The position numbers and the translations under genes were made by a program. A stretch of DNA of 64,000 nt from Desulfurellales bacterium (lineage in GTDB: Bacteria; Campylobacterota_A; Desulfurellia; Desulfurellales; Hippeaceae): NCBI GenBank assembly GCA_027035885.1, contig JALVTR010000171.1, positions 1 to 64,000 of the forward strand, read 5' to 3'. Shown in pieces: positions 1-64,000 of the stretch. The stretch's first letter is position 1; the number at the start of each line of letters is the position of its first letter. The notes under the pieces are model-generated. The model ran no database searches. It saw only the letters and a list, made by a program, of their open reading frames with translations, and had not been told where the DNA came from.

Positions 1-138
1 ATTGGTAGTTATTATAATAGATCCCGTCTCATACTTCTTGTTTACTATCTGAAATAACAGATTGGATTGCTTCTCATTGAGTTTGAAATAGCCGAATTCT
101 AACTTGAACTCATTCGGAAATCTTCTCCTTGGTTCCAT
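1..138 (-). pseudogene. IstB-like (IS21 helper ATPase) fragment, chimeric N-terminus
   Basis: Reading the minus strand from an ATG at 138 gives 46 residues that run off the left edge. Residues 15-46 (FGYFKLNEKQSN, then LLFQIVNKKYETGSIIITTN) look like the central part of IstB, the ATPase helper of IS21-family elements. The first dozen residues (MEPRRRFPNEFKLE) instead look like the start of an IS3-type OrfA. The two parts appear to be joined near a GAATTC, so this is probably insertion-sequence debris rather than a working gene. The rest of the frame is outside the window. Confidence 0.45.
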
Positions 139-288
139 GAAAACTACCTTCTGTAAGTTAGTTTATCATATGTACTAACTTTGTGTATGCAGGATTGTAG
201 CAAGACCAGTGCTTTAACCGAGTAATACATACAAACCCCCAACAATTTTATTTACCCTCTCTCTTTTAACAGATTTAAAAGATGAGGG

Positions 289-353
289 TATGCTACCAAA
301 AGGGTGGGGAATTTATAAGCCCTTTTGGTGGGGAGTTTATTGTAGCTTTAACA
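289..353 (+). repeat. Dispersed 65-bp repeat, copy 1
   Basis: This segment is almost identical to 8267-8333, with a 2-base insertion and a few substitutions between the copies. It contains a hairpin-capable core (AAAAGGG, 15-base loop, CCCTTTT) and two internal near-repeats of GTGGGGARTTTAT. Both copies lie next to IS1634-type transposase fragments, so it may be a mobile-element end or a small non-autonomous element. No ORF explains it. Confidence 0.7.
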
Positions 354-433
354 GAAAACTAAGCCGTTTTTTGAATTTTAGATGATTTTCTTATTATTCG
401 TCAAAGTAAGAATCTTTGGCTATAGATATATTC

Positions 434-844
434 TTAGGTTTCAGTTTGTATTGTAAAAAAATAACAATATTGCCATATTTGGAGTCTTTTCCTTTTCTTG
501 ATTTCCATTTTGCTCAAACTGCCTGCAAAATAGGTGTCTGTTATATCTAAAACAAGGGCTGTTTTTTTGAGTTTTCCTGCGCTTAACTTTTTAAAGAGCC
601 TCTGTTCAATAACGCTAAAGTCCATCTCTTCCACTCTATCCAATGCTTAATACAGATGCTTGTCTATTAATTTATCAATGGACAGCAGCTCTTTTAATAA
701 GGTGTTTTCTATATGTTCAGGGAGTTTGTAGAGAGGTTTTCTTGCAATAACTGAATACCTTAAAAGTTTTCTTTGTAGTGGATAGAAAGTTGAGGAAAGT
801 TGGATAAAGAAACTCCGTGCGAAGTGCAGGATGGAGCTTGTCAA
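434..844 (-). pseudogene. IS1634-like transposase remnant
   Basis: Two consecutive minus-strand frames (844-647 and 643-434) together read like an internal part of an IS1634/IS4-group transposase. The second frame contains ALVLDITDTYFAG, which resembles the first catalytic-Asp region of the DDE domain. The stop between the frames and the absence of the rest of the protein show that it is broken. A different fragment, with the N-terminal domain of the same broad group, occurs at 8503-8763. Confidence 0.55.
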
Positions 845-1044
845 ATCTTGAATGTAACGATAAATGATGTTGCATTATTTTTTATAGGGGTGTATAAATA
901 AGGCAACTGTGTGAAGCAAATGTACCCTGTATTTTTGTGGAAAGGGTATTAGTTTAGTGAGGATGAGGAAGTATAATAACTTGTGTTATGCGGAAAAAAC
1001 TTTGCAAACAAATTTGAGTTCACTCCCCCAACCCCCGAATTTCT

Positions 1045-1056
1045 GGGGGGGGGGGG
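1045..1056 (+). repeat. 12-base G homopolymer upstream of the EAL gene
   Basis: Twelve consecutive G bases lie about 170 bp upstream of the GTG start at 1224, flanked by C-rich runs on both sides. Such tracts are prone to slippage and could alter spacing in an upstream region. They are also a common site of sequencing error. The overlapping ORF 957-1223 has no recognisable features. Confidence 0.6.
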
Positions 1057-1223
1057 TGAAAACCCCCTTCTTATATTGTTCATTGTACTCAGAGAAGTGT
1101 TACGAACATTTTGATTGCCTTTTCCTAAAATCCTACGTTAAGCATACTTTAAGAACGCTGCCGTTTATTATTGTTTTTACAGTTTTTTCCATAAGGGTTA
1201 AAATCGGTTATACGGGGGTTTAA

Positions 1224-4200
1224 GTGAAAGATTTACAAATGCTCGATATATTGGCTAATTTTTCTTTGGTGGGTGTTTATATATACCAACAGAGTGATGG
1301 TAGGATAGTCTTCGTAAATGACTATCTTGCAGACATGCTTGGATATAAAAAGAGTGAGCTGTTGGATAAAAGTTTGTTCGATATTTACTCTCACAGCAAA
1401 GATGAACTTCAAGTATACATCGACAGGCGACTGAAAAAGGGGTCTTCTTCATCCGAACATCTCAGTTTTACTCTTTTATCTAAAACCGGTGAAGCGATCT
1501 ATGTAGAAGAATTTGTCTATAGCATTAACTATAAGGGTAAGCCCTCAGGATTTGTAATTTTAGTTGATAAAACAAGAGAGAAATCTTTTGAGAAGCTCTT
1601 TCATGCATTAACTCAAATCAATCAACTTATAGTTAGAACAGAAAACGAGGAAGAGCTGCTAATCCGAATATGCGATTTGCTTGTTGAAGATGTTGGCTAT
1701 TATGCGGCGACCGTGGGCTCAGTAGATGAAGCTACAAAACTGTATAAAGTAAGATATGTGGAATCAAAGTCTGAAGAGGTAGAGAAAGCCATCAAAAAAC
1801 TTGTTATAGGTGTTGACTTGAGCAAGTCTTACGGAAGGAGCAGCGTATCGAAGGCTTACAACACGGGCAAGGTAAGCTCTATATCCGACATAACAAAAGA
1901 AATGAATATGAGCTATTGGGCAAAAGAGCAAAAACGTTTCGGAATACACTCCGCTTGTTCCATACCGATATTTAAAAACAACACTATCAGGTATATCTTG
2001 TTAATCCACGACAATGTAAAGGGCTCATTCAATCGTGAATTTCTTCATTTGCTTGAGGAGATTAAAGCTAATATTTCTTTCGCTTTAAATAAGATAGAAA
2101 AAGATAAAAGGTTAATTGAACAGGAAAAACAGCTGAAGATACAATCAAGGATATATAATACACTTTATCACTTAAATAGAGTTGCAATGGAATCAGAAGA
2201 TGAGAACGAATTCTTAAATAAACTTCCCGATGTTTTTACTGAATACTTGGAGGTAGAAGTTGCTTTTGTTGGCCAAATTAGAGACAATTTTTTTGCTATT
2301 CCCTACAAATCTATAAAAGATAGTTCAATAAAGGAATTTTTAAATGTTGTAAAAGAATTTTTAAACAAACCCCCGCAATCATTAGATAGGGATAAAATAC
2401 CGTTTATAAAGGCGTATAAACGCAAAAAAATTTATATAGTTAACGACTTATTAGAAGAAGGCTCTTCTGTCTTTAAGCCTTATCATAAGCTTTACAATGT
2501 CAACTCCTGCTGCGCATTACCTGTGATAAAGAAAAGTAAAGCCGTTTACAGTTTAGCTTTGCTCTCCAAGCGTAAAAACCTTTTTAAAAATCTATCAATT
2601 TACAGATTTTTGGACGCTATTTCCAAAGAGATTGAATTTATTTTAAACAAGTTCGAACAGGACGAATTTATGCAGATGGTATTGTCCGCCATAAACTTAG
2701 GTTTCGATTTTATCGTTATAACGGACGAAAGCTTTAAAATTGTGTATGTAAATGACAATACGGCGCGGTTTTCTGGCTATTCAAAGGACGAACTCATAGG
2801 AAAACACCACTCCATCTTCTCCTCAAAAAAACACACGAAAGAATTTACAAAAAACTTTTATGATACACTTCTATCCGGCAGGACTTATACGGGCATTATA
2901 ACATACAAAACAAAGGATTCAAGGTTAGCAAAAACTCTTATGAACATAACGCCATACAAATCAAAAAATAAAAAAACTTATTATATAGCAACAGGAAGGG
3001 ATATATCTGGAAGTGTAGAAATCCAAAAGACCATAGAGGAAAGTTTGAGTAAAGATTTTCTCACAGGTTTAGAGACCCGAGCAGCTTTTGTTGTCGATTT
3101 GGAAAGATTCATAAAAAGGGGAAAGTATGAGAAACTGCTTGGTGCCGTCGTTGTTTTAAATCCTGTCAGATTTTCAGCAATAAATCACGCTTACGGTTTT
3201 GAAATCGGAAACAATTTGCTTACTCAAATAGCAAAAAGACTTAAAACCTATTTCAGAGAGTACGATGTTATAGCAAAGCTTGAATCCGATAAATTCGGTA
3301 TTATCATAAAGGATTTAAAGAGTGAAGAGGATATATATACCATACTTTATAGATTAATCGACTATCTCTCAAAACCTTATACCGTAGACGACAAAATAAT
3401 CTCACTTTCATTTAATGCTGGCATAAGCATATATCCCAAAGATGCAAGAGAGCCCAAAACACTGGTGGACAAGGCTGAAATCGCCTTATTGGATGCTAAA
3501 CAAAAGGAAGAAAGCTTGGGTTTTTACAAAGAAGACCTAAAAGAAAAAGCTCAAAAAAGGATGAACTTAAGAAACTCTATGACAAAGGCTCTAAAAAGAA
3601 GAGAGTTTGTTCTATACTATCAACCGTACTTTAACGCAAAGACACACAGAATAGAAGGAGCAGAGGCTCTATTGAGGTGGAAAAAGAATGGGAAAATCAT
3701 TCCTCCGATGGAATTCATACCGTATTTAGAAGAAACCGGAATGATAAGTACGGTTGAGAATTGGATTATTAAAGAGGTGTCAAAAAAACAGAAGCAGTGG
3801 ATGGGAAAACAAATTCAACCCGTGCCCATTTCAATCAACATATCTCCTATAAGCTTTTCAAGAAAAGATTTTGCAGAAAACTTTTTATCGAATGTCAAGG
3901 CTACAGGTGCTGATTCTAAACTAATAAACATAGAGATCATAGAAAGATTGTTTATAGAAAACATAGAGAACTCAAAATATATACTCAACGTAATAAAACA
4001 GCACGGATTTCGATTTGCCATTGATGATTTCGGAACGGGCTATTCCTCTCTTTCATATCTAACGTCACTTCCAATAGATTACATAAAAATAGACATATCC
4101 TTTGTGAGAAAAATGATGGAAGATAGCAACACAAAAGCCATTGTAAAAACAATAATATCCCTTTCGAAGGATATCAATATGAAAACCATAGCAGAGGGTG

Positions 4201-4325
4201 TTGAAACGAAAGAACAGTTGGAGTTATTAAAAACTTTGGGCTGCGATTATATTCAGGGATATCTATTTTCAAAGCCTTTGCCTGAAGATGAGTTTGAGAA
4301 AATGCTCATTGGAGTACATGTTTAG
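1224..4325 (+). CDS. PAS-GAF-GAF-PAS-GGDEF(degenerate)-EAL cyclic-di-GMP phosphodiesterase
   Basis: This 1033-residue cytoplasmic protein has no membrane segments. The order is PAS (about 5-120), GAF-like (125-290), a second GAF-like region (305-480), PAS (485-600), GGDEF-fold (605-770) and EAL (785-1030). The GGDEF signature is replaced by LESDKF (686-691), so it should not synthesise cyclic-di-GMP, though it could bind GTP or be purely structural. The EAL domain keeps EALLRW (814-819), DDFGTGYSS (934-942), AEGVET and QGYLFSKPLP, so phosphodiesterase activity is expected. The GTG at 1224 directly follows a stop codon and has a G-rich sequence upstream; ATG at 1239 is an alternative. The ligand of the PAS/GAF part is unknown. 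A chemoreceptor gene follows after 92 bp. Confidence 0.9.
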   Translation: MKDLQMLDILANFSLVGVYIYQQSDGRIVFVNDYLADMLGYKKSELLDKSLFDIYSHSKDELQVYIDRRLKKGSSSSEHLSFTLLSKTGEAIYVEEFVYSINYKGKPSGFVILVDKTREKSFEKLFHALTQINQLIVRTENEEELLIRICDLLVEDVGYYAATVGSVDEATKLYKVRYVESKSEEVEKAIKKLVIGVDLSKSYGRSSVSKAYNTGKVSSISDITKEMNMSYWAKEQKRFGIHSACSIPIFKNNTIRYILLIHDNVKGSFNREFLHLLEEIKANISFALNKIEKDKRLIEQEKQLKIQSRIYNTLYHLNRVAMESEDENEFLNKLPDVFTEYLEVEVAFVGQIRDNFFAIPYKSIKDSSIKEFLNVVKEFLNKPPQSLDRDKIPFIKAYKRKKIYIVNDLLEEGSSVFKPYHKLYNVNSCCALPVIKKSKAVYSLALLSKRKNLFKNLSIYRFLDAISKEIEFILNKFEQDEFMQMVLSAINLGFDFIVITDESFKIVYVNDNTARFSGYSKDELIGKHHSIFSSKKHTKEFTKNFYDTLLSGRTYTGIITYKTKDSRLAKTLMNITPYKSKNKKTYYIATGRDISGSVEIQKTIEESLSKDFLTGLETRAAFVVDLERFIKRGKYEKLLGAVVVLNPVRFSAINHAYGFEIGNNLLTQIAKRLKTYFREYDVIAKLESDKFGIIIKDLKSEEDIYTILYRLIDYLSKPYTVDDKIISLSFNAGISIYPKDAREPKTLVDKAEIALLDAKQKEESLGFYKEDLKEKAQKRMNLRNSMTKALKRREFVLYYQPYFNAKTHRIEGAEALLRWKKNGKIIPPMEFIPYLEETGMISTVENWIIKEVSKKQKQWMGKQIQPVPISINISPISFSRKDFAENFLSNVKATGADSKLINIEIIERLFIENIENSKYILNVIKQHGFRFAIDDFGTGYSSLSYLTSLPIDYIKIDISFVRKMMEDSNTKAIVKTIISLSKDINMKTIAEGVETKEQLELLKTLGCDYIQGYLFSKPLPEDEFEKMLIGVHV

Positions 4326-4417
4326 TTGAGAATAGGCTCTGCGTGTAAGTTGTTGACAAACGGCTTTAATAAGCTTAGCTTTCATTAATTGTTATTAAAC
4401 AAAGAAGGGGGTAGATT

Positions 4418-6082
4418 ATGTTGTACAGGTTGTTTGTTTTCACGACTGTTACATTCATTCTTTATGTTTCCTTAGGCATAGTTTCTTACATGTTTTTTAG
4501 AAACACTTTTGATAGTTACTTTATATTACTATTCATTTCTGCTTCCCTTGGTTTTGCCGCAGTGAACTTTGCTTATTATTATGGCAAGCTAATGGTGGGC
4601 ATAGGAAGAATGAATGAGGAATTTAAAGAAATTCTATCGGACGAAAGGATAGACTTAACAAGGGACATAGACACATCGGTTGTACCGTCCATACAGATGT
4701 TCATAAGGAAGTTTAGGGAACTAACAAACACTATAATAGGTAATCTCATTACAGCCGCAGGTAAAGCCAGCATATTTAGTGCCAAATTTAACTTTGAACT
4801 CAAGAAAACGATTAAAGCTATAAACGAAAATATGGAACAGTTTGATGCCATAAATTCAACAATGCAAGATGCGTCAAGAGCTATAACAGACATATCGAAG
4901 AATGTAGAGGAATTTAGCGAATTCATGAGTGAAGTTGAACGGGCAGCCAAAGAGGTTTTATCCATTTCTGAAAATGTAGAAAAGGATATGGAAGCCAACG
5001 TCGAAATGATGGAAAGAGGCAAGAAGACAATTAACGAACTTGGTGATAACCTGAAAAATATCTCAAATATAGTTAACGTCATAAACGATATAGCAGACCA
5101 GACTAATCTATTGGCTTTAAACGCTGCAATAGAAGCCGCCCGTGCTGGCGAAGCAGGCCGTGGCTTTGCCGTTGTCGCAGATGAGGTGAGAAAATTAGCG
5201 GAGAAAACGCAATCAAACGCTCAGGAAATATACGAAATGATAAACACGGTTAGTGAGAATGCAGAAAAACTTATTGGGCAAAATTTGCAGGTGGCACAAA
5301 AGATAAAGGAAAGCGGTGATGAAACAGCAAAGATAAAAAGCACCTTTGAAAGTGTGGTAGGCGAGATAGAGAGGGCGTCCCAAATGCTTTCAAATATAAC
5401 AGCTTCGGTAGAAGAACAATCGGCATCAATTGAGGAAGTGACGCAAACGGTTACGACGGTAACGGAATCCACCCGTGAGGTAGTGAATGGTTTAAATGAA
5501 GTTGCAAATCAGAGTGTTGATTTAACGGAAGTGTCAAGCCAAGCATTCAGAATGCTTCAGAAATTAAAATTAAATCATCCTTTTGAGGAAACATATAAGC
5601 TATTAAGGGAGGGGAAAAAAGAAATAGAAGATATCATTAATGAGTCAATTAAAAAAGGCACTATATCATCATCAGATATTTGGGATAGAAATTATAAGCC
5701 GATTCCAAATACAAATCCACAGAAATACGAAGCAAGGTTTGCGGACTTTTTTAAGAAATATATTAAACCCATTGAGGATAAATATATGGCTAAAGATAGC
5801 AAGCTCAAATATTTTGTGATTACCGATGATAGGGGTTACGTACCGGCACACAACTCAATCTACGATGAACCAGAAACAGGCGATTATGAAAGAGATTTGG
5901 TGCATAGTAGATCTAAGAGAATTTATGATGACCCGATAAGTCGTGCTTGTATCAATAATACGGAACCTCTTCTAATTCAAACCTATTTGAGAGATACAGG
6001 TAATGCAATGATAGATATGTCCGCACCTATCTATGTAGATGGTAGGCATTGGGGGACGTTAAGGACGGGGTTTGGCGTTTAG
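4418..6082 (+). CDS. Methyl-accepting chemotaxis protein with C-terminal sensor-like domain
   Basis: This is a 554-residue chemoreceptor. Two hydrophobic segments (about 5-27 and 33-57) sit close together with almost no periplasmic loop, so sensing is probably cytoplasmic or within the membrane. The signalling coiled coil (about 110-385) carries the conserved hairpin tip around [20 protein letters not shown]. After it comes a domain of about 150 residues (400-554) with [15 protein letters not shown] and [10 protein letters not shown]. This layout is seen in a group of proteobacterial receptors in which the C-terminal part is thought to be a PAS/Cache-like sensor. The start is set by GAAGGGGG before the ATG. 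It would couple to CheA/CheW, which are not in this window. Confidence 0.9.
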
Positions 6083-6768
6083 CCACCCGTCAGTTTTTCC
6101 GCTTGCTAAGCTGATAGAGCCCATAAACATGTGGATTCGACAGCTCAGTTCTTAGTTTCAATTGTTTTATTCCCTTGTAATTAAAGCTACTTAATTGTCT
6201 TTAGCTCAAACTCTAAAATTTGAAATATGCACGTTCCTTTCAGAAAAAGAAATAGTGCAAAGGACTTTTTAAAAATCCTGTTTCTGTAATGATAGAACTT
6301 GATAATGACATTATCAAGTTCTTGTATACCTTTATAAAAAACAACATTTTTCGCTGTATAAGAAATAGGTCTAATTTCGTTGAAAAAGGTCACTTTTAAT
6401 AGGTTTTTTGACAATCAAAAAAAGCATATCAATTCCAGTTTCTTCCCTTATCTATACCATTTCCCATGAAAAATCAAGAAAAATGCATTAAGAAAACCCG
6501 CACAATAAATTTCTTTGGTTAATAGTCTGTGAAATATGAAAAATAAAGCCCATTTGTCCTGTTTTTATTGTTTTCTACGTTGGTGATTGATGGAGGTGTA
6601 AAAAGTGAGATTAAGAGCTTATTTAGAAATTTCTATACAATTTTTCTTTGTTGTTTTTAAAATTTACTAATTTTAAGGTTTTCCCATTATCTTTTAACTT
6701 TTCATGGTCATTTTTTATGTTTAAATCTTATGAAATAATAAATTATTGGAAAAAAGGAGGTTGTTGCT
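6083..6768. other. Non-coding interval between chemoreceptor and lemA
   Basis: About 690 bp without a convincing gene. The minus-strand frame 6187-6414 has no family features and spans a perfect palindrome, so it was not accepted. A very short frame with a good ribosome site (GGAGGTG then GTG at 6605, 22 codons) may be a leader peptide or chance. The segment just before lemA is extremely AT-rich and probably holds its promoter. Confidence 0.5.
6295..6321. repeat. Perfect 27-bp palindrome
   Basis: Two 13-base arms, GAACTTGATAATG and CATTATCAAGTTC, are perfect reverse complements around a single central A. There is no T-run on either side, so it is not a normal rho-independent terminator. The odd-length symmetry fits a dimeric operator or a recombinase/resolution site. 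The nearest genes are the chemoreceptor about 210 bp to the left and lemA about 450 bp to the right. Confidence 0.8.
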
Positions 6769-7335
6769 ATGAACGGTACTACTGGATTAATAGTTTTAGC
6801 GGTAATTTTTGGAATACTATTATTTATAATTTTCCTGTATAATAGTTTAATCTATAAAAAAAACCAGATAGATAACATTACTGGTTCCATCGACACCTTA
6901 CTTAAGAAAAGGTTTGACTTAATTCCTAACCTCGTTGAAGCCGTAAAGCAATATATGAATTACGAAAACAAGCTCATCAAGGATGTGGTTGAGTTGAGAT
7001 CGAAAGCTTCTGCTGTTTCAAATTTAAAGAGCAAATTGGAATTGGAGGACGAACTTAAAGAAAAACTGGATATTCTGTTTGTAAATTTTGAGAATTATCC
7101 GGATTTAAAGACAAGCAACAATTTATTGCAGCTGCAACTAGAATTGAGCGATATAGAGTCACAAATCAGTGCGGCAAGGAGAACCTATAGCCAGGTTGTT
7201 ACAGAGTTCAATAATACGTTAGAGATGTTTCCCACTAACATAGTTGCTTCTTTCTTGGGTTATAAACGACGAGAAGTTTTTTTTATACCTGAAGGAGAAA
7301 GGAAAAACATTGATTTAAGGAATTTGTTTAAGTAG
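6769..7335 (+). CDS. lemA: LemA family protein
   Basis: A 188-residue protein with one N-terminal membrane anchor (about 5-27) followed by a helical domain. The LemA hallmark is visible: YNSLIYKKNQIDN and then a helix with KKRFDLIPNLVEAVKQYMNYE. The C-terminal FPTNIVASFLGYKRREVFF also fits the family. The molecular function of LemA is not established. It is followed after 12 bp by a DUF3137 gene, a recurrent pairing. AAAAGGAGG precedes the ATG, so the start is secure. Confidence 0.93.
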   Translation: MNGTTGLIVLAVIFGILLFIIFLYNSLIYKKNQIDNITGSIDTLLKKRFDLIPNLVEAVKQYMNYENKLIKDVVELRSKASAVSNLKSKLELEDELKEKLDILFVNFENYPDLKTSNNLLQLQLELSDIESQISAARRTYSQVVTEFNNTLEMFPTNIVASFLGYKRREVFFIPEGERKNIDLRNLFK

Positions 7336-7347
7336 CGAGGCGAAAAA

Positions 7348-8247
7348 ATGAAACAAGAAAAAGATAGGTTTGAGGAGCTAAAAAAAGATAGTTCAAATAC
7401 GATAATGCTAATAGCATTTATTTTCTTTGGTGCTGTCATCTTTACTTTTGTTACTTTAATGAGTAAAAACACGGACCATATGTTTTTTGTCTTCTTTATA
7501 TGGATTGCAGCTATAATTTTAGTTGGTTTTATAGTTAACGATTACCAATATAAGTTTAAAGAAACTATTATAAAACCATTTGTCGAGTCTAAGGGCCTAA
7601 GGTATTTGCCAAGAAATATGATAGATGAAGTATACATTAAGAAAAGCAAGCTTATAAGGGGTTACGATTCTATTGGTGGTCGTGATCTTATACAAGGAAA
7701 AGGCTTCTCATTTAGTCAAGTCAGGGTAGTAGAGTATGAAGAGGATGATGAAGACCATACAAAGATTACAGTGATTTTTGATGGTGTATTTTACAGGTGT
7801 GAATTACCTAAAAATATAAATATAAAGGGCACCTATTTTGTTCATAAGGCTTTGATTAATTTGGATGGCTTATTACCGCCAATTTTTAGCCGCACGAGGG
7901 TAAGATTAGAGCATCGTGAATTTGAACATTTATTCAACGTTTATGGAGATGGCCAAATTGAGGGTCGATATATTTTTGATCATACTTTTATGGAAAAGTT
8001 ATTAAGCATTTACGATAAATACAAATTTGATGGAATTTCCATTGTTAATGGTTGTTTGTATATTGTTTTTCCGAATGTTGATCTCATTAAAGTTCATTTG
8101 AGTTTTTCAGGTTTAGACAGTGAAAGAATCGAATTAATAAAAAACAAAATATTTTTCTTTGCCTCTTTAAGGGAGCACTTGTTCTACAAGTACTTGAAAT
8201 TTGAAGATACTGTAGTAAAAGGAAGCTCATTTAACTCAGCTCAATAG
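7348..8247 (+). CDS. DUF3137 family membrane protein
   Basis: A 299-residue protein with two hydrophobic segments (about 18-38 and 46-64) followed by a soluble region rich in beta strands, as in DUF3137 proteins commonly encoded beside lemA. It contains no recognisable catalytic motif. It lies 12 bp after lemA in the same direction, so the two are probably one operon acting at the inner membrane. The function is unknown. The stop is followed within 20 bp by the second copy of the dispersed 65-bp repeat. Confidence 0.8.
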   Translation: MKQEKDRFEELKKDSSNTIMLIAFIFFGAVIFTFVTLMSKNTDHMFFVFFIWIAAIILVGFIVNDYQYKFKETIIKPFVESKGLRYLPRNMIDEVYIKKSKLIRGYDSIGGRDLIQGKGFSFSQVRVVEYEEDDEDHTKITVIFDGVFYRCELPKNINIKGTYFVHKALINLDGLLPPIFSRTRVRLEHREFEHLFNVYGDGQIEGRYIFDHTFMEKLLSIYDKYKFDGISIVNGCLYIVFPNVDLIKVHLSFSGLDSERIELIKNKIFFFASLREHLFYKYLKFEDTVVKGSSFNSAQ

Positions 8248-8266
8248 CTCTCTTTTAAAAAAAGAA

Positions 8267-8333
8267 TATGTTATCAAAAGGGTGGGGAATTTATAAGCCC
8301 TTTTGTGGTGGGGAGTTTATTGTAGCTTTAACA
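8267..8333 (+). repeat. Dispersed 65-bp repeat, copy 2
   Basis: Second copy of the element at 289-353, in the same orientation and differing by a 2-base insertion (CCCTTTTGTGG versus CCCTTTTGG) and a few substitutions. It lies between the DUF3137 gene and a truncated IS1634-type transposase. The ORF 8268-8570 that runs through it has no family features and is taken as spurious. Confidence 0.7.
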
Positions 8334-8502
8334 TTAAAAAGAGTGGGCGTAATGGATAGAACCCCCCCTTCCGCACCCAAATCCCCATTTAAACCAAACC
8401 CAAATGCACAGCAAACGCACAGAGAGAAAATAGTGAAAAGGGTTGTAAAACAAATGGAACAGAAAGTGCTTAGATTTACCCCTAAAAAGAGGGGGTATTT
8501 AA

Positions 8503-8763
8503 ATGACACAACAAAAAGCAGTTATCAAGAACATGGACCATTTAGGACTGATAGCCGGTATGATAGATGAACTAAAGATTAAAGAAACTATAGATGATGC
8601 AATACAATCATCAAGTAAATCAAAGAACCTAAGCTATGGTGAAGCAACAAAGGCAATGATTCTTAACGGTCTTGGTTATGTTAACAAACAGCTCTACCTA
8701 ACACCTAAAATCTTGACTTATCTGGACACTTGTGTAAAACATAGAAAAGAGAAAGGATTTTAA
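8503..8763 (+). pseudogene. Truncated IS1634-family transposase (N-terminal domain only)
   Basis: The 86-residue frame starts with the N-terminal DUF4277-like region of IS1634 transposases (MDHLGLIAGMIDELKIKETID, continuing to a helix ending LGYVNKQLYLTP). After residue 68 or so the similarity stops and an unrelated tail (ILTYLDTCVKHRKEKGF) leads to the stop. A full transposase would be several hundred residues and carry a DDE core, which is absent. The junction probably marks another insertion or a deletion. Confidence 0.7.
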
Positions 8764-8917
8764 AAAAAGGTGTTCACTTATTTTTAGGAAAAGGTATCCA
8801 AAGAGGGTGAAATACGCAATTTCAAACAATAGTAAAGCTCAAATATGTTATAAAATTAACAAAGTTTTGCTTCGATAAAGATGTAGCTTTCTTATTATGA
8901 GGTTTATGTTGCTTGGC

Positions 8918-8976
8918 GTTTCCTATTTGTCTGTAATATGTTCACAACAAAACTTGATAAAATGTAAATAGGAAAC
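8918..8976 (+). promoter_or_regulatory. Perfect 11-bp inverted repeat upstream of the ferredoxin-AOR operon
   Basis: GTTTCCTATTT (8918-8928) and AAATAGGAAAC (8966-8976) are perfect reverse complements 37 bp apart, ending 26 bp before the ferredoxin start. The stretch between them contains a possible promoter -10 (GTAATAT). It could be a two-site operator or a long stem in the 5' leader. The regulator is unknown. Confidence 0.5.
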
Positions 8977-9001
8977 TGTAAATTTAGGAGGTTAAATAAC
9001 T

Positions 9002-9418
9002 ATGGTGAAACTAATAAAAGTAGTGAATAGAGATCAATGTATAGGATGTTTAAGCTGCGTATTTGCTTGCGCGCGCACCTGGGAGCATGTAGTATCTCCT
9101 GATATGGCATGTCTCACAGTAAGAAGATATCCCGGGACGGAGGGTGCATTTTCTATTAGGGTTTGTTATGGCTGCACGGATCCGGATTGTGCTCATGCAT
9201 GTCCCACGAGGGCTTTGACCCCAAGGGACGGCGGCGGCGTAATATTTGACTCTGCAAAGTGTATTCATTGTGAAGATGCGCCTTGTGTAGAGGCTTGCAT
9301 TTCAAAATCTCTTCCTTGGAATGAAAAAGAAAAAGAGCCTTTTGTCTGTACGCACTGCGGCATTTGTGCCAACTTTTGCCCAAATGATGTATTGGTTTTA
9401 GTGGAGGCAGGTGTATGA
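9002..9418 (+). CDS. Ferredoxin-like protein with four [4Fe-4S] motifs, AOR partner
   Basis: A 138-residue electron-transfer protein with 16 cysteines in four cluster motifs (13/16/19/23, 55/58/63/67, 87/90/95/99 and 116/119/122/126), so up to four [4Fe-4S] clusters, plus one extra Cys37. Its stop overlaps the start of the AOR gene by 4 bases, which implies co-translation and a shared complex. It is likely to carry electrons between the AOR subunit and a downstream acceptor. GGAGG before the ATG supports the start. The arrangement resembles the ferredoxin/AOR pairs of the YdhY-YdhV kind. Confidence 0.9.
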   Translation: MVKLIKVVNRDQCIGCLSCVFACARTWEHVVSPDMACLTVRRYPGTEGAFSIRVCYGCTDPDCAHACPTRALTPRDGGGVIFDSAKCIHCEDAPCVEACISKSLPWNEKEKEPFVCTHCGICANFCPNDVLVLVEAGV

Positions 9419-11178
9419 GAAATTTTTACTTACTCGATATAAATTTATCTACGCAAGAATCAAAAGTAGTTGATATAACTGAAATTTTTAAGGATTATAT
9501 TGGCGGAGCCGGCGTTGCAACAAAACTGTTTGTTGATACATGCAAAGGTGATATCGATCCGCTATCCGAAGATTCATCCATAGTGTTTGCAATTGGTCCT
9601 GCAAACAATCACTATCCTGTTATTACAAAAACCATAGCGGTGTTTAAATCGCCTCTAACTGGAGATTTCGGGGAATCGCACGCAGGAGGCAATGTGGGGC
9701 TTGCAATGTATCAGGCCGGTTTTCACGCACTTAGAATTACGGGCAGAGCACAAAACTTTTCTTATATTGAAATAGAAAACGAGCATGTAAAAATCATTAG
9801 AGCAGATTCACTAAAGAACCTATCTGCTACCGCCGCGGAGCGTATTCTATCGGATAAATATAGCCATATAAATATAAAAAGCATAATGAAAATCGGTCCG
9901 GCCGGCGAGAGATTGTCTCCAATTGCTTGTGTCGGCGTAGATTCCTCAAGGCATTTCGGCAGATTGGGGCTCGGAGCCATATTCGGCTCAAAGAACGTTA
10001 AAGCTGTGGTAATTTACGGTGAAAAATATTGGGATACGCCGAGGACAAAATACAATGCTTTTTATAAAGATCTATATAAAAAAATTACCCAATCCGAGCT
10101 TATGCGTAAATACCATAATCTCGGTACGGCCGTAAATATAATCCCGCTGAGCAAAATAAACGGTTTGCCTGTAAGAAATTACTCTCAGGGCTTTTTTGAG
10201 GGAGCAGACAAAATATCCGGAGAAGCTATGGCTGATAAACACCTTTCACAAAAGATTGCATGCGCCGGGTGTCAAGTGGGATGTATCCATATCGGAGAGG
10301 TTAGGATAATGTTCGATAAAGAAAACCATATGTATAAAACAAAAAAGGTATCATACGACCATGAGCCTATCTATTCTTTTGGCTCAAATTTATCAATCGA
10401 TAATTCAGACAATATGCTTTTATTGCTCCATGAGGTAGAACGTCAAGGTTGGGATGTTATAAGTATGGGTGTTACGCTTGCATGGGCGACCGAAGCATTC
10501 CAAAAAGGCTTAATAGATCAAGAACATACAATGGGTGAAATTCTGAATTTCGGAGATGGAGAAACATATCTGAGGGTCCTTGAGAAAGTAGCTAAAAATG
10601 CAAATGAATTTTATACAGACTTGGAGAAGGGTTCGTATTATTGCGCAAAGAAGTACGGAGGAGAGGAATTTGCAATAGCTTTTAATAAAAACGAAGCAGC
10701 CGGGTACCTAACGGGTATAATGACATTTTTGGGGTATGCTGTTGATACCAGGCACTCTCATTTGGGCAATGCCGGTTATTCAATAGATGAAAAGCTGAAA
10801 AACAGCGAAACCTCTATTGAAGATAGAATGAAAGAGCTGTATGATGAGGGTATATGGCGTATCATATACACATCTATTGCAGGATGTTTGTTTGCAAGAC
10901 GTGTTTATCATAAAGACGAAATTATACCGGATATTCTAAATGCAATAGGTTTTGATGGATATAACGATAAGACATTATGGAATATAGCGAAAAAGGTGCA
11001 TGCAATGAAGTGGAAGTTTAAACTTGACAACGGTTTCGATTTCGATGATTTGAAACTGCCCAAGAAGCTTTTGCATATTATGACTTCAAACGGACTCATA
11101 ACCCAGGAGGAATTTAAAAAGGGTGTTGAAATATTTAGGGGTTTTGTAAAAGAAGATTTAAAATTAATAGAAGAATGA
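9415..11178 (+). CDS. Aldehyde:ferredoxin oxidoreductase family protein (tungsten/molybdopterin enzyme)
   Basis: A 587-residue member of the AOR family, which holds a tungsto- or molybdo-bispterin and one [4Fe-4S] cluster. The N-terminal domain has IGGAGVATKLF and FKSPLTGDFGESHAGG, which match the family. Cluster ligands are visible as C283-x2-C286-x3-C290 and C491 (GCLFAR). The substrate cannot be predicted: the usual pterin-site sequence is replaced by DTRHSHLGNAGYS, as in divergent clades rather than classical AOR. It overlaps the ferredoxin by 4 bases. No cofactor or tungstate-transport genes are nearby. Confidence 0.88.
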   Translation: MRNFYLLDINLSTQESKVVDITEIFKDYIGGAGVATKLFVDTCKGDIDPLSEDSSIVFAIGPANNHYPVITKTIAVFKSPLTGDFGESHAGGNVGLAMYQAGFHALRITGRAQNFSYIEIENEHVKIIRADSLKNLSATAAERILSDKYSHINIKSIMKIGPAGERLSPIACVGVDSSRHFGRLGLGAIFGSKNVKAVVIYGEKYWDTPRTKYNAFYKDLYKKITQSELMRKYHNLGTAVNIIPLSKINGLPVRNYSQGFFEGADKISGEAMADKHLSQKIACAGCQVGCIHIGEVRIMFDKENHMYKTKKVSYDHEPIYSFGSNLSIDNSDNMLLLLHEVERQGWDVISMGVTLAWATEAFQKGLIDQEHTMGEILNFGDGETYLRVLEKVAKNANEFYTDLEKGSYYCAKKYGGEEFAIAFNKNEAAGYLTGIMTFLGYAVDTRHSHLGNAGYSIDEKLKNSETSIEDRMKELYDEGIWRIIYTSIAGCLFARRVYHKDEIIPDILNAIGFDGYNDKTLWNIAKKVHAMKWKFKLDNGFDFDDLKLPKKLLHIMTSNGLITQEEFKKGVEIFRGFVKEDLKLIEE

Positions 11179-11195
11179 CAGGACTTCAATGAGCA

Positions 11196-11246
11196 TTAAG
11201 TTTCATAAATAATAACCGCTATGGCTTTGCTATTATTGAAACTTAA
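11196..11246. terminator. Inverted repeat after the AOR gene
   Basis: TTAAGTTTCA-taA-ATAATA and TATTATTGAAACTTAA form a bulged stem closing a loop of about 16 bases, 18 bp after the AOR stop. There is no clear T-run. It is probably an mRNA 3'-end structure. Confidence 0.4.
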
Positions 11247-11314
11247 ATTGTCTGAATTTGCTTAGGCAACAGATATCTTTTATTTCGGGGGTTAATTTTA
11301 AAATAAACAAAAAA

Positions 11315-11413
11315 GCCAATCTTGCGGTCACTCTCAAGATTGGCTTGATTACAGGCTTTTTCTGGCGCGCCCGAGAGGATTCGAACCTCTGACCCACGGA
11401 TTAGAAGTCCGTT
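11315..11413 (-). repeat. attL: duplicated 3' part of tRNA-Arg plus its terminator
   Basis: This segment is colinear with 27279-27377 over 99 bp with only a few mismatches. It contains the 3' half of a minus-strand tRNA-Arg (CCA end, acceptor strand, T-arm, variable loop and anticodon AGA on the plus strand), then diverges in the anticodon stem, so no functional tRNA is made. The hairpin GCCAATCTTG...CAAGATTGGC copies the tRNA terminator. This is the classic scar of an element integrated into the 3' end of a tRNA gene. Confidence 0.88.
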
Positions 11414-11533
11414 TTGGGCGTTTTCTATGCTGTTCCCCTCTATTCCTTGACATTCATTTATTCCTATTGTGTAAAGGATTATGAGGATTGATGAGTTCCT
11501 TGGATTTCACTTGAAATCCCTGTTTTTTACATC

Positions 11534-11557
11534 TTTGTGGACTAATAGTGGACTAAT
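11534..11557 (+). repeat. Island-end repeat (left copy), possible integrase arm site
   Basis: TTTGTGGACTAATAGTGGACTAAT recurs with one mismatch at 27238-27261, close to the other end of the island and in the same orientation. Each copy contains a tandem GGACTAAT. The positions just inside both att segments fit accessory recombinase-binding sites. Confidence 0.6.
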
Positions 11558-11599
11558 TTTGATACACGGATTTGTTGTTATCTTAGGAAAGGAGACCTA

Positions 11600-12050
11600 A
11601 TGCCTAAGTATTTTTCTATGAAAAAGTATCCCAGAATTCAATATTACAAATTTTGATATAGAAAAAATAAAAAAGGCTATGAAAGATGAAAATAAAGCAT
11701 CAAGAACAATAGAATACGCCTTGGCTGTCGTTAGGCAGGTTTTTAATGAAGCTTCTGATTGGGGATATATTCAAAATCAAATCCTGTTTCAAAGGTAAAA
11801 AAGCCAAAGAAGGACAACAGAAGGATGAGATTTTTATCTTTACAGGAATCAGACAGACTGCTGAATGAACTAAAAAAGCATTGAACACAAGTCTATGAGA
11901 TGGCTTATTTGAACCTTTATACCGGTATGCGCTTCGGTGGAATAGCAAATCTGACATGAGAGGATATAGACTTTCAAAACGATATAATTAACATCAAATT
12001 CACATTTTTAAAATACCAACGCTTGACTAAAAGCCTTAAAAAGATTATTT
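11600..12050 (+). pseudogene. Decayed tyrosine recombinase (island integrase)
   Basis: No long frame survives, but joining frames gives a convincing phage-type integrase: FDIEKIKKAMKDENKASRTI, then after a frameshift PVSKVKKPKKDNRRMRFLS, then MAYLNLYTGMRFGGIANLT and EDIDF. The TGMRFG stretch corresponds to the first catalytic-Arg region (TGMRxGE). At least one frameshift and two in-frame stops are present, and the C-terminal catalytic HxxR/Tyr part is not recognisable. Its position next to attL fits the integrase of this island. The element is therefore probably no longer mobile by itself. Confidence 0.75.
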
Positions 12051-12235
12051 TGAATTAACAGAAAAAGATTAAAAAATGTAAGCTTAGAAGAAGTTATTTA
12101 AGACTTTGCAAGATTGGGAATAAAACAAAAACTGGTTAACTGGTTGAAAGATATTAAAAGGTTGCAAATTGCATAGAATGTTAATCAAAAAGACAAATGT
12201 TAAATACTTTGATAATTTTCTAAACGGATTATTTA

Positions 12236-12799
12236 ATGGGTAAGAACAAAACATTATACATAATAGCAGGAGCAAACGGCAGCGGTAAAACAACCTTTGC
12301 TATGAATTTTGCAAAGCTACAAGGTCTAAGATTCATTAATGCCGATGAAATAGCAAGAGAGTATGACCCTAAAGATTTGCAGAAATATAAGATTAAAGCC
12401 GGAAAAAAGTTTTTTCAGGAATTAAACGAAGCACTGAATAAGCAAGAATCCTTTATCGTAGAGACAACGCTTTCCGGCAGATATCTGATAAAAGTTATAA
12501 AACGGGCGAAAAAATTAAATTTCAAGATATCTCTAATTTATCTTTTTTTGGAAACCAAAATGGAAAATGTCTATCGTGTGAAAAACAGAGTTTTGAAAGG
12601 CGGTCACAATGTTCCTACTCAGGATATCTTAAGAAGGTATGAAAGAAGTCGAGATTTATTTGAAAATGTATATAAAAATATGGTTGACGAATGGATGCTG
12701 GTTTTCAACGGAGATGATAGCTTTGAATTTGTAGAAACTCAGGGTACGGTTTATAATGAAGAGCTGAAGAAATTGTTTTATCAGGAGTGGAAAAAATGA
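12236..12799 (+). CDS. Zeta-toxin-like P-loop kinase
   Basis: A 187-residue protein with a Walker A motif AGANGSGKTT (11-20), then FINADEIAREYDP, FIVETTLSG and the C-terminal VPTQDILRRYERS. These match the zeta-toxin/COG4185 group of small kinases, which in characterised members phosphorylate nucleotide-sugar or related substrates. The substrate here is unknown. Its stop overlaps the start of the next small gene (ATGA), as expected of a toxin-antitoxin pair. The start lacks a strong ribosome site. The gene is intact, unlike several other toxins in the island. Confidence 0.8.
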   Translation: MGKNKTLYIIAGANGSGKTTFAMNFAKLQGLRFINADEIAREYDPKDLQKYKIKAGKKFFQELNEALNKQESFIVETTLSGRYLIKVIKRAKKLNFKISLIYLFLETKMENVYRVKNRVLKGGHNVPTQDILRRYERSRDLFENVYKNMVDEWMLVFNGDDSFEFVETQGTVYNEELKKLFYQEWKK

Positions 12800-13008
12800 A
12801 TAATCTTGAGGTTATGATATTAAAAATCGGCAACAAAGCCGTTAAGGATGCACAAAAAGAAAGCTTAAGAAAAGGCATAGCAAATGTTTACAGCAAAAAT
12901 AAGCAGCTTTTCTTTCAACTGCCTAACGGTGAGATAACACAAGAAATACCAAAAGAGTATCTGGATATTCAGCTGATTGGTGATAGTGAAAAAGATGTGG
13001 AGTTGTAA
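12796..13008 (+). CDS. Small putative antitoxin, paralogue A
   Basis: A 70-residue hydrophilic protein overlapping the kinase by 4 bases. AGGAG at 12783-12787 supports ATG 12796 rather than the GTG at 12787 in the track. It is highly similar to the 15666-15878 product, which follows a Fic gene, so the same small protein is coupled to two different toxin-like enzymes. Visible features are a basic N-terminal helix (ILKIGNKAVKDAQKES) and a beta-rich part with QLPNGEITQEIP. No DNA-binding motif is seen. The antitoxin role is inferred from position only. Confidence 0.65.
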   Translation: MNNLEVMILKIGNKAVKDAQKESLRKGIANVYSKNKQLFFQLPNGEITQEIPKEYLDIQLIGDSEKDVEL

Positions 13009-13129
13009 AAGCAGATAAAAGGGATAGATGCTGAATGCTTAAATACAAAAATACTATTTTATTTTGCAAAGAGAGCATTTTATTTGGTGTTGGAAGGAAA
13101 AGTTTAGAGACTTGACTAATAGTGTTCCA
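12815..13129 (+). repeat. Direct repeat unit A (small gene plus 121-bp 3' flank)
   Basis: Matches 15685-15999 in the same orientation. The coding part differs at a number of positions while the 121 bp after the stop, through AGACTTGACTAATAGTGTTCCA, reads as identical in both copies. Greater conservation outside the gene than inside suggests a functional 3' element or recent partial homogenisation. Confidence 0.75.
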
Positions 13130-13205
13130 CAGTATAAGTATATGAAAGCGTATATTTAATAAATTGTTAGGCAATACAATTATTAAGTTATTACTGGAGG
13201 CGAAA

Positions 13206-13424
13206 TTGAAAGCAGAATTTACGGCGATAATTGATAAAGCCCCTGAAGGTGGATATTGGGCTATATGTCCTGAAATTCCCGGTGCTAACGGTCAAGGAGA
13301 GACAATCGAAGAAGCCAAAGAAAGTCTAAAAGAGGCTATTGAATTAATTCTCGAGGACCGTCGAGAAGATATCTTACGGGGTTTACCTGACGATGTGATA
13401 CGTGACAAGGTTCAAGTTGCATAA
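13206..13424 (+). CDS. hicB: HicB-family antitoxin
   Basis: About 72 residues with the HicB fold signature: FTAIIDKAPEGGYWAICPEIPGANGQGETIEEA, followed by an amphipathic helix and a short C-terminal tail. The track starts it at 13164, but GGAGG at 13197 supports TTG 13206. HicB neutralises the mRNA interferase HicA. Here HicA, just downstream, is broken, so HicB is an orphan. It has no C-terminal DNA-binding domain, so it may not regulate transcription. Confidence 0.8.
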   Translation: MKAEFTAIIDKAPEGGYWAICPEIPGANGQGETIEEAKESLKEAIELILEDRREDILRGLPDDVIRDKVQVA

Positions 13425-13426
13425 AT

Positions 13427-13599
13427 CGTCGTGATTTGTAGAGAAAACTTCGTATAGCAGGATGCTACATCAAAAGAGAGGGAGGCTCCCATTCTTTCTG
13501 GATAAATCCTAAAACCGGAGTTATTGAAGCAGTACCTAGACATAGGGAAATAAAGGAACCGTTGGCAAAAAAATCCTGAAAAATCTGGGTGCAGAATAA
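13427..13599 (+). pseudogene. hicA: Broken HicA toxin
   Basis: Translating directly after hicB gives RRDL, a stop, then RKLRIAGCYIKREGGSHSFWINPKTG and VIEAVPRHREIKEPLAKK, which matches HicA including the catalytic-His region (GGSHSFW). A TAG interrupts codon 5, an A-tract near 13566 is one base short, and no normal start codon is present. It cannot make a full toxin. Confidence 0.75.
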
Positions 13600-13601
13600 A
13601 T

Positions 13602-13640
13602 GTATAACAAAACGCTCCACTCAGACGCCAATCCCGTTGA
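13602..13640 (+). other. attC-like half site after hicBA
   Basis: TATAACAAAACGCTCCACTC followed by AGACGCCAAT resembles the 5' half of integron attC sites (TAACAAnCGC...GACGCCAA). It directly follows the hicA remnant. A convincing complementary right half was not found, so it would be a degraded site at best. Confidence 0.4.
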
Positions 13641-13693
13641 GCTCTATAGCTACAGGTAAGCTTAGTTGTATTGTACTGATATAAAGGGTGCAG

Positions 13694-14057
13694 ATGAAAA
13701 TCAATGAAGCATTTGAAGAACTTTATAAGTTGAAATATAAATTTGATAGAGAAATACCAAAGATGGCGTTTGAATTAAGAATTGTTGAAAATTGGGACGG
13801 TCCTTTCAGGGGATGGTATACTTGGCGCGGAAATTTGGGGAAAATTTGGTGCACCTAACGTCGATGGCAAATTCATAAAAAGTTCTTTGGCTAAATGGGC
13901 ACCGAAAAACTACCGTCAAATCATCATTGATGGAGAAATATTGATCGCAGCTGCAATTATAAGCCCAAAAGAGCATGCCTCACTCGCTGAAGTCTATCTG
14001 CACGTTTTGTGTGTGAAAAATGATAGTTTGCCAGTACTTAATAAGAGGATTGGCTGA
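13694..14057 (+). pseudogene. Frameshifted unknown cassette gene
   Basis: A frame from ATG 13694 (MKINEAFEELYKLKYKFDRE, about 54 codons) and the track frame 13782-14057 overlap, and look like one gene broken near the GGGGAAAA at 13837-13844. The joined product would be about 120 residues, with WDGPFRGWYTWRGNLG leading into KFGAPNVDGKFIKSS. I do not recognise the family. Another attC-like sequence follows immediately. Confidence 0.45.
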
Positions 14058-14059
14058 TG

Positions 14060-14593
14060 TACATAACAAGGTAAATCTACTCGGACAGCCAAAAGTTCTG
14101 ATAGTTCCTCACTATGCTTTTTCTGCTATGATCTATGACGTTTATTGGAATTGATAAAACACTGCAGTAACAATGTATAAATTTTTGGGAAAATGTTGGC
14201 CAAATTAAAAGATTGGTGTTTTAGAGCACCCACCGCATCATATGCTGGACATTCTATAATTTATACAAAAACCAATCACTTAACTAAAAGCCTTAAAGGG
14301 GCTATTTTTACTTGGTGTTAATATAGATTTGCAAAAGCTTGACTAATTTCTTCTTGCAGCGTATAAAAATAAAAACGCAATGAGAATTTATGCGCAAATA
14401 GAGGTTTTAACGGGAGAAAGAGATTGAGTATAGTAGAAAAATATAAACAATTGTGTTTATACCGTCAGTTTAGTTGAGTAGGCACAGGAAAGTTTATGTA
14501 GGTGTTGTACAATATTAGAAAAAATCGTTTCATAATCGAATATTTTCGTATCATATCGTATCAAAAATCAATTGAAGTTAGTATATTAGCAAT
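14060..14593. other. Interval between cassette remnant and fic
   Basis: About 530 bp without a gene. It contains a second attC-like half site (ATAACAAGGTAAATCTACTC then GGACAGCCAAA, 14065-14095). It has a stretch similar to part of the integrase remnant (ACTAAAAGCCTTAAA, compare 12027 and 14281) with a small AGCC/GGCT hairpin, and a 20-bp palindrome TATAAACA-ATTG-TGTTTATA at 14442-14461. The last 60 bp before fic are AT-rich with a repeated TCGTATCA and probably hold its promoter. Confidence 0.5.
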
Positions 14594-15634
14594 ATGAAAG
14601 AAAAAGTTTATATATTCAGTTTAAATTTAGACTGGCACTTATTAAGAACTATTAGCAAAATAGACAGATTTGATGCGACTTGGTCAAATATTGAAAAGCG
14701 AGAAGGACAAAGTTTAAAACATCTCAAAAATATTGCAACGGTTAGAAGTGTTGGAGCATCAACAAGAATAGAAGGCTCGAGAATGAGTAATGAAGAAGTC
14801 AAAGCATTATTGGACAATCTTGATATTACAAAAATTGAAGAAAGAGATGCTCAGGAAGTCGTTGGATATTTTGAAGTATTGGAACTTATAACGGAAAATT
14901 ACAATGAAATTGAAATAACTGAAAGCAATATAAAAAATTTGCACAATCTTTTGTTAAAATATAGCGAGAAAGACCAATGGCATAAAGGTAATTATAAACA
15001 ACTACCAAATGCTGTTGAAGCAACATTGCCTGACGGAACAAAACAAATTATTTTTCAAACAACAAATGCAGGTTTTGAAACAGAAGATGCAATGAGAAAG
15101 CTAATTGAATGGTATAATTCTGATACAGAAGTACACCCGTTGGTTAAAGTAGCGACATTTTCTTATGAATTTGTGAGTATTCACCCTTTTCAAGATGGAA
15201 ACGGAAGATTAAGCAGATTATTAGCAACATTGTTACTATTAAAAAATGGTTATAAATGGATACAATATGTAAGCTTTGAACACGAAATTGAAAATCGAAA
15301 AAGTGAATATTATTTAAAATTGAGACAATGTCAGGCACAAAGACCCAATGAAGACATTACAGAATGGATTAATTTTTTCCTTTCGGCACTTTTGAATATT
15401 CAGCAGAAACTGATGAAAAAATTAGAAATAAAAGGAACGAAAGCAAAATTATCACCAAGAGAAAAATCAATACTTACTTACATCGAAAATAATCCCGGTT
15501 GCAAATCAGGAGAAATAGCCAATAAATTACATATACCTAATCCAACGGTAAAACGAATTTTAGCTAAATTAGTAAACGAAAATTTGATTGAAAAATATGG
15601 AATTGGCGCAGGAACAAATTATTTGGTGAAATAA
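14594..15634 (+). CDS. Fic-domain protein (AMP transferase) with winged-helix C-terminus
   Basis: A 346-residue protein with the catalytic Fic motif HPFQDGNGRLSR (197-208), so nucleotidyl (usually AMP) transfer to a protein hydroxyl is expected. An N-terminal STRIEG (56-61) matches the (S/T)xxxE(G/N) inhibitory helix, the arrangement of class II autoinhibited Fic proteins. The C-terminal 70 residues look like a winged helix (LSPREKSILTYIENNPGC, then IPNPTVKRILAKL), which may bind DNA. A small putative antitoxin follows after 31 bp. The target is unknown. Confidence 0.9.
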   Translation: MKEKVYIFSLNLDWHLLRTISKIDRFDATWSNIEKREGQSLKHLKNIATVRSVGASTRIEGSRMSNEEVKALLDNLDITKIEERDAQEVVGYFEVLELITENYNEIEITESNIKNLHNLLLKYSEKDQWHKGNYKQLPNAVEATLPDGTKQIIFQTTNAGFETEDAMRKLIEWYNSDTEVHPLVKVATFSYEFVSIHPFQDGNGRLSRLLATLLLLKNGYKWIQYVSFEHEIENRKSEYYLKLRQCQAQRPNEDITEWINFFLSALLNIQQKLMKKLEIKGTKAKLSPREKSILTYIENNPGCKSGEIANKLHIPNPTVKRILAKLVNENLIEKYGIGAGTNYLVK

Positions 15635-15665
15635 ATGGCTGTTATTATTAGATTGGCATAAAAAA

Positions 15666-15878
15666 ATGAATGATTTTGAAGATTTGATATTAAAAATCGG
15701 CAACAAAGCCGTTAAGGATGCACAGAAAGAAAGCTTGAAAAAAGGAATAGCAAATGTTTACAGCAAAAATAAGCAGCTTTTCTTTCAACTGCCTAACGGT
15801 GAGATAACCCAAGAAATACCAAAAGAATATTTGGATATTCAGCTGATTGGTGAAGGTGAAAAAGATGTGGAGTTGTAA
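15666..15878 (+). CDS. Small putative antitoxin, paralogue B
   Basis: A 70-residue paralogue of the 12796-13008 product, here behind fic instead of a zeta-like kinase. Differences are scattered and mostly conservative, and the frame is intact, which suggests selection. There is no strong ribosome site before the ATG. Because the Fic protein already carries an inhibitory motif, this small protein may instead be a substrate, a regulator or simply a hitchhiker. Confidence 0.6.
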   Translation: MNDFEDLILKIGNKAVKDAQKESLKKGIANVYSKNKQLFFQLPNGEITQEIPKEYLDIQLIGEGEKDVEL

Positions 15879-15999
15879 AAGCAGATAAAAGGGATAGATG
15901 CTGAATGCTTAAATACAAAAATACTATTTTATTTTGCAAAGAGAGCATTTTATTTGGTGTTGGAAGGAAAAGTTTAGAGACTTGACTAATAGTGTTCCA
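15685..15999 (+). repeat. Direct repeat unit B (small gene plus 121-bp 3' flank)
   Basis: Second copy of the unit at 12815-13129. After the shared TGTTCCA both copies continue with loosely similar sequence ending in AATTGTTAGGC (A) or AATTGTTATGT (B), just before the next gene. Confidence 0.75.
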
Positions 16000-16051
16000 T
16001 AATGTATGAAAGTGTAGGTTCAATGAATTGTTATGTTGTAAAGGGTAAACA

Positions 16052-16753
16052 ATGGCATCGTCTCTCCGAGAAGATGAAAATTTCGTAATTGAAGCTCTTT
16101 GTAATACATATGGTGGCACTTGGCGAGTTGGCGAGGACCCACCGGATGCATATATCTTAATAGGCGGGCAAGAAATTGCAGTTGAAATTTCAATTTTGAC
16201 ACAGCATGTAACCGATAAGTCGGGCAAGTTAGTCCCGCGCCTTTCTCAAGATTCCAGGGTTATTCGTTTATGTGATGAATTAGACGAGGAATTTAAAAGC
16301 CTCATTCCGTCTGGTGTATATATTATGCTCACCATCTCAGCACCTTTGAATAAAATACGAAAAACAAAAGATTATTTAATTCATGAGATAAAGGAAATTG
16401 TTCAAAGAAATAGTGCTATAAAACGAGTTGTTGAAATTAATAAAAACAGAGTAAAAATTCAATTAATTTCAGGTGATAGATTATCAGGCAAAAAGGTAGT
16501 CGGGGTAGTTTCTAACCAAAATTCAAATGCGGATATTCTCGCTAATGCTGAGTATATACTGAACGAAAGGATCAATGAGAAAACAAAAAAATGTTCGAAA
16601 ATAGTGCATCGACCATTGTGGCTTGCACTTTTCAACGACTATTGGCTTGCTGGGCTGGATACTTACAAACTCGCAATGAAAAATTTATCTATTACGCATC
16701 AATTTGACAAAATTTGTATAGTATTTGATAACAAACAGGTATATACTTTATAA
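16052..16753 (+). CDS. Unknown 233-residue protein with possible PD-(D/E)xK-like stretch
   Basis: The family is not recognised. Near the N-terminus it has a GTWRVGEDPPDAYILIGGQE segment followed by IAVEIS, a hydrophobic strand pattern like the D...E core of PD-(D/E)xK nucleases, but the usual Lys is replaced by Ser. The middle is Lys-rich and predicted helical, and the C-terminus has FDKICIVFDNKQVYTL. There are no membrane segments. It is the last gene of the plus-strand cassette row, with a hairpin attC-like sequence 5 bp after its stop. Confidence 0.5.
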   Translation: MASSLREDENFVIEALCNTYGGTWRVGEDPPDAYILIGGQEIAVEISILTQHVTDKSGKLVPRLSQDSRVIRLCDELDEEFKSLIPSGVYIMLTISAPLNKIRKTKDYLIHEIKEIVQRNSAIKRVVEINKNRVKIQLISGDRLSGKKVVGVVSNQNSNADILANAEYILNERINEKTKKCSKIVHRPLWLALFNDYWLAGLDTYKLAMKNLSITHQFDKICIVFDNKQVYTL

Positions 16754-16758
16754 AAAAT

Positions 16759-16817
16759 GACAAAGGGATGCACTTGCCGCCAATCCGCTGGTGTTCCATC
16801 GACAAGAGAGCTTTGTC
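16759..16817 (+). other. attC-like hairpin after the unknown gene
   Basis: GACAAAG (16759-16765) pairs with CTTTGTC (16811-16817), and an inner GGATG-CAC pairs with GTGttCCATC. The loop side carries GCCGCCAATCCGC. A nested, bulged, 59-bp fold right after a stop codon is what an attC site looks like, but a terminator-like or chance structure is not excluded. Confidence 0.4.
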
Positions 16818-16966
16818 GTTCTGAAAAAAATGGAAAAATGCCGATGCGAGTCATATTAAAAAAAGCAGAAGCGTATATTCAGCTTCCAACTGTACACACA
16901 TAACAGAATCTAAACCTATGTTTGTAGATTTGCTGCGTTCTTTGTGTTTAGGTGTATGGTTCTCTG

Positions 16967-17296
16967 TTAAGAAGAAGATAAACTATGCTCAATAACCTTT
17001 ATCTCTTCCACTTCTTTCATCTTTGCTAAGTTTTCGAAAACTGGGCTGTCTTTGATTTGATAAAAAGCATTGTCTATAATTTTTTGTTTTTCGTTGTCGC
17101 TCATTTTTTCTTTTATTTCTGGTAGATTGCCAAGATGCTTTATTATTTCGCAGCCGGATTTTTTTATTTCTTCTTTAAAATATAACTCATAAACCATTCC
17201 GTCTATTATTTGCTCGAAATAGAAGCTTTGGGTGTCGTTTTTTTTGCTTAAACTCTTAGCAATCATCTTATCATTAAAAATTACTAAACGTCCCAA
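16967..17296 (-). CDS. Restriction-enzyme C-terminal-like fragment
   Basis: A 109-residue frame downstream of the methylase on the same strand. FYFEQIIDGMVYELYFKEEI and the following helices resemble the C-terminal tails of Eco57I-type enzymes, where a related tail (IDQLVYKLYGLSEEE) also ends the neighbouring gene. The N-terminus may be broken: an overlapping frame from 17325 (MMIKKIKSPNNFGTF) continues into this one only through a frameshift. It is either a small accessory subunit or a remnant of a second enzyme. Confidence 0.45.
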   Translation of the reverse strand: MGRLVIFNDKMIAKSLSKKNDTQSFYFEQIIDGMVYELYFKEEIKKSGCEIIKHLGNLPEIKEKMSDNEKQKIIDNAFYQIKDSPVFENLAKMKEVEEIKVIEHSLSSS

Positions 17297-17331
17297 AATT
17301 ATTAGGGCTCTTAATCTTTTTTATCATCATC

Positions 17332-20300
17332 TTAAGCTCCCCTCTCCACAATTTTTATCTCTTCCTCACTTAATCCATATAGTTTATAAACCAATTGGTC
17401 TATTTGCTTTTGATACTCTTTTACCTTTGCTTGTTTTTGCGGATTTTCAAGATAGTCGTCGGATTGAGTAAGGGAAAGGATTTTGTTGACGAGGTCTATA
17501 AAAGGTTGTTGTTGAGGTTGTGTAATTATCTTTATGGGGAGCTTTTTTAAATCGTCAGGATAAAAGCCTAATTTACTTCTTCTAACTGAGTCTAAAAATT
17601 TATATGCCCATTTGGAATTTAATATTGCCAACAAATATTTTAAATTAAATTGTTCTGAATATTTTTCCAATTTTTCTCTTAAAAATTGTATGTGTTTAGT
17701 TTGAAAATCTTTCTTAATACTCATTTCAATGCTTCTATTATTGACTCCTTTTAAATCTTTCCATAAAACTGATACTGTAATACTATGATTACAAAGCAAA
17801 CCTGTATTATCATAAATAGCTCCTGTCATTCCACCCATCATTATCTTGGGAGGAATGTAAAGCTCTGGAAAGGTTGGCCTTCGTATTTTTTTAGGTACTC
17901 TTTGCGTGTTCCATTCAAGATATTTTATTTTTTCAATAGTATATTTACTCATCCATTTTGCTTCTAAATATTTTCTGGAATGAATCTTATCTTCTCTATC
18001 AGATATTAAATCGTTTTTGTTAAATTCACCTTTTGCAAATTTCTCATGAGCATTTAACACCATTCCTACACTTACATAACAGATTTCTCCCCAACTTAAA
18101 GTATTTAAAAGGTCTCCTATAACCTTATTTTCACTATCTAATTTAAAAGTATTTTCCCCCATCTCTAACTGTTTTTTTGAAGGTAAAATAATTTGATTCT
18201 CCCATTTTTCTAAGTGCTTTATTCGTAACGGTATGTGATTCGGATTTATTTCTTTTTTAAGTTCAATAATTATATTTCTTACCTCTGCTTCAAAAATTTT
18301 TAAGTCTGAACAGAAATTTATTCTATTTATAACAGCATTATTAAGAAAGTATTCGTGTGATTTTATTGCATACTTAGATGTCATATAAGCATCCGGTATT
18401 ATATACTCAAGAATTCCCCGTGGAGCAAGTAATTGGAATCCTTTTTCAATAAATGCTACATATAAGTCCCACTTTTCCCATAATGTCTTGTAAGTATTTA
18501 GTTTTTTTATTGCCTTTCTCTGTTCTTTTATATCTGGATTGTCAGCTCTAACGTATGGTGGGTTAGCAATCACTATATCAAAACCACCCTTTTGGTGGAA
18601 CACCTCAGAAAAATATACTTCAAAATCAAATTTTTTATGTCCCATTGTAATATTGCTTATCAATTCCTCAATCTTACTTTTATACTCCTGCTTCTTTGCT
18701 GGATCGGTTTCTTTGAAATAAAGTGGTTTTAATTTCTCCAGTTCATAAAACAATTTCCAATTCAAGACATCTTTTTCCACTCCTACAAGAGAATTACCTT
18801 GTACAATCTTATAATCCAGATTAGGCAGTGGTTTAATGTTATCAATATTCTCTTCATCAACCACCAAAGACAGCCAGAGGCGGAGTTTGGCGATTTCAAC
18901 CGCGCTTTCGTCTATATCCACACCATAGATGGATTTTTCAATTGCGTTTGCCTTGAAACAGTAGTCGCTTCTATCTTTTTTATCGTCTATAAATTCCGTT
19001 AAGATATTGCGCAACCTAACAATTTCATTCATTACGCCGACAGGGAAAGCTCCCGAGCCTACGGCAGGGTCGCAGATTTTGATTTTCTCAAGAGCGTTAT
19101 CTATAAATTTTGCGTTTTTTCGTATGCTCTCAGGTATACCGTGTTTATATTTTCCACCTTCTTTGAGTTCTCCGTTACTAAGCGCTTTTTCTATTTCAAT
19201 TATGTGTTCGCCATAATGGATAAAAATTTCCAAATCTTCTTTGATTGACATCAATGCTTTTTCTTCAAACGGCAGCTTTGATAATCCTTTTTTTTGCTTA
19301 ATTTCAAAAAGCGGCTGCTTACCCTTATTTTTTAAAATGATCTTTTCAAACTCATTCAAAAGGTAGTATAACAGACTTTGCTGCGTCATATAATGAACTA
19401 TTGCTCTTGGTGTGTAAAATGCACCGCTATTTTTTCTCTCTTTCACCTCAAGCATTCTTTCAAACACCTTGCCAAGCATCTCAGGGTCTATTGCAACCTC
19501 TTTTTCGAGCGGTTCATCTTCCTTTACGGTAAAGTTGAATAAATCGAAAATATCAAGTATCCCACTGCCTTCGTCGTTATCATCTGTTTTATTGGAAAAA
19601 ATGCTGTTTGGTATAACAATATCTGTTTTCTCCCAGTCATAAAAATTTATCGGGTCAAACAGACCGCCGTTTAGAAACGGGATTCGGCAGTTGAATTTTT
19701 TGTAGAAATCCGTATCCCTCTTTTTACTTAGGGCATCGTAAAACAAAAACTCCAAGTAATCGTTGAAAAAGTTTTCGTTGCTGGATTTTGCTTGATTAAA
19801 AAGGTTTCTTAGAAAGTTTCTGTCGCCTTCTCCGTAGGATTGACCCTGCTTTAAGCCAAGCCAGCCCTTTCTTTGTAAAAAGTAGAGAAAAACAATCTGT
19901 CCGAGGAGCTTTTTTGCAAAGTGGAGAGTGTCAATTTTTTTTATTTCAAATTCCTTTTTTATTATCTCATCATTAGCAACAATCTTGTCTAACTCATCTT
20001 TCAGATTAAAAAGCTGAGCCTTGTATCTTTCGAAAAACTCCTCAGAAACAGATTCTATATTGAAGGCTTCTTCCAAATCAGATAAGTATGGTGGGTTATC
20101 GTCTTTCAATATTCCTACAAGCTGTTTTTGTGCTGTGTGGCTTTTGCCTTTTTCGCCTACCAAGAAAGAAGAAAGTTTGGCGGGTGTCAGTTCATCTTGT
20201 CCTTTTTGCAGGCTGTATTGCATTTTTATCAGAGAAAAACGCCAATCGGGTGATTTTTGACTGTAAAACGCCACCAATCCGGCATCTTTAAATTCACCGC

Positions 20301-20622
20301 CGCGGGAACCGTTTAGATACCATCGAATAAAATTTCTCTGGGACGAGCGGGCAAATTCTACTGAGTGTTCTCTTTTTAACTCGACAATTAAAACATCGGT
20401 TATGTTTCCTTCTTTATCCTCAAATTTACCGATACGCTCCATTTTTCGTATTATGTTTTGATATGCTTTCGGTATAAGGTTTCCTGTGTATGCTCCGCCG
20501 TTTCCAAAAGGTTTTATTTCAATGTTTTTTAGAAGATTTTTCACAAAGTATGTGTATTTTTCCTTATCAAAGGTATTTTCAAAAACCTCTTTAATAATCT
20601 TTTTTGCTTCGTATTCTTTCAT
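17332..20622 (-). CDS. Eco57I-type restriction nuclease/adenine methylase
   Basis: A 1096-residue type IIG-like enzyme. The N-terminus has a candidate nuclease motif (ITDVLIVELKR, 74-84, the ExK part of PD-(D/E)xK). The methylase has GAFYTPR (400-406), the SAM-binding DPAVGSGAF (518-526) and the N6-adenine motif NPPY (687-690). The C-terminal part (about 850-1090) should be the target-recognition region and ends with the TaqI-like tail LVYKLYGLSEEE. It lies 7 bp after the PLD-helicase gene on the same strand, so the two are co-transcribed and probably form one ATP-dependent restriction system. Confidence 0.85.
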   Translation of the reverse strand: MKEYEAKKIIKEVFENTFDKEKYTYFVKNLLKNIEIKPFGNGGAYTGNLIPKAYQNIIRKMERIGKFEDKEGNITDVLIVELKREHSVEFARSSQRNFIRWYLNGSRGGEFKDAGLVAFYSQKSPDWRFSLIKMQYSLQKGQDELTPAKLSSFLVGEKGKSHTAQKQLVGILKDDNPPYLSDLEEAFNIESVSEEFFERYKAQLFNLKDELDKIVANDEIIKKEFEIKKIDTLHFAKKLLGQIVFLYFLQRKGWLGLKQGQSYGEGDRNFLRNLFNQAKSSNENFFNDYLEFLFYDALSKKRDTDFYKKFNCRIPFLNGGLFDPINFYDWEKTDIVIPNSIFSNKTDDNDEGSGILDIFDLFNFTVKEDEPLEKEVAIDPEMLGKVFERMLEVKERKNSGAFYTPRAIVHYMTQQSLLYYLLNEFEKIILKNKGKQPLFEIKQKKGLSKLPFEEKALMSIKEDLEIFIHYGEHIIEIEKALSNGELKEGGKYKHGIPESIRKNAKFIDNALEKIKICDPAVGSGAFPVGVMNEIVRLRNILTEFIDDKKDRSDYCFKANAIEKSIYGVDIDESAVEIAKLRLWLSLVVDEENIDNIKPLPNLDYKIVQGNSLVGVEKDVLNWKLFYELEKLKPLYFKETDPAKKQEYKSKIEELISNITMGHKKFDFEVYFSEVFHQKGGFDIVIANPPYVRADNPDIKEQRKAIKKLNTYKTLWEKWDLYVAFIEKGFQLLAPRGILEYIIPDAYMTSKYAIKSHEYFLNNAVINRINFCSDLKIFEAEVRNIIIELKKEINPNHIPLRIKHLEKWENQIILPSKKQLEMGENTFKLDSENKVIGDLLNTLSWGEICYVSVGMVLNAHEKFAKGEFNKNDLISDREDKIHSRKYLEAKWMSKYTIEKIKYLEWNTQRVPKKIRRPTFPELYIPPKIMMGGMTGAIYDNTGLLCNHSITVSVLWKDLKGVNNRSIEMSIKKDFQTKHIQFLREKLEKYSEQFNLKYLLAILNSKWAYKFLDSVRRSKLGFYPDDLKKLPIKIITQPQQQPFIDLVNKILSLTQSDDYLENPQKQAKVKEYQKQIDQLVYKLYGLSEEEIKIVERGA

Positions 20623-20629
20623 AAGCTCC

Positions 20630-23600
20630 CTACTTTAATAAATATTCTGACAATATAACTTCCTTTGGACTGTTTAGAGAAATATCCTGTGCTGTTTGTA
20701 CCTTGTTAAATAACTGACTTGGTAAATTTCTCTTAATAATAGCGAGTATTTTCGCAGGGTTTTTCTCACCGTTTATACCGTCGAAAATTTTCTTAGCTGT
20801 TTTTTTAGGCATTGAACCATCTTCAATTAATTTTCTAACTCTCTCGATATATTCATCGTCTATTTCAGTAAAGCCGTCGTATTTTCTCATTTCTTTCGAT
20901 TTTAATATTTTCAAAATCCTTACAGCATTATCTCTTCCGCCTTTTCTGGGCATTTCTTGTTCTATAATATCCTCGCTTAAATCCGAATCTATTTTTAATT
21001 TGTTTTTGGCTAATAAATCGTAAAATTGTTTTGGAAGTTTATGTGCTTTTGTTTTCTCAGTTGCTTCAAACAATTTTGCAGATGTTAAGAAATCGAGCTC
21101 TATACTCCCTTGCTCGTTTGACAAATAAAATTTTTCGAGTTTCCCTTTTCTGAAATAGGTTATAAGTGAATCTTGAAACTCTTCATATTTGGATGATGTT
21201 TTTCTTGCCACTCTTGCTTTTTTTGGCAGGTTCTTTATCTGTGCAAAAAGCTCTTTGTTGTTATCTCTTATATTTTCAATAATTTTTAGATATTTTAATT
21301 CGCTTTCTTCTCCTTCTTCGTCGCCAAGGATGAAATCCTTAGAGGTTAATCTATCAAAAAGCTCAAAAGATTTTATCTCTTCACCGTCTGTTAAGAGTTT
21401 TGCATCATTTCCCAGCATCTCTATGAAATATTTAATTTTGGCAATAGCTGCCTCTTTCAGTTTTATGATGCTGTTTGCTTCTTCTGTCGGGAAAAAGTTA
21501 TAAATGTATATTTCTTTAAAAGGTGTATCAACACGATTTATTCGCCCGACACGCTGAATCATTCTCGTTGGATTCCAGGGAATGTCATAATTTATCACAA
21601 CATTTGAGCGATGCAGATTTACACCTTCGGATAAAACTTCAGTTGTTACAATTATGCGATAATCATCCTTTTTATTTTGAGCTTTTGCATCAAAATTTGA
21701 AATAACCTTTTTAAGATCTGTGTCGTTTGAACCGCCATGATAGATTAAAATCTTTTCCTTTAAGCTACGTTCTAACTCTTTTGATAGATATTCTGCTGTT
21801 TCTTTCGACTCTGTAAATATTATCAGTTTATTGTTTTTTAAGATGCTATCTTTATTTATTTTTTCAATAAAGCTTTTCAGTTTGGGGTCATAATTTATTT
21901 GAGACCACAAATCGTGTATTTTTCTCAATGTTTCTAAGTCAGACTTGATATCTGATTCAAGCTGGCTTGTAAAATTATCTTTTTTATATTCTTCGGCTTT
22001 CTCATCATCTATAAGACGTTGAATTTCGTCGAAATTATCATCAAGAAGGCAGTCAATTATTTTTTGCCAATACTTTTTGCTAATATAAACAAAACCTTTA
22101 TTGTAAGCCGATAAAAAATTTTCATAAGATTTTATAAACCTATTAAGTGTATGTTTAAAGGCATAGAAACTGCTTTCCAGTCTTTTTACAAGCAGAATTT
22201 TCATAAATCCGCCCATATTTCTTTGACTTGTTTTCTCCTGTGCGGTGAGTTCGTCTTTAAGGTACAGCAAGGGTGTGTATCTGGCGTATTTAAACTGTTT
22301 TTCGTCTGTAATCAGTTCAATTGTTTTTGTAAAAATCTCATTTAGCTTTCTATCTAATGCGTAATAAATTGGCTTTGGCGCTGAAACTTTAGGAAATTTC
22401 AAACCCTGTTGCTTTAGGTCATCTTTAAAGTATTTTTCAATCTCATTTCTTGTTCTGCGAACCATTATGTATTTTAAAACCTTATTTCTTATCTGCATGG
22501 CATTGTCTTTTACTATATCCATATACTCATCATAATCGGTTTTACGGTCTAAATTTTTTAATCTATTCTGCAAATAATTAAAGAATTTCTCAAGATTTTT
22601 AACACCGGGTATAGTGCTATTTTTTCCTTTCTGAAATAGTTTTATTTGCGCTAAAATATCCAAAGGAGAGTTATTTAACGGTGTTGCCGTTATTAAAATA
22701 ACTTTTTTCCCCCTGCAAATGGTTGCAAGTTTTTCATAAGTTACGGTGTTTTCATTTCTGAATTTATGCACTTCGTCAATAAAAACATTGTCATACAGCT
22801 CAGTGCCTCTTTCAATTATATCGTCAAGTTTGCCAACGGATTCAAATCTGGCTGCAATCTTAAAATCATTGAAAACATTAGGCCATGAGTTAGGGTTGTC
22901 CTCATTTAATAGAGCCGGAGAGGCAATAATAAGGTTTCTTCCAGGTAATTGATTGGCAAGAAGGGCTGCCATATAGGTTTTACCCAGACCAACTACATCT
23001 GCTAAAAATACTCCGCCATATTCTTCAAGAATTTTTTTGGCATTGATAACTGCCTGTTCCTGATACTGAAGTTTCATAAAATCCTTTGGCAAATAGTTGA
23101 AAATCAAGTCCGGGTCGAGACTTAAATCAGTTTTGAAATACTCATAGAGCAATTTTAGATAAATTTGATAAGGGGTTATTGTGTTGTTAAAATGGGTTTT
23201 ATTCATAACGGTTTCTGCATAATAATCTGTTATATCGACTGCTTCAGACCAGAGTTTCTCAAACCGTTCGAGGGCATATTTTACATCGGAGCTGTTTTTT
23301 AATTGGACATTAAATTCATAATTTGCAACAAGTCCTGATTCTGAAAAATTGCTTGAACCGGTAATCACGTTCCCGAAATCTCTGTCATCTTTATGATAAC
23401 GACTTATATACACCTTCGCATGTATTTTATTTGAAGGATGGGCTTTTATCTCAATTTTTCCTTCTTGCAACCATTCTATAAATTTTAGGATTCCATTCTC
23501 GGTCTCTTGTGTATCATCACTGTTTTCTATCTCTTCAATGACTTTTTTGCCGATAATTTCTTTTGTTCTCGAATGTGTTTCAAAATCCAGCTTATTTTTT

Positions 23601-23842
23601 GATCTGCTTGTTTCAATAATTTGGAAAGTTGGTTTATCGACATTTAAACCGACGAGGATTCGTATTTTTTCTATATTTTCGAAGGATTCATACAGCTGGT
23701 GAAAGCCGCTTATTCTAAAGTAACCGACTAAAACATCAAAAAACTGAACATCTTTCAGGATTGTTTTAAATCTATCAAGCAATGTCCCACTCTCGTCATT
23801 CGTGAAAAAAGTCAGATCATTATCGCTAAAACCTTTGTCCAT
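20630..23842 (-). CDS. PLD-nuclease/SNF2-type helicase of a restriction-like system
   Basis: A 1070-residue protein. The N-terminal phospholipase-D-like domain has the single HxK motif HAKVY (141-145) with GSSN (162-165), so nuclease activity probably needs a dimer. A superfamily 2 helicase follows: VGLGKT (284-289), DEVH (356-359), TATPLNN (385-391), TEVLSEGVNL and QRVGRINR (763-770). The Lys/Glu-rich C-terminus is unassigned. It begins the minus-strand operon; the methylase starts 7 bp after its stop. Helicase/PLD plus methylase pairs are known among restriction-like defence loci. The exact family here would need a search. Confidence 0.85.
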   Translation of the reverse strand: MDKGFSDNDLTFFTNDESGTLLDRFKTILKDVQFFDVLVGYFRISGFHQLYESFENIEKIRILVGLNVDKPTFQIIETSRSKNKLDFETHSRTKEIIGKKVIEEIENSDDTQETENGILKFIEWLQEGKIEIKAHPSNKIHAKVYISRYHKDDRDFGNVITGSSNFSESGLVANYEFNVQLKNSSDVKYALERFEKLWSEAVDITDYYAETVMNKTHFNNTITPYQIYLKLLYEYFKTDLSLDPDLIFNYLPKDFMKLQYQEQAVINAKKILEEYGGVFLADVVGLGKTYMAALLANQLPGRNLIIASPALLNEDNPNSWPNVFNDFKIAARFESVGKLDDIIERGTELYDNVFIDEVHKFRNENTVTYEKLATICRGKKVILITATPLNNSPLDILAQIKLFQKGKNSTIPGVKNLEKFFNYLQNRLKNLDRKTDYDEYMDIVKDNAMQIRNKVLKYIMVRRTRNEIEKYFKDDLKQQGLKFPKVSAPKPIYYALDRKLNEIFTKTIELITDEKQFKYARYTPLLYLKDELTAQEKTSQRNMGGFMKILLVKRLESSFYAFKHTLNRFIKSYENFLSAYNKGFVYISKKYWQKIIDCLLDDNFDEIQRLIDDEKAEEYKKDNFTSQLESDIKSDLETLRKIHDLWSQINYDPKLKSFIEKINKDSILKNNKLIIFTESKETAEYLSKELERSLKEKILIYHGGSNDTDLKKVISNFDAKAQNKKDDYRIIVTTEVLSEGVNLHRSNVVINYDIPWNPTRMIQRVGRINRVDTPFKEIYIYNFFPTEEANSIIKLKEAAIAKIKYFIEMLGNDAKLLTDGEEIKSFELFDRLTSKDFILGDEEGEESELKYLKIIENIRDNNKELFAQIKNLPKKARVARKTSSKYEEFQDSLITYFRKGKLEKFYLSNEQGSIELDFLTSAKLFEATEKTKAHKLPKQFYDLLAKNKLKIDSDLSEDIIEQEMPRKGGRDNAVRILKILKSKEMRKYDGFTEIDDEYIERVRKLIEDGSMPKKTAKKIFDGINGEKNPAKILAIIKRNLPSQLFNKVQTAQDISLNSPKEVILSEYLLK

Positions 23843-23969
23843 AATCCACTCCTTTCAATGAGAATAAATTACACTATATATACCTATTTGACAAGGAACT
23901 ATTACGATAATAAATAATATATGAGATTATAAATTTTTAACTTCTCAAGATTTCCCAATACACATTCTT

Positions 23970-23988
23970 TTCACACCTCGCAAGTGTG
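23970..23988. repeat. 19-bp TA-boundary near-palindrome, copy 1
   Basis: TTCACACCTCGCAAGTGTG, with imperfect stem CACACcT-cgc-AaGTGTG. It recurs exactly at 24575-24593 and 25357-25375. This copy lies between the defence operon start and the 3' end of the broken hicA. The preceding TCTT/TCTTTT is shared with copy 2. Confidence 0.8.
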
Positions 23989-24069
23989 CATTTTGTTTTA
24001 TGGATACTAGATAATTATTACCTATATAGTAAAACTTAAAAATCAATTAACAGGTTTTAGGGTTGTATT

Positions 24070-24293
24070 TTAAAGTAAATTTTTAAATTCTTCCACGGTT
24101 AGACCTGTTTCTTTTATTATTTTTCTTAGTGTTCCTTTTGCTATCTCGCTATGGTCTGGAACAACAATAGCCTGTGAGGATAAGCTATCTGACGTAAAAC
24201 CATATGGCTGCCCTTTTACCTGTCTTTTACATATCCGATTTTTGATAAGGCTGCCGCAACTTTACGACCTGATATCCTTGGAAGATCACTCAT
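24070..24293 (-). pseudogene. hicA: Broken HicA toxin (second locus)
   Basis: The minus strand from ATG 24293 reads MSDLPRISGRKVAAALSKIG, YVKDR, a stop, KGSHMVLRQIAYPH, and then in a shifted frame AIVVPDHSEIAKGTLRKIIK and ETGLTVEEF. This is HicA with its KGSHxxxR active-site region, broken by one TAA (at the position of a Gln codon) and one frameshift. It overlaps the hicB stop by 4 bases, the normal translational coupling. Confidence 0.8.
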
Positions 24294-24502
24294 CCGGCAA
24301 CCTCTACAACTTCTTCATATATTGGCGGAGGGATAGGCTCATTGTGGTCTTTGAGGCTTTCAATATAAACGTCAATTGCCTCTTTGATATTTATCAAGGC
24401 TTCCTGCCTTGTTTTACCTTGTGAGATACAGCCTGGAAGAGATGGAACTTCGGCCGTAAACATTCCGTCTTCATCTTGTTCTATGATAACTCTGTATTTC
24501 AT
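24290..24502 (-). CDS. hicB: HicB-family antitoxin (second locus)
   Basis: A 70-residue HicB: YRVIIEQDEDGMFTAEVPSLPGCISQGKTRQEALINIKEAID, followed by YIESLKDHNEPIPPPIYEE. It is intact although its partner HicA is broken. It is a short form without an obvious ribbon-helix-helix domain. This hicBA pair is distinct in sequence from the one at 13206-13599 and lies on the opposite strand. Confidence 0.88.
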   Translation of the reverse strand: MKYRVIIEQDEDGMFTAEVPSLPGCISQGKTRQEALINIKEAIDVYIESLKDHNEPIPPPIYEEVVEVAG

Positions 24503-24574
24503 TTTGACCTCTAAAAACCTATTTTTTAAATCATACTATAGTGGTTTTCTATGTCATTTTTTTGAGCCCCTCTT

Positions 24575-24593
24575 TTCACACCTCGCAAGTGTG
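24575..24593. repeat. 19-bp TA-boundary near-palindrome, copy 2
   Basis: Exact copy of the 23970 repeat, 16 bp after the BrnA-like stop (minus strand) and upstream of hicB. Confidence 0.8.
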
Positions 24594-24609
24594 AATTATC
24601 CAGCCTTAC

Positions 24610-24885
24610 TTATTTCTCAACTATCTTGTCAATCTCTTCTTGGACTTTCTCAGACAGAAATACTTTCATCAAAGATTGATAAGGAACGTCCTTTTTATTG
24701 GCTAAAAACTTCAGCTCATCCAATAAAGACTCAGAAAGCCTTAGAGAAATTGTTTTTGTGGATGGTTTTAGGTTGGGAAAAACAGCCTTTTTGGCTTTAT
24801 TCCAGTCTATATAGTCGGTAGAGTCGTGGACTGACCAAAATTCTCTTTCTTCATCTTCGTTTTTAAATTTTGGTATTTTTTTCAT
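24610..24885 (-). CDS. BrnA/CopG-like antitoxin
   Basis: From ATG 24885 the frame gives 91 residues: MKKIPKFKNEDEEREFWSVH and later TISLRLSESLLDELKFLANK followed by VPYQSLMKVFLSEK. The C-terminal part is a ribbon-helix-helix DNA-binding domain, typical of BrnA/CopG antitoxins that repress their own operon. In the track it appears fused to the upstream toxin frame. The internal start is preferred because GAGGAG lies just before it. Confidence 0.75.
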   Translation of the reverse strand: MKKIPKFKNEDEEREFWSVHDSTDYIDWNKAKKAVFPNLKPSTKTISLRLSESLLDELKFLANKKDVPYQSLMKVFLSEKVQEEIDKIVEK

Positions 24886-25194
24886 CTTTAAACTCCTCGT
24901 ACAGTTTTTTTCTTTTTTGCTCATATCCCTTGCGGATATAACTCTTATTTTTGAGTTTCTTATTGTGAAAACGATAAATAGTTCCCTGCCTAAATCGGTA
25001 TGACCCAGTGCATAAAATCTATCCTCAATGCCGGAGTGTTTATAATCAATATTAACAACAAACGGCAGATTAAAAAAGATCTGTTCGCACTCGCTGATAC
25101 TTACGCCGTGTTTAATCCAATTCTTATTTTCATTGCCGCTATCCCACTCAAAACCCTTAGCAGAATAAATTAATTGTTTTAAATTTTTATCCAT
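24879..25194 (-). pseudogene. BrnT-like toxin with frameshift at an A-tract
   Basis: The frame starts MDKNLKQLIYSAKGFEWDSG and has NWIKHGVSISECEQIF, YALGHTDLGRELFIVFT and IRVISARDMSKKEK, matching BrnT ribonuclease toxins. A run of seven A bases (near 24905-24911) then puts it in the antitoxin frame, giving a 194-residue fusion. With one more A it would read KKLYEEFKDEKNTKI and stop, the normal BrnT end. It may be a real mutation, slippage or a base-call error. Core residues are otherwise present. Confidence 0.65.
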
Positions 25195-25356
25195 ATTGTA
25201 AGTATATTCTTAATATATACAAAAATCAAGGGAAAGCGGCTAAAGTTCACTTATTAATGGATTATCGGCTATATCTTTAAATCTTTATAACATCCATAAG
25301 TTGTACTTTATGTTTGAGTCGTTTTTATATAATTTTATTGAAAAAGGCAGCCAAAC

Positions 25357-25375
25357 TTCACACCTCGCAAGTGTG
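25357..25375. repeat. 19-bp TA-boundary near-palindrome, copy 3
   Basis: Exact copy of the 23970 repeat, 24 bp after the higA stop (minus strand) and about 160 bp upstream of the BrnT-like start. Confidence 0.8.
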
Positions 25376-25398
25376 CATTCTGGCATCTAAACCGTTCT

Positions 25399-25713
25399 TT
25401 ACCTTAAATTCATAGGTTTTATTGACTTCAGTATCTCTCTTTCTTTCTTCTTTGCATTATAAAGACTCCATCTAAGTTGAAGATTGAGCCAGAAATCTTC
25501 AGATGTTCCAAAAAATTTTGCCAGCCTTAAAGCTGCACTTGGAGTTATGCCTCTTTTCTTGTTTATTATTTCGTTAATTCTCTGATAAGGGACGTGTATT
25601 GCATTAGACAAATCCTTCTGGGTTATTCCCATAGGCTTTAAAAACTCCTTAAGCAGTATCTCGCCCGTAGGCGTTGGCTCTCTATGGGTTGGAATTCTAA
25701 TCATTTTATTCAT
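25399..25713 (-). CDS. higA: HigA-family antitoxin (XRE helix-turn-helix)
   Basis: A 104-residue VapI/HigA protein: HREPTPTGEILLKEFLKPMG, ITQKDLSNAIHVPYQRINEI (the helix-turn-helix, about 32-51), TPSAALRLAKFFGTSEDFWLN and the family tail. Its normal partner HigB is not adjacent: the gene upstream on this strand is a second, broken XRE gene. It is therefore an orphan antitoxin that may still bind operators. Confidence 0.9.
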   Translation of the reverse strand: MNKMIRIPTHREPTPTGEILLKEFLKPMGITQKDLSNAIHVPYQRINEIINKKRGITPSAALRLAKFFGTSEDFWLNLQLRWSLYNAKKKEREILKSIKPMNLR

Positions 25714-25722
25714 AGACGGATA

Positions 25723-26009
25723 TCAATATATAGACACTCTTATTTGGCAATCTAAAGCTTTGGCATATTTGATTAAGATATTTAAATTCGGCGTATATGT
25801 ATGTATTGTTAAGGCTTTCCAATCTTGAAATATTTGATTTTGAAGTCTTTATCCTTCTGGCTAATTTTTCTTGGGTTACGCCTTTTTTAATTCTTGCTGC
25901 CAGCAGCTCTTTTTTTATCTGTAAATAGGCGTAAGCTCATCGTTCTTTTTTTACTTCTTTGTTGTTTAAAGCCTTTTTTTTTGAAATTTTTAAATGTAGG
26001 TCTATTCAT
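25723..26009 (-). pseudogene. Broken XRE-family antitoxin
   Basis: From ATG 26009 (good GGAGG upstream) the strand reads MNRPTFKNFKKK, then after frameshifts IKKELLAARIKKGVTQEKLA and RRIKTSKSNISRLESLNNTY (a clear XRE helix-turn-helix), then PNLNILIKYAKALDCQIRV and a stop. At least two frameshifts separate the blocks. It is the antitoxin partner of the HigB-like remnant directly upstream. Confidence 0.7.
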
Positions 26010-26184
26010 TATCCACCTCCTTCTTTCTTGCAAGTGCAATTTCAGTCTCTTTCTTGGGCGTTTTCTGAGATTTTTTAATAAAAGAGTGTAAAATTATAAT
26101 TGCTCTATTTTTTGATAGCAGTAGATACACCCTTATAAGTGCGACGCAGGATGCACCCTCTGTGCTTTTGAATGGTGGAAATTC
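26002..26184 (-). pseudogene. HigB/Gp49-like toxin, C-terminal remnant
   Basis: An open minus-strand stretch without a start reads EFPPFKSTEGASCVALIRVY, LLLSKNRAIIILHSFIKKSQ and KTPKKETEIALARKKE, ending in a TAG that overlaps the antitoxin start. The ILLHxFIKKxQKTPxxE pattern is the C-terminus of HigB/Gp49-type RelE-fold toxins. The N-terminal half is not in frame, so it is inactive. Confidence 0.6.
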
Positions 26185-27237
26185 TTAACAAATCCTATTA
26201 ACATGCGTATTTCCTGTAAGTCAAATTTTATAAAATTTTGCAAAAATGGATTTTTCGCATCATACATTCTCAATTCTCTTGCATGCTGTGTGGATCTAAT
26301 AAATGGATAAAAAACAAATTCCTACTTTCATCCATAGAAAAATTTTACTAATGTATCCTAATTTCTGTTCTTTTTAAAAAATGAGTAGTGTAATTACTGG
26401 TCAGAAATTTAACGAATAGATAAATCTTTCGTTTTTATCAATTTTTTCTTTTCTGACTTGTTTTGGCTTTTGAATACTTATCCAGATTCGCTGTGTCTTT
26501 CGGTATAAGGATTTCAAAAGGGTAAATTTTTATCTATTCTGTATGGTGTTACTTGAACTATAATTAGAGTCTATAAGAATCAAACGAAAACCAGCTTCAA
26601 TAAACTTCGTTAAAAGCTAACAGATAAGTAAAATTAAAAAAACAACCCACACAACCGTCACTGTCTTAGATATTGCTGTTTTAACAAGGATTATCTGGTG
26701 ACGATTAACCTATTTTTACTTTCACTCTATCTACACATCAATCGTCACTTTTTTAGATTAATTGAAGAAAATAATCACTAAAAGAGGCGCATTTTTAGCG
26801 GGTTTTGGTGGTGCATTTGGGCCAGCAGATGACAGTAAAGGAAGGTTGTATCTACGCTTACATGGTCACCTATTTTAATATTTGCACGAACAACGCTTTC
26901 TTTTGCAATATAAAGAGAATTATACTTGCATTACTCATAGCTTCTCAATATTTAGTTTTTTCAATTATCCCATTTTTTTATCTGGCTGTTTTAGATTGAC
27001 TAATGTAAAGTTTGTGACGATCTCTATTTTCAACCTACACTTTTTTCACCATCAATCGTCACTCAAAAATCATTGAAAGGATAAGGAAAAATCAATGAGT
27101 GACGGTTGTGTAGATAAAAAAGTGGATTTTATATCTTGGAGAGAGTGAAAAATCAAAAGGAAGAAGAAAGAATAAAAAGAAAAAACACAAGTGAGAAAAA
27201 ATGCTCTTAGTCCATCTTAGGGTTTAACAACTTCATT
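26185..27237. other. Gene-poor right end of the island
   Basis: Roughly 1.05 kb with no accepted gene. Short plus frames at 26805-27076 lack family features. The minus strand around 26530-26450 contains FEILIPKDTANLDKYSKAK, which may be a transposase scrap, but it was too short to assign. The right half holds a cluster of repeated GTGACGRTT motifs. Confidence 0.5.
26651..27110. repeat. Cluster of six GTGACGRTT motifs in three inverted pairs
   Basis: The motif occurs inverted at about 26652, 26740 and 27054 and direct at about 26698, 27014 (ending GTGACGAT) and 27099. ACACAACCGTCACT near 26651 is repeated inverted at the far end (AGTGACGGTTGTGT, 27098-27111). The arms CAATCGTCACTCA and TGAGTGACGGTTG at 27053-27109 pair with one mismatch. 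The layout is iteron-like and could be a recombinase, Xis or replication-initiator region, or a degraded small element. Confidence 0.6.
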
Positions 27238-27261
27238 TTTGTGGACTAATAGAGGACTAAT
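27238..27261 (+). repeat. Island-end repeat (right copy)
   Basis: TTTGTGGACTAATAGAGGACTAAT, one mismatch from 11534-11557 and in the same orientation, 18 bp inside the right att segment. Confidence 0.6.
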
Positions 27262-27278
27262 CAGGAGAAACTAAAAAT

Positions 27279-27403
<125 letters not shown>

Positions 27404-27411
27404 TTTTAAAA

Positions 27412-27489
27412 TGGTCGGGGTGAGTGGACTTGAACCACCGACCCCCTGCTCCCAAGGCAGGTGCGCTAACCAAACTGCGCTACACCCCG
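27412..27489 (-). tRNA. tRNA-Pro(UGG)
   Basis: A minus-strand cloverleaf with acceptor CGGGGTG/CACCCCG, discriminator A and encoded CCA. The loop CTTGGGA gives anticodon TGG. It lies 8 bp upstream of tRNA-Arg in the same transcript. Confidence 0.95.
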
Positions 27490-27568
27490 ACATTCAGGAC
27501 AATTCTTATCACAAATTTATATAGAATTCAATAAAAAAATATTTTTCCTATAGTAACTTTAAAAAAGC

Positions 27569-27597
27569 TTGACAATATTAGGTGATTTGGGTATAAA
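27569..27597 (+). promoter_or_regulatory. Sigma-70-type promoter for rplM-rpsI
   Basis: TTGACA (27569-27574), 17-bp spacer and TATAAA (27592-27597) lie 37 bp before the rplM start. It is a near-consensus housekeeping promoter. Confidence 0.75.
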
Positions 27598-27633
27598 ACT
27601 TTTTGCTTTTAAATTGATGGAAGGAGTGGAGCA

Positions 27634-28062
27634 ATGAAGACTTACGTGGCCAAATTTGAGCCTGAAAAAAGGAAGTGGTATTTAATAGATGCTAAAGGGA
27701 AAACACTCGGCAGGGTAGCTACTCAAGTTGCCAATATTCTTAGAGGGAAGAATAAGCCTACATTCACTCCCCATGTTGACTGCGGTGATTTTGTTGTAGT
27801 TATTAATGCCAAATACGTTAACCTTACTGGTAAAAAGTTAGAGCAAAAAAAGTATTACAGACATAGCGGTTATATTGGTGGATTGAAGGAGATGACAGCC
27901 GCCGATATGCTTGATAAATATCCGGAGAGAGTTATAATTTATGCTGTTAAAGGTATGCTCCCGAAAAACAGGCTTTCAAATAGGCTTATAACAAAATTAA
28001 AGGTGTATCCAGAAGCGAATCATCCACATAAAGCCCAAAAACCTATAATGATAGAAGTGTAG
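27634..28062 (+). CDS. rplM: 50S ribosomal protein L13
   Basis: A 142-residue L13 with the family features [38 protein letters not shown] and the central [11 protein letters not shown], ending in HPHKAQKP. It is a 23S rRNA-binding protein of the large subunit needed early in assembly. GGAAGGAG before the ATG fixes the start. rpsI follows after 9 bp in the usual rplM-rpsI operon, driven by the near-consensus promoter upstream and ended by the terminator after rpsI. Confidence 0.97.
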
Positions 28063-28071
28063 AGGTGTTAA

Positions 28072-28461
28072 ATGGATAAATATTATGCTACAGGTAAAAG
28101 AAAAACCTCCGTTGCCAGGGTTTGGGTTTATCCTGGCGATGGTGCAATAACTGTTAATAAACAGAGTCTCGATGAATATTTTGGTGGATTAGAAGAAGCA
28201 AAACTGAAGATATACTATCCTTTAAATTTGGCTGGGCTAAATGGGAAGATTACTGTTTATGCTACCGTTAAAGGTGGTGGTATAATGGCTCAGGCTGAAG
28301 CTTTAAGGCATGGCATTTCTAAGGCTTTGGTAGAATACGACTCAAATTTGAGAACTACATTAAAGCCACTTGGTTTACTATCAAGAGATGCTCGGGTAAA
28401 AGAGAGAAAAAAATATGGAAGGAAAAAAGCAAGAAAATCCTTCCAGTGGTCAAAGAGATAA
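28072..28461 (+). CDS. rpsI: 30S ribosomal protein S9
   Basis: A 129-residue S9. ATGKRKTSVARVWVYPGDG near the start, GGGIMAQAEALRHGISKAL in the middle and the basic tail KKARKSFQWSKR are diagnostic. The C-terminal tail reaches the P-site tRNA in the ribosome. It is the second gene of the rplM-rpsI operon, and a rho-independent terminator starts about 8 bp after the stop. Confidence 0.97.
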   Translation: MDKYYATGKRKTSVARVWVYPGDGAITVNKQSLDEYFGGLEEAKLKIYYPLNLAGLNGKITVYATVKGGGIMAQAEALRHGISKALVEYDSNLRTTLKPLGLLSRDARVKERKKYGRKKARKSFQWSKR

Positions 28462-28469
28462 ACACCCCC

Positions 28470-28499
28470 ACCCCACTTATGTGGGGTTTTCTTTTTTAT
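28470..28499 (+). terminator. Rho-independent terminator after rpsI
   Basis: ACCCCAC-ttat-GTGGGGT followed by TTTCTTTTTT. The T-tract ends 2 bases before the argC start codon, so argC has no room for its own ribosome site outside the terminator. Confidence 0.85.
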
Positions 28500-28500
28500 T

Positions 28501-29508
28501 ATGATAAAAGTTGGAATTGTAGGTATAACGGGGTTTACGGGTTTAGAACTTATTAAGATACTACTTAACCATAACGAGGCTACAATTGAGCACGTCTGTT
28601 CAAGAAGTGAAGTTGGTAAGAAAATTTGTGAAGTTTATCCACAATTTAGAGGTGTCTTTGATAAAGATATAGAAGCAATAGATATTGATGAGATTTGCAA
28701 AGTAGATGTGATTTTTTTGGCTTTGCCCCACACTGTATCTGCAGGCTTTGCAAAAAAGCTTTATGGTAAGACCAAGATTGTGGATTTAAGTGCAGATTTT
28801 AGGCTTAGGGATGTTAAAGAGTACGAAAAATGGTATAAAACAAATCATATAGCTAAAGAGCTTTTGAACGGTGCTGTTTACGGTCTTGTGGAATTAAATA
28901 GGGAACAGATAAAAGGCGCGGATTTGATTGCCAATCCTGGGTGCTATGCTACATCTGTAATTTTGGCTGTAGCGCCTGTAGCAAAATACTCTGTCGGTAC
29001 GATTATTTCCGATAGTAAATCTGGCGTTAGTGGTGCCGGAAGAAGGTTAAAGGAAGGTTTGGAGTTTTGCGAGGTCAATGAAAATTTTAAAGCTTATTCT
29101 ATTTATGGTCACAGACATATACCTGAGATGGAACAAGAACTTAGAAAAATCAATCAAAACGTTAAAATTGAATTTATACCTCACCTATTGCCTATTCAGC
29201 GTGGCATATTGTCCACTGTTTATATAAAGGTAAATAAAAAACTCGATTTTGTTAAACTTTACAAAGAATTTTATGGCAAAGATTATTTTGTTAGAGTTAT
29301 CGATACCCCTCCAACAATTAACAATATTAAAGGCACTAACTTTTGCGATTTATATGTCTATTTTGATGAAAGAACAGATATGCTAATTGTTGTGAGCGTG
29401 ATAGATAATTTGATTAAAGGAGCATCAGGCCAAGCAGTGCAGAATATGAATGTTATGTTTGGAATAGATGAAAAAGAAGGTTTGGGAGGCTATAGTTATT
29501 ATCCATGA
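28501..29508 (+). CDS. argC: N-acetyl-gamma-glutamyl-phosphate reductase
   Basis: A 335-residue ArgC, the third step of arginine synthesis (NADPH reduction of N-acetylglutamyl phosphate). The Rossmann motif GITGFTG (8-14), the catalytic-Cys region NPGCYATS and GHRHIPEMEQEL are present. Residue 1 must be close to the annotated start because the Rossmann strand begins at once. The ATG lies directly after the rpsI terminator T-tract without a Shine-Dalgarno sequence, so expression may depend on readthrough or a leaderless start. Its stop overlaps argJ (ATGA). Confidence 0.95.
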   Translation: MIKVGIVGITGFTGLELIKILLNHNEATIEHVCSRSEVGKKICEVYPQFRGVFDKDIEAIDIDEICKVDVIFLALPHTVSAGFAKKLYGKTKIVDLSADFRLRDVKEYEKWYKTNHIAKELLNGAVYGLVELNREQIKGADLIANPGCYATSVILAVAPVAKYSVGTIISDSKSGVSGAGRRLKEGLEFCEVNENFKAYSIYGHRHIPEMEQELRKINQNVKIEFIPHLLPIQRGILSTVYIKVNKKLDFVKLYKEFYGKDYFVRVIDTPPTINNIKGTNFCDLYVYFDERTDMLIVVSVIDNLIKGASGQAVQNMNVMFGIDEKEGLGGYSYYP

Positions 29509-30710
29509 GAACAGAAGTAGTTAAGGGTTCCCTATGTGTAGTGGATGCCATTAAGGCATCCGGAGTTTTTGCTGGCTTAAAGAAAAAGGGCTATGATGTT
29601 GGTTTGGTTTATTCTAACAAATCTACTGTTAGTGCAGCTGTTTTTACTCAAAATGCAATTAAAGCGACTCCTTTGGTTTATGATATAAATTTAATGAAAA
29701 AAGCACCTAATATTAGGGCTGTTGTTGTAAATAGCGGGAATGCCAATGCTTGTAATAAAAATGGAGAAAAAGCCGTTGATGAAATAGTAAAAACATTTGC
29801 AGATAAACTAAAAGTAGAAAGCAATCAAATTTTTGTTGCATCTACGGGTGTTATTGGTGAAGATTTGAATTATGGAAAAATAGTTGGCGTATCAGATGAA
29901 CTTGTAAGAGGATTATCAAAAGATGGCTGCAGTAACTTTGCTAAATCCATAATGACTACAGATACATTTGAAAAAACATACGCCTTAAAGTGTAGCTATT
30001 ACGGCAATGAATTTCGTATTGGAGGAGTAGCAAAAGGGGCTGGGATGATACACCCAAATATGGCAACCATGCTTGCATTTATAACAACAGATATAAATAT
30101 TAGCCGAGAAATGCTAAATAAAGCTCTGAAAGAAGCTGTAGATAAATCTTTTAATAGGATTAGTGTTGATGGTGATACGTCCACTAATGATACGGTTTTC
30201 ATAATGTCCACCTGCCAAGCAAGCAATGAAAAGATAGAAAACGAAAATGAAATTTATAGGTTTTTTACTGACCAGCTAATTCATATGTGTACCTATTTAG
30301 CTAAACTTATAGTCAAAGATGGTGAAGGTGCCACCAAATTAGTTGAAGTTGTAGTTGTTGGTGCATCTTCAAGGAAAGATGCAGAGCTAATTACAAGAAG
30401 CGTGTCTAATTCTTTGCTTGTTAAAACCGCTATTTTTGGAAAAGACCCAAATTGGGGGAGGATTATCGGTTCAATAGGTTACTCAAAAGCTAATATATCA
30501 TTGAGTAGACTTAAGGTATATATGGGAGATGAACTTTTATTCTCTTGCGGTAAAAGGGTTAATTATAATAAGAATTATCTTAAAGAATATATGAATAATG
30601 ATGAAATAAAGATACTTATAGATTTGGGTATAGGAATTCACACCTATAATATGTGGTTCAGCGACATTAGTTATGATTATGTGAAAATTAATGCTGAGTA
30701 TCATACTTAA
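29505..30710 (+). CDS. argJ: Bifunctional ornithine acetyltransferase/N-acetylglutamate synthase
   Basis: A 401-residue ArgJ that transfers acetyl from acetylornithine to glutamate, giving a cyclic arginine pathway. The self-cleavage site is visible in [13 protein letters not shown], where the Thr of ATML becomes the new N-terminal nucleophile. [10 protein letters not shown] and the late [15 protein letters not shown] are also family features. It starts 4 bases inside argC, so the two are translationally coupled. Whether the enzyme is mono- or bifunctional cannot be decided by eye. Confidence 0.94.
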
Positions 30711-30909
30711 TTTACAGGCATAGGGTTAATGCTTTTCCCGAGGTTTCATAGAGTCGTAAGAATTTATTGTTTATTCTATTGTAGACTATAACGGTAAAGG
30801 GATAAATTTTGGTATCTAATAAAATTTTTAATAAAGTCTAAAAAAGTGTATAAATGTAACCTAAAAATAGTTATTTTTTGTAATAAATCACAAAAATATA
30901 GATTTTTTG
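30711..30909. other. Interval between argJ and the tRNA cluster
   Basis: About 200 bp of AT-rich DNA. I see no gene and no clear terminator hairpin. Confidence 0.5.
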
Positions 30910-30937
30910 TTGACAAACGAGAATTTGGATATATAAT
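30910..30937 (+). promoter_or_regulatory. Consensus promoter of the tRNA-tuf operon
   Basis: TTGACA (30910-30915), 16-bp spacer and a perfect TATAAT (30932-30937), 13 bp before the first tRNA. This is probably the main promoter for the tRNA cluster and tuf, and possibly for genes beyond. Confidence 0.82.
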
Positions 30938-30950
30938 GCCTTCTTGCCTG

Positions 30951-31026
30951 GCTGGCGTAGCTCAATCGGTAGAGCAGCTGACTTGTAATCAGCCGGTTGG
31001 GGGTTCAAGTCCCTTCGCCAGCTCCA
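30951..31026 (+). tRNA. tRNA-Thr(UGU)
   Basis: Acceptor GCTGGCG/CGCCAGC, discriminator T, encoded CCA. CTGACTTGTAATCAG gives anticodon TGT. It is the first gene of the tRNA cluster upstream of tuf. Confidence 0.95.
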
Positions 31027-31032
31027 TGTAGT

Positions 31033-31118
31033 GGAGAGGTTCCCGAGCGGTCAAAGGGAGCAGACTGTAAATCTGCCGGCTTACGCCTTCGGAGGTTCGA
31101 GTCCTCCCCTCTCCACCA
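31033..31118 (+). tRNA. tRNA-Tyr(GUA)
   Basis: Acceptor GGAGAGG/CCTCTCC, discriminator A, encoded CCA. CAGACTGTAAATCTG gives anticodon GTA, and a long variable arm is present as expected for bacterial tRNA-Tyr. Confidence 0.95.
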
Positions 31119-31132
31119 TTAGAATTTAAAGA

Positions 31133-31209
31133 GCGGGAATAGCTCAGTTGGCTAGAGCATCAGCCTTCCAAGCTGAGGGTCGCGGGTTCGAGCCCCGTTT
31201 CCCGCTCCA
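31133..31209 (+). tRNA. tRNA-Gly(UCC)
   Basis: Acceptor GCGGGAA/TTCCCGC, discriminator T, encoded CCA. CAGCCTTCCAAGCTG gives anticodon TCC. Confidence 0.95.
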
Positions 31210-31218
31210 TTTTTTTAT

Positions 31219-31294
<76 letters not shown>

Positions 31295-31316
31295 TAAGTT
31301 TTTTAAGGAGGCTGTT

Positions 31317-32501
31317 ATGGCAAAGGAAAAATACGTAAGAACCAAACCCCATGTTAACATCGGCACAATCGGTCACATAGACCATGGTAAGACAACCCTT
31401 ACAGCTGCCATCACAAAGGTACTGGCAGAGAAGGGTAAGGCAGAGTTCAAAGACTACAACGAAATTGACAACGCTCCAGAGGAGAAGGAAAGAGGTATCA
31501 CAATCAACACTGCCCACGTAGAGTACGAGACAGAGAAACGTCACTATGCACACGTAGACTGCCCAGGGCATGCTGACTACATCAAGAATATGATTACCGG
31601 TGCAGCCCAGATGGACGGTTCTATACTTGTTGTCTCTGCAGCGGATGGTCCAATGCCACAGACACGTGAGCACATACTCCTTGCAAGGCAGGTTAACGTT
31701 CCATACATTGTGGTATTCTTGAACAAAACAGACATGGTTGATGACCCAGAACTCATAGACCTTGTTGAAATGGAAGTAAGGGACTTGCTCTCAAAATACG
31801 ACTACCCAGGTGATGATGTACCTATAATAAAAGGTTCAGCTCTGAAAGCACTTGAAGGTGACCCTAAAGCAATAAAGGCAATAGAAGAGTTAATGGATGC
31901 TGTTGATGAATACATACCAACACCACAGAGAGAATCAGATAAACCATTCCTCATGCCAATCGAGGACATCTTCTCAATCTCCGGTAGAGGAACAGTTGTT
32001 ACAGGTAGGGTAGAAAGAGGAGTATTAAAGCCAGGTGAAGAGGTAGAAATCGTAGGCTTTAAGGAGACGAGAAAGACAGTTGCCACATCCCTTGAGATGT
32101 TCAGGAAGATCTTGGATGAGGCAATAGCAGGTGACAACGTAGGAGTTCTCTTAAGGGGCATCAAGAAGGAAGAGGTTGAAAGAGGAATGGTTTTAGCCAA
32201 ACCTGGCTCCATAACGCCACACAAGAAATTCAAAGCTCAGGTTTACGTTCTCACCAAGGATGAGGGTGGAAGACACACACCATTCTTTGATGGCTATAGA
32301 CCTCAGTTCTACATAAGAACAACAGATGTTACAGGAACAGTTCATCTACCCGAGGGCGTAGAGATGGTTATGCCTGGTGACAACGTAGAGCTAACAGTTG
32401 AACTCATAGCACCTGTTGCCCTTGAGAAAGAGACACGCTTTGCAATCAGGGAAGGTGGTAGAACAGTTGGTGCTGGTGTAATAACGGAGATATTGGAGTA
32501 A
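31317..32501 (+). CDS. tuf: Elongation factor Tu, copy 1
   Basis: A 394-residue EF-Tu with [17 protein letters not shown] and NKTD nucleotide-binding motifs, which delivers aminoacyl-tRNA to the ribosome. AAGGAGG precedes the ATG. The coding sequence appears identical at DNA level to tuf copy 2 (47464) up to the stop codon (TAA here, TGA there). Codon choice differs from neighbouring ribosomal genes, with more C-ending codons. The gene joins an upstream tRNA cluster to rpmG, tRNA-Trp, secE and nusG. Confidence 0.98.
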
Positions 32502-32505
32502 GCCA

Positions 32506-32655
32506 ATGCGTGAAATGGTAACACTTGCTTGTTCTGAGTGTAAGAGAAGGAACTATACCAGCACGAGGGACAAGAAAAAATCAAAAGAAAAATTAGAGCT
32601 AAGGAAATATTGTCCATATTGTAGAAAACATACAATACATAGAGAGGTAAAGTAG
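32506..32655 (+). CDS. rpmG: 50S ribosomal protein L33 (zinc-binding type)
   Basis: A 49-residue protein too short for the ORF track: MREMVTLACSECKRRNYTST and later KYCPYCRKHTIHREVK. The two CxxC pairs (CSEC, CPYC) make it the zinc-binding C+ form of L33. It starts 4 bp after the tuf stop. Its TAG stop overlaps the first two bases of tRNA-Trp, so processing of the tRNA 5' end would cut the message at the stop codon. Confidence 0.93.
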   Translation: MREMVTLACSECKRRNYTSTRDKKKSKEKLELRKYCPYCRKHTIHREVK

Positions 32656-32730
32656 GCCAGTAGCTCCAATTGGTAGAGCGGCGGTCTCCAAAACCGTTTG
32701 TTGGGGGTTCGAGTCCTCCCTGGCCTGCCA
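32654..32730 (+). tRNA. tRNA-Trp(CCA)
   Basis: Acceptor AGGCCAG/CTGGCCT, discriminator G, encoded CCA. GGTCTCCAAAACC gives anticodon CCA. The tRNA begins inside the rpmG stop codon and is followed by secE, as in many bacterial nusG loci. Confidence 0.95.
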
Positions 32731-32739
32731 TTTATTGTT

Positions 32740-32925
32740 ATGATGAAAAAAGTTAAAAGTTTTTTAGAAGAAGTAAAGTTAGAATTTAAGAAGGTAGTTT
32801 GGCCTGGTAAAAAGGAAGTAACTTCTGCCACTATCTCAGTTTTAATTTTTACAGTGGTGGTGGCTTTTATTCTGAGTATTCTTGACTACATTATGTCCAT
32901 AGGTTTGCAATCGCTATTTAAATAA
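32740..32925 (+). CDS. secE: Preprotein translocase subunit SecE
   Basis: A 61-residue single-span SecE: VKSFLEEVKLEFKKVVWPGK followed by KEVTSATISVL and a hydrophobic segment of about 20 residues (34-55). The KVVWPGKKEV stretch is the conserved amphipathic region that clamps SecY. The track begins at 32698 inside tRNA-Trp, so ATG 32740 or 32743 is the true start. It is followed after 15 bp by nusG, the usual order. Confidence 0.93.
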   Translation: MMKKVKSFLEEVKLEFKKVVWPGKKEVTSATISVLIFTVVVAFILSILDYIMSIGLQSLFK

Positions 32926-32940
32926 AGAAGGTTGACATAA

Positions 32941-33480
32941 ATGAGTGACGTTAGATGGTATGCTATTCATACGCAGGTTGGCTATGAAGAGAAAGTGAAA
33001 TCTATGCTTGAAAACAAATTGAAAGAACTTAGTCTGCTCGATGATGTGGAAGAGATTTTTGTACCTTTTGAAGAAGTAATTGTCATAAAGAAAAATAACA
33101 AAAAAGATAAAGTAAAGAAGTGCCTTTATCCAAGCTATGTATTTGTTAAAGCTAAAATGAATGATAAACTTTACAATATAGTTAGGAAGATGTCTTTTGC
33201 TTCTGGCTTTGTTGGTTACAAAAATGAACCTGCCCCAGTGGATGAATCTGAAATCAAGCAGATAAAGGATAGAGTTGAAAGTTCAAAAGAAGCTCCAAGA
33301 CTGTCTGTTTCTTTCGAGCCGGGAGAATCTGTCAGGGTTTTAGACGGTCCTTTTGCTAACTTTACTGGAACTGTTGATGAAGTTGACGTTGAAAAAGGTA
33401 GATTAAGAATATTGGTTAGCATATTTGGTAGATCTACACCAGTTGAGTTGAATTATAACCAAGTAGAGAAAGTAGAATAA
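32941..33480 (+). CDS. nusG: Transcription termination/antitermination protein NusG
   Basis: A 179-residue NusG. The N-terminal NGN domain starts with [20 protein letters not shown] and contains the [10 protein letters not shown] strand. The C-terminal KOW domain (about 125-179) has [19 protein letters not shown]. It binds RNA polymerase and couples to ribosomal S10 or Rho. Between them the NGN linker carries the usual GFVGYKNEP region. It lies between secE and rplK, the conserved position. Confidence 0.96.
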
Positions 33481-33493
33481 AAGGGAGTTAAAA

Positions 33494-33925
33494 ATGGCAA
33501 AGAAAGAAGTAGTTGCTCAGATTAAGTTGCAGATAGAAGCAGGTAAAGCGTCACCTGCCCCTCCTGTAGGTCCTGCATTGGGCCAGCATGGTGTAAATAT
33601 AATGGATTTTGTTAAGAAGTTTAATGATGTTACAAAAGATAGAATAGGCGATATAGTGCCTGTTGTTATTACAGTTTACGCTGATAGGTCATTTGATTTT
33701 ATAACAAAAACGCCCCCTACTAGCTCGCTAATAAAGAAATCTTTGGGTCTTGAAAAAGGTTCAAGTGATCCAGCAAGGCAAAAAGTTGGTAAGCTAACAA
33801 AAGAGCAGGTAGAGGAGATTGCAAAGATTAAACTTCCTGATTTAAATACGAACGAAATTGAAAAAGCGATGAAAACGGTTGCTGGTACAGCTATAAATAT
33901 GGGAATTGAGGTAGAAGAGATTTAA
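33494..33925 (+). CDS. rplK: 50S ribosomal protein L11
   Basis: A 143-residue L11 with [20 protein letters not shown] near the N-terminus (the flexible domain of the GTPase centre) and the rRNA-binding C-terminal domain with [15 protein letters not shown] and [19 protein letters not shown] precedes the ATG. It is followed by rplA after 50 bp with a small CCACTG/CAGTGG hairpin in between. Confidence 0.97.
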
Positions 33926-33975
33926 ATCAATTTTTTACCACTGTTCAGTGGGAGCTCTAAAGAAAGGAGAGCGTT

Positions 33976-34668
33976 ATGGCAAAGAGGGGTAAAAAGTATA
34001 TTGAAGCGTTGAAGAAATACAATCATTTTAATGAATATCCATTGGATGAAGCTTTGAAGATTCTTAAAGAAATATCTTATGCGAACTATGATGAAACGGT
34101 TGAAGTGCATATGAAATTGGGTGTTGACCCGAGGCACTCAGACCAAATTGTTAGAGGTTCTGTTACATTGCCTAATGGAACGGGAAAGAAAGTTAGGGTT
34201 TTAGTATTTGCTAAGGGAGAAAAGATTAAGGAAGCCGAGGAAGCTGGAGCGGATTATGTAGGTGGTCAGGAATATGCTGATAAAATAGCCAAAGAGGGTT
34301 GGCTTGAGTTTGATAAAGTTATTGCAACACCAGATATGATGGGTGTTGTAGGTAGGTTGGGTAAGATTTTAGGTCCAAGAGGGCTAATGCCAAATCCTAA
34401 GATTGGAACTGTTACGTTTGATGTAGCTAATGCAGTAAAAAGGGCAAAGGCTGGGGAGGTAGAATTTAGGGTTGATAAAACAGCCAACATTCATGTGGGC
34501 GTAGGTAAAAAATCTTTTGATAATGACAAACTGAAGGAGAATATAATTACTTTATACGAAGCAATCGTAAAATCTAAACCATCTGCGGCTAAGGGTAAGT
34601 ATATAAAATCATTCCATATAGCTACAACCCATTCTCCGAGTGTGAAAATTAATGCGCAATCATTATAA
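33976..34668 (+). CDS. rplA: 50S ribosomal protein L1
   Basis: A 230-residue L1 with the signature [21 protein letters not shown] and the flanking [21 protein letters not shown]1 forms the mobile stalk that moves deacylated tRNA out of the ribosome and in many bacteria represses its own operon. GAAAGGAGAG precedes the ATG. The intergenic part after it carries the L10-type leader. Confidence 0.97.
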
Positions 34669-34687
34669 TATTAACATACAATTTAGA

Positions 34688-34750
34688 GGTCAAAGACTGT
34701 GGGTAGCCAGGGGGCTTTAAAATAGGCCCGCAAGAGACCAGTTTTTGACC
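34688..34750 (+). promoter_or_regulatory. L10-type ribosomal leader before rplJ
   Basis: GGTCAAA (34688-34694) pairs with TTTGACC (34744-34750) and encloses further paired elements (CAGGGGGC/GGCCCG region, GACTG/CAGTTTTT flank). Placement directly before rplJ and the closing stem fit the L10 leader to which L10(L12) complexes bind for autoregulation. Confidence 0.7.
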
Positions 34751-34772
34751 CGTCCAGGAAAGGAGGGGGATA

Positions 34773-35294
34773 TTGAAGAAAGAACGCAAGGTAGAGTTAG
34801 CTGAAAAGCTAAGAGAACGGCTACAGGAAGCCAAAATGGTCATTGTGTCAGAATATGCAGGCTTAACTGTAGACCAAATGGAGTCTATAAGAAACTCTAT
34901 AAAGGAAAAGGGATATACGTTTAACGTTATTAAAAACAACATAGTAAAAAAAGCTATTGAGGGTAGTGAGTGGGAAGTTTTAACAGACAGATTGACCGGT
35001 CCTAATGCTTTTGCTTTGTGTTTTGACGACCCGGCTGAACTTGCAAAGCTGTTGATGGAAAAGTCAAAAGAATTCAAAAAATTAAAAGTTAAACTTGGCT
35101 GTTTGGATGGTAAGATTCTAGAATCAAAAGACGTTGTAGCTTTGAGTAAATTACCTCCAAGAGAAGTACTGTTGGCTCAGCTTTTGGGAACTATGAAAGC
35201 TCCAGTGTCAGGTTTTGTAAATGTTTTAGCGGCCAATATAAGACAGTTTTTGTACGCACTTAAAGCAATAGAAGAAAAGAAGAAAGGAAATTAA
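34773..35294 (+). CDS. rplJ: 50S ribosomal protein L10
   Basis: A 173-residue L10: KKERKVELAEKLRERLQEAK, VSEYAGLTVDQMESIRNSIK and the C-terminal helix that carries the L7/L12 dimers. Initiation is at a TTG (34773), supported by a strong GGAGGGGG 6 bases upstream. The upstream leader probably gives feedback control of rplJ-rplL. Confidence 0.96.
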   Translation: MKKERKVELAEKLRERLQEAKMVIVSEYAGLTVDQMESIRNSIKEKGYTFNVIKNNIVKKAIEGSEWEVLTDRLTGPNAFALCFDDPAELAKLLMEKSKEFKKLKVKLGCLDGKILESKDVVALSKLPPREVLLAQLLGTMKAPVSGFVNVLAANIRQFLYALKAIEEKKKGN

Positions 35295-35307
35295 GAGGAG
35301 GGGTTAG

Positions 35308-35694
35308 ATGGCAGAGATTACAAAGGAAGATGTCATTAAATTTATTGAAAATATGACTGTTATTGAACTTGCAGATTTTGTTAAAGAGTTGGAAGATAAA
35401 TTTGGAGTTAGCGCAGCTGCTCCTGTTGCCGCTGTTGCTGCTGCACCTGCTGCAGGTGAAGAGGCAGCTCAAGAGCAGGAGAAAACAGAATTTGACGTAG
35501 TTTTGAATAAACCCGGTGAGAAGAAAATTCAGGTTATCAAAATTGTTAGAGAACTTACAGGATTAGGCCTTAAAGAGGCTAAAGCTCTTGTTGATGCTGC
35601 GCCAAAGGCTGTAAAAGAAAAAGTTAGCAAAGAAGAGGCTGAGCAGGTAAAAGCTAAGCTTGAAGAAGCTGGTGCTGAAGTCGAGATTAAATAA
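35308..35694 (+). CDS. rplL: 50S ribosomal protein L7/L12
   Basis: A 128-residue L7/L12 with the N-terminal dimer domain ([20 protein letters not shown]), an Ala-rich hinge (about 35-52) and the C-terminal factor-binding domain ([20 protein letters not shown]). It forms the stalk that recruits EF-Tu and EF-G. A hairpin with a T-run follows before rpoB, which probably reduces readthrough into the polymerase genes. Confidence 0.97.
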
Positions 35695-35729
35695 CTTTGA
35701 TAATATGCGGGCTTACCACTATACGGCCA

Positions 35730-35762
35730 GGAAAGAGGTATTTGCCTCTTTCCTTTTTTTTT
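35730..35762 (+). terminator. Terminator/attenuator between rplL and rpoB
   Basis: GGAAAGAGG (35730-35738), 6-base loop, CCTCTTTCC (35745-35753) and then nine T bases. In this position a partial terminator usually lowers rpoBC expression relative to rplJL. Confidence 0.85.
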
Positions 35763-35798
35763 CGAGAAATCTTTTTATAAAAGTAGACGAGGTGCATA

Positions 35799-38700
35799 AT
35801 GGCTAAACCTCTAAAGTTAGATTACAGAATAAGGGTTGATTTTTCAAAAGCTGATGAAGTTTTAGAAATACCCGATCTTTTAAAACTTAATATAAATTCT
35901 TTCGAGGAATTTATAGATAAAAACGGTAAAAAAGAAAAGAATTTGGATAATGCATTAAAATCCATTTTTCCTATAGATGATACACATGGTAGGTTGCGTT
36001 TAGAATTGGTGGATTGGTATATAACTCCTCCAAAATTTTCTTCAGACGAATGTAAGTCTAAGGGTTTGTCCTATACAGGAAATTTAACCATAAAAGTCAG
36101 ACTTACACAGTGGAATATAAATGAACAAACAGGTGAAAAAATTAATATCGAAGATATAAAAGAGCAGGATATATATGTAGGAGAAATACCCTTAATAACT
36201 GAATCTGGAAGTTTTATTGTAAATGGTGTGGAACGTGTTATTGTAGGGCAGCTCCATAGATCCCCGGGCGTTATATTTAAAAAATTATCTGAGTTTGCGG
36301 GGAGAAGTCTTTACTATGCACAGATAATTCCTGAACGCGGTAGTTGGATAGAGTTTGAAACTGAAGCGAGGGAAATAATTACAACGCGTATCGATAGAAA
36401 GAAAAAATTTCCGGCTACAATAATTTTGCAGGCACTTGGGATGAGCGAAGAAGAAATATTGAGTATGTTTTATAACACCGTTAATATAAAAATAGAAACA
36501 GGTAGAATTTATGCAAAATTAGATGATTCAATAATAGGTTTTAGGGTAGAGAGTAATATAGATATAAATGGTGATATATTAATAAGCGAAGGTAAAAAGA
36601 TTACCCGTAGAGTCTTTAAGAAGCTTAAAGACTCTGGAATTGAGTTTATTCCTATAAGAGAAAGTGAGCTTTTCAATAAGTATTCAGCAAGTGTTGTAAG
36701 GATAGAAGATGAGGGCGAAGATGTTGTAGCTCTTGATATTGGTTCTCGCCTTGATAAAGAAAAACTGAGTTTCATAAAGAAGTTTGATAGAGAGTTTAAA
36801 GTTATTTATTCTGAGTTTGATGACTATTTTGTGCTAAATACTATTCTTGCTTCGAGAGAGGTTTTGAAAAAGAGAAAAGTTGCTTTGCCAGATGAGTTAT
36901 CAATTGAAAATGTGGCGAGAATATTTATACATACGCTTTTGAGACCGGGTGAGCATACATCTGTTGAAGATGCTAGAAAATTTTTTGAAAATTTATTTTT
37001 TGATCCTGAAAGATACGATGTTTCTCAAGAGGGTAGAATAAGAATAAACGAGGTATTTGGTCTTAATATCCCTGAGAACGTGAGGACTTTAACAAAAGAA
37101 GACTTTTTAGGATTGCTTAATCATTTGATATTACTTGTAAACGATAAAGCTACTCCTGATGATGTTGATAGTTTGACGAATAGAAAAGTAAATTTAATCG
37201 GAGATCAGCTTTATAGAGAAGTTAGAAACGGCCTTTTAAGGATGCAGCGTTTAGTTAGAGATAAACTTGTTATGAGAGATATTGATAATATAACTCCTTA
37301 CGATGTCATAAATGCAAAACCTGTGGCCGTAGCAATTAAGGATTTCTTTTCTACTGGCCAGCTATCACAATTTTTAGATCAAACTAATATTTTATCTGAG
37401 ATTTCCCACAAGAGAAGATTGTCTGCCTTAGGTAGCGGAGGTTTAACAAGAGAAAGGGCTGGCTTTGAAGTTAGGGATGTCCACCCAAGTCATTATGGTA
37501 GAATTTGCCCAATAGAAACACCCGAGGGTGCAAATATAGGCCTTATTTCATCTTTGGCTATTTATGCTAAAGTAAATGAATTTGGGTTTATAGAAACACC
37601 TTACAGGGTGGTAAAAAATGGTAGAGTTACAGATGAGGTTTTGTATTTAAGTGCATCAAAGGAGAAAGGGTACGTGATAGCACAGGCAAACGCTCCTTTA
37701 AATGAAGATGGTACCTTCAAGAATGAATATGTTGCTGCGAGAAAAGATGGCGAATTTGTTATAGTTCATAGTAACGAAGTGGATTTAATGGATGTTTCCA
37801 CAAATCAGATAGTATCGGTTGCAGCAGGATTAATTCCATTTTTGGAGCATGATGATGCAAATAGGGCTTTAATGGGTTCTAATATGCAAAGACAAGCAGT
37901 ACCTCTTATAAGACCTGAGACTCCTCTTGTAGGTACGGGTTTAGAGTCTGTAGCTGCTAAGTATTCAAGATATGCAGTTGTTGCCAAAAGGGACGGAAAG
38001 GTCGTTAGGATAGATGATAAAATTTACGTGTCTTGTAAAATAGAGAGTGGGTACGAATTAGATGTATATCCGCTGAAGAAATTTTTAAGGTCGAATCAAG
38101 ACACATGTTTTTCTCAAACGCCAGTTGTGGAAGTTGGAGACTGTATCAGGAAAGGACAAATTATAGCAGACGGTCCTTCTATGGACAAAGGAGAACTTGC
38201 TCTTGGTAAAAACCTTGTGGCGGCTTTTGTCTCTTGGAGAGGTTATAATTATGAAGATGGTATTACAATATCAAGAAGAGTAGTTGAAGAGGATTTGTAT
38301 ACCTCTATTCATATAAAAGAGTTTAGTGTTTATGTCAGAGATACAAAGTTTGGAGTTGAGGAGATTACAACAGATGTTCCAAACGCATCCAGTGAGATGC
38401 TCAAGAATTTAGATAAAAATGGTATTGTGCGTGTAGGGGCTTATGTTAAGCCTGGAGATATTTTAGTCGGTAAGGTAACACCGAAGGCTGAAACACATTA
38501 TTCTCCGGAAGAAAAACTTCTTCGTTCAATATTTGGGGAAAAGGCAACGAATGTTTCTGATTCATCATTGAAGGTTCCGTCAGACACGAGCGGTATAGTT
38601 GTTGATGTTCAGATTTTGCATAGAAGGGGTACACAGATAAACCCAAGAGAAAAAGAAATTGTTCAAGAGGAGAAAGAAAACATAAATAACGAACTGAAGC

Positions 38701-39881
38701 ATAAACTTAAACTTCTCGAACAACTCAGATTAAACAGCATGAGAGAGGCTATTGTCGAGAGAGATTTAGAACACGATGCTAATTTAAATAATAAGGTGCT
38801 TAAAAAGGGTAATAAAATAAGTATAGAGGATTTACAGGAGTTAGGCGAAAGAGATTTACTTAAGCTGCTACCCAAAGATTTTGATTTAAAGACTTTAAAT
38901 AAACATTATAAAGAAATGGAAAAGTCCATAAAAGACCATCATACCAGGATGATTAAAGGATTAGAGAAAGAGAGTGACTTACCACCTGGTGTTATCTCGG
39001 CAGTGAATGTCTATATTGCAACAAAGAGAAAGCTTTCTGTTGGTGATAAGATGAGTGGTAGGCATGGAAATAAAGGTGTTGTTTCTAAGATTTTGCCTGC
39101 GCAAGATTTACCATTTTTGGAAGATGGAACACCTGTTGATATAGTTCTCAATCCATTAGGCGTTCCTTCACGTATGAATATAGGTCAAATTATGGAAACC
39201 CATTTGGGATGGTTATCGAAAGGTCTGGGTAAGAAGATAGATAATCTTTTGAAAGAAGGTAAAAAAGAAGCTCTAAGGGAATTTGTAAAGCAGATTTTCA
39301 ATTCAAAAAAGGCAGATGATTTTGTTGATTCATTGAACGATGAAGAGATGGAAAAATACGCCAAAGAATGGATTAATGGCATTCATTTTGCAAACCCTGT
39401 TTTTGAGGGAGCCAAAGAGTCAGACTTAAAATATTTACAAAATATTGTTGGTTTTAAACAACTGAAAAGTGAAGTTTATGATGGCATTACGGGTGAGAAA
39501 TTTAAAGAGCCTGTAACAGTTGGGGTTATGTATGTACTTAAATTGCACCATTTGGTTGATGACAAGGTGCATGCAAGAAGTATAGGGCCTTACTCTCTTG
39601 TTACTCAGCAGCCGCTGGGAGGAAAAGCCCAATTTGGAGGCCAAAGGTTCGGTGAGATGGAAGTTTGGGCTTTAGAAGGGTATGGAGCGGCTTATACGCT
39701 TCATGAGATGCTAACTGTAAAATCTGATGATGTTGCAGGTAGAAATAAAACATACGAATCGATTGTTAAAGGAAGGCCTATTCCTTTAGGAGGAGTTCCT
39801 GAATCATTCAATGTTTTGGTTAAGGAAATGCAAGCCTTATGCTTGGATGTTGAGCTGCTCAAGGATATAAGAAGAAAATAG
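35799..39881 (+). CDS. rpoB: RNA polymerase beta subunit
   Basis: A 1360-residue beta subunit. The rifampicin-pocket region reads LSQFLDQTNILSEISHKRRL followed by SALGSGGLTRERAGFEVRD; the residues matching E. coli D516, H526 and S531 are unchanged, while the usual Pro after DQxN is Ile. GDKMSGRHGNKGVVS and the C-terminal GGQRFGEMEVWALEGYGAAY are conserved. A long charged insertion (about 950-1040, EKENINNELKHKLKLLEQ) lies in the expected variable region. GAGGTG precedes the ATG. rpoC starts 11 bp after the stop. Confidence 0.98.
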   Translation: MAKPLKLDYRIRVDFSKADEVLEIPDLLKLNINSFEEFIDKNGKKEKNLDNALKSIFPIDDTHGRLRLELVDWYITPPKFSSDECKSKGLSYTGNLTIKVRLTQWNINEQTGEKINIEDIKEQDIYVGEIPLITESGSFIVNGVERVIVGQLHRSPGVIFKKLSEFAGRSLYYAQIIPERGSWIEFETEAREIITTRIDRKKKFPATIILQALGMSEEEILSMFYNTVNIKIETGRIYAKLDDSIIGFRVESNIDINGDILISEGKKITRRVFKKLKDSGIEFIPIRESELFNKYSASVVRIEDEGEDVVALDIGSRLDKEKLSFIKKFDREFKVIYSEFDDYFVLNTILASREVLKKRKVALPDELSIENVARIFIHTLLRPGEHTSVEDARKFFENLFFDPERYDVSQEGRIRINEVFGLNIPENVRTLTKEDFLGLLNHLILLVNDKATPDDVDSLTNRKVNLIGDQLYREVRNGLLRMQRLVRDKLVMRDIDNITPYDVINAKPVAVAIKDFFSTGQLSQFLDQTNILSEISHKRRLSALGSGGLTRERAGFEVRDVHPSHYGRICPIETPEGANIGLISSLAIYAKVNEFGFIETPYRVVKNGRVTDEVLYLSASKEKGYVIAQANAPLNEDGTFKNEYVAARKDGEFVIVHSNEVDLMDVSTNQIVSVAAGLIPFLEHDDANRALMGSNMQRQAVPLIRPETPLVGTGLESVAAKYSRYAVVAKRDGKVVRIDDKIYVSCKIESGYELDVYPLKKFLRSNQDTCFSQTPVVEVGDCIRKGQIIADGPSMDKGELALGKNLVAAFVSWRGYNYEDGITISRRVVEEDLYTSIHIKEFSVYVRDTKFGVEEITTDVPNASSEMLKNLDKNGIVRVGAYVKPGDILVGKVTPKAETHYSPEEKLLRSIFGEKATNVSDSSLKVPSDTSGIVVDVQILHRRGTQINPREKEIVQEEKENINNELKHKLKLLEQLRLNSMREAIVERDLEHDANLNNKVLKKGNKISIEDLQELGERDLLKLLPKDFDLKTLNKHYKEMEKSIKDHHTRMIKGLEKESDLPPGVISAVNVYIATKRKLSVGDKMSGRHGNKGVVSKILPAQDLPFLEDGTPVDIVLNPLGVPSRMNIGQIMETHLGWLSKGLGKKIDNLLKEGKKEALREFVKQIFNSKKADDFVDSLNDEEMEKYAKEWINGIHFANPVFEGAKESDLKYLQNIVGFKQLKSEVYDGITGEKFKEPVTVGVMYVLKLHHLVDDKVHARSIGPYSLVTQQPLGGKAQFGGQRFGEMEVWALEGYGAAYTLHEMLTVKSDDVAGRNKTYESIVKGRPIPLGGVPESFNVLVKEMQALCLDVELLKDIRRK

Positions 39882-39892
39882 GGGGACGGTAG

Positions 39893-42800
39893 ATGTTTAC
39901 AGTATTAAAAAGCAAGCCGAAGTCTTCGAAGGATTTTGATGCCATAAGAATAAAATTAGCCTCTCCTGAGAAGATAAGACAATGGAGCTACGGAGAAGTC
40001 AAGAAGGCGGAAACAATAAATTATAGAACTTTTAAACCAGAGAGAGATGGATTGTTTTGCGCCAAGATTTTTGGACCTATAAAGGATTACGAGTGTTTAT
40101 GCGGGAAATATAAAAGGATTAAATATAAAGGTATCGTGTGCGAGAAGTGCGGCGTTGAGGTTACGGAATCGAAAGTTAGGCGTGAAAGAATGGGCCATAT
40201 TGAATTGGCCGCGCCTGTAGTCCATATTTGGTATTTAAGATCCGTCCCAAGCATTATGGCTCTTTTGTTGGATATGAAACTAAAAGAGCTTGAAAGGGTA
40301 ATATACTATGAATCCTATGTAGTTATAGATAGTGAAGTGGATGAGCTTCCTGTCAAGACAGTTTTGAATGAGACATCTTACAGGGTGTATCTTGAAAAAT
40401 ATGGCGTGAGGTTTACTGCTGAAATGGGGGCTTCTGCTATTCAGAAGCTGTTAAAAAGAATAGATTTAGACCTTTTAATCTATGAGCTTAAGGATGAAAT
40501 AGATGCAACTAAGTCAGAAGCGAAAAAGAAAAAGCTAATAAAGCGTTTAAGACTTGCTGAGCAATTTAAAAGAAGCGGTAATAAACCTGAGTGGATGGTC
40601 CTTGAAGCACTGCCCGTTTTGCCACCAGAGTTAAGGCCTCTTGTATCTTTAGAGGGTGGGCGTTTTGCATCGAGTGACTTAAATGATTTGTATAGGCGTG
40701 TCATAAATAGAAATAATAGATTAAAGAGGTTGATAGAACTTAGTGCTCCTTCCATAATAATCAGAAATGAAAAGAGAATGCTGCAGGAAGCTGTTGATGC
40801 TCTAATAGACAACGGAAGAAGAAAACAGGTTGTTAGGGCTTCTAACAATAGACCTTTGAAATCTCTAAGTGAATCTATAAAGGGTAAAGAAGGTAGATTT
40901 AGAAGGAATCTGTTGGGTAAAAGGGTTGACTATTCCGGTCGTTCGGTTATCGTCTCAGGTCCTGAATTGAGAATGGATCAATGCGGTTTACCGAGAATCA
41001 TGGCTTTGGAGCTGTTCAAGCCGTTTATATTCCATAGATTGATAAGCGATGGATTTGCTCCTACTGTAAAAGCGGCTAAAAAGATGGTGGAAAGAAAAGA
41101 CCCGGAAGTTTGGAATATACTTGAAGAGGTTGTTAAAGAGCATCCTGTTCTGCTTAACAGGGCTCCAACACTGCATAGATTGTCTATACAGGCTTTCCAT
41201 GCGATTTTAACAGATGAGAAGGCAATAAGGCTTCATCCGCTCGTATGTCCTGCTTTTAATGCGGATTTTGACGGAGACCAGATGGCGATACATGTTCCTT
41301 TAAGTAACGAGGCCATGCTTGAAAGCGAGATTTTGATGCTTGCAACTGAGAATATCATTTCACCAGCCCACGGTAATCCTATAGCCATGCCCAGTCAGGA
41401 TATGATTTTGGGTATATATTATATGACCAAACCGAGGGATAGCCAAAAGGGTGAGGGAATGGTTTTTTCTTCTCCAGATGAGGTTCGTATTGCCTATGAA
41501 AATGGTGTTTGTGGCATCAATGCCAGAATTAAAGCAAGAATTGATGGTGAGCTGTACGATACAATAGTGGGCAGAGTTTTGTTCTATGAAATAGTTCCGA
41601 AAGATGTGCCGTTTAAACAGATAAATAGGTTGTTTACCAAAAAAGAGTTAAATAAGTTTATTTCCTTTTTACATAAGACGCATGAGTTGCCTGTTGTTGT
41701 TAAGTTTTTGGATGATGTTAAGAATATGGGATTTGAGATGTCAACAAGGGCAGGTGTTTCAATATCTATTGATGATATGCTTGTTCCTAAAGAAAAAGCT
41801 GAGATTATTGCAAAGGCAGAAGAAGAGGTTAGAAAAATCCAAGAAGACTATGGCCAGGGTTTGTTAACCGATAAGGAGAGGTATAATAAATCTGTAGATA
41901 TATGGAGTTCGGCGACAGATAGAATTGCCGAGGCAATGATGAGGGGACTAGGCGGCGAGTACGAAGAGAGTTTTAATTCTATTTTTATTATGGCTCACTC
42001 CGGTGCGAGAGGTTCACAACAACAGATGAGGCAGCTTGCTGGCATTAGGGGTCTTATGGCGAAGCCTTCGGGAGATATTATAGAAACACCCATTAAATCC
42101 AATTTTAAAGAGGGATTGACTGTTCTTGAGTATTTTACATCTACTCATGGGGCAAGAAAGGGACTTGCGGATACAGCATTAAAGACAGCTAATGCTGGTT
42201 ATTTGACAAGAAAACTTGTGGATGTTTCCCAGGATGTTACTATTACCATGGATGATTGTGGAACTACGGAGGGTATAGAGATTTCAGCAATAATGGTTAA
42301 CGGTGAAGAAATTGAGTCTTTGCAGGATAGAATTTTAGGAAGAGTTGCTGCCGAAGATGTTAAAAATCCATTCACTGATGAAATTATTGTTGAAGAGGGT
42401 AATGAAATAGATGAGAAAGCCGTTGAGAAAATTACAGAGGCTGGTGTTAGGTCTGTAAAAATATACTCTGTTCTAACTTGCAAGGCAGAAAGGGGAGTTT
42501 GTGCAAAATGCTATGGTAGAGATCTTGCCCGCGGTGGTAAAACAAAAATTGGAGAGGCTGTAGGTATAGTTGCTGCCCAGTCGATAGGTGAACCTGGTAC
42601 TCAATTAACACTGAGAACGTTCCATGTTGGTGGTACTGCTTCGAGGTTATCCAAAGAGAGTAAATCAGCTGAGACTGTAAGGGCAGGTATAGTAAGGTAT
42701 TACAAGTTCTTTACTGCTGAGAATTCAGAAGGAGATAGTGTTTTACTTTCAAGAAGAGACGCTGCTCTTTTAATAACAGAACCTCAAATAGTTTCTAAAC

Positions 42801-44446
42801 ATGGTGGTAAAATAAAGATAGAAGAGGATAAAGCTTATTATTATTTAAAGATTGGTGATAATGAGGAGTACAAACTCAAGAAGGTAAGTTTTGTTAGTGA
42901 TAAAGATATAATTTCCGGTGGCAGCGAAGTGATAGGTAAATATCTGATTTCTGTAAAAGACGGAGATACAATAGATAAGCTTTCCCTGCTTGTAGAAAGG
43001 GTTTTAGAGGTTTTTGATGTTCCAAAAAAGGTTCCATATGCTGCTAAAATATACGTTGAAGAAGGTCAAACCATAAAAAGGTTTGTAAAGACAGAAAAAG
43101 GTGGAGAAGTTAAACTTATTGCTTTGGAGGGGGATAAATTCGTTGAGATATCTACGCCAAAAGATGGTGTAGTAAACAGACATGGAACCCATATTGTTAT
43201 TGTCAAAGATGGAAAAGATGAGATAAGGTACTATGTTCCAAAAGGGTCTAAATTGTATGTTAGGACAGGTGATAAGGTAGAAACTGGCGATATAGTTGTG
43301 GGTTACGACGATGAGAGGCAAAAAAGAATTTTTGAAAGTGATCCAACCGTTTATACAAGTAGTACTACAATAGCTGAATGGGATGCGTATTCTGATTATT
43401 TACTCGCAGGTGCAAATGGATACGTAAAATGGGTTGATTTGGTTCCATTTGTTACCATTAAAGAAGAGATTGATAAAATAACGTCCATGAAGAGTAATAT
43501 AGTCATAGAAAGCAAGGACTTGTCCAAAAAGCCAAGGATTGTTATTGTTGATGAAAACGGTAATGTAAATAAATTTTCAAACATAAACGAAGATGCAATG
43601 TATTATTTGCAACCTGGCATTATATTGCAAAAGGATAACGGAGAGGCTGTTAAAGCTGGAGATGTGATAGGAAAGATTCCAAAAGAGTTGGATAAGACAA
43701 CCGATATTACAGGTGGTCTGCCAAGGGTTTCCGAGCTGTTTGAAGCAAAAAAGCCTGTTAATGCTGCTATAGTTAGTGAGATTAGCGGTGTAGTTTCTTA
43801 TGGAAAGGAGAGCAAGGGTAAAAGAAAGGTTATAATAACTTCCACAGTAGGAAAGGGTGAAGTAAAAAAGGAATATTTGATACCAAGAAACAAGAGACTT
43901 TTGGTTTTTCCTGGTGATAGAGTAGATATGGGGGAACCAATCACTGATGGTCCGATAAATCCTCATGATATTCTTGCTATTTTAGGAGAAAAAGAACTTC
44001 AAAAAATGCTTGTTAGTGAGATACAACAGGTTTATAAACTTCAAGGAGCTGGAATTAATGATAAGCATATAGAAATTATAGTTAGGCAGATGCTTTCCAA
44101 GGTTGTAATTGAAGACGCAGGAGATAGCGATTTTATAGAAGGAGAAGTAGTTAATAGGTTTATCTTTAGAAGAAAGAACGAGATGCTCGTAAGGAGGGGT
44201 AAAAAACCCGCTATTGGAAGGATTGTGCTTTTAGGCATAACGAAAGCTGCCCTGAATACGGATAGTTTCATATCTGCCGCAAGTTTCCAGGAAACTACAA
44301 GGGTTTTGACAGAGGCTTCGATTAGTGGCCAGATAGATTATTTGAGAGGATTGAAAGAAAATGTAATTGTGGGTAGACTGATACCGGTGGGTACGGGCCA
44401 AAAGAAATATGATGATTTGGTGTTGAGACCTGTTGATAGTGATTAA
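39893..44446 (+). CDS. rpoC: RNA polymerase beta' subunit
   Basis: A 1517-residue beta' subunit. An N-terminal zinc site has the pairs CLC and CEKC, the catalytic Mg-binding motif is [12 protein letters not shown], and the second zinc site has [13 protein letters not shown]. The trigger-loop region ([20 protein letters not shown] and [11 protein letters not shown]) is present. A long insertion between this region and the C-terminus (about 940-1320) is rich in beta strands, as in beta' subunits with an insertion in the trigger loop. It is co-transcribed with rpoB. Confidence 0.98.
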
Positions 44447-44451
44447 AAATC

Positions 44452-44480
44452 TTGACAAAATGGACTTTTATTGTTAGTTT
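44452..44480 (+). promoter_or_regulatory. Possible promoter before rpsL
   Basis: TTGACA at 44452-44457 lies just after the rpoC stop, but the -10 (TAGTTT, 17-bp spacer) is weak. The 64-bp gap is the largest in this region, so a separate str-operon start is possible. Confidence 0.4.
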
Positions 44481-44510
44481 ACCCAAGCCAATTTTAGAGG
44501 GAGGTAAAAA

Positions 44511-45363
<853 letters not shown>

Positions 45364-45377
45364 AGGAGTAATAAGAA

Positions 45378-47453
45378 GTGGCGCGTAAGTATCAGCTTGA
45401 GAAATTGAGAAATATAGGAATTATAGCACATATAGATGCGGGAAAGACTACAACTACCGAAAGGATTCTTTACTATACCGGTGTTTCTCACAAAATTGGA
45501 GAAGTGCATGAAGGTACTGCAACGATGGATTGGATGGAACAAGAAAAGGAGAGAGGTATAACCATTACTTCTGCATCTACAACGTGTTTTTGGCGAAGCC
45601 ATATGATAAATATTATCGATACACCGGGGCACGTAGATTTTACTGTTGAGGTTGAAAGGGCTCTGCGTGTTTTAGACGGTGCTGTTGGTGTGTTTTGTGC
45701 TGTTGGTGGCGTTGAGCCACAAAGCGAAACTGTTTGGAGACAAGCGGATAAATACCACGTTCCAAGGGTTGCTTTTGTTAATAAAATGGATAGGACAGGA
45801 GCCGATTTCTTTAGTGTTGTTGGGGAAATAAATGAAAAATTGAACGGTAATCCTCTTGTTATGCAGCTCCCTATTGGTTCAGAAAGTGATTTTGCTGGCG
45901 TTGTAGATCTTGTGAAAATGAAAGCTATAATATGGGATTCTGATATTTTGGGAGCTACGTTTTCAGAAAAGGAAATACCAAGTGAATTGGCCGATCAGGC
46001 TTTGGAATATAGAAATATGATGATTGAGAAGCTTTCTGACTTTGATGATACTATAATGGAAAAATACTTAGAAGGCGGAGATATCTCGGAAGGAGAAATT
46101 AAAAAAGCTGTTAGAAGAGCTACTATCGAGACCAAATTGACACCTGTATTGTGTGGAAGTGCTTTTAAAAATAAGGGTGTTCAACCTCTATTGGATGCCG
46201 TTGTTGATTTTTTACCGTCACCTATTGATGTTCCTCCTATTAAAGGTGTAAACCCAAAAACAGGTGGAGAGGTAGAAAGAAAGGCGTCTGAGTCAGAGCC
46301 TCTATCGCTTTTGGCGTTTAAAATAATGAGTGACCCTTACGTGGGTAAGCTCACGTACTTTAGAGTTTATTCTGGAACTTTGAAAGCAGGTTCTTATGCC
46401 TACAATTCAACCAAGGGTAAAATGGAAAGGATAGGTAGACTTCTCAGGATGCATGCAAACAAAAGAGAAGATGTTGATGCTGTATATGCGGGAGATATTG
46501 CGGCTGCTATTGGTTTGAAATATACAGCTACTGGTGATACGTTGTGTGATGAGAAACATCCTGTATTGTTGGAATCTATGGAATTTCCAGAACCTGTTAT
46601 TTCAATTGCAGTTGAACCTAAAACAAAAGCCGATAGGGATAAACTATCAAGTGCCTTGCAAAAGCTCGCAGAAGAAGATCCTACATTTAGAGTTAAATAC
46701 GATGAAGAAACCAACCAGACAATTATATCTGGAATGGGTGAACTTCACCTTGAGATAATAGTTGATAGGTTAAAAAGGGAGTTTAAGGTTGGTGTGAATG
46801 TTGGTAAGCCTCAAGTTGCCTACAAAGAAAGTATAAAAGGTTCTATTAAGCAAGAAGGTAAGTTTGTCAGGCAAACAGGTGGTCATGGACAGTATGGGCA
46901 TGTTTGGATAGAGATTGAGCCTTTGGAGAGAGGCAAAGGATTCGAATTTGTTGATAAAATCGTTGGCGGTGTGATACCTAAAGAATATATACCTGCAGTT
47001 GAAACAGGGATAAGAGACGCAGCAGAGAGTGGAATATTGGCTGGATATCCGATGGTTGATTTTAGAGCCACACTGTATGATGGTTCATATCATGAGGTTG
47101 ACTCATCGGATATGGCGTTTAAAATAGCCGCCTCTATGGCATTCAAAGAAGGAGCTAAAAAGGCCAAGCCATACATTCTCGAGCCTATAATGGATGTTGA
47201 AGTCACTACTCCAGAGCAGTATTTAGGCGATGTCATGGGGGATATAAACTCAAGAAGGGGTAAGATTAAAAATATGTCAGAAAAGGGTAAATTAAAAATA
47301 ATCAAGGCGTATATACCATTGAGTGAAATGTTTGGATATGCTACGGTCTTGAGATCTATTACTCAAGGTAGAGGAACATACACTATGCAATTTTCACACT
47401 ACGATGAAGTTCCAAAGAGTATCGCTGATAAAATAATTAAAAGAGAAGCTTAA
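45378..47453 (+). CDS. fusA: Elongation factor G
   Basis: A 691-residue EF-G with GTP-binding motifs [21 protein letters not shown] and NKMD, and domain IV with [15 protein letters not shown]. It catalyses translocation. The start is a GTG preceded by AAGGAG. The second tuf gene begins 10 bp after the stop, so this is a standard str operon (rpsL-rpsG-fusA-tuf). Confidence 0.98.
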
Positions 47454-47463
47454 GGAGGCTTTT

Positions 47464-48648
47464 ATGGCAAAGGAAAAATACGTAAGAACCAAACCCCATG
47501 TTAACATCGGCACAATCGGTCACATAGACCATGGTAAGACAACCCTTACAGCTGCCATCACAAAGGTACTGGCAGAGAAGGGTAAGGCAGAGTTCAAAGA
47601 CTACAACGAAATTGACAACGCTCCAGAGGAGAAGGAAAGAGGTATCACAATCAACACTGCCCACGTAGAGTACGAGACAGAGAAACGTCACTATGCACAC
47701 GTAGACTGCCCAGGGCATGCTGACTACATCAAGAATATGATTACCGGTGCAGCCCAGATGGACGGTTCTATACTTGTTGTCTCTGCAGCGGATGGTCCAA
47801 TGCCACAGACACGTGAGCACATACTCCTTGCAAGGCAGGTTAACGTTCCATACATTGTGGTATTCTTGAACAAAACAGACATGGTTGATGACCCAGAACT
47901 CATAGACCTTGTTGAAATGGAAGTAAGGGACTTGCTCTCAAAATACGACTACCCAGGTGATGATGTACCTATAATAAAAGGTTCAGCTCTGAAAGCACTT
48001 GAAGGTGACCCTAAAGCAATAAAGGCAATAGAAGAGTTAATGGATGCTGTTGATGAATACATACCAACACCACAGAGAGAATCAGATAAACCATTCCTCA
48101 TGCCAATCGAGGACATCTTCTCAATCTCCGGTAGAGGAACAGTTGTTACAGGTAGGGTAGAAAGAGGAGTATTAAAGCCAGGTGAAGAGGTAGAAATCGT
48201 AGGCTTTAAGGAGACGAGAAAGACAGTTGCCACATCCCTTGAGATGTTCAGGAAGATCTTGGATGAGGCAATAGCAGGTGACAACGTAGGAGTTCTCTTA
48301 AGGGGCATCAAGAAGGAAGAGGTTGAAAGAGGAATGGTTTTAGCCAAACCTGGCTCCATAACGCCACACAAGAAATTCAAAGCTCAGGTTTACGTTCTCA
48401 CCAAGGATGAGGGTGGAAGACACACACCATTCTTTGATGGCTATAGACCTCAGTTCTACATAAGAACAACAGATGTTACAGGAACAGTTCATCTACCCGA
48501 GGGCGTAGAGATGGTTATGCCTGGTGACAACGTAGAGCTAACAGTTGAACTCATAGCACCTGTTGCCCTTGAGAAAGAGACACGCTTTGCAATCAGGGAA
48601 GGTGGTAGAACAGTTGGTGCTGGTGTAATAACGGAGATATTGGAGTGA
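47464..48648 (+). CDS. tuf: Elongation factor Tu, copy 2
   Basis: A 394-residue EF-Tu with the same protein sequence as copy 1 at 31317. The two genes also appear the same base for base within the coding region, including shadow frames on both strands, with flanks that diverge immediately (AAGGAGGCTTTT versus AAGGAGGCTGTT before the ATG and different stop codons). This indicates continuing gene conversion confined to the gene. It ends the str operon and is followed by rpsJ. Confidence 0.98.
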
Positions 48649-48661
48649 AAGGGTGACGGTT

Positions 48662-48970
48662 ATGGAACAAAGAATTAGGCTTAAATTAAAGTCATTTGAG
48701 AGTGAATTATTGGATAGTTCTGTTAAAGATATAATTGAAACTATAAGAAAAACAGGGGCTAAGGTGAAAGGCCCTGTTCCTTTGCCTACGAGGATTTCTA
48801 GGTATACTGTTTTAAGATCTCCGCACGTAAATAAAAAATCAAGAGAGCAGTTTGAGATTAGGGTTCACAAAAGACTTATGGACATTGTTGATGCATCTCA
48901 GCAAACGGTAGATGCTTTGATGAAAATAGATTTACCTGCAGGTGTTGATATAGAAGTTAAGTTACAGTAA
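48662..48970 (+). CDS. rpsJ: 30S ribosomal protein S10
   Basis: A 102-residue S10 (NusE): [20 protein letters not shown], the loop [20 protein letters not shown] and the tail of the family. ATG 48662 is preferred to the GTG at 48653 because [10 protein letters not shown] is the normal N-terminus. Beyond the ribosome it contacts NusG/NusB in antitermination. The 78-bp gap to rplC contains a hairpin (GAACC/GGGTTC within GAAA/TTTC). Confidence 0.95.
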
Positions 48971-49048
48971 ATGTTACTAATGGAAATAAGAACCTACTAT
49001 GGGTTCCTCTGTTTCTTAACTTTAATAAATGAGGAGTAGGAGTGATAA

Positions 49049-49669
49049 ATGTTAGGCTTGATTGCTAAAAAATTGGGGATGATGCAGCTTTATATTGAAG
49101 ATAAGGCGATTCCAGTTACAGTGCTTGAAGCTACAGATGGCATTATAACCCAAATTAAAACTAAAGAAAAGGACGGTTATAGTGCCGTTCAGGTAGGTTT
49201 TATAGACACTAAAGATAAAAGGGTTAATAAACCTATGCTGGGTCAATTCAAGAAAATTGGTATTTCTCCTAAAAAAGTTCTTAAAGAGTTTAGGCTTGAA
49301 GATGTTTCCAAATTTGAGGTTAAACAGACTGTTTCTGTGGATATCTTTGAAAAAGGCGAAGTTGTTGACGTTGTTGGACGTACTAAAGGTAGGGGCTTTT
49401 CTGGAGTAATGAGGCGCCACAATTTTTCAGGAGGCCCAGATTCACATGGATCGATGTTCAATAGAAGGCCAGGTTCAATCGGACAATGCGAATATCCAGG
49501 TAGAGTTGTAAAGGGCAGAAAGATGCCAGGTCATTGCGGGGACGATAAGGTTACTGTAAAAAATTTGCAAATTGTGCTTGTTGACCCTGAGAAGAAATTA
49601 ATAGCTGTAAAAGGTGCAGTTCCTGGATCAAAAGGAAGCTATGTCAATATTATTAAGAAGGGGAACTAA
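49049..49669 (+). CDS. rplC: 50S ribosomal protein L3
   Basis: A 206-residue L3 with the N-terminal LGLIAKKLGMMQLY and the tentacle around GRTKGRGFSGVMRRHNFSGG, followed by MFNRRPGSIGQCEYPGRVVK. It is one of the two initiator proteins of 50S assembly. The GGAGTAGGAG before the ATG supports the start. rplD follows after 3 bp. Confidence 0.97.
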   Translation: MLGLIAKKLGMMQLYIEDKAIPVTVLEATDGIITQIKTKEKDGYSAVQVGFIDTKDKRVNKPMLGQFKKIGISPKKVLKEFRLEDVSKFEVKQTVSVDIFEKGEVVDVVGRTKGRGFSGVMRRHNFSGGPDSHGSMFNRRPGSIGQCEYPGRVVKGRKMPGHCGDDKVTVKNLQIVLVDPEKKLIAVKGAVPGSKGSYVNIIKKGN

Positions 49670-49672
49670 ACG

Positions 49673-50296
49673 ATGAAAGTTAATGTTGTAAATAAAGATA
49701 ACCAGGTTGTTGGTGATATAGAAATAGGTTTAAATGATAGTGAATCAAAGAGTAAAGGGGTTCTGTTTAATAGAGTTGTTAGAGTTATGCTAATGAATGG
49801 AAGACAGGGTACAGTTAGTACTAAAACAAGGGGTGACGTTTCTGGAGGCGGAAAGAAGCCTTGGAGGCAAAAAGGAACAGGTAGAGCAAGGGCAGGATCT
49901 ATAAGATCCCCTCTATGGGTTGGCGGCGGTGTTATCTTCGGGCCGAAGCCAAGAGACTACAATTTGAAGATGAATAAGAAAGAAAAGAAGTTGGCTTTTA
50001 ATCAAGCTTTGGCTCAAAGGATTAAAAATGGTAATTTCGTGGTTTTAGAAGAGCTTAAGTTTGGGAAGCCGAAAACAAAAGATGCTTACGAGCTTGTTAA
50101 AAAGCTTGGATTAAGAAAGGCATTATTTGTTCTTGAAAAGGGCATGGAAAATGAATATCTCTCTTTAAGAAACATAGAGGGCGTAGAGGTTAGAAATGTA
50201 GATAGCCTGAATGTTTATGATGTTTTACGCTTTGAGAGCATCGTTGTTCCAAAGGAAGTTGTAGATAAACTAAACAGGAGAGTCGCCAATGGATAA
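49673..50296 (+). CDS. rplD: 50S ribosomal protein L4
   Basis: A 207-residue L4 (L1e family) with the exit-tunnel loop RGDVSGGGKKPWRQKGTGRA followed by GSIRSPLWVGGGVIFGPKPR. It often represses the S10 operon in other bacteria, but no E. coli-type leader is seen upstream here. Its end overlaps rplW by 8 bases. Confidence 0.97.
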   Translation: MKVNVVNKDNQVVGDIEIGLNDSESKSKGVLFNRVVRVMLMNGRQGTVSTKTRGDVSGGGKKPWRQKGTGRARAGSIRSPLWVGGGVIFGPKPRDYNLKMNKKEKKLAFNQALAQRIKNGNFVVLEELKFGKPKTKDAYELVKKLGLRKALFVLEKGMENEYLSLRNIEGVEVRNVDSLNVYDVLRFESIVVPKEVVDKLNRRVANG

Positions 50297-50564
50297 ATGG
50301 AGTATTTTGAAGGAGAGAGTTATATCTGAGAAAGCTTTTGCTGATCAAGAAAGTGGAAAATATGTGTTTAAAATTCATAAAAATGCTAATAAGCCAGAAG
50401 TTAAAAAGGCTATAGAAGAACTGTTTGATGTTAAAGTAGATAAGGTAAATATTTTGAATGTTAAAGGAAAGAGAAAGGTTTTTAAGGGGATTAAGGGCAA
50501 AAGGCCTTCGTATAAAAAGGCTGTTGTTACACTAAAAGAAGGTTACACACTTAAGGAATTGTAG
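50289..50564 (+). CDS. rplW: 50S ribosomal protein L23
   Basis: A 91-residue L23: [40 protein letters not shown] and the [11 protein letters not shown] loop. It lies at the tunnel exit and binds trigger factor and SRP. It overlaps rplD by 8 bases and is 13 bp upstream of rplB. Confidence 0.95.
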
Positions 50565-50577
50565 AAAGAGGTTGTCT

Positions 50578-51402
50578 ATGGGTATCAAGGTGTATAAACC
50601 CGTTACAAACGGTTTAAGAGAAGCGAGCGTTCAAGATTTTAAAGATATAACTAAAAAGAAACCTGAGAAATCGCTTATAAAAATTTTAAAGTATCATGCA
50701 GGTAGAGATAATTTTGGGCATGTAAGCGTTAGAGGAAGAGGTGGAAGAGTAAAAAGGTTTTACAGGATTGTTGATTTTAAAAGGGATAAAAGAGGTATAC
50801 CTGCTGTTGTTAAGTCTATAGAGTATGACCCCAATAGGAATGCAAGAATAGCCTTATTGGCCTACAGAGACGGCGAAAAACGCTATATTATTGCGCCGTT
50901 GGGTTTGAAGGTCGGTGATACGATAGAAGCAGGAGAAAATGCAGAGATTAAAGTTGGCAATGCACTACCCATAAAAAAGATTCCTGTGGGTACTGTTGTG
51001 CACAATATTGAACTAAAACCAAAGGGCGGAGCCCAACTTGCAAGAAGTGCTGGGGCTATGGCTCAGATAATGGCCAAAGAGGGTAAATATGCCCATATAA
51101 AGTTGCCAAGCGGTGAGATGAGATTGATAAACGTTGAGTGTTATGCAACTGTAGGACAGGTTGGTAACACAGATTACAGCAATATAAATTGGGGCAAAGC
51201 TGGTAGGATGAGGCATAGGGGTTTTAGGCCTCAAGTTAGAGGTGTTGCAATGAACCCAATTGATCACCCGCATGGTGGTGGTGAAGGTAGAACAGGTACA
51301 GGTGGAACACCTGTTACACCTTGGGGTATTCCGACAAAAGGTTATAAGACGCGTCGCAACAAGAGAACGGATAAATTTATTGTCACAAGAAGAAAGAAAT
51401 AG
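50578..51402 (+). CDS. rplB: 50S ribosomal protein L2
   Basis: A 274-residue L2: [20 protein letters not shown], the conserved [16 protein letters not shown] and the C-terminal [19 protein letters not shown], whose His lies near the peptidyl-transferase centre. ATG 50578 with GAAAGAGG upstream is preferred to the TTG at 50572. It is the most conserved large-subunit protein in this block. Confidence 0.96.
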
Positions 51403-51414
51403 GAGGCTGAGTTT

Positions 51415-51696
51415 ATGCCGAGAAGTTTGAAGAAAGGGCCTTTTGTTGACGAGAAACTTTTAAAAAAAGTTGAGAAGATGAAGGGTTCTGGAAAAAAAAC
51501 GATGATAAAAACATGGTCTAGGAGAAGCACTATAACCCCTGAGTTTGTTGGGTTTACCTTTGCTGTTCACAATGGAAAGAAATTTGTTCCTGTATATGTA
51601 ACAGAGAATATGGTGGGATATAAGCTTGGAGAGTTTGTTCCAACAAGAACATTCAAAGGCCACAAAGGTGTGGTGCAGAAGAAAATAGGTAAATAG
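51415..51696 (+). CDS. rpsS: 30S ribosomal protein S19
   Basis: A 93-residue S19: [40 protein letters not shown] and the ending [12 protein letters not shown]. It sits in the 30S head with S13. AGGAGG precedes the ATG. rplV follows after 11 bp. Confidence 0.97.
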
Positions 51697-51707
51697 GTTG
51701 GTGGACT

Positions 51708-52034
51708 ATGGAAGCAAGAGCGTTTTTAAAAAGTGCGAAAATATCTCCAATAAAAGTTAGAGCTATTGTGGATTTAGTTAAAGGAAAAAGTGTGGATGAA
51801 GCTTTGGTAATACTTAAATATTCCAATAGAAAGGCTGCTTTTACATTAAGGAAATTATTGGAATCGGCAGTTGCTAACGCTTTGGAACAAGGCATGGATG
51901 TTGATGGCTTTAGAGTTTTGAATATAGTTGCTGATGATGGAATCAAGCTTAAAAGGTACAGGGCAAGGGCTATGGGTAGGGCCGGAAGAATTATTAAAAG
52001 AACAAGCAATATTACAGTGATTATTGGAAAGTAG
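51708..52034 (+). CDS. rplV: 50S ribosomal protein L22
   Basis: A 108-residue L22 with ARAFLKSAKISPIKVRAIVD at the N-terminus and the tunnel hairpin region (GIKLKRYRARAMGRAGRIIK). It lines the exit tunnel at the constriction. GGTTGGTGG precedes the ATG. The rpsC start follows after 10 bp. Confidence 0.96.
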   Translation: MEARAFLKSAKISPIKVRAIVDLVKGKSVDEALVILKYSNRKAAFTLRKLLESAVANALEQGMDVDGFRVLNIVADDGIKLKRYRARAMGRAGRIIKRTSNITVIIGK

Positions 52035-52044
52035 GAGGTGGGTT

Positions 52045-52674
52045 TTGGGTCAAAAAGTAAACCCCATTGGTTTAAGACTTGGGATAACAAAAACATGGAC
52101 ATCGCGTTGGTATGCGGAGAAAGATTATAAAGACAGATTTTTAGAAGATCAGAAAATAAAGAGGGCAATAAAATCAAGGGTATACTATGCAGGTATTTCT
52201 AAAGTAGAGATAGAGAGAAAGAGAAACAAAATGACTGTTAATATATATGCAGCTATGCCGGGCATTATAATAGGAAGAAAGGGCTCAGAAGTAGAGAAGC
52301 TTAAAGAATATATTAAGGGCATGACAAGCTCTAATGTAACAATAAACGTTAAAGATATCTCTGTCCCGGAAAAAGACGCCCAATTAGTTGCTGAAAACAT
52401 AGCATTGCAAATTGAAAAGAGGATGCCGTATAGAAGAGTGATTAAAAGAGCGGCCTATTTGGCGTTAAAGAAGGGAGCAAAAGGTATAAAAATTCAGGTT
52501 GCAGGAAAATTAGGTGGGGCGGAGATGGCTCGTACTGAGTGGATTAAAGAGGGTCAAGTTCCGTTAAGCACCTTACGAGCAGATATAGACTATGGTTTTG
52601 CTGAAAGCTTAACCCAGGCAGGCGTTATAGGTGTAAAGGTTTGGGTGTTTAATGGAATGGTATCTACAAAGTAG
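52045..52674 (+). CDS. rpsC: 30S ribosomal protein S3
   Basis: A 209-residue S3: GQKVNPIGLRLGITKTWTSR, the KH domain with GIIIGRKGSEVEKLK and the C-terminal domain (GRKGSE, then KLGGAEMARTEWIKEGQVPL). The track begins inside rplV. TTG 52045, with AGGAGG 7 bases upstream, gives the normal N-terminus. It forms part of the mRNA entry helicase. Confidence 0.94.
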   Translation: MGQKVNPIGLRLGITKTWTSRWYAEKDYKDRFLEDQKIKRAIKSRVYYAGISKVEIERKRNKMTVNIYAAMPGIIIGRKGSEVEKLKEYIKGMTSSNVTINVKDISVPEKDAQLVAENIALQIEKRMPYRRVIKRAAYLALKKGAKGIKIQVAGKLGGAEMARTEWIKEGQVPLSTLRADIDYGFAESLTQAGVIGVKVWVFNGMVSTK

Positions 52675-52692
52675 GAAAGGTGGGATTAAACC

Positions 52693-53115
52693 ATGTTGAT
52701 GCCAAAAAGAACCAAATATAGGAAGTATCAGAGAAAAAGGAATGGAGTTAGAGGTACAGCTAAGAGGGGCTCTAAACTGGCTTTTGGAGACTTTGGACTT
52801 AAGGCGGTGGGTAGAGGTGAGGTTACTAACAGGCAAATTGAGGCAGCCAGGGTTACGATTAATAGGGTGTTAAAACATCAGGGTAAAATATGGGTCAGGG
52901 TATTTCCAGATTTCCCTTTGACAAAGAAGCCAGCAGAGACAAGGATGGGAAAGGGTAAAGGTTCTATTGAGAAATGGGTTGTTGTTATAAAACCTGGAAG
53001 AATTCTTTATGAGGTTGCTGGCGTAAGCGAGGATTTGGCAAGAAGAGCTTTTGAGCTTGCTTCTCAAAAATTCAACATCGAAATGAAAATCGTTAAACGG
53101 AGTGAATGGCTATGA
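52693..53115 (+). CDS. rplP: 50S ribosomal protein L16
   Basis: A 140-residue L16: [20 protein letters not shown] at the start, the [20 protein letters not shown] strand (read from KIWVRVFPD) and [20 protein letters not shown]. It helps position A-site tRNA. Its end overlaps rpmC by 10 bases. Confidence 0.96.
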
Positions 53116-53309
53116 AAGCGGCAGAGTTAAGGGAAAAAAGTTTAGATGAGCTGATTGACGAGGAGAAAAAACTGAGGGAAGAAATATTTAAGCTTAACAT
53201 GAGAAAGGGTTTGGAGCAGGTGGATAACCCACACAAAATTCGGAATTTACGCAAAGACTTGGCGAGGGTTCTCACTATAAAAAATGAGAAACTCAAGAAG
53301 GGTGAATAG
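53106..53309 (+). CDS. rpmC: 50S ribosomal protein L29
   Basis: A 67-residue two-helix protein: [20 protein letters not shown] and [18 protein letters not shown]. It lies beside L23 at the tunnel exit. The track start overlaps rplP by 10 bases; ATG 53112 ([10 protein letters not shown]) is an equally likely start. Confidence 0.93.
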
Positions 53310-53311
53310 GC

Positions 53312-53575
53312 ATGAGTAAATTAGTGAAAGAAGGAATAGTTGTCAGTGACAAGATGGATAAAACTGTTGTTGTAGAAGTGGAGACTCTTATAGAACATCC
53401 GAAAATCCACAAGTACATAAAGAGTAGAAAAAGGTTTAAGGTTCATGATGAGCACAATGAGGCAAAAAAAGGGGATAGGGTCAGGTTTATTGAATGTAAA
53501 CCAATTTCCAAGGATAAACACTTTAAGTTACTTGAAATCACCGAGAAATTTGTAGGATTGGGAGATGAAAGATGA
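53312..53575 (+). CDS. rpsQ: 30S ribosomal protein S17
   Basis: An 87-residue OB-fold protein with [39 protein letters not shown] and [20 protein letters not shown]. It begins 2 bp after rpmC and overlaps rplN by 4 bases (ATGA), so it is translationally coupled to both. Confidence 0.96.
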
Positions 53576-53940
53576 TACAGCCGTACACGATTTTGAAAGT
53601 TGCCGATAACTCTGGCGCTAAAAAGATAATGTGTATAAAGGTGCTTGGTGGTAGTCGTAAAAGATATGCCAGGGTTGGTGATATAATTGTTGCTTCAGTA
53701 AAGGAAGCAGATCCAAACGGTAAAGTTAAAAAAGGCAACGTTGTTAAGGCTGTTGTTGTTAGGACTAAAAAGGAGTTTAGAAGACCTGATGGAACCTATG
53801 TGAAATTTGATGAGAATGCAGCAGTCCTGATTAACAACCAGAAAGAGCCTATAGGCACAAGGATTTTTGGTCCAGTTGTTAGAGAATTGAGGGCTAAAGA
53901 GTTTATGAAGATAATTTCTCTTGCTCCAGAGGTGCTATGA
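53572..53940 (+). CDS. rplN: 50S ribosomal protein L14
   Basis: A 122-residue L14: [40 protein letters not shown] and the ending [19 protein letters not shown]. It sits at the inter-subunit face. It overlaps rpsQ upstream and rplX downstream by 4 bases each. Confidence 0.97.
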
Positions 53941-54260
53941 TGAGAAAGATGACAACCAAACTGAAAAAAAACGATAAGGTTAGAGTTATAGCTGGCAAAG
54001 ATAAGGGAATGGAAGGCACAATTATCTCTTTTGTTCCTAAAAAAAGTAGTGTAATCGTAGAGGGCGTTCGCATGATTAAGAAGCATGTTAAAGCATCTTC
54101 TGCAAATAAAGGTGGAATTATTGAAAAAGAAGCACCAATCCATATTTCTAATGTTATGCTTGTATGCCCTCACTGCAATAAACCCACCAGAATAGGTATT
54201 AAGTTCTTGGAAAGCGGAGAAAAGGTTAGGTACTGTAAAAAATGTGGTGAGACGATCTAA
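53937..54260 (+). CDS. rplX: 50S ribosomal protein L24 with C-terminal zinc-ribbon
   Basis: A 107-residue L24 with the KOW motif near the start ([20 protein letters not shown]) and [11 protein letters not shown]. The C-terminus has two CxxC pairs (CPHC and CKKC), a zinc-ribbon found in some lineages. ATG 53949 ([10 protein letters not shown]) is an alternative start. It is an assembly initiator of the 50S subunit. Confidence 0.94.
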
Positions 54261-54274
54261 GGAGGAGAGGTTTA

Positions 54275-54835
54275 ATGTCTGAGAAGTACATTCCGAGGCT
54301 CAAAAAGGTATACAGGGAAGAGATAATACCTCGGCTGATGAATGAGTTTTCCTATAAAAATGTTATGCAAGTTCCGAGATTGGGAAAGGTCGTATTAAAT
54401 GCTGGCCTTGCTGAAGGTATGCACGATATAAAGCTGTTGGAGTCTGTTTTAGATGAATTTTCCCTTATCACCGGTCAAAAGGGAGTCATTACAAGAGCAA
54501 AAAAATCTATTGCTAACTTTAAATTAAGAAAAGATATGCCAATCGGCTGCAAAGTTACATTAAGAGGTGATATGGCTTATGAATTTTTAGATAGGTTTAT
54601 ATCGTTCGCAGTTCCAAGGATAAGAGACTTTAGAGGTGTTCCTCTAAGAGGCTTTGATGGACGTGGAAATTATACCTTGGGTATAACTGAGCAGTTAATA
54701 TTCCCTGAGATCAACTATGACAAGATAGTAAAGGTTCATGGGTTAAGTGTTACAATTGTAACTACAGCAGAGACCGACAAAGAAGCCAAGGCTTTGTTAG
54801 AGGCCTTTGGAATGCCGTTTAGAAAATCAAATTAA
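54275..54835 (+). CDS. rplE: 50S ribosomal protein L5
   Basis: A 186-residue L5: [60 protein letters not shown] and [19 protein letters not shown]. It binds 5S rRNA and contacts P-site tRNA. AAGGAGGAG precedes the ATG. Confidence 0.97.
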
Positions 54836-54846
54836 GAGGAGAGGAT

Positions 54847-55032
54847 ATGGCAAGGAAGGCGTTGATAGAAAAATCCAAAAGACCTCCTAAATTTAAGGTA
54901 AGAGAAAGAAATAGGTGTAAAATCTGCGGGAGGCCCAGGGGATACATAAGGAAATTTGGGATTTGCAGGGTTTGTTTTAGGACACTTGCCGGTAAAGGTG
55001 AGATACCCGGAGTAAAAAAGGCGAGTTGGTAG
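54847..55032 (+). CDS. rpsN: 30S ribosomal protein S14 (zinc type)
   Basis: A 61-residue short, zinc-binding S14: [20 protein letters not shown] contains both CxxC pairs, and [17 protein letters not shown] is the usual ending. It is the C+ paralogue, not the longer zinc-free form. Confidence 0.96.
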
Positions 55033-55039
55033 GTGGTTT

Positions 55040-55441
55040 ATGAGTAAAAAGGTAGCTGATTGTTTGTCGAAGATAAGAAATGGATTAAAAGCAAAGCACG
55101 ATTATGTTGATGTTGCGGGTAATAATTTGGTGAAAAACGTTGTTAAAATCTTAAAAGATGAAGGTTATATATCTGACTATAAGGAACTAACGGATAATGG
55201 AAATAGAAATATGCTTAGGGTGTTTCTAAAGTATATTGATAGCAACAAAAGAAAGCCAGCTATAATGACAGTTAGTATGGTTACAAAACCTTCAAGGAGG
55301 GTTTATATATCTTCAGGTGATATAAAGCCCGTTATGAATGGCTTAGGTATTGGCATAATTTCCACGCCCCAAGGTGTTATGACTACTTATGAAGCAAAGA
55401 AGCGCAACGTGGGTGGAGAGTATATCTGCGAGGTATTTTAA
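55040..55441 (+). CDS. rpsH: 30S ribosomal protein S8
   Basis: A 133-residue S8: CLSKIRNGLKAKHDYVDVAG (the usual DxLTRIRNG region), VKILKDEGYISDYKE and the C-terminal GIGIISTPQGVMTTYEAKKR. S8 often represses the spc operon. It is 7 bp after rpsN and 13 bp before rplF. Confidence 0.96.
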   Translation: MSKKVADCLSKIRNGLKAKHDYVDVAGNNLVKNVVKILKDEGYISDYKELTDNGNRNMLRVFLKYIDSNKRKPAIMTVSMVTKPSRRVYISSGDIKPVMNGLGIGIISTPQGVMTTYEAKKRNVGGEYICEVF

Positions 55442-55454
55442 TTAGGAGGTTACA

Positions 55455-56000
55455 ATGTCAAGGATAGGAAAAGCGCCTATCCCTATTCCTTCGGGGGTAG
55501 AGGTAAAAATAAATGGGAATACGGTTGAATTTAAAGGTCCCAAGGGGCAATTGAAACAAGAATTTAATTCGGTTTATGTTACGGTTGAAAAAGATGATAA
55601 ATTTGTCTATGTGAAATCTAAAGGTAATTCAAAAAATAGTAAAGCTATGCATGGGTTATATAGAAGTCTAATAAATAACGCAATAATTGGTGTTTCCAAT
55701 GGATTTAAGAAAGTATTACAAATTGAAGGTGTGGGCTATAAATCTAGTATCAAAGGGAAAACTCTTGTTTTATCCGTTGGTTATTCTCGTGATATTGAGT
55801 ACGTTGTGCCTGACGGTATAAATATAGAAGTTGATAAAAGAGGTGTGGAAATAACTGTAACTGGTATAGATAAGCAACTTGTTGGTCTTGTTGCGAGCCA
55901 AATTAGGGCAGTTAGACCACCGGAACCTTACAAGGGTAAGGGTATAAGGTATAAAGGTGAACAAATTAGAAGAAAAATGGGCAAAGCTGCTGCAAAATAA
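55455..56000 (+). CDS. rplF: 50S ribosomal protein L6
   Basis: A 181-residue L6: SRIGKAPIPIPSGVEVKING at the start and the C-terminal signature PEPYKGKGIRYKGEQIRRK. It lies near the sarcin-ricin loop. TAGGAGG precedes the ATG. Confidence 0.97.
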   Translation: MSRIGKAPIPIPSGVEVKINGNTVEFKGPKGQLKQEFNSVYVTVEKDDKFVYVKSKGNSKNSKAMHGLYRSLINNAIIGVSNGFKKVLQIEGVGYKSSIKGKTLVLSVGYSRDIEYVVPDGINIEVDKRGVEITVTGIDKQLVGLVASQIRAVRPPEPYKGKGIRYKGEQIRRKMGKAAAK

Positions 56001-56014
56001 ATGGGGGTTGATAA

Positions 56015-56377
56015 ATGTCTACCGTAGATAGAAAAAAGGAAAGGTTAAAAAGAAAACAGAGAATAAAATACAAGATAAGAGGTACATCCGAAAGGCCAAG
56101 ATTGTGCGTCTATAAGAGTTTAAACCATATCTATGCTCAAATAATAGATGATGAAAATGGGGTAACATTGGTCTCTGCATCTACATTAGACGTTGATTTG
56201 AGAGATAAGGTAAATGGTAGTAATGTTGAATCAGCTACAGTAGTAGGCGAGTCTATAGCTAAAAAAGCTTTGGATAAAGGTATAGATAAAGTGATTTTTG
56301 ATAGAAATGGATACATTTATCATGGTAAAGTAAAGGCTCTTGCTGATAGTGCAAGAAAAGCAGGGCTTAAATTTTAG
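56015..56377 (+). CDS. rplR: 50S ribosomal protein L18
   Basis: A 120-residue L18: [38 protein letters not shown] and [20 protein letters not shown]. It binds 5S rRNA together with L5. It is followed by rpsE with 11 bp between the stop and the preferred start. Confidence 0.96.
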
Positions 56378-56388
56378 GAGTGGTGCTT

Positions 56389-56862
56389 ATGATGCAGATG
56401 GAAAAAGAATTTGAAGAACAAGTAATATCCATAAACAGGGTTACAAAGGTTGTTAAAGGTGGCAGGAGGTTTAGATTTTCTGCTCTCGTTGCAGTTGGGG
56501 ATAAAAAAGGACGTGTGGGTTTAGGTCTTGGTAAATCGCACGAAGTGCCTGAAGCTATAAAGAAAGCAATAGAGAAAGCTAAAAAGAACTTGGTTAATGT
56601 TCCTATAACAGAGTATGGAACGATTCCTCATCAGTTAGAAGTTAAAGAAGGTGCAGGCAGGGTGTTGATAAAACCTGCAAGACCCGGTACAGGGATTATA
56701 GCTGGCAATACGGCAAGGGCAATCTTAGAAGTTTGTGGAATAAAGAATATCGTTACTAAATCTATAGGCTCAAACAATATTCATAATTTATCTCATGCTT
56801 TGGTAAAGGCTTTGAGTTTGCTTAGGGATAAAGAAGATATTATGAAGATGAGGGGCAAGTGA
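56389..56862 (+). CDS. rpsE: 30S ribosomal protein S5
   Basis: A 157-residue S5: [20 protein letters not shown], the [20 protein letters not shown]-like strand ([19 protein letters not shown]) and [23 protein letters not shown] 56389 with AGGAG 9 bases upstream is preferred to GTG 56380. It takes part in decoding accuracy and mRNA unwinding. Confidence 0.95.
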
Positions 56863-56870
56863 GGTGAAAT

Positions 56871-57050
56871 ATGGCAGATCTTAAGATAACCCTTACGAAA
56901 AGCTTGATAAGTCAGAAACCTTCTATAAGGAAAACTGCGATTGCATTGGGGTTAAAAAGACCTAACAAAAGTGTTGTTAGGAAAGATACTCCCTATATTA
57001 GGGGGATGATTAAAAAGATTTCTTTTATGGTAAAAGTGGAAGAACTCTAA
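56871..57050 (+). CDS. rpmD: 50S ribosomal protein L30
   Basis: A 59-residue gene missing from the ORF track: MADLKITLTKSLISQKPSIR, KTAIALGLKRPNKSVVRKDT and PYIRGMIKKISFMVKVEEL. The size, the ferredoxin-like pattern and the place between rpsE and rplO identify L30. GAGGTG precedes the ATG. Confidence 0.93.
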   Translation: MADLKITLTKSLISQKPSIRKTAIALGLKRPNKSVVRKDTPYIRGMIKKISFMVKVEEL

Positions 57051-57065
57051 GGAGAGGTGCTAATT

Positions 57066-57500
57066 ATGGAACTTTATGAATTGCCACGTGTTGTTAAGGA
57101 TGGAAAGAGAATAGGTAGAGGAGATGGAAGCGGCTGGGGGACTACAGCAGGTAAAGGTAATAAAGGTGAAAGGGCACGTTCTGGTGGCGCTAAGCCTGCT
57201 TATTTTGAAGGTGGACAAATGCCGATATATAGAAGGTTACCAAAGAGGGGTTTTAAAAATCCATTTAGAGTAGAATATACTGTTATTAATGTTGGCAGAC
57301 TTAACGAAGTATGCAATGATGGGGATGTTGTTGATATAAACTTCATGATCGAGAATGGCCTAATAAAAGGCAATAAATTGGTTAAGGTTTTAGGAGATGG
57401 CGAGTTGAGTAAAAAAATTACTGTAGTCGCCGACGCATTTTCAAAGTCCGCTAAGGAGAAAATAGAAAAAGCAGGTGGTAGTGTAGAGGTATTAGGATGA
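57066..57500 (+). CDS. rplO: 50S ribosomal protein L15
   Basis: A 144-residue L15: RIGRGDGSGWGTTAGKGNKG, FEGGQMPIYRRLPKRGF and a C-terminal SAKEKIEKAGGSVEVL. ATG 57066 with GGAGAGG upstream is preferred to GTG 57057. It overlaps secY by 4 bases. Confidence 0.95.
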   Translation: MELYELPRVVKDGKRIGRGDGSGWGTTAGKGNKGERARSGGAKPAYFEGGQMPIYRRLPKRGFKNPFRVEYTVINVGRLNEVCNDGDVVDINFMIENGLIKGNKLVKVLGDGELSKKITVVADAFSKSAKEKIEKAGGSVEVLG

Positions 57501-58795
57501 GTGAAGATTATTCCAATATCTTTAATGTGCCTGAACTGAACAAAAGACTGTTTTTTACGTTCATAATGTTTGTGGTTTTCAGGATTGCGGCCCATGTTCC
57601 AACGCCTGGTGTTGACCCACATGTATTGGCTGCTATTTTTGAAGAGGCACGTGGTACGGCTTTAGGCTTGTTTAATCTGTTTTCTGGTGGTGCTATTAAA
57701 AACTTTAGTATTATATCTTTAGGTATTATGCCATATATTTCAGCTGCTATTATTATGGAACTTTTAACAGCCGTTTCCCCGGAGCTTGCTGCACTCAATA
57801 AAGAAGGTGAAGCGGGTAGGAGAAAAATAACAGAGTATACGCGTTATGGGACAGTTGTTATATCTTTTTTACAAGGATTGGGTATCGCTATAGGTCTTCA
57901 GTCAATGCACGGTCCTGGTGGTGCAAATGTTGTTATATGGCATGGCTTGCCTTTCGTTTTATTTACATCAATGACTATGACAGCTGGAAGTGTATTTTTA
58001 ATGTTTGTTGGGGAACAGATAACTGAAAGGGGTATAGGAAACGGTATATCACTGTTGATATTCGCTGGAATCGTAGCAAGACTTCCTGCGGCGCTTGGAA
58101 ACCTATTTAGGCTTGTTAGCGCAGGTGAGATGAGTATCTTATCTTTGCTCGTAATCTTTGCTGTTGCTGTGGTTGTAGTTGCGTTTGTTGTTTTTATGGA
58201 GTTAGCTCAAAGAAGAATACCTGTTCAATATCCGAGACGTATGGTTGGAAGAAGGCTGTACGGTGGTCAAACAAGTTATATCCCTTTAAAAATTAACGTA
58301 TCTGGTGTTATACCGCCTATCTTTGCATCGTCTATTTTGCTTTTTCCAGTTACTATAACAAAAATTGTAAATGTACCATTTTTAAAGACAATTTCAGACT
58401 ATATTATGCCGGGAAGCTTGGTTTATAGTGTTGTTTATATAGCATTGATATTTTTCTTTGCTTATTTTTATACGGCAATTGTATTTAATCCTAAAGAGAT
58501 AGCGGATAATTTAAAGAAGAATAATGGGTTTATACCTGGCATAAGGCCAGGTAAATATACTGCTAAGTATTTAGACTGGGTTTTGGATAGACTTACTTTT
58601 GGAGGGGCGATATACTTATCCTTTGTTTGTGTATTGCCTTGGGTTTTGATTAGGCATTTTAATGTTCCTTTCTACTTTGGTGGAACTGCTTTGTTGATCG
58701 TTGTACAGGTTGCCTTGGATACAATAATGCAGATCCAAGCCCACTTGTATATGAGGAACTATGAAGGCTTCTTGAAAAATAGAAGAACAAGGTAA
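57497..58795 (+). CDS. secY: Preprotein translocase subunit SecY
   Basis: A 432-residue channel protein with ten predicted membrane segments. The plug/pore region RIAAHVPTPGVDP and LFNLFSGGAIKNFSIISLGI, ITERGIGNGISLLIFAGIVA, RRIPVQYPRRMVGRR and NPKEIADNLKKNNGFIPGIR are conserved. It works with SecE encoded at 32740. Position after rplO and before adk is the typical spc-operon end. Confidence 0.97.
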   Translation: MSEDYSNIFNVPELNKRLFFTFIMFVVFRIAAHVPTPGVDPHVLAAIFEEARGTALGLFNLFSGGAIKNFSIISLGIMPYISAAIIMELLTAVSPELAALNKEGEAGRRKITEYTRYGTVVISFLQGLGIAIGLQSMHGPGGANVVIWHGLPFVLFTSMTMTAGSVFLMFVGEQITERGIGNGISLLIFAGIVARLPAALGNLFRLVSAGEMSILSLLVIFAVAVVVVAFVVFMELAQRRIPVQYPRRMVGRRLYGGQTSYIPLKINVSGVIPPIFASSILLFPVTITKIVNVPFLKTISDYIMPGSLVYSVVYIALIFFFAYFYTAIVFNPKEIADNLKKNNGFIPGIRPGKYTAKYLDWVLDRLTFGGAIYLSFVCVLPWVLIRHFNVPFYFGGTALLIVVQVALDTIMQIQAHLYMRNYEGFLKNRRTR

Positions 58796-58805
58796 GGAGG
58801 CAAAG

Positions 58806-59447
58806 ATGATTTTGATTTTACTCGGTGCTCCTGGTGTTGGTAAGGGTACGCAAGGTGAGCTGATAAGCAAACATTACAATATACCTGAAATTTCCACAGG
58901 TGATATTTTAAGAAGCGAAGTAAAAAACGAAACGGAGTTGGGTAAGAAAGCGAAGGTTTATATGGACAAAGGTGAGCTCGTACCAGATGATGTTATTATT
59001 GGTATGATGGAAAATAGAATCAAGCAAAACGATTGTAAGAATGGTTTTATTTTAGACGGATTCCCAAGAACTGTTGCCCAAGCGGAAGCTTTTGATAGGA
59101 TGTTAGAGAAAAACAATCTCGAACTATATAAAGTTTTATTGATAGACGTCAAAGAAGAAGAGATTATTAGCAGACTAACGGGTAGGAGGGTTTGTCCTAA
59201 TTGTGGTGCGGTTTACCACATTAAAAATAAACCTCCAAAAGAAGAGGGGGTTTGTGATAATTGCGGTAGCAAACTCATCCAAAGGGACGACGATAAGGAA
59301 GAGGTCGTTAGAAACAGACTAGAAGTTTATAAGAAGAATACTATGCCTTTGGTTGATTATTATACAAAGAGCTCTAAGCTTGTAAAAATAGAAGGTAGTG
59401 GTGAAATAAACGATATTTTTGAGAGGATTAAGAAGGTTTTAGGATGA
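58806..59447 (+). CDS. adk: Adenylate kinase
   Basis: A 213-residue long-form Adk: P-loop GAPGVGKGTQ, ISTGDILRSEV, DGFPRTVAQAEAFD and a LID zinc site with four Cys (CPNC and CDNC). It interconverts ATP, AMP and ADP. AAGGAGG precedes the ATG. It overlaps map by 4 bases (ATGA). Confidence 0.97.
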   Translation: MILILLGAPGVGKGTQGELISKHYNIPEISTGDILRSEVKNETELGKKAKVYMDKGELVPDDVIIGMMENRIKQNDCKNGFILDGFPRTVAQAEAFDRMLEKNNLELYKVLLIDVKEEEIISRLTGRRVCPNCGAVYHIKNKPPKEEGVCDNCGSKLIQRDDDKEEVVRNRLEVYKKNTMPLVDYYTKSSKLVKIEGSGEINDIFERIKKVLG

Positions 59448-60202
59448 TTATCCTTAAGACCAAAGAAGAAATAGAAAAGATGAGAATTGTCAACAGGATG
59501 GTGGGAGAAATTCTTAACATCTTGAAAAACGAGGTAAAACCTGGTATAACCACTGAGCATTTGGATAAGCTTGCTGTTGAAGAAGCGAAAAAAAGACACT
59601 CAAAGTGTGCGTTTAAGGGTTATGGAGGATTTCCTAAGTCTCTATGTACCTCGGTTAATGAAGAGGTAGTGCATGGTGTACCGTCTAAAAGGAAGGTTTT
59701 AAAAAAGGGTGATATTGTTAGTTTAGACTTTGGGTTGATTTATGAAGGGTGGTATGGTGATTCAGCAATTACCGTGGCTGTTGGTGAAATAGATGCTGAG
59801 AAAAAAAAACTGATGGATGTGACCAGAAAGGCTCTCTACTTGGGAATAGAACAAGCAAAGCCGGGAAATTATTTGTATGACATATCTAATGCCATTCAAA
59901 CTTATGTAGAGAGCAATGGTTTCAGCATTGTTAGGGATTATGTTGGACATGGCATTGGGAGGCAATTGCATGAGGACCCTCCGGTCCCAAACTATGTTCC
60001 GTCGAAAACAGACAGGGGACCTTTGTTGAAGGTTGGCATGACTATAGCCATTGAACCAATGATAAATGCGGGGGCGTGGCGTGTGAAGGTTAAAAAGGAT
60101 AAATGGACAGTTGTTACTGCCGATGGTAAACCTTCTGCTCATTTTGAACACACCATTGCTATAACGGAGGGTGGCCCCATTATTTTGAGTGAGGTAAACT
60201 GA
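59444..60202 (+). CDS. map: Methionine aminopeptidase, type I
   Basis: A 252-residue MetAP. Metal ligands are visible as the two Asp in [14 protein letters not shown], His in [12 protein letters not shown], Glu in [10 protein letters not shown] and Glu in FEHTIAI. It removes the initiator Met from nascent chains. The secY-adk-map-infA order is classical. Confidence 0.97.
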
Positions 60203-60204
60203 TT

Positions 60205-60423
60205 ATGGCCAAAGAAAAAAGTATTACGGTAGATGGCGAAATAGTTGAATCCTTACCAAATGCTATGTTTAGAGTTAAGCTGGCTAATGGACATGTTGTG
60301 CTTGCTCATGTGGCAGGGAAAATGAGAATGCATTTTATTAAGATTTTGCCTGGAGATAAGGTGAAGGTTGAGTTATCCCCTTACAGTATAGAGAGGGGAA
60401 GAATTGTGTACAGATATAAATAG
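60205..60423 (+). CDS. infA: Translation initiation factor IF-1
   Basis: A 72-residue OB-fold protein: [40 protein letters not shown] and [20 protein letters not shown]. It starts 2 bp after map, and TAGGAGG for rpmJ overlaps its stop region. Confidence 0.97.
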
Positions 60424-60433
60424 GAGGTTGCAG

Positions 60434-60547
60434 ATGAAAGTTAGGCCATCAGTAAAAAAAATGTGCCCTAAATGCAAGATTATAAGAAGAAAAGGCGTTG
60501 TAAGGGTTGTGTGTGAGAACCCTAAACATAAACAAAGGCAGGGTTAA
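60434..60547 (+). CDS. rpmJ: 50S ribosomal protein L36 (zinc-binding)
   Basis: A 37-residue gene missing from the ORF track: [20 protein letters not shown] and [17 protein letters not shown]. The C-x2-C...C-x4-H ligand set is the zinc form of L36. TAGGAGG precedes the ATG, and rpsM follows after 12 bp. Confidence 0.95.
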
Positions 60548-60559
60548 TAGGAGGTTTAA

Positions 60560-60919
60560 GTGGCTCGTATTGCAGGTGTTGAATTACCAAGGAATAAGAA
60601 AATATTTATAGCATTAACCTATATTTATGGTATAGGCAAGGTAAAATCTATGGAAATTTTACAAAAAGCACAAGTTAATCCTGATAAAAGAACCCATGAA
60701 TTGACCCCGGATGAAATTCAAAGAATCAGGAATGTAATTGCTGATTATAGGGTGGAGGGTGAGTTAAGAAAAGAAATAGCGATGAATATAAAAGCTCTTA
60801 TGGATTTGGGTAACTACAGGGGTTTGAGGCATAGGAAGGGGCTTCCTGTTAGGGGTCAAAGAACGAGGACTAATGCAAGAACCAGGAAGGGTAGAAAGAA
60901 AACAGTTGGTAGGAAGTAA
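60560..60919 (+). CDS. rpsM: 30S ribosomal protein S13
   Basis: A 119-residue S13: [36 protein letters not shown] and the basic tail [20 protein letters not shown]. It begins with GTG behind TAGGAGG. It starts the alpha group (rpsM-rpsK-rpsD-rpoA-rplQ). Confidence 0.97.
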
Positions 60920-60934
60920 AGGAGAAAAGTATAG

Positions 60935-61324
60935 ATGGCTAAAAGGGTAGCTAAAAAGAAGAGAAAGGTTAAGAGAAACGTTGTTAGCGGTATTGCTCAT
61001 ATTCAGGCCACTTTTAATAACACGGTTGTGACTATAACAGACAAGGATGGAAATGTTTTATGTTGGTCATCTGCTGGTGAAAGTGGTTTTAAAGGCACGA
61101 GGAAAGGTACGCCTTTTGCCGCGCAGTTAGCTTCTGAAGGCGTGGCTAAAAAGGCTATGTCTATGGGTATGAAGGAAATAGATGTAAGGGTTAAGGGTCC
61201 AGGTCCAGGAAGAGAGACTGCTATAAGATCTTTGCAATCTGCTGGATTAAGGATTAAATCTATTAAGGATGTTACACCTATTCCTCATAACGGGTGTAGA
61301 CCACCAAAAAGAAGAAGGGTATAA
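60935..61324 (+). CDS. rpsK: 30S ribosomal protein S11
   Basis: A 129-residue S11: [39 protein letters not shown] and the C-terminal [17 protein letters not shown]. It lies on the platform of the 30S subunit near the E-site mRNA. AAAGGAG precedes the ATG. Confidence 0.97.
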
Positions 61325-61338
61325 GGAGAGGGTAACTT

Positions 61339-61965
61339 ATGGCAGTGTATACAGAACCTGCTTGCAGGAGATGCAGAGCTTTAGGAGTTAAGCTATTTTT
61401 AAAGGGAGATAAATGTTTTACAGATAAGTGTGCTTTTGAGAGAAGGCCGTATCCTCCGGGAAAAACAAGGAATTATAGAAGAAAACTTTCATCTTATGCC
61501 GAACACCTTATGGAGAAGCAAAAAGCAAAAGCTGTTTATGGTGTTTTGGAAAGGCAATTTAGAAGGTACTTTAAAGAGGCTAAAAGTCAGAAAGGAGAAA
61601 CGGGTGCCAACTTAGTTGTGTTGTTGGAAAGAAGGCTTGACAATGTGGTTTATAGATCTGGTTTTGCTTCATCAAGGAAAGAGGCAAGGAGGCTTGTTTC
61701 TCACGGTCATATACGGGTTAATGGTAAAAAGGTTAACATATCTTCTTATCTTGTAAATAAAGGCGATGTTATTTCAGTTTCAGATAAGATGAAAGGTAAA
61801 GAAGAGTTTAAGAAGATGTTTGAGGAAAATTCCAGAAGAATGGCATCATCGTGGATAAATGTTGATTTGGATAATGTAAGTGCAACGTTTGTTGATGTAC
61901 CTACGAGAGATGATATACAACCGCCATTCAATGAAAACGCCATTGTTGAGTTGTACTCTAAATAA
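61339..61965 (+). CDS. rpsD: 30S ribosomal protein S4 (zinc type)
   Basis: A 208-residue S4. The N-terminal zinc site is visible as CRRC and C-x4-C (GDKCFTDKC), followed by the S4 RNA-binding domain (LERRLDNVVYRSGFASSRKE, ARRLVSHGHIRVNGKKVNI). It nucleates 30S assembly and often represses the alpha operon. AAGGAGAGG precedes the ATG. Confidence 0.97.
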   Translation: MAVYTEPACRRCRALGVKLFLKGDKCFTDKCAFERRPYPPGKTRNYRRKLSSYAEHLMEKQKAKAVYGVLERQFRRYFKEAKSQKGETGANLVVLLERRLDNVVYRSGFASSRKEARRLVSHGHIRVNGKKVNISSYLVNKGDVISVSDKMKGKEEFKKMFEENSRRMASSWINVDLDNVSATFVDVPTRDDIQPPFNENAIVELYSK

Positions 61966-61986
61966 AAATTAACGAAGGGATGCGAA

Positions 61987-63009
61987 ATGAAGGGCGTTTT
62001 TGATTATTTAAAGTTACCAGAAGAGGTCAAAATAGAGGAACACAATGGTACATATGGGAGATTTGCTTTAGAGCCGTTAAATGAGGGATATGCTATAACA
62101 ATAGGAAATGCTTTGAGAAGGATACTGTTGTCTTCTATTCCTGGTATAGCTGTTGTTGGAGTTGAAATAGATGGTGTAGAACATGAATTTAAAACCATAG
62201 ATGGCGTTAAAGAAGACGTTTTAAATATCATATTAAATCTAAAGCAGGTTAGATTTAGGGCGTTAGACGATAGTTTTAAGTCAGGTGAAGTTTATATTAA
62301 AAAGAATATTCAAGGTGTTGTAACTTCAAATGATATTGAAACTCCTGGAAATTTGGAAATTGTTAGCAGGGATGTATACATAGCCGAATTAATGGAAGAA
62401 GCCGAACTTGACATGAGGATTTTTTTGGAAAAAGGCATTGGCTATAGACAGGCTGATTATGAAATTATGAACAGGGAAATAGGGTATATACCTGTAGATG
62501 CTTTATTTTCCCCTGTTTCTAAGGTTGCTTATCACGTTGAAAAGAGTACTATCAGGGATTATTATGATTTGGAAAGGTTGGTTTTAGAAATATATACAGA
62601 CGGTACGGTAACTCCTCAATCTGCCCTAAAGACGGCAAGCTATATTTTGGGTAGTTATGTTTCTGTATTCTCAAATGACTTTAAAAGGATTGTCCCTGAA
62701 GATACTGTCAAGGAAGAGAAAGAAGAGCATGTTAACGAGAATCTTTTGAAGCCTGTTGAAGAATTGGAGTTGAATGTTAGGGCATCAAATTGTCTTGTTG
62801 CACATGATATAAAGTATATTTACGAACTTGTTCAAAAAACAGATGCTGAACTGTTGAGCACAAAAAATTTTGGTAAGCAATCTTTAAAAGAGATAAAGGA
62901 GTCTTTAAAACAATTGGACCTCGAACTTGGCACGAAATTTACGGATGAGCAGATAAAGAAAATAAAACAACTAATAGCAGAAAAAGAAGGAGAGGAAAAT
63001 GAGGCATAG
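61987..63009 (+). CDS. rpoA: RNA polymerase alpha subunit
   Basis: A 340-residue alpha subunit. The N-terminal dimer domain has EPLNEGYAITIGNALRRILL and SSIPGIAVVGVEIDGVEHEF. The C-terminal domain (about 250-330) has LELNVRASNCLVAHDIKYIY and LLSTKNFGKQSLKEIKESL, which contacts UP elements and activators. The normal residue R265 equivalent is present in NVRASNCL. Its end overlaps rplQ by 11 bases. Confidence 0.98.
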   Translation: MKGVFDYLKLPEEVKIEEHNGTYGRFALEPLNEGYAITIGNALRRILLSSIPGIAVVGVEIDGVEHEFKTIDGVKEDVLNIILNLKQVRFRALDDSFKSGEVYIKKNIQGVVTSNDIETPGNLEIVSRDVYIAELMEEAELDMRIFLEKGIGYRQADYEIMNREIGYIPVDALFSPVSKVAYHVEKSTIRDYYDLERLVLEIYTDGTVTPQSALKTASYILGSYVSVFSNDFKRIVPEDTVKEEKEEHVNENLLKPVEELELNVRASNCLVAHDIKYIYELVQKTDAELLSTKNFGKQSLKEIKESLKQLDLELGTKFTDEQIKKIKQLIAEKEGEENEA

Positions 63010-63367
63010 GAAGGGATATAGGACCTTAAGTATAAATGGCGAGCACAGAAAGCATTTGTTAAGGAATTTGGCTATTTCTTTGATAGAAAAAGAAAGGATT
63101 AAAACAACAGATGCAAAAGCAAGGGAACTTGTTAGGTTCATAAGCAAACTTGTAACGTTAGCCAAAAATGACACGTTATCTGCAAGAAGAAGGGTTCTTG
63201 CAAAGCTTAATAATAACAAGCAGGCTGTTAGGAAGCTTTTTGACAATATAGCTCCGAGATATGCGACGAGAAATGGTGGCTATGTGAGAAGAATTAAGTT
63301 GGGGTATAGAAAAGGTGATGCAGCTCCTGTTTCAATAGTGGAATTTGTTGAAGAAAAAAGTGAGTAA
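62999..63367 (+). CDS. rplQ: 50S ribosomal protein L17
   Basis: A 122-residue L17: MRHRKGYRTLSINGEHRKHL, LRNLAISLIEKERIKTTDAK and APRYATRNGGYVRRIKLGYR. It overlaps rpoA by 11 bases, as in many alpha operons. The lspA frame begins within its last codons. Confidence 0.97.
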   Translation: MRHRKGYRTLSINGEHRKHLLRNLAISLIEKERIKTTDAKARELVRFISKLVTLAKNDTLSARRRVLAKLNNNKQAVRKLFDNIAPRYATRNGGYVRRIKLGYRKGDAAPVSIVEFVEEKSE

Positions 63368-63854
63368 AACGTTAACTTCTTCTATTGTGGGAGTATCGTT
63401 GATACTCCTTTTTTTTATGCTCGATTATTATACAAAGTTATATATTTCTAAACATATTGAGTTAAATAACGGTTTTTATGTGATAAAAGGTTTTCTAAAT
63501 ATTGTAAATGTTCACAATGAAGGTATAGCTTTTGGAGCTTTTTCCCACATGTCACATTTTTTAAGGGTGATTTTCTTTAGTGGCATAAGTGCAGTTGTGT
63601 TGATTATTGTTTTGTATTTGATTCTGTCTGGCAAGGATAAGAATTTTTTATATATATTGGGATTGTCTTTTTTGGGTGGAGGAGATTTGGGTAACCTTTA
63701 CGGTAGGTTATTTAAAGGTTATGTGGTGGATTTCTTGGATTTTCATATAGGCCAGTACCACTACCCTGCTTTTAATTTAGCAGATAGCTTCATAACCATA
63801 GGTTTGTTTATCTTGATTGCCTATAAAATGGCTAATTCAAGAGCCAAAACTTGA
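63345..63854 (+). CDS. lspA: Lipoprotein signal peptidase (signal peptidase II)
   Basis: A 169-residue membrane protease with four predicted spans. DYYTKLYI near the first span, VHNEGIAFG (the NxGxAFG motif), VVDFLDF and FNLADSFI hold the catalytic Asp pair. The usual GNxxDR is GNLYGR here, preceded by GGGD, so the conserved Asp of that motif is missing. TTG 63345 is the track start; GTG 63360, overlapping the rplQ stop region, is an alternative. It processes prolipoproteins in the inner membrane and probably rides on the alpha operon. Confidence 0.85.
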   Translation: MLKKKVSKTLTSSIVGVSLILLFFMLDYYTKLYISKHIELNNGFYVIKGFLNIVNVHNEGIAFGAFSHMSHFLRVIFFSGISAVVLIIVLYLILSGKDKNFLYILGLSFLGGGDLGNLYGRLFKGYVVDFLDFHIGQYHYPAFNLADSFITIGLFILIAYKMANSRAKT

Positions 63855-64000
63855 AGAGCCTTTAGGTGCAGTTCTCTTGTGTTTATATGTTTTTTATAAG
63901 TTTGTTTAAAAACTATGTACAAAATTCCCGCTTTACAGAACAATAAACCTCAAATATAATGACTTCAATGAAAGCTGAGGCTGCAAAAGTCGATACTTGG
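63855..64000. other. Window end after lspA
   Basis: No gene is supported in the last 146 bp. A TATAAT-like hexamer occurs near 63955. A short minus-strand tail ending in a stop could belong to a gene beyond the edge. Confidence 0.4.

Follow-up and report, generated by a model that had tools for sequence, protein, structure and literature searches.

A probable HspR-type operator in the relic of a type III CRISPR leader from a Desulfurellales bacterium

The palindrome and its neighbouring genes

The interval at positions 6083-6768 of the window (the whole stretch of DNA analysed, 64,000 nucleotides long) separates a chemoreceptor gene (4418-6082, plus strand, Pfam PF00015) from lemA (6769-7335, plus strand, Pfam PF04011). 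Within this interval, a perfect palindrome of sequence AGAACTTGATAATG-A-CATTATCAAGTTCT was found at 6294-6322. A sequence-only reading had described it as 27 bp long (6295-6321); the 13-bp arms and the single-base centre hold, but A6294 also pairs with T6322, which makes each arm one base pair longer and brings the true length to 29 bp (14+1+14, centre A6308). No other perfect palindrome in the 64-kb window, odd or even, reaches an arm length of 11 bp. As only about 5e-4 odd palindromes with 14-bp arms are expected by chance per window of this size, the earlier view that a chance origin is very unlikely was upheld. The reported lack of a T-run was borne out as well: no terminator was found at the palindrome, which does not show the G+C-rich stem and T-run of an intrinsic terminator, and the region gave no match in Rfam.

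The same reading had proposed a search of the genome for the arm, a single copy being taken to indicate a site for recombination or resolution. In the host genome (1.95 Mb), the exact 13-mer arm is present at the window palindrome only, and no regulon could be traced in this way. By the proposed rule this would mean recombination; the exact-arm search, however, was too strict. Elsewhere in the window, two identical tuf (EF-Tu) genes (31317-32501 and 47464-48648) represent an ordinary duplication.

Remains of a CRISPR locus

When the 686-bp interval was searched against related genomes, matches of about 67-75% identity to window 6234-6534 were obtained, many of them at contig ends. Two are in the host genome (contigs C88 and C133) and the others in several related Desulfurellales genomes (Campylobacterota), mostly metagenome-assembled. 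At these homologues, tandem 35-nt repeats (GTCGTAATTCCCTTCAGAAACGGAAATAGTGCAAC, in window orientation) alternate with spacers at a period of about 75 and are followed by the conserved non-coding stretch, which adjoins the first repeat of the array as a CRISPR leader does. In several genomes the leader runs directly into cas1, then into two tandem cas2 genes and type III genes, the latter being of type III-B (Cmr1, Cmr2) in the host genome and of type III-A (Csm1-5) in others. The tandem cas2 genes are dissimilar (about 33% identical; L095:1242-1792, also L025, L030, L105 and L108), and a Cas2 heterodimer is possible. The exact CRISPR repeat was not found assembled in the host genome. Two of its contigs carry identical leader sequence and start at the same base of it (L094:1-127 and L095:1-127) and, since the contigs carrying leaders begin just inside the leader, the CRISPR arrays were probably lost in assembly. 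One match to the leader motif in a Clostridia metagenome-assembled genome (L027) had neither repeat nor dyad and was set aside as chance.

By comparison with these homologues, window 6234-6608 is a relic CRISPR leader, made up of a decayed repeat, a leader of about 280 bp and the former cas1 upstream region down to its Shine-Dalgarno sequence. The statement that the palindrome lies alone in a gene-free interval was in this respect misleading. The decayed leader-proximal repeat (6234-6260, minus strand) keeps 24 of 27 letters of the relatives' repeat, has lost the outer end of the 35-nt unit and bears four private changes at 20 otherwise invariant columns. The leader itself (6261-6540, minus strand, array side at the left) is closest by identity to the leaders of G002, G004 and G006-C101 (70-72%), the two other leaders of the host being marginally below (69%). 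It includes a motif conserved in the aligned leaders (ACAACATTTYYYGCTGTAYRAGAAA, 6341-6365) and a candidate promoter reading toward the lost array (6449-6477, minus strand), with a -35 box TTGATT (6477-6472), a 17-bp spacer and a -10 box TAGATA (6454-6449). In the far part of the aligned leaders, TTGACT-N17-TAGATA/TATAAA recurs in the same direction and, judged from its sequence, is likely a sigma-70-like array promoter. Several intact leaders have a second inverted repeat, TTGACAGGTTTTT..AAAAACCTGTCAA, of which the window retains a decayed form (6400-6440).

On the far side of the leader, 6554-6608 (plus strand) matched, in a local alignment, the region upstream of cas1 in G005 C56, and none of 1000 shuffles did as well. 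The stretch holds a Shine-Dalgarno sequence GGAGGTG (6592-6598) and a former start codon GTG at 6605, the window reading GATGGAGGTG...GTG against AATGGAGGTG...ATG. No cas1 reading frame follows 6608 in the window; lemA stands where cas1 formerly began, and of the cas genes only the cas1 upstream region is left at this locus. Nor does the window contain a spacer array. A second decayed repeat was sought at 6155-6190, where only the 8-mer ATTCCCTT fits, and was rejected by eye. Because there is a single decayed repeat and no array, the window copy is called a relic and not an active leader. It differs at 17 of the 109 columns where all other leaders agree, the most of any leader (0-9 for the others). 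Thus, the window copy offers a clear example of what remains of a lost CRISPR locus: the leader, its putative operator and the cas1 Shine-Dalgarno sequence.

In related genomes the chemoreceptor gene is located elsewhere, lemA is not linked to the leader and the two genes are not neighbours; the palindrome site is conserved with the CRISPR leader and not with these flanking genes. Since both genes lie elsewhere in relatives, the loss or rearrangement at the window is an event of its own lineage. The flanks at 6060-6228 and 6600-6768 have no meaningful counterpart in relatives. Just downstream of the lemA operon lies a short transposase-like fragment (8503-8763), possibly connected with the rearrangement by which the CRISPR locus was lost. 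Another leader setting without cas genes, comparable to that of the window, is seen in G005, where the leader of an array (L020/L026, around 860) lies directly upstream of an rpiB-like gene instead of cas1. In G001, the palindrome region of the leaders on contigs C14, C15 and C11 (L084:182-300, L086:576-700 and L088, minus strand) is replaced by an element of about 100 bp with inverted ends TCCAGCACTTACTT. In one copy, the inside of this element has the opposite orientation to that in the others, and it resembles a small mobile or invertible element.

Conservation of the dyad and its likeness to heat-shock sites

At the corresponding place, most leaders have an inverted repeat built around the same single central base, 47 bp away from the first repeat. 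Among 11 distinct leaders, pairing was seen in 86% of cells, compared with 34-47% once the partners had been slid by 1-3 columns. Covariation beyond column make-up is modest, the observed score being reached by 41 of 500 shuffles. A G:C pair in the middle of the arms is broken in five of the 11 leaders and the half-sites vary independently, a pattern more in keeping with a dimer-binding DNA site than with an RNA stem. That the palindrome works as RNA, by forming a hairpin or a weak terminator once the leader is transcribed, would agree with the strong folding of the strand (z -3.9) and with the candidate promoter, which would place the palindrome inside the transcript. Against this stand, besides the broken pair and the separate variation of each half-site, the failure of RNAalifold to find a consensus fold, the lack of an Rfam match and of a T-run, and the occurrence of the same dyad at chaperone promoters. 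We regard an RNA role as very improbable.

HspR is a heat-shock repressor of the MerR family, and its operator in Streptomyces, Helicobacter and Campylobacter is the HspR-associated inverted repeat, HAIR. When the leader-dyad pattern was scanned over 16 genomes, the matches were mainly leaders and heat-shock promoters. With up to two mismatches allowed, the host genome gave exactly four: the window, the two other leaders and a site (G000:C135:72718) in the promoter between hsp20-clpB and dnaJ-hspR. This hsp20/dnaJ-hspR promoter was also matched in G005, G007, G012 and G013, and the hrcA-grpE-dnaK promoter in G013. The hspR gene is present in 15 of the 16 family genomes (in one, it is cut by a contig end), and all 15 have two such sites between hsp20 and dnaJ-hspR, 66-99 bp apart. 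The best NCBIfam match of the host regulator is HspR (1.3e-29); it scores 102 bits on NF047375, just below the cut-off of 105, which three family genomes reach. CIRCE, the operator of HrcA (TTAGCACTC-N9-GAGTGCTAA), was rejected, both arms differing in sequence from the window palindrome.

In order to avoid circularity, a matrix was built from 28 heat-shock sites alone. The 25-mer 6296-6320 scores 30.1 bits with this matrix, within the range of the training sites (19.4 to 34.8, median 29.0), and 29.9 when the heat-shock sites of its own genome are omitted; the next best site in the 64-kb window scores 9.5 bits, and the background rate of sites reaching 18 bits is 0.05 per Mb. Ten of the 11 leader types score 18.9-32.9. 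In 636 kb of DNA, chosen partly by the pattern, the strong sites outside the training set are almost all leaders. One 30-bit HAIR-like site (L136:1860-1884, at G007:C1:678359) falls outside both the chaperone promoters and the recognised leaders; the DNA next to it is flanked by an inverted pair, GTTGCACGA/TCGTGCAAC. The remaining leader type (G014 C94 and G006 C133) has a poor site of 13.6 bits, though both genomes have hspR. G003 (L106, a single 1.74-Mb contig), the only family genome without hspR, has a leader of the same type with a degraded site of 18.9 bits; this is suggestive as a co-occurrence only, since the sites of the hspR-bearing G014 C94 and G006 C133 are weaker still.

Taken together, it is quite likely that the palindrome is a HAIR-type HspR operator built into a type III CRISPR leader and now left in a relic one; its core CTTGATA-N7-TATCAAG (6298-6318) is recognised by matrix score and layout. 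Between the two roles that the sequence-only reading had contemplated, the evidence thus favours an operator, a degenerate site being found upstream of chaperone operons and in CRISPR leaders. A site for recombination or resolution, or the end of a mobile element, might have been suggested by the uniqueness of the exact arm and by leader copies lying at contig ends, as repeats do; however, identical leaders and CRISPR repeats account for these ends, and no recombinase gene was noticed among the open reading frames beside the palindrome or beside related sites. Moreover, 370 bp of flanking sequence correspond to a leader and cas1 upstream region, and the site itself corresponds to the operators of chaperone genes. 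This possibility is given almost no credence.

Our first idea was that the dyad served as a Cas1 docking site only, and it was displaced by the heat-shock match. In its wider form, the dyad would be a CRISPR-adaptation element proper, a stem-loop or dyad for Cas1-Cas2 or an accessory factor, with the likeness to HspR sites secondary or coincidental. The distance to the integration point, fixed at 47 bp in all intact leaders, speaks for such an element, as does the binding of Cas1 to a leader-proximal stem-loop in the Sulfolobus islandicus I-A system (PMC9456107). That stem-loop, however, lies at -25 to +7, its stem is short (7 bp) and its binding shows no preference for sequence (PMC9456107). 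Furthermore, the 30-bit heat-shock match is far beyond chance, and the half-site variants CTTTATA and CTATAAAG are common to leaders and chaperone promoters of the same genomes. An adaptation element proper therefore appears improbable.

The perfection of the arms, as distinct from the site itself, could be a mutational by-product of template switching in an imperfect inverted repeat during leader decay, which is compatible with a HAIR-type operator. Six positions of the arms have changed relative to the sister-leader consensus, and together they make up three complete complementary pairs (for placement alone, the probability by chance is about 0.001); quasipalindrome correction of this kind is known (PMC7202029). 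On the other hand, the intact leader of G011 is equally perfect over 27 bp, and the operator score rose (30.1, compared with 25-29), as would also be expected if a binding site were under selection. In simulated decay from likely ancestors at the leader's own rate (0.16), a score of 30.1 was reached in 0.1-4% of cases. This rarity and the paired arm changes point to longer selection on the operator than on the repeat, to template switching, or to both; template switching as the source of the perfection is considered rather unlikely. An operator selected for longer may now serve the surroundings of lemA.

Proposed role and comparison with known systems

The putative operator has the likely array promoter on one side and the first repeat on the other, with its centre 47 bp from the point of spacer integration. 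In H. pylori, HspR covers 70-80 bp around its operator (PMC6102357) and, with the centre at 47 bp, such coverage would extend nearly to the leader-repeat junction. With the help of DnaK, as described for known systems, HspR would bind the leader site and hold back elongation of the pre-crRNA, access of Cas1-Cas2 to the leader-repeat junction, or both; it would let go once heat or another protein-folding stress titrates the chaperones, by the known mechanism of release through DnaK titration (PMC4534711). Through the operator, HspR probably gates transcription of the array, acquisition of spacers, or both. At the chaperone promoters, the left half-site apparently doubles as the -35 box, with a -10 box right behind; since most leaders have no such -10 box, the mode of action must differ there. 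By analogy with IHF elsewhere, HspR could also have a positive architectural role at the leader.

We propose, tentatively and at somewhat less than even confidence, that HspR of the Desulfurellales sits on CRISPR leaders and gates type III memory formation and/or crRNA supply, so that titration of chaperones by heat or by phage protein synthesis switches adaptation on. In the window, the repeat, the array and cas1 are lost, and the site is therefore left with no CRISPR locus to control; its persistence may be due to the recency of the loss or to HspR acting today on the lemA neighbourhood. The recurrence of the site in intact leaders of related vent bacteria suggests that heat-shock control is wired to CRISPR memory. 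An operator maintained across a bacterial family at a fixed distance from the integration point would tie this memory to protein-folding stress through a simple DNA element, and the HspR regulon would gain a defence system. The direct regulators of CRISPR leaders known so far are few, namely H-NS/LeuO, CRP and Csa3. In open-access full text, the scope of our search, no paper linking HspR or HAIR to CRISPR leaders was found, and a review of CRISPR regulation does not mention HspR (PMC10013973). Each part is of a known kind; their combination, so far as this search can tell, is new.

Compared with the published HspR operator (CTTGAGT-N7-ACTCAAG, 21 bp; PMC7464140), the window core has the same layout and spacing (CTTGA..-N7-..TCAAG, 21 bp) and 10 of 14 identical core letters, the chaperone site of the host genome itself having nine of 14. 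Like HAIR, the sites of this family are found at the hsp20-clpB, dnaJ-hspR and hrcA-grpE-dnaK promoters, targets equal to those known for HspR in C. jejuni (PMC7464140, PMC4534711). Unlike HAIR, they have family-specific arms, CTTGAYA instead of CTTGAGT, and are also present in CRISPR leaders, about 130 bp behind the likely array promoter. With type III CRISPR leaders (cas1-cas2 and Csm or Cmr), the window copy shares the repeat junction, an AT-rich leader with a promoter and the position of cas1 at the far end, whereas it is without array and cas1 and carries the putative heat-shock operator. The I-A leader of S. islandicus, with its Cas1 stem-loop and the distal motif of Csa3a (PMC9456107), differs in being archaeal and of type I-A, in the regulator family and in the distance; the likeness lies in a dyad near the leader-repeat junction and in a transcription factor affecting both the leader and the uptake of spacers.
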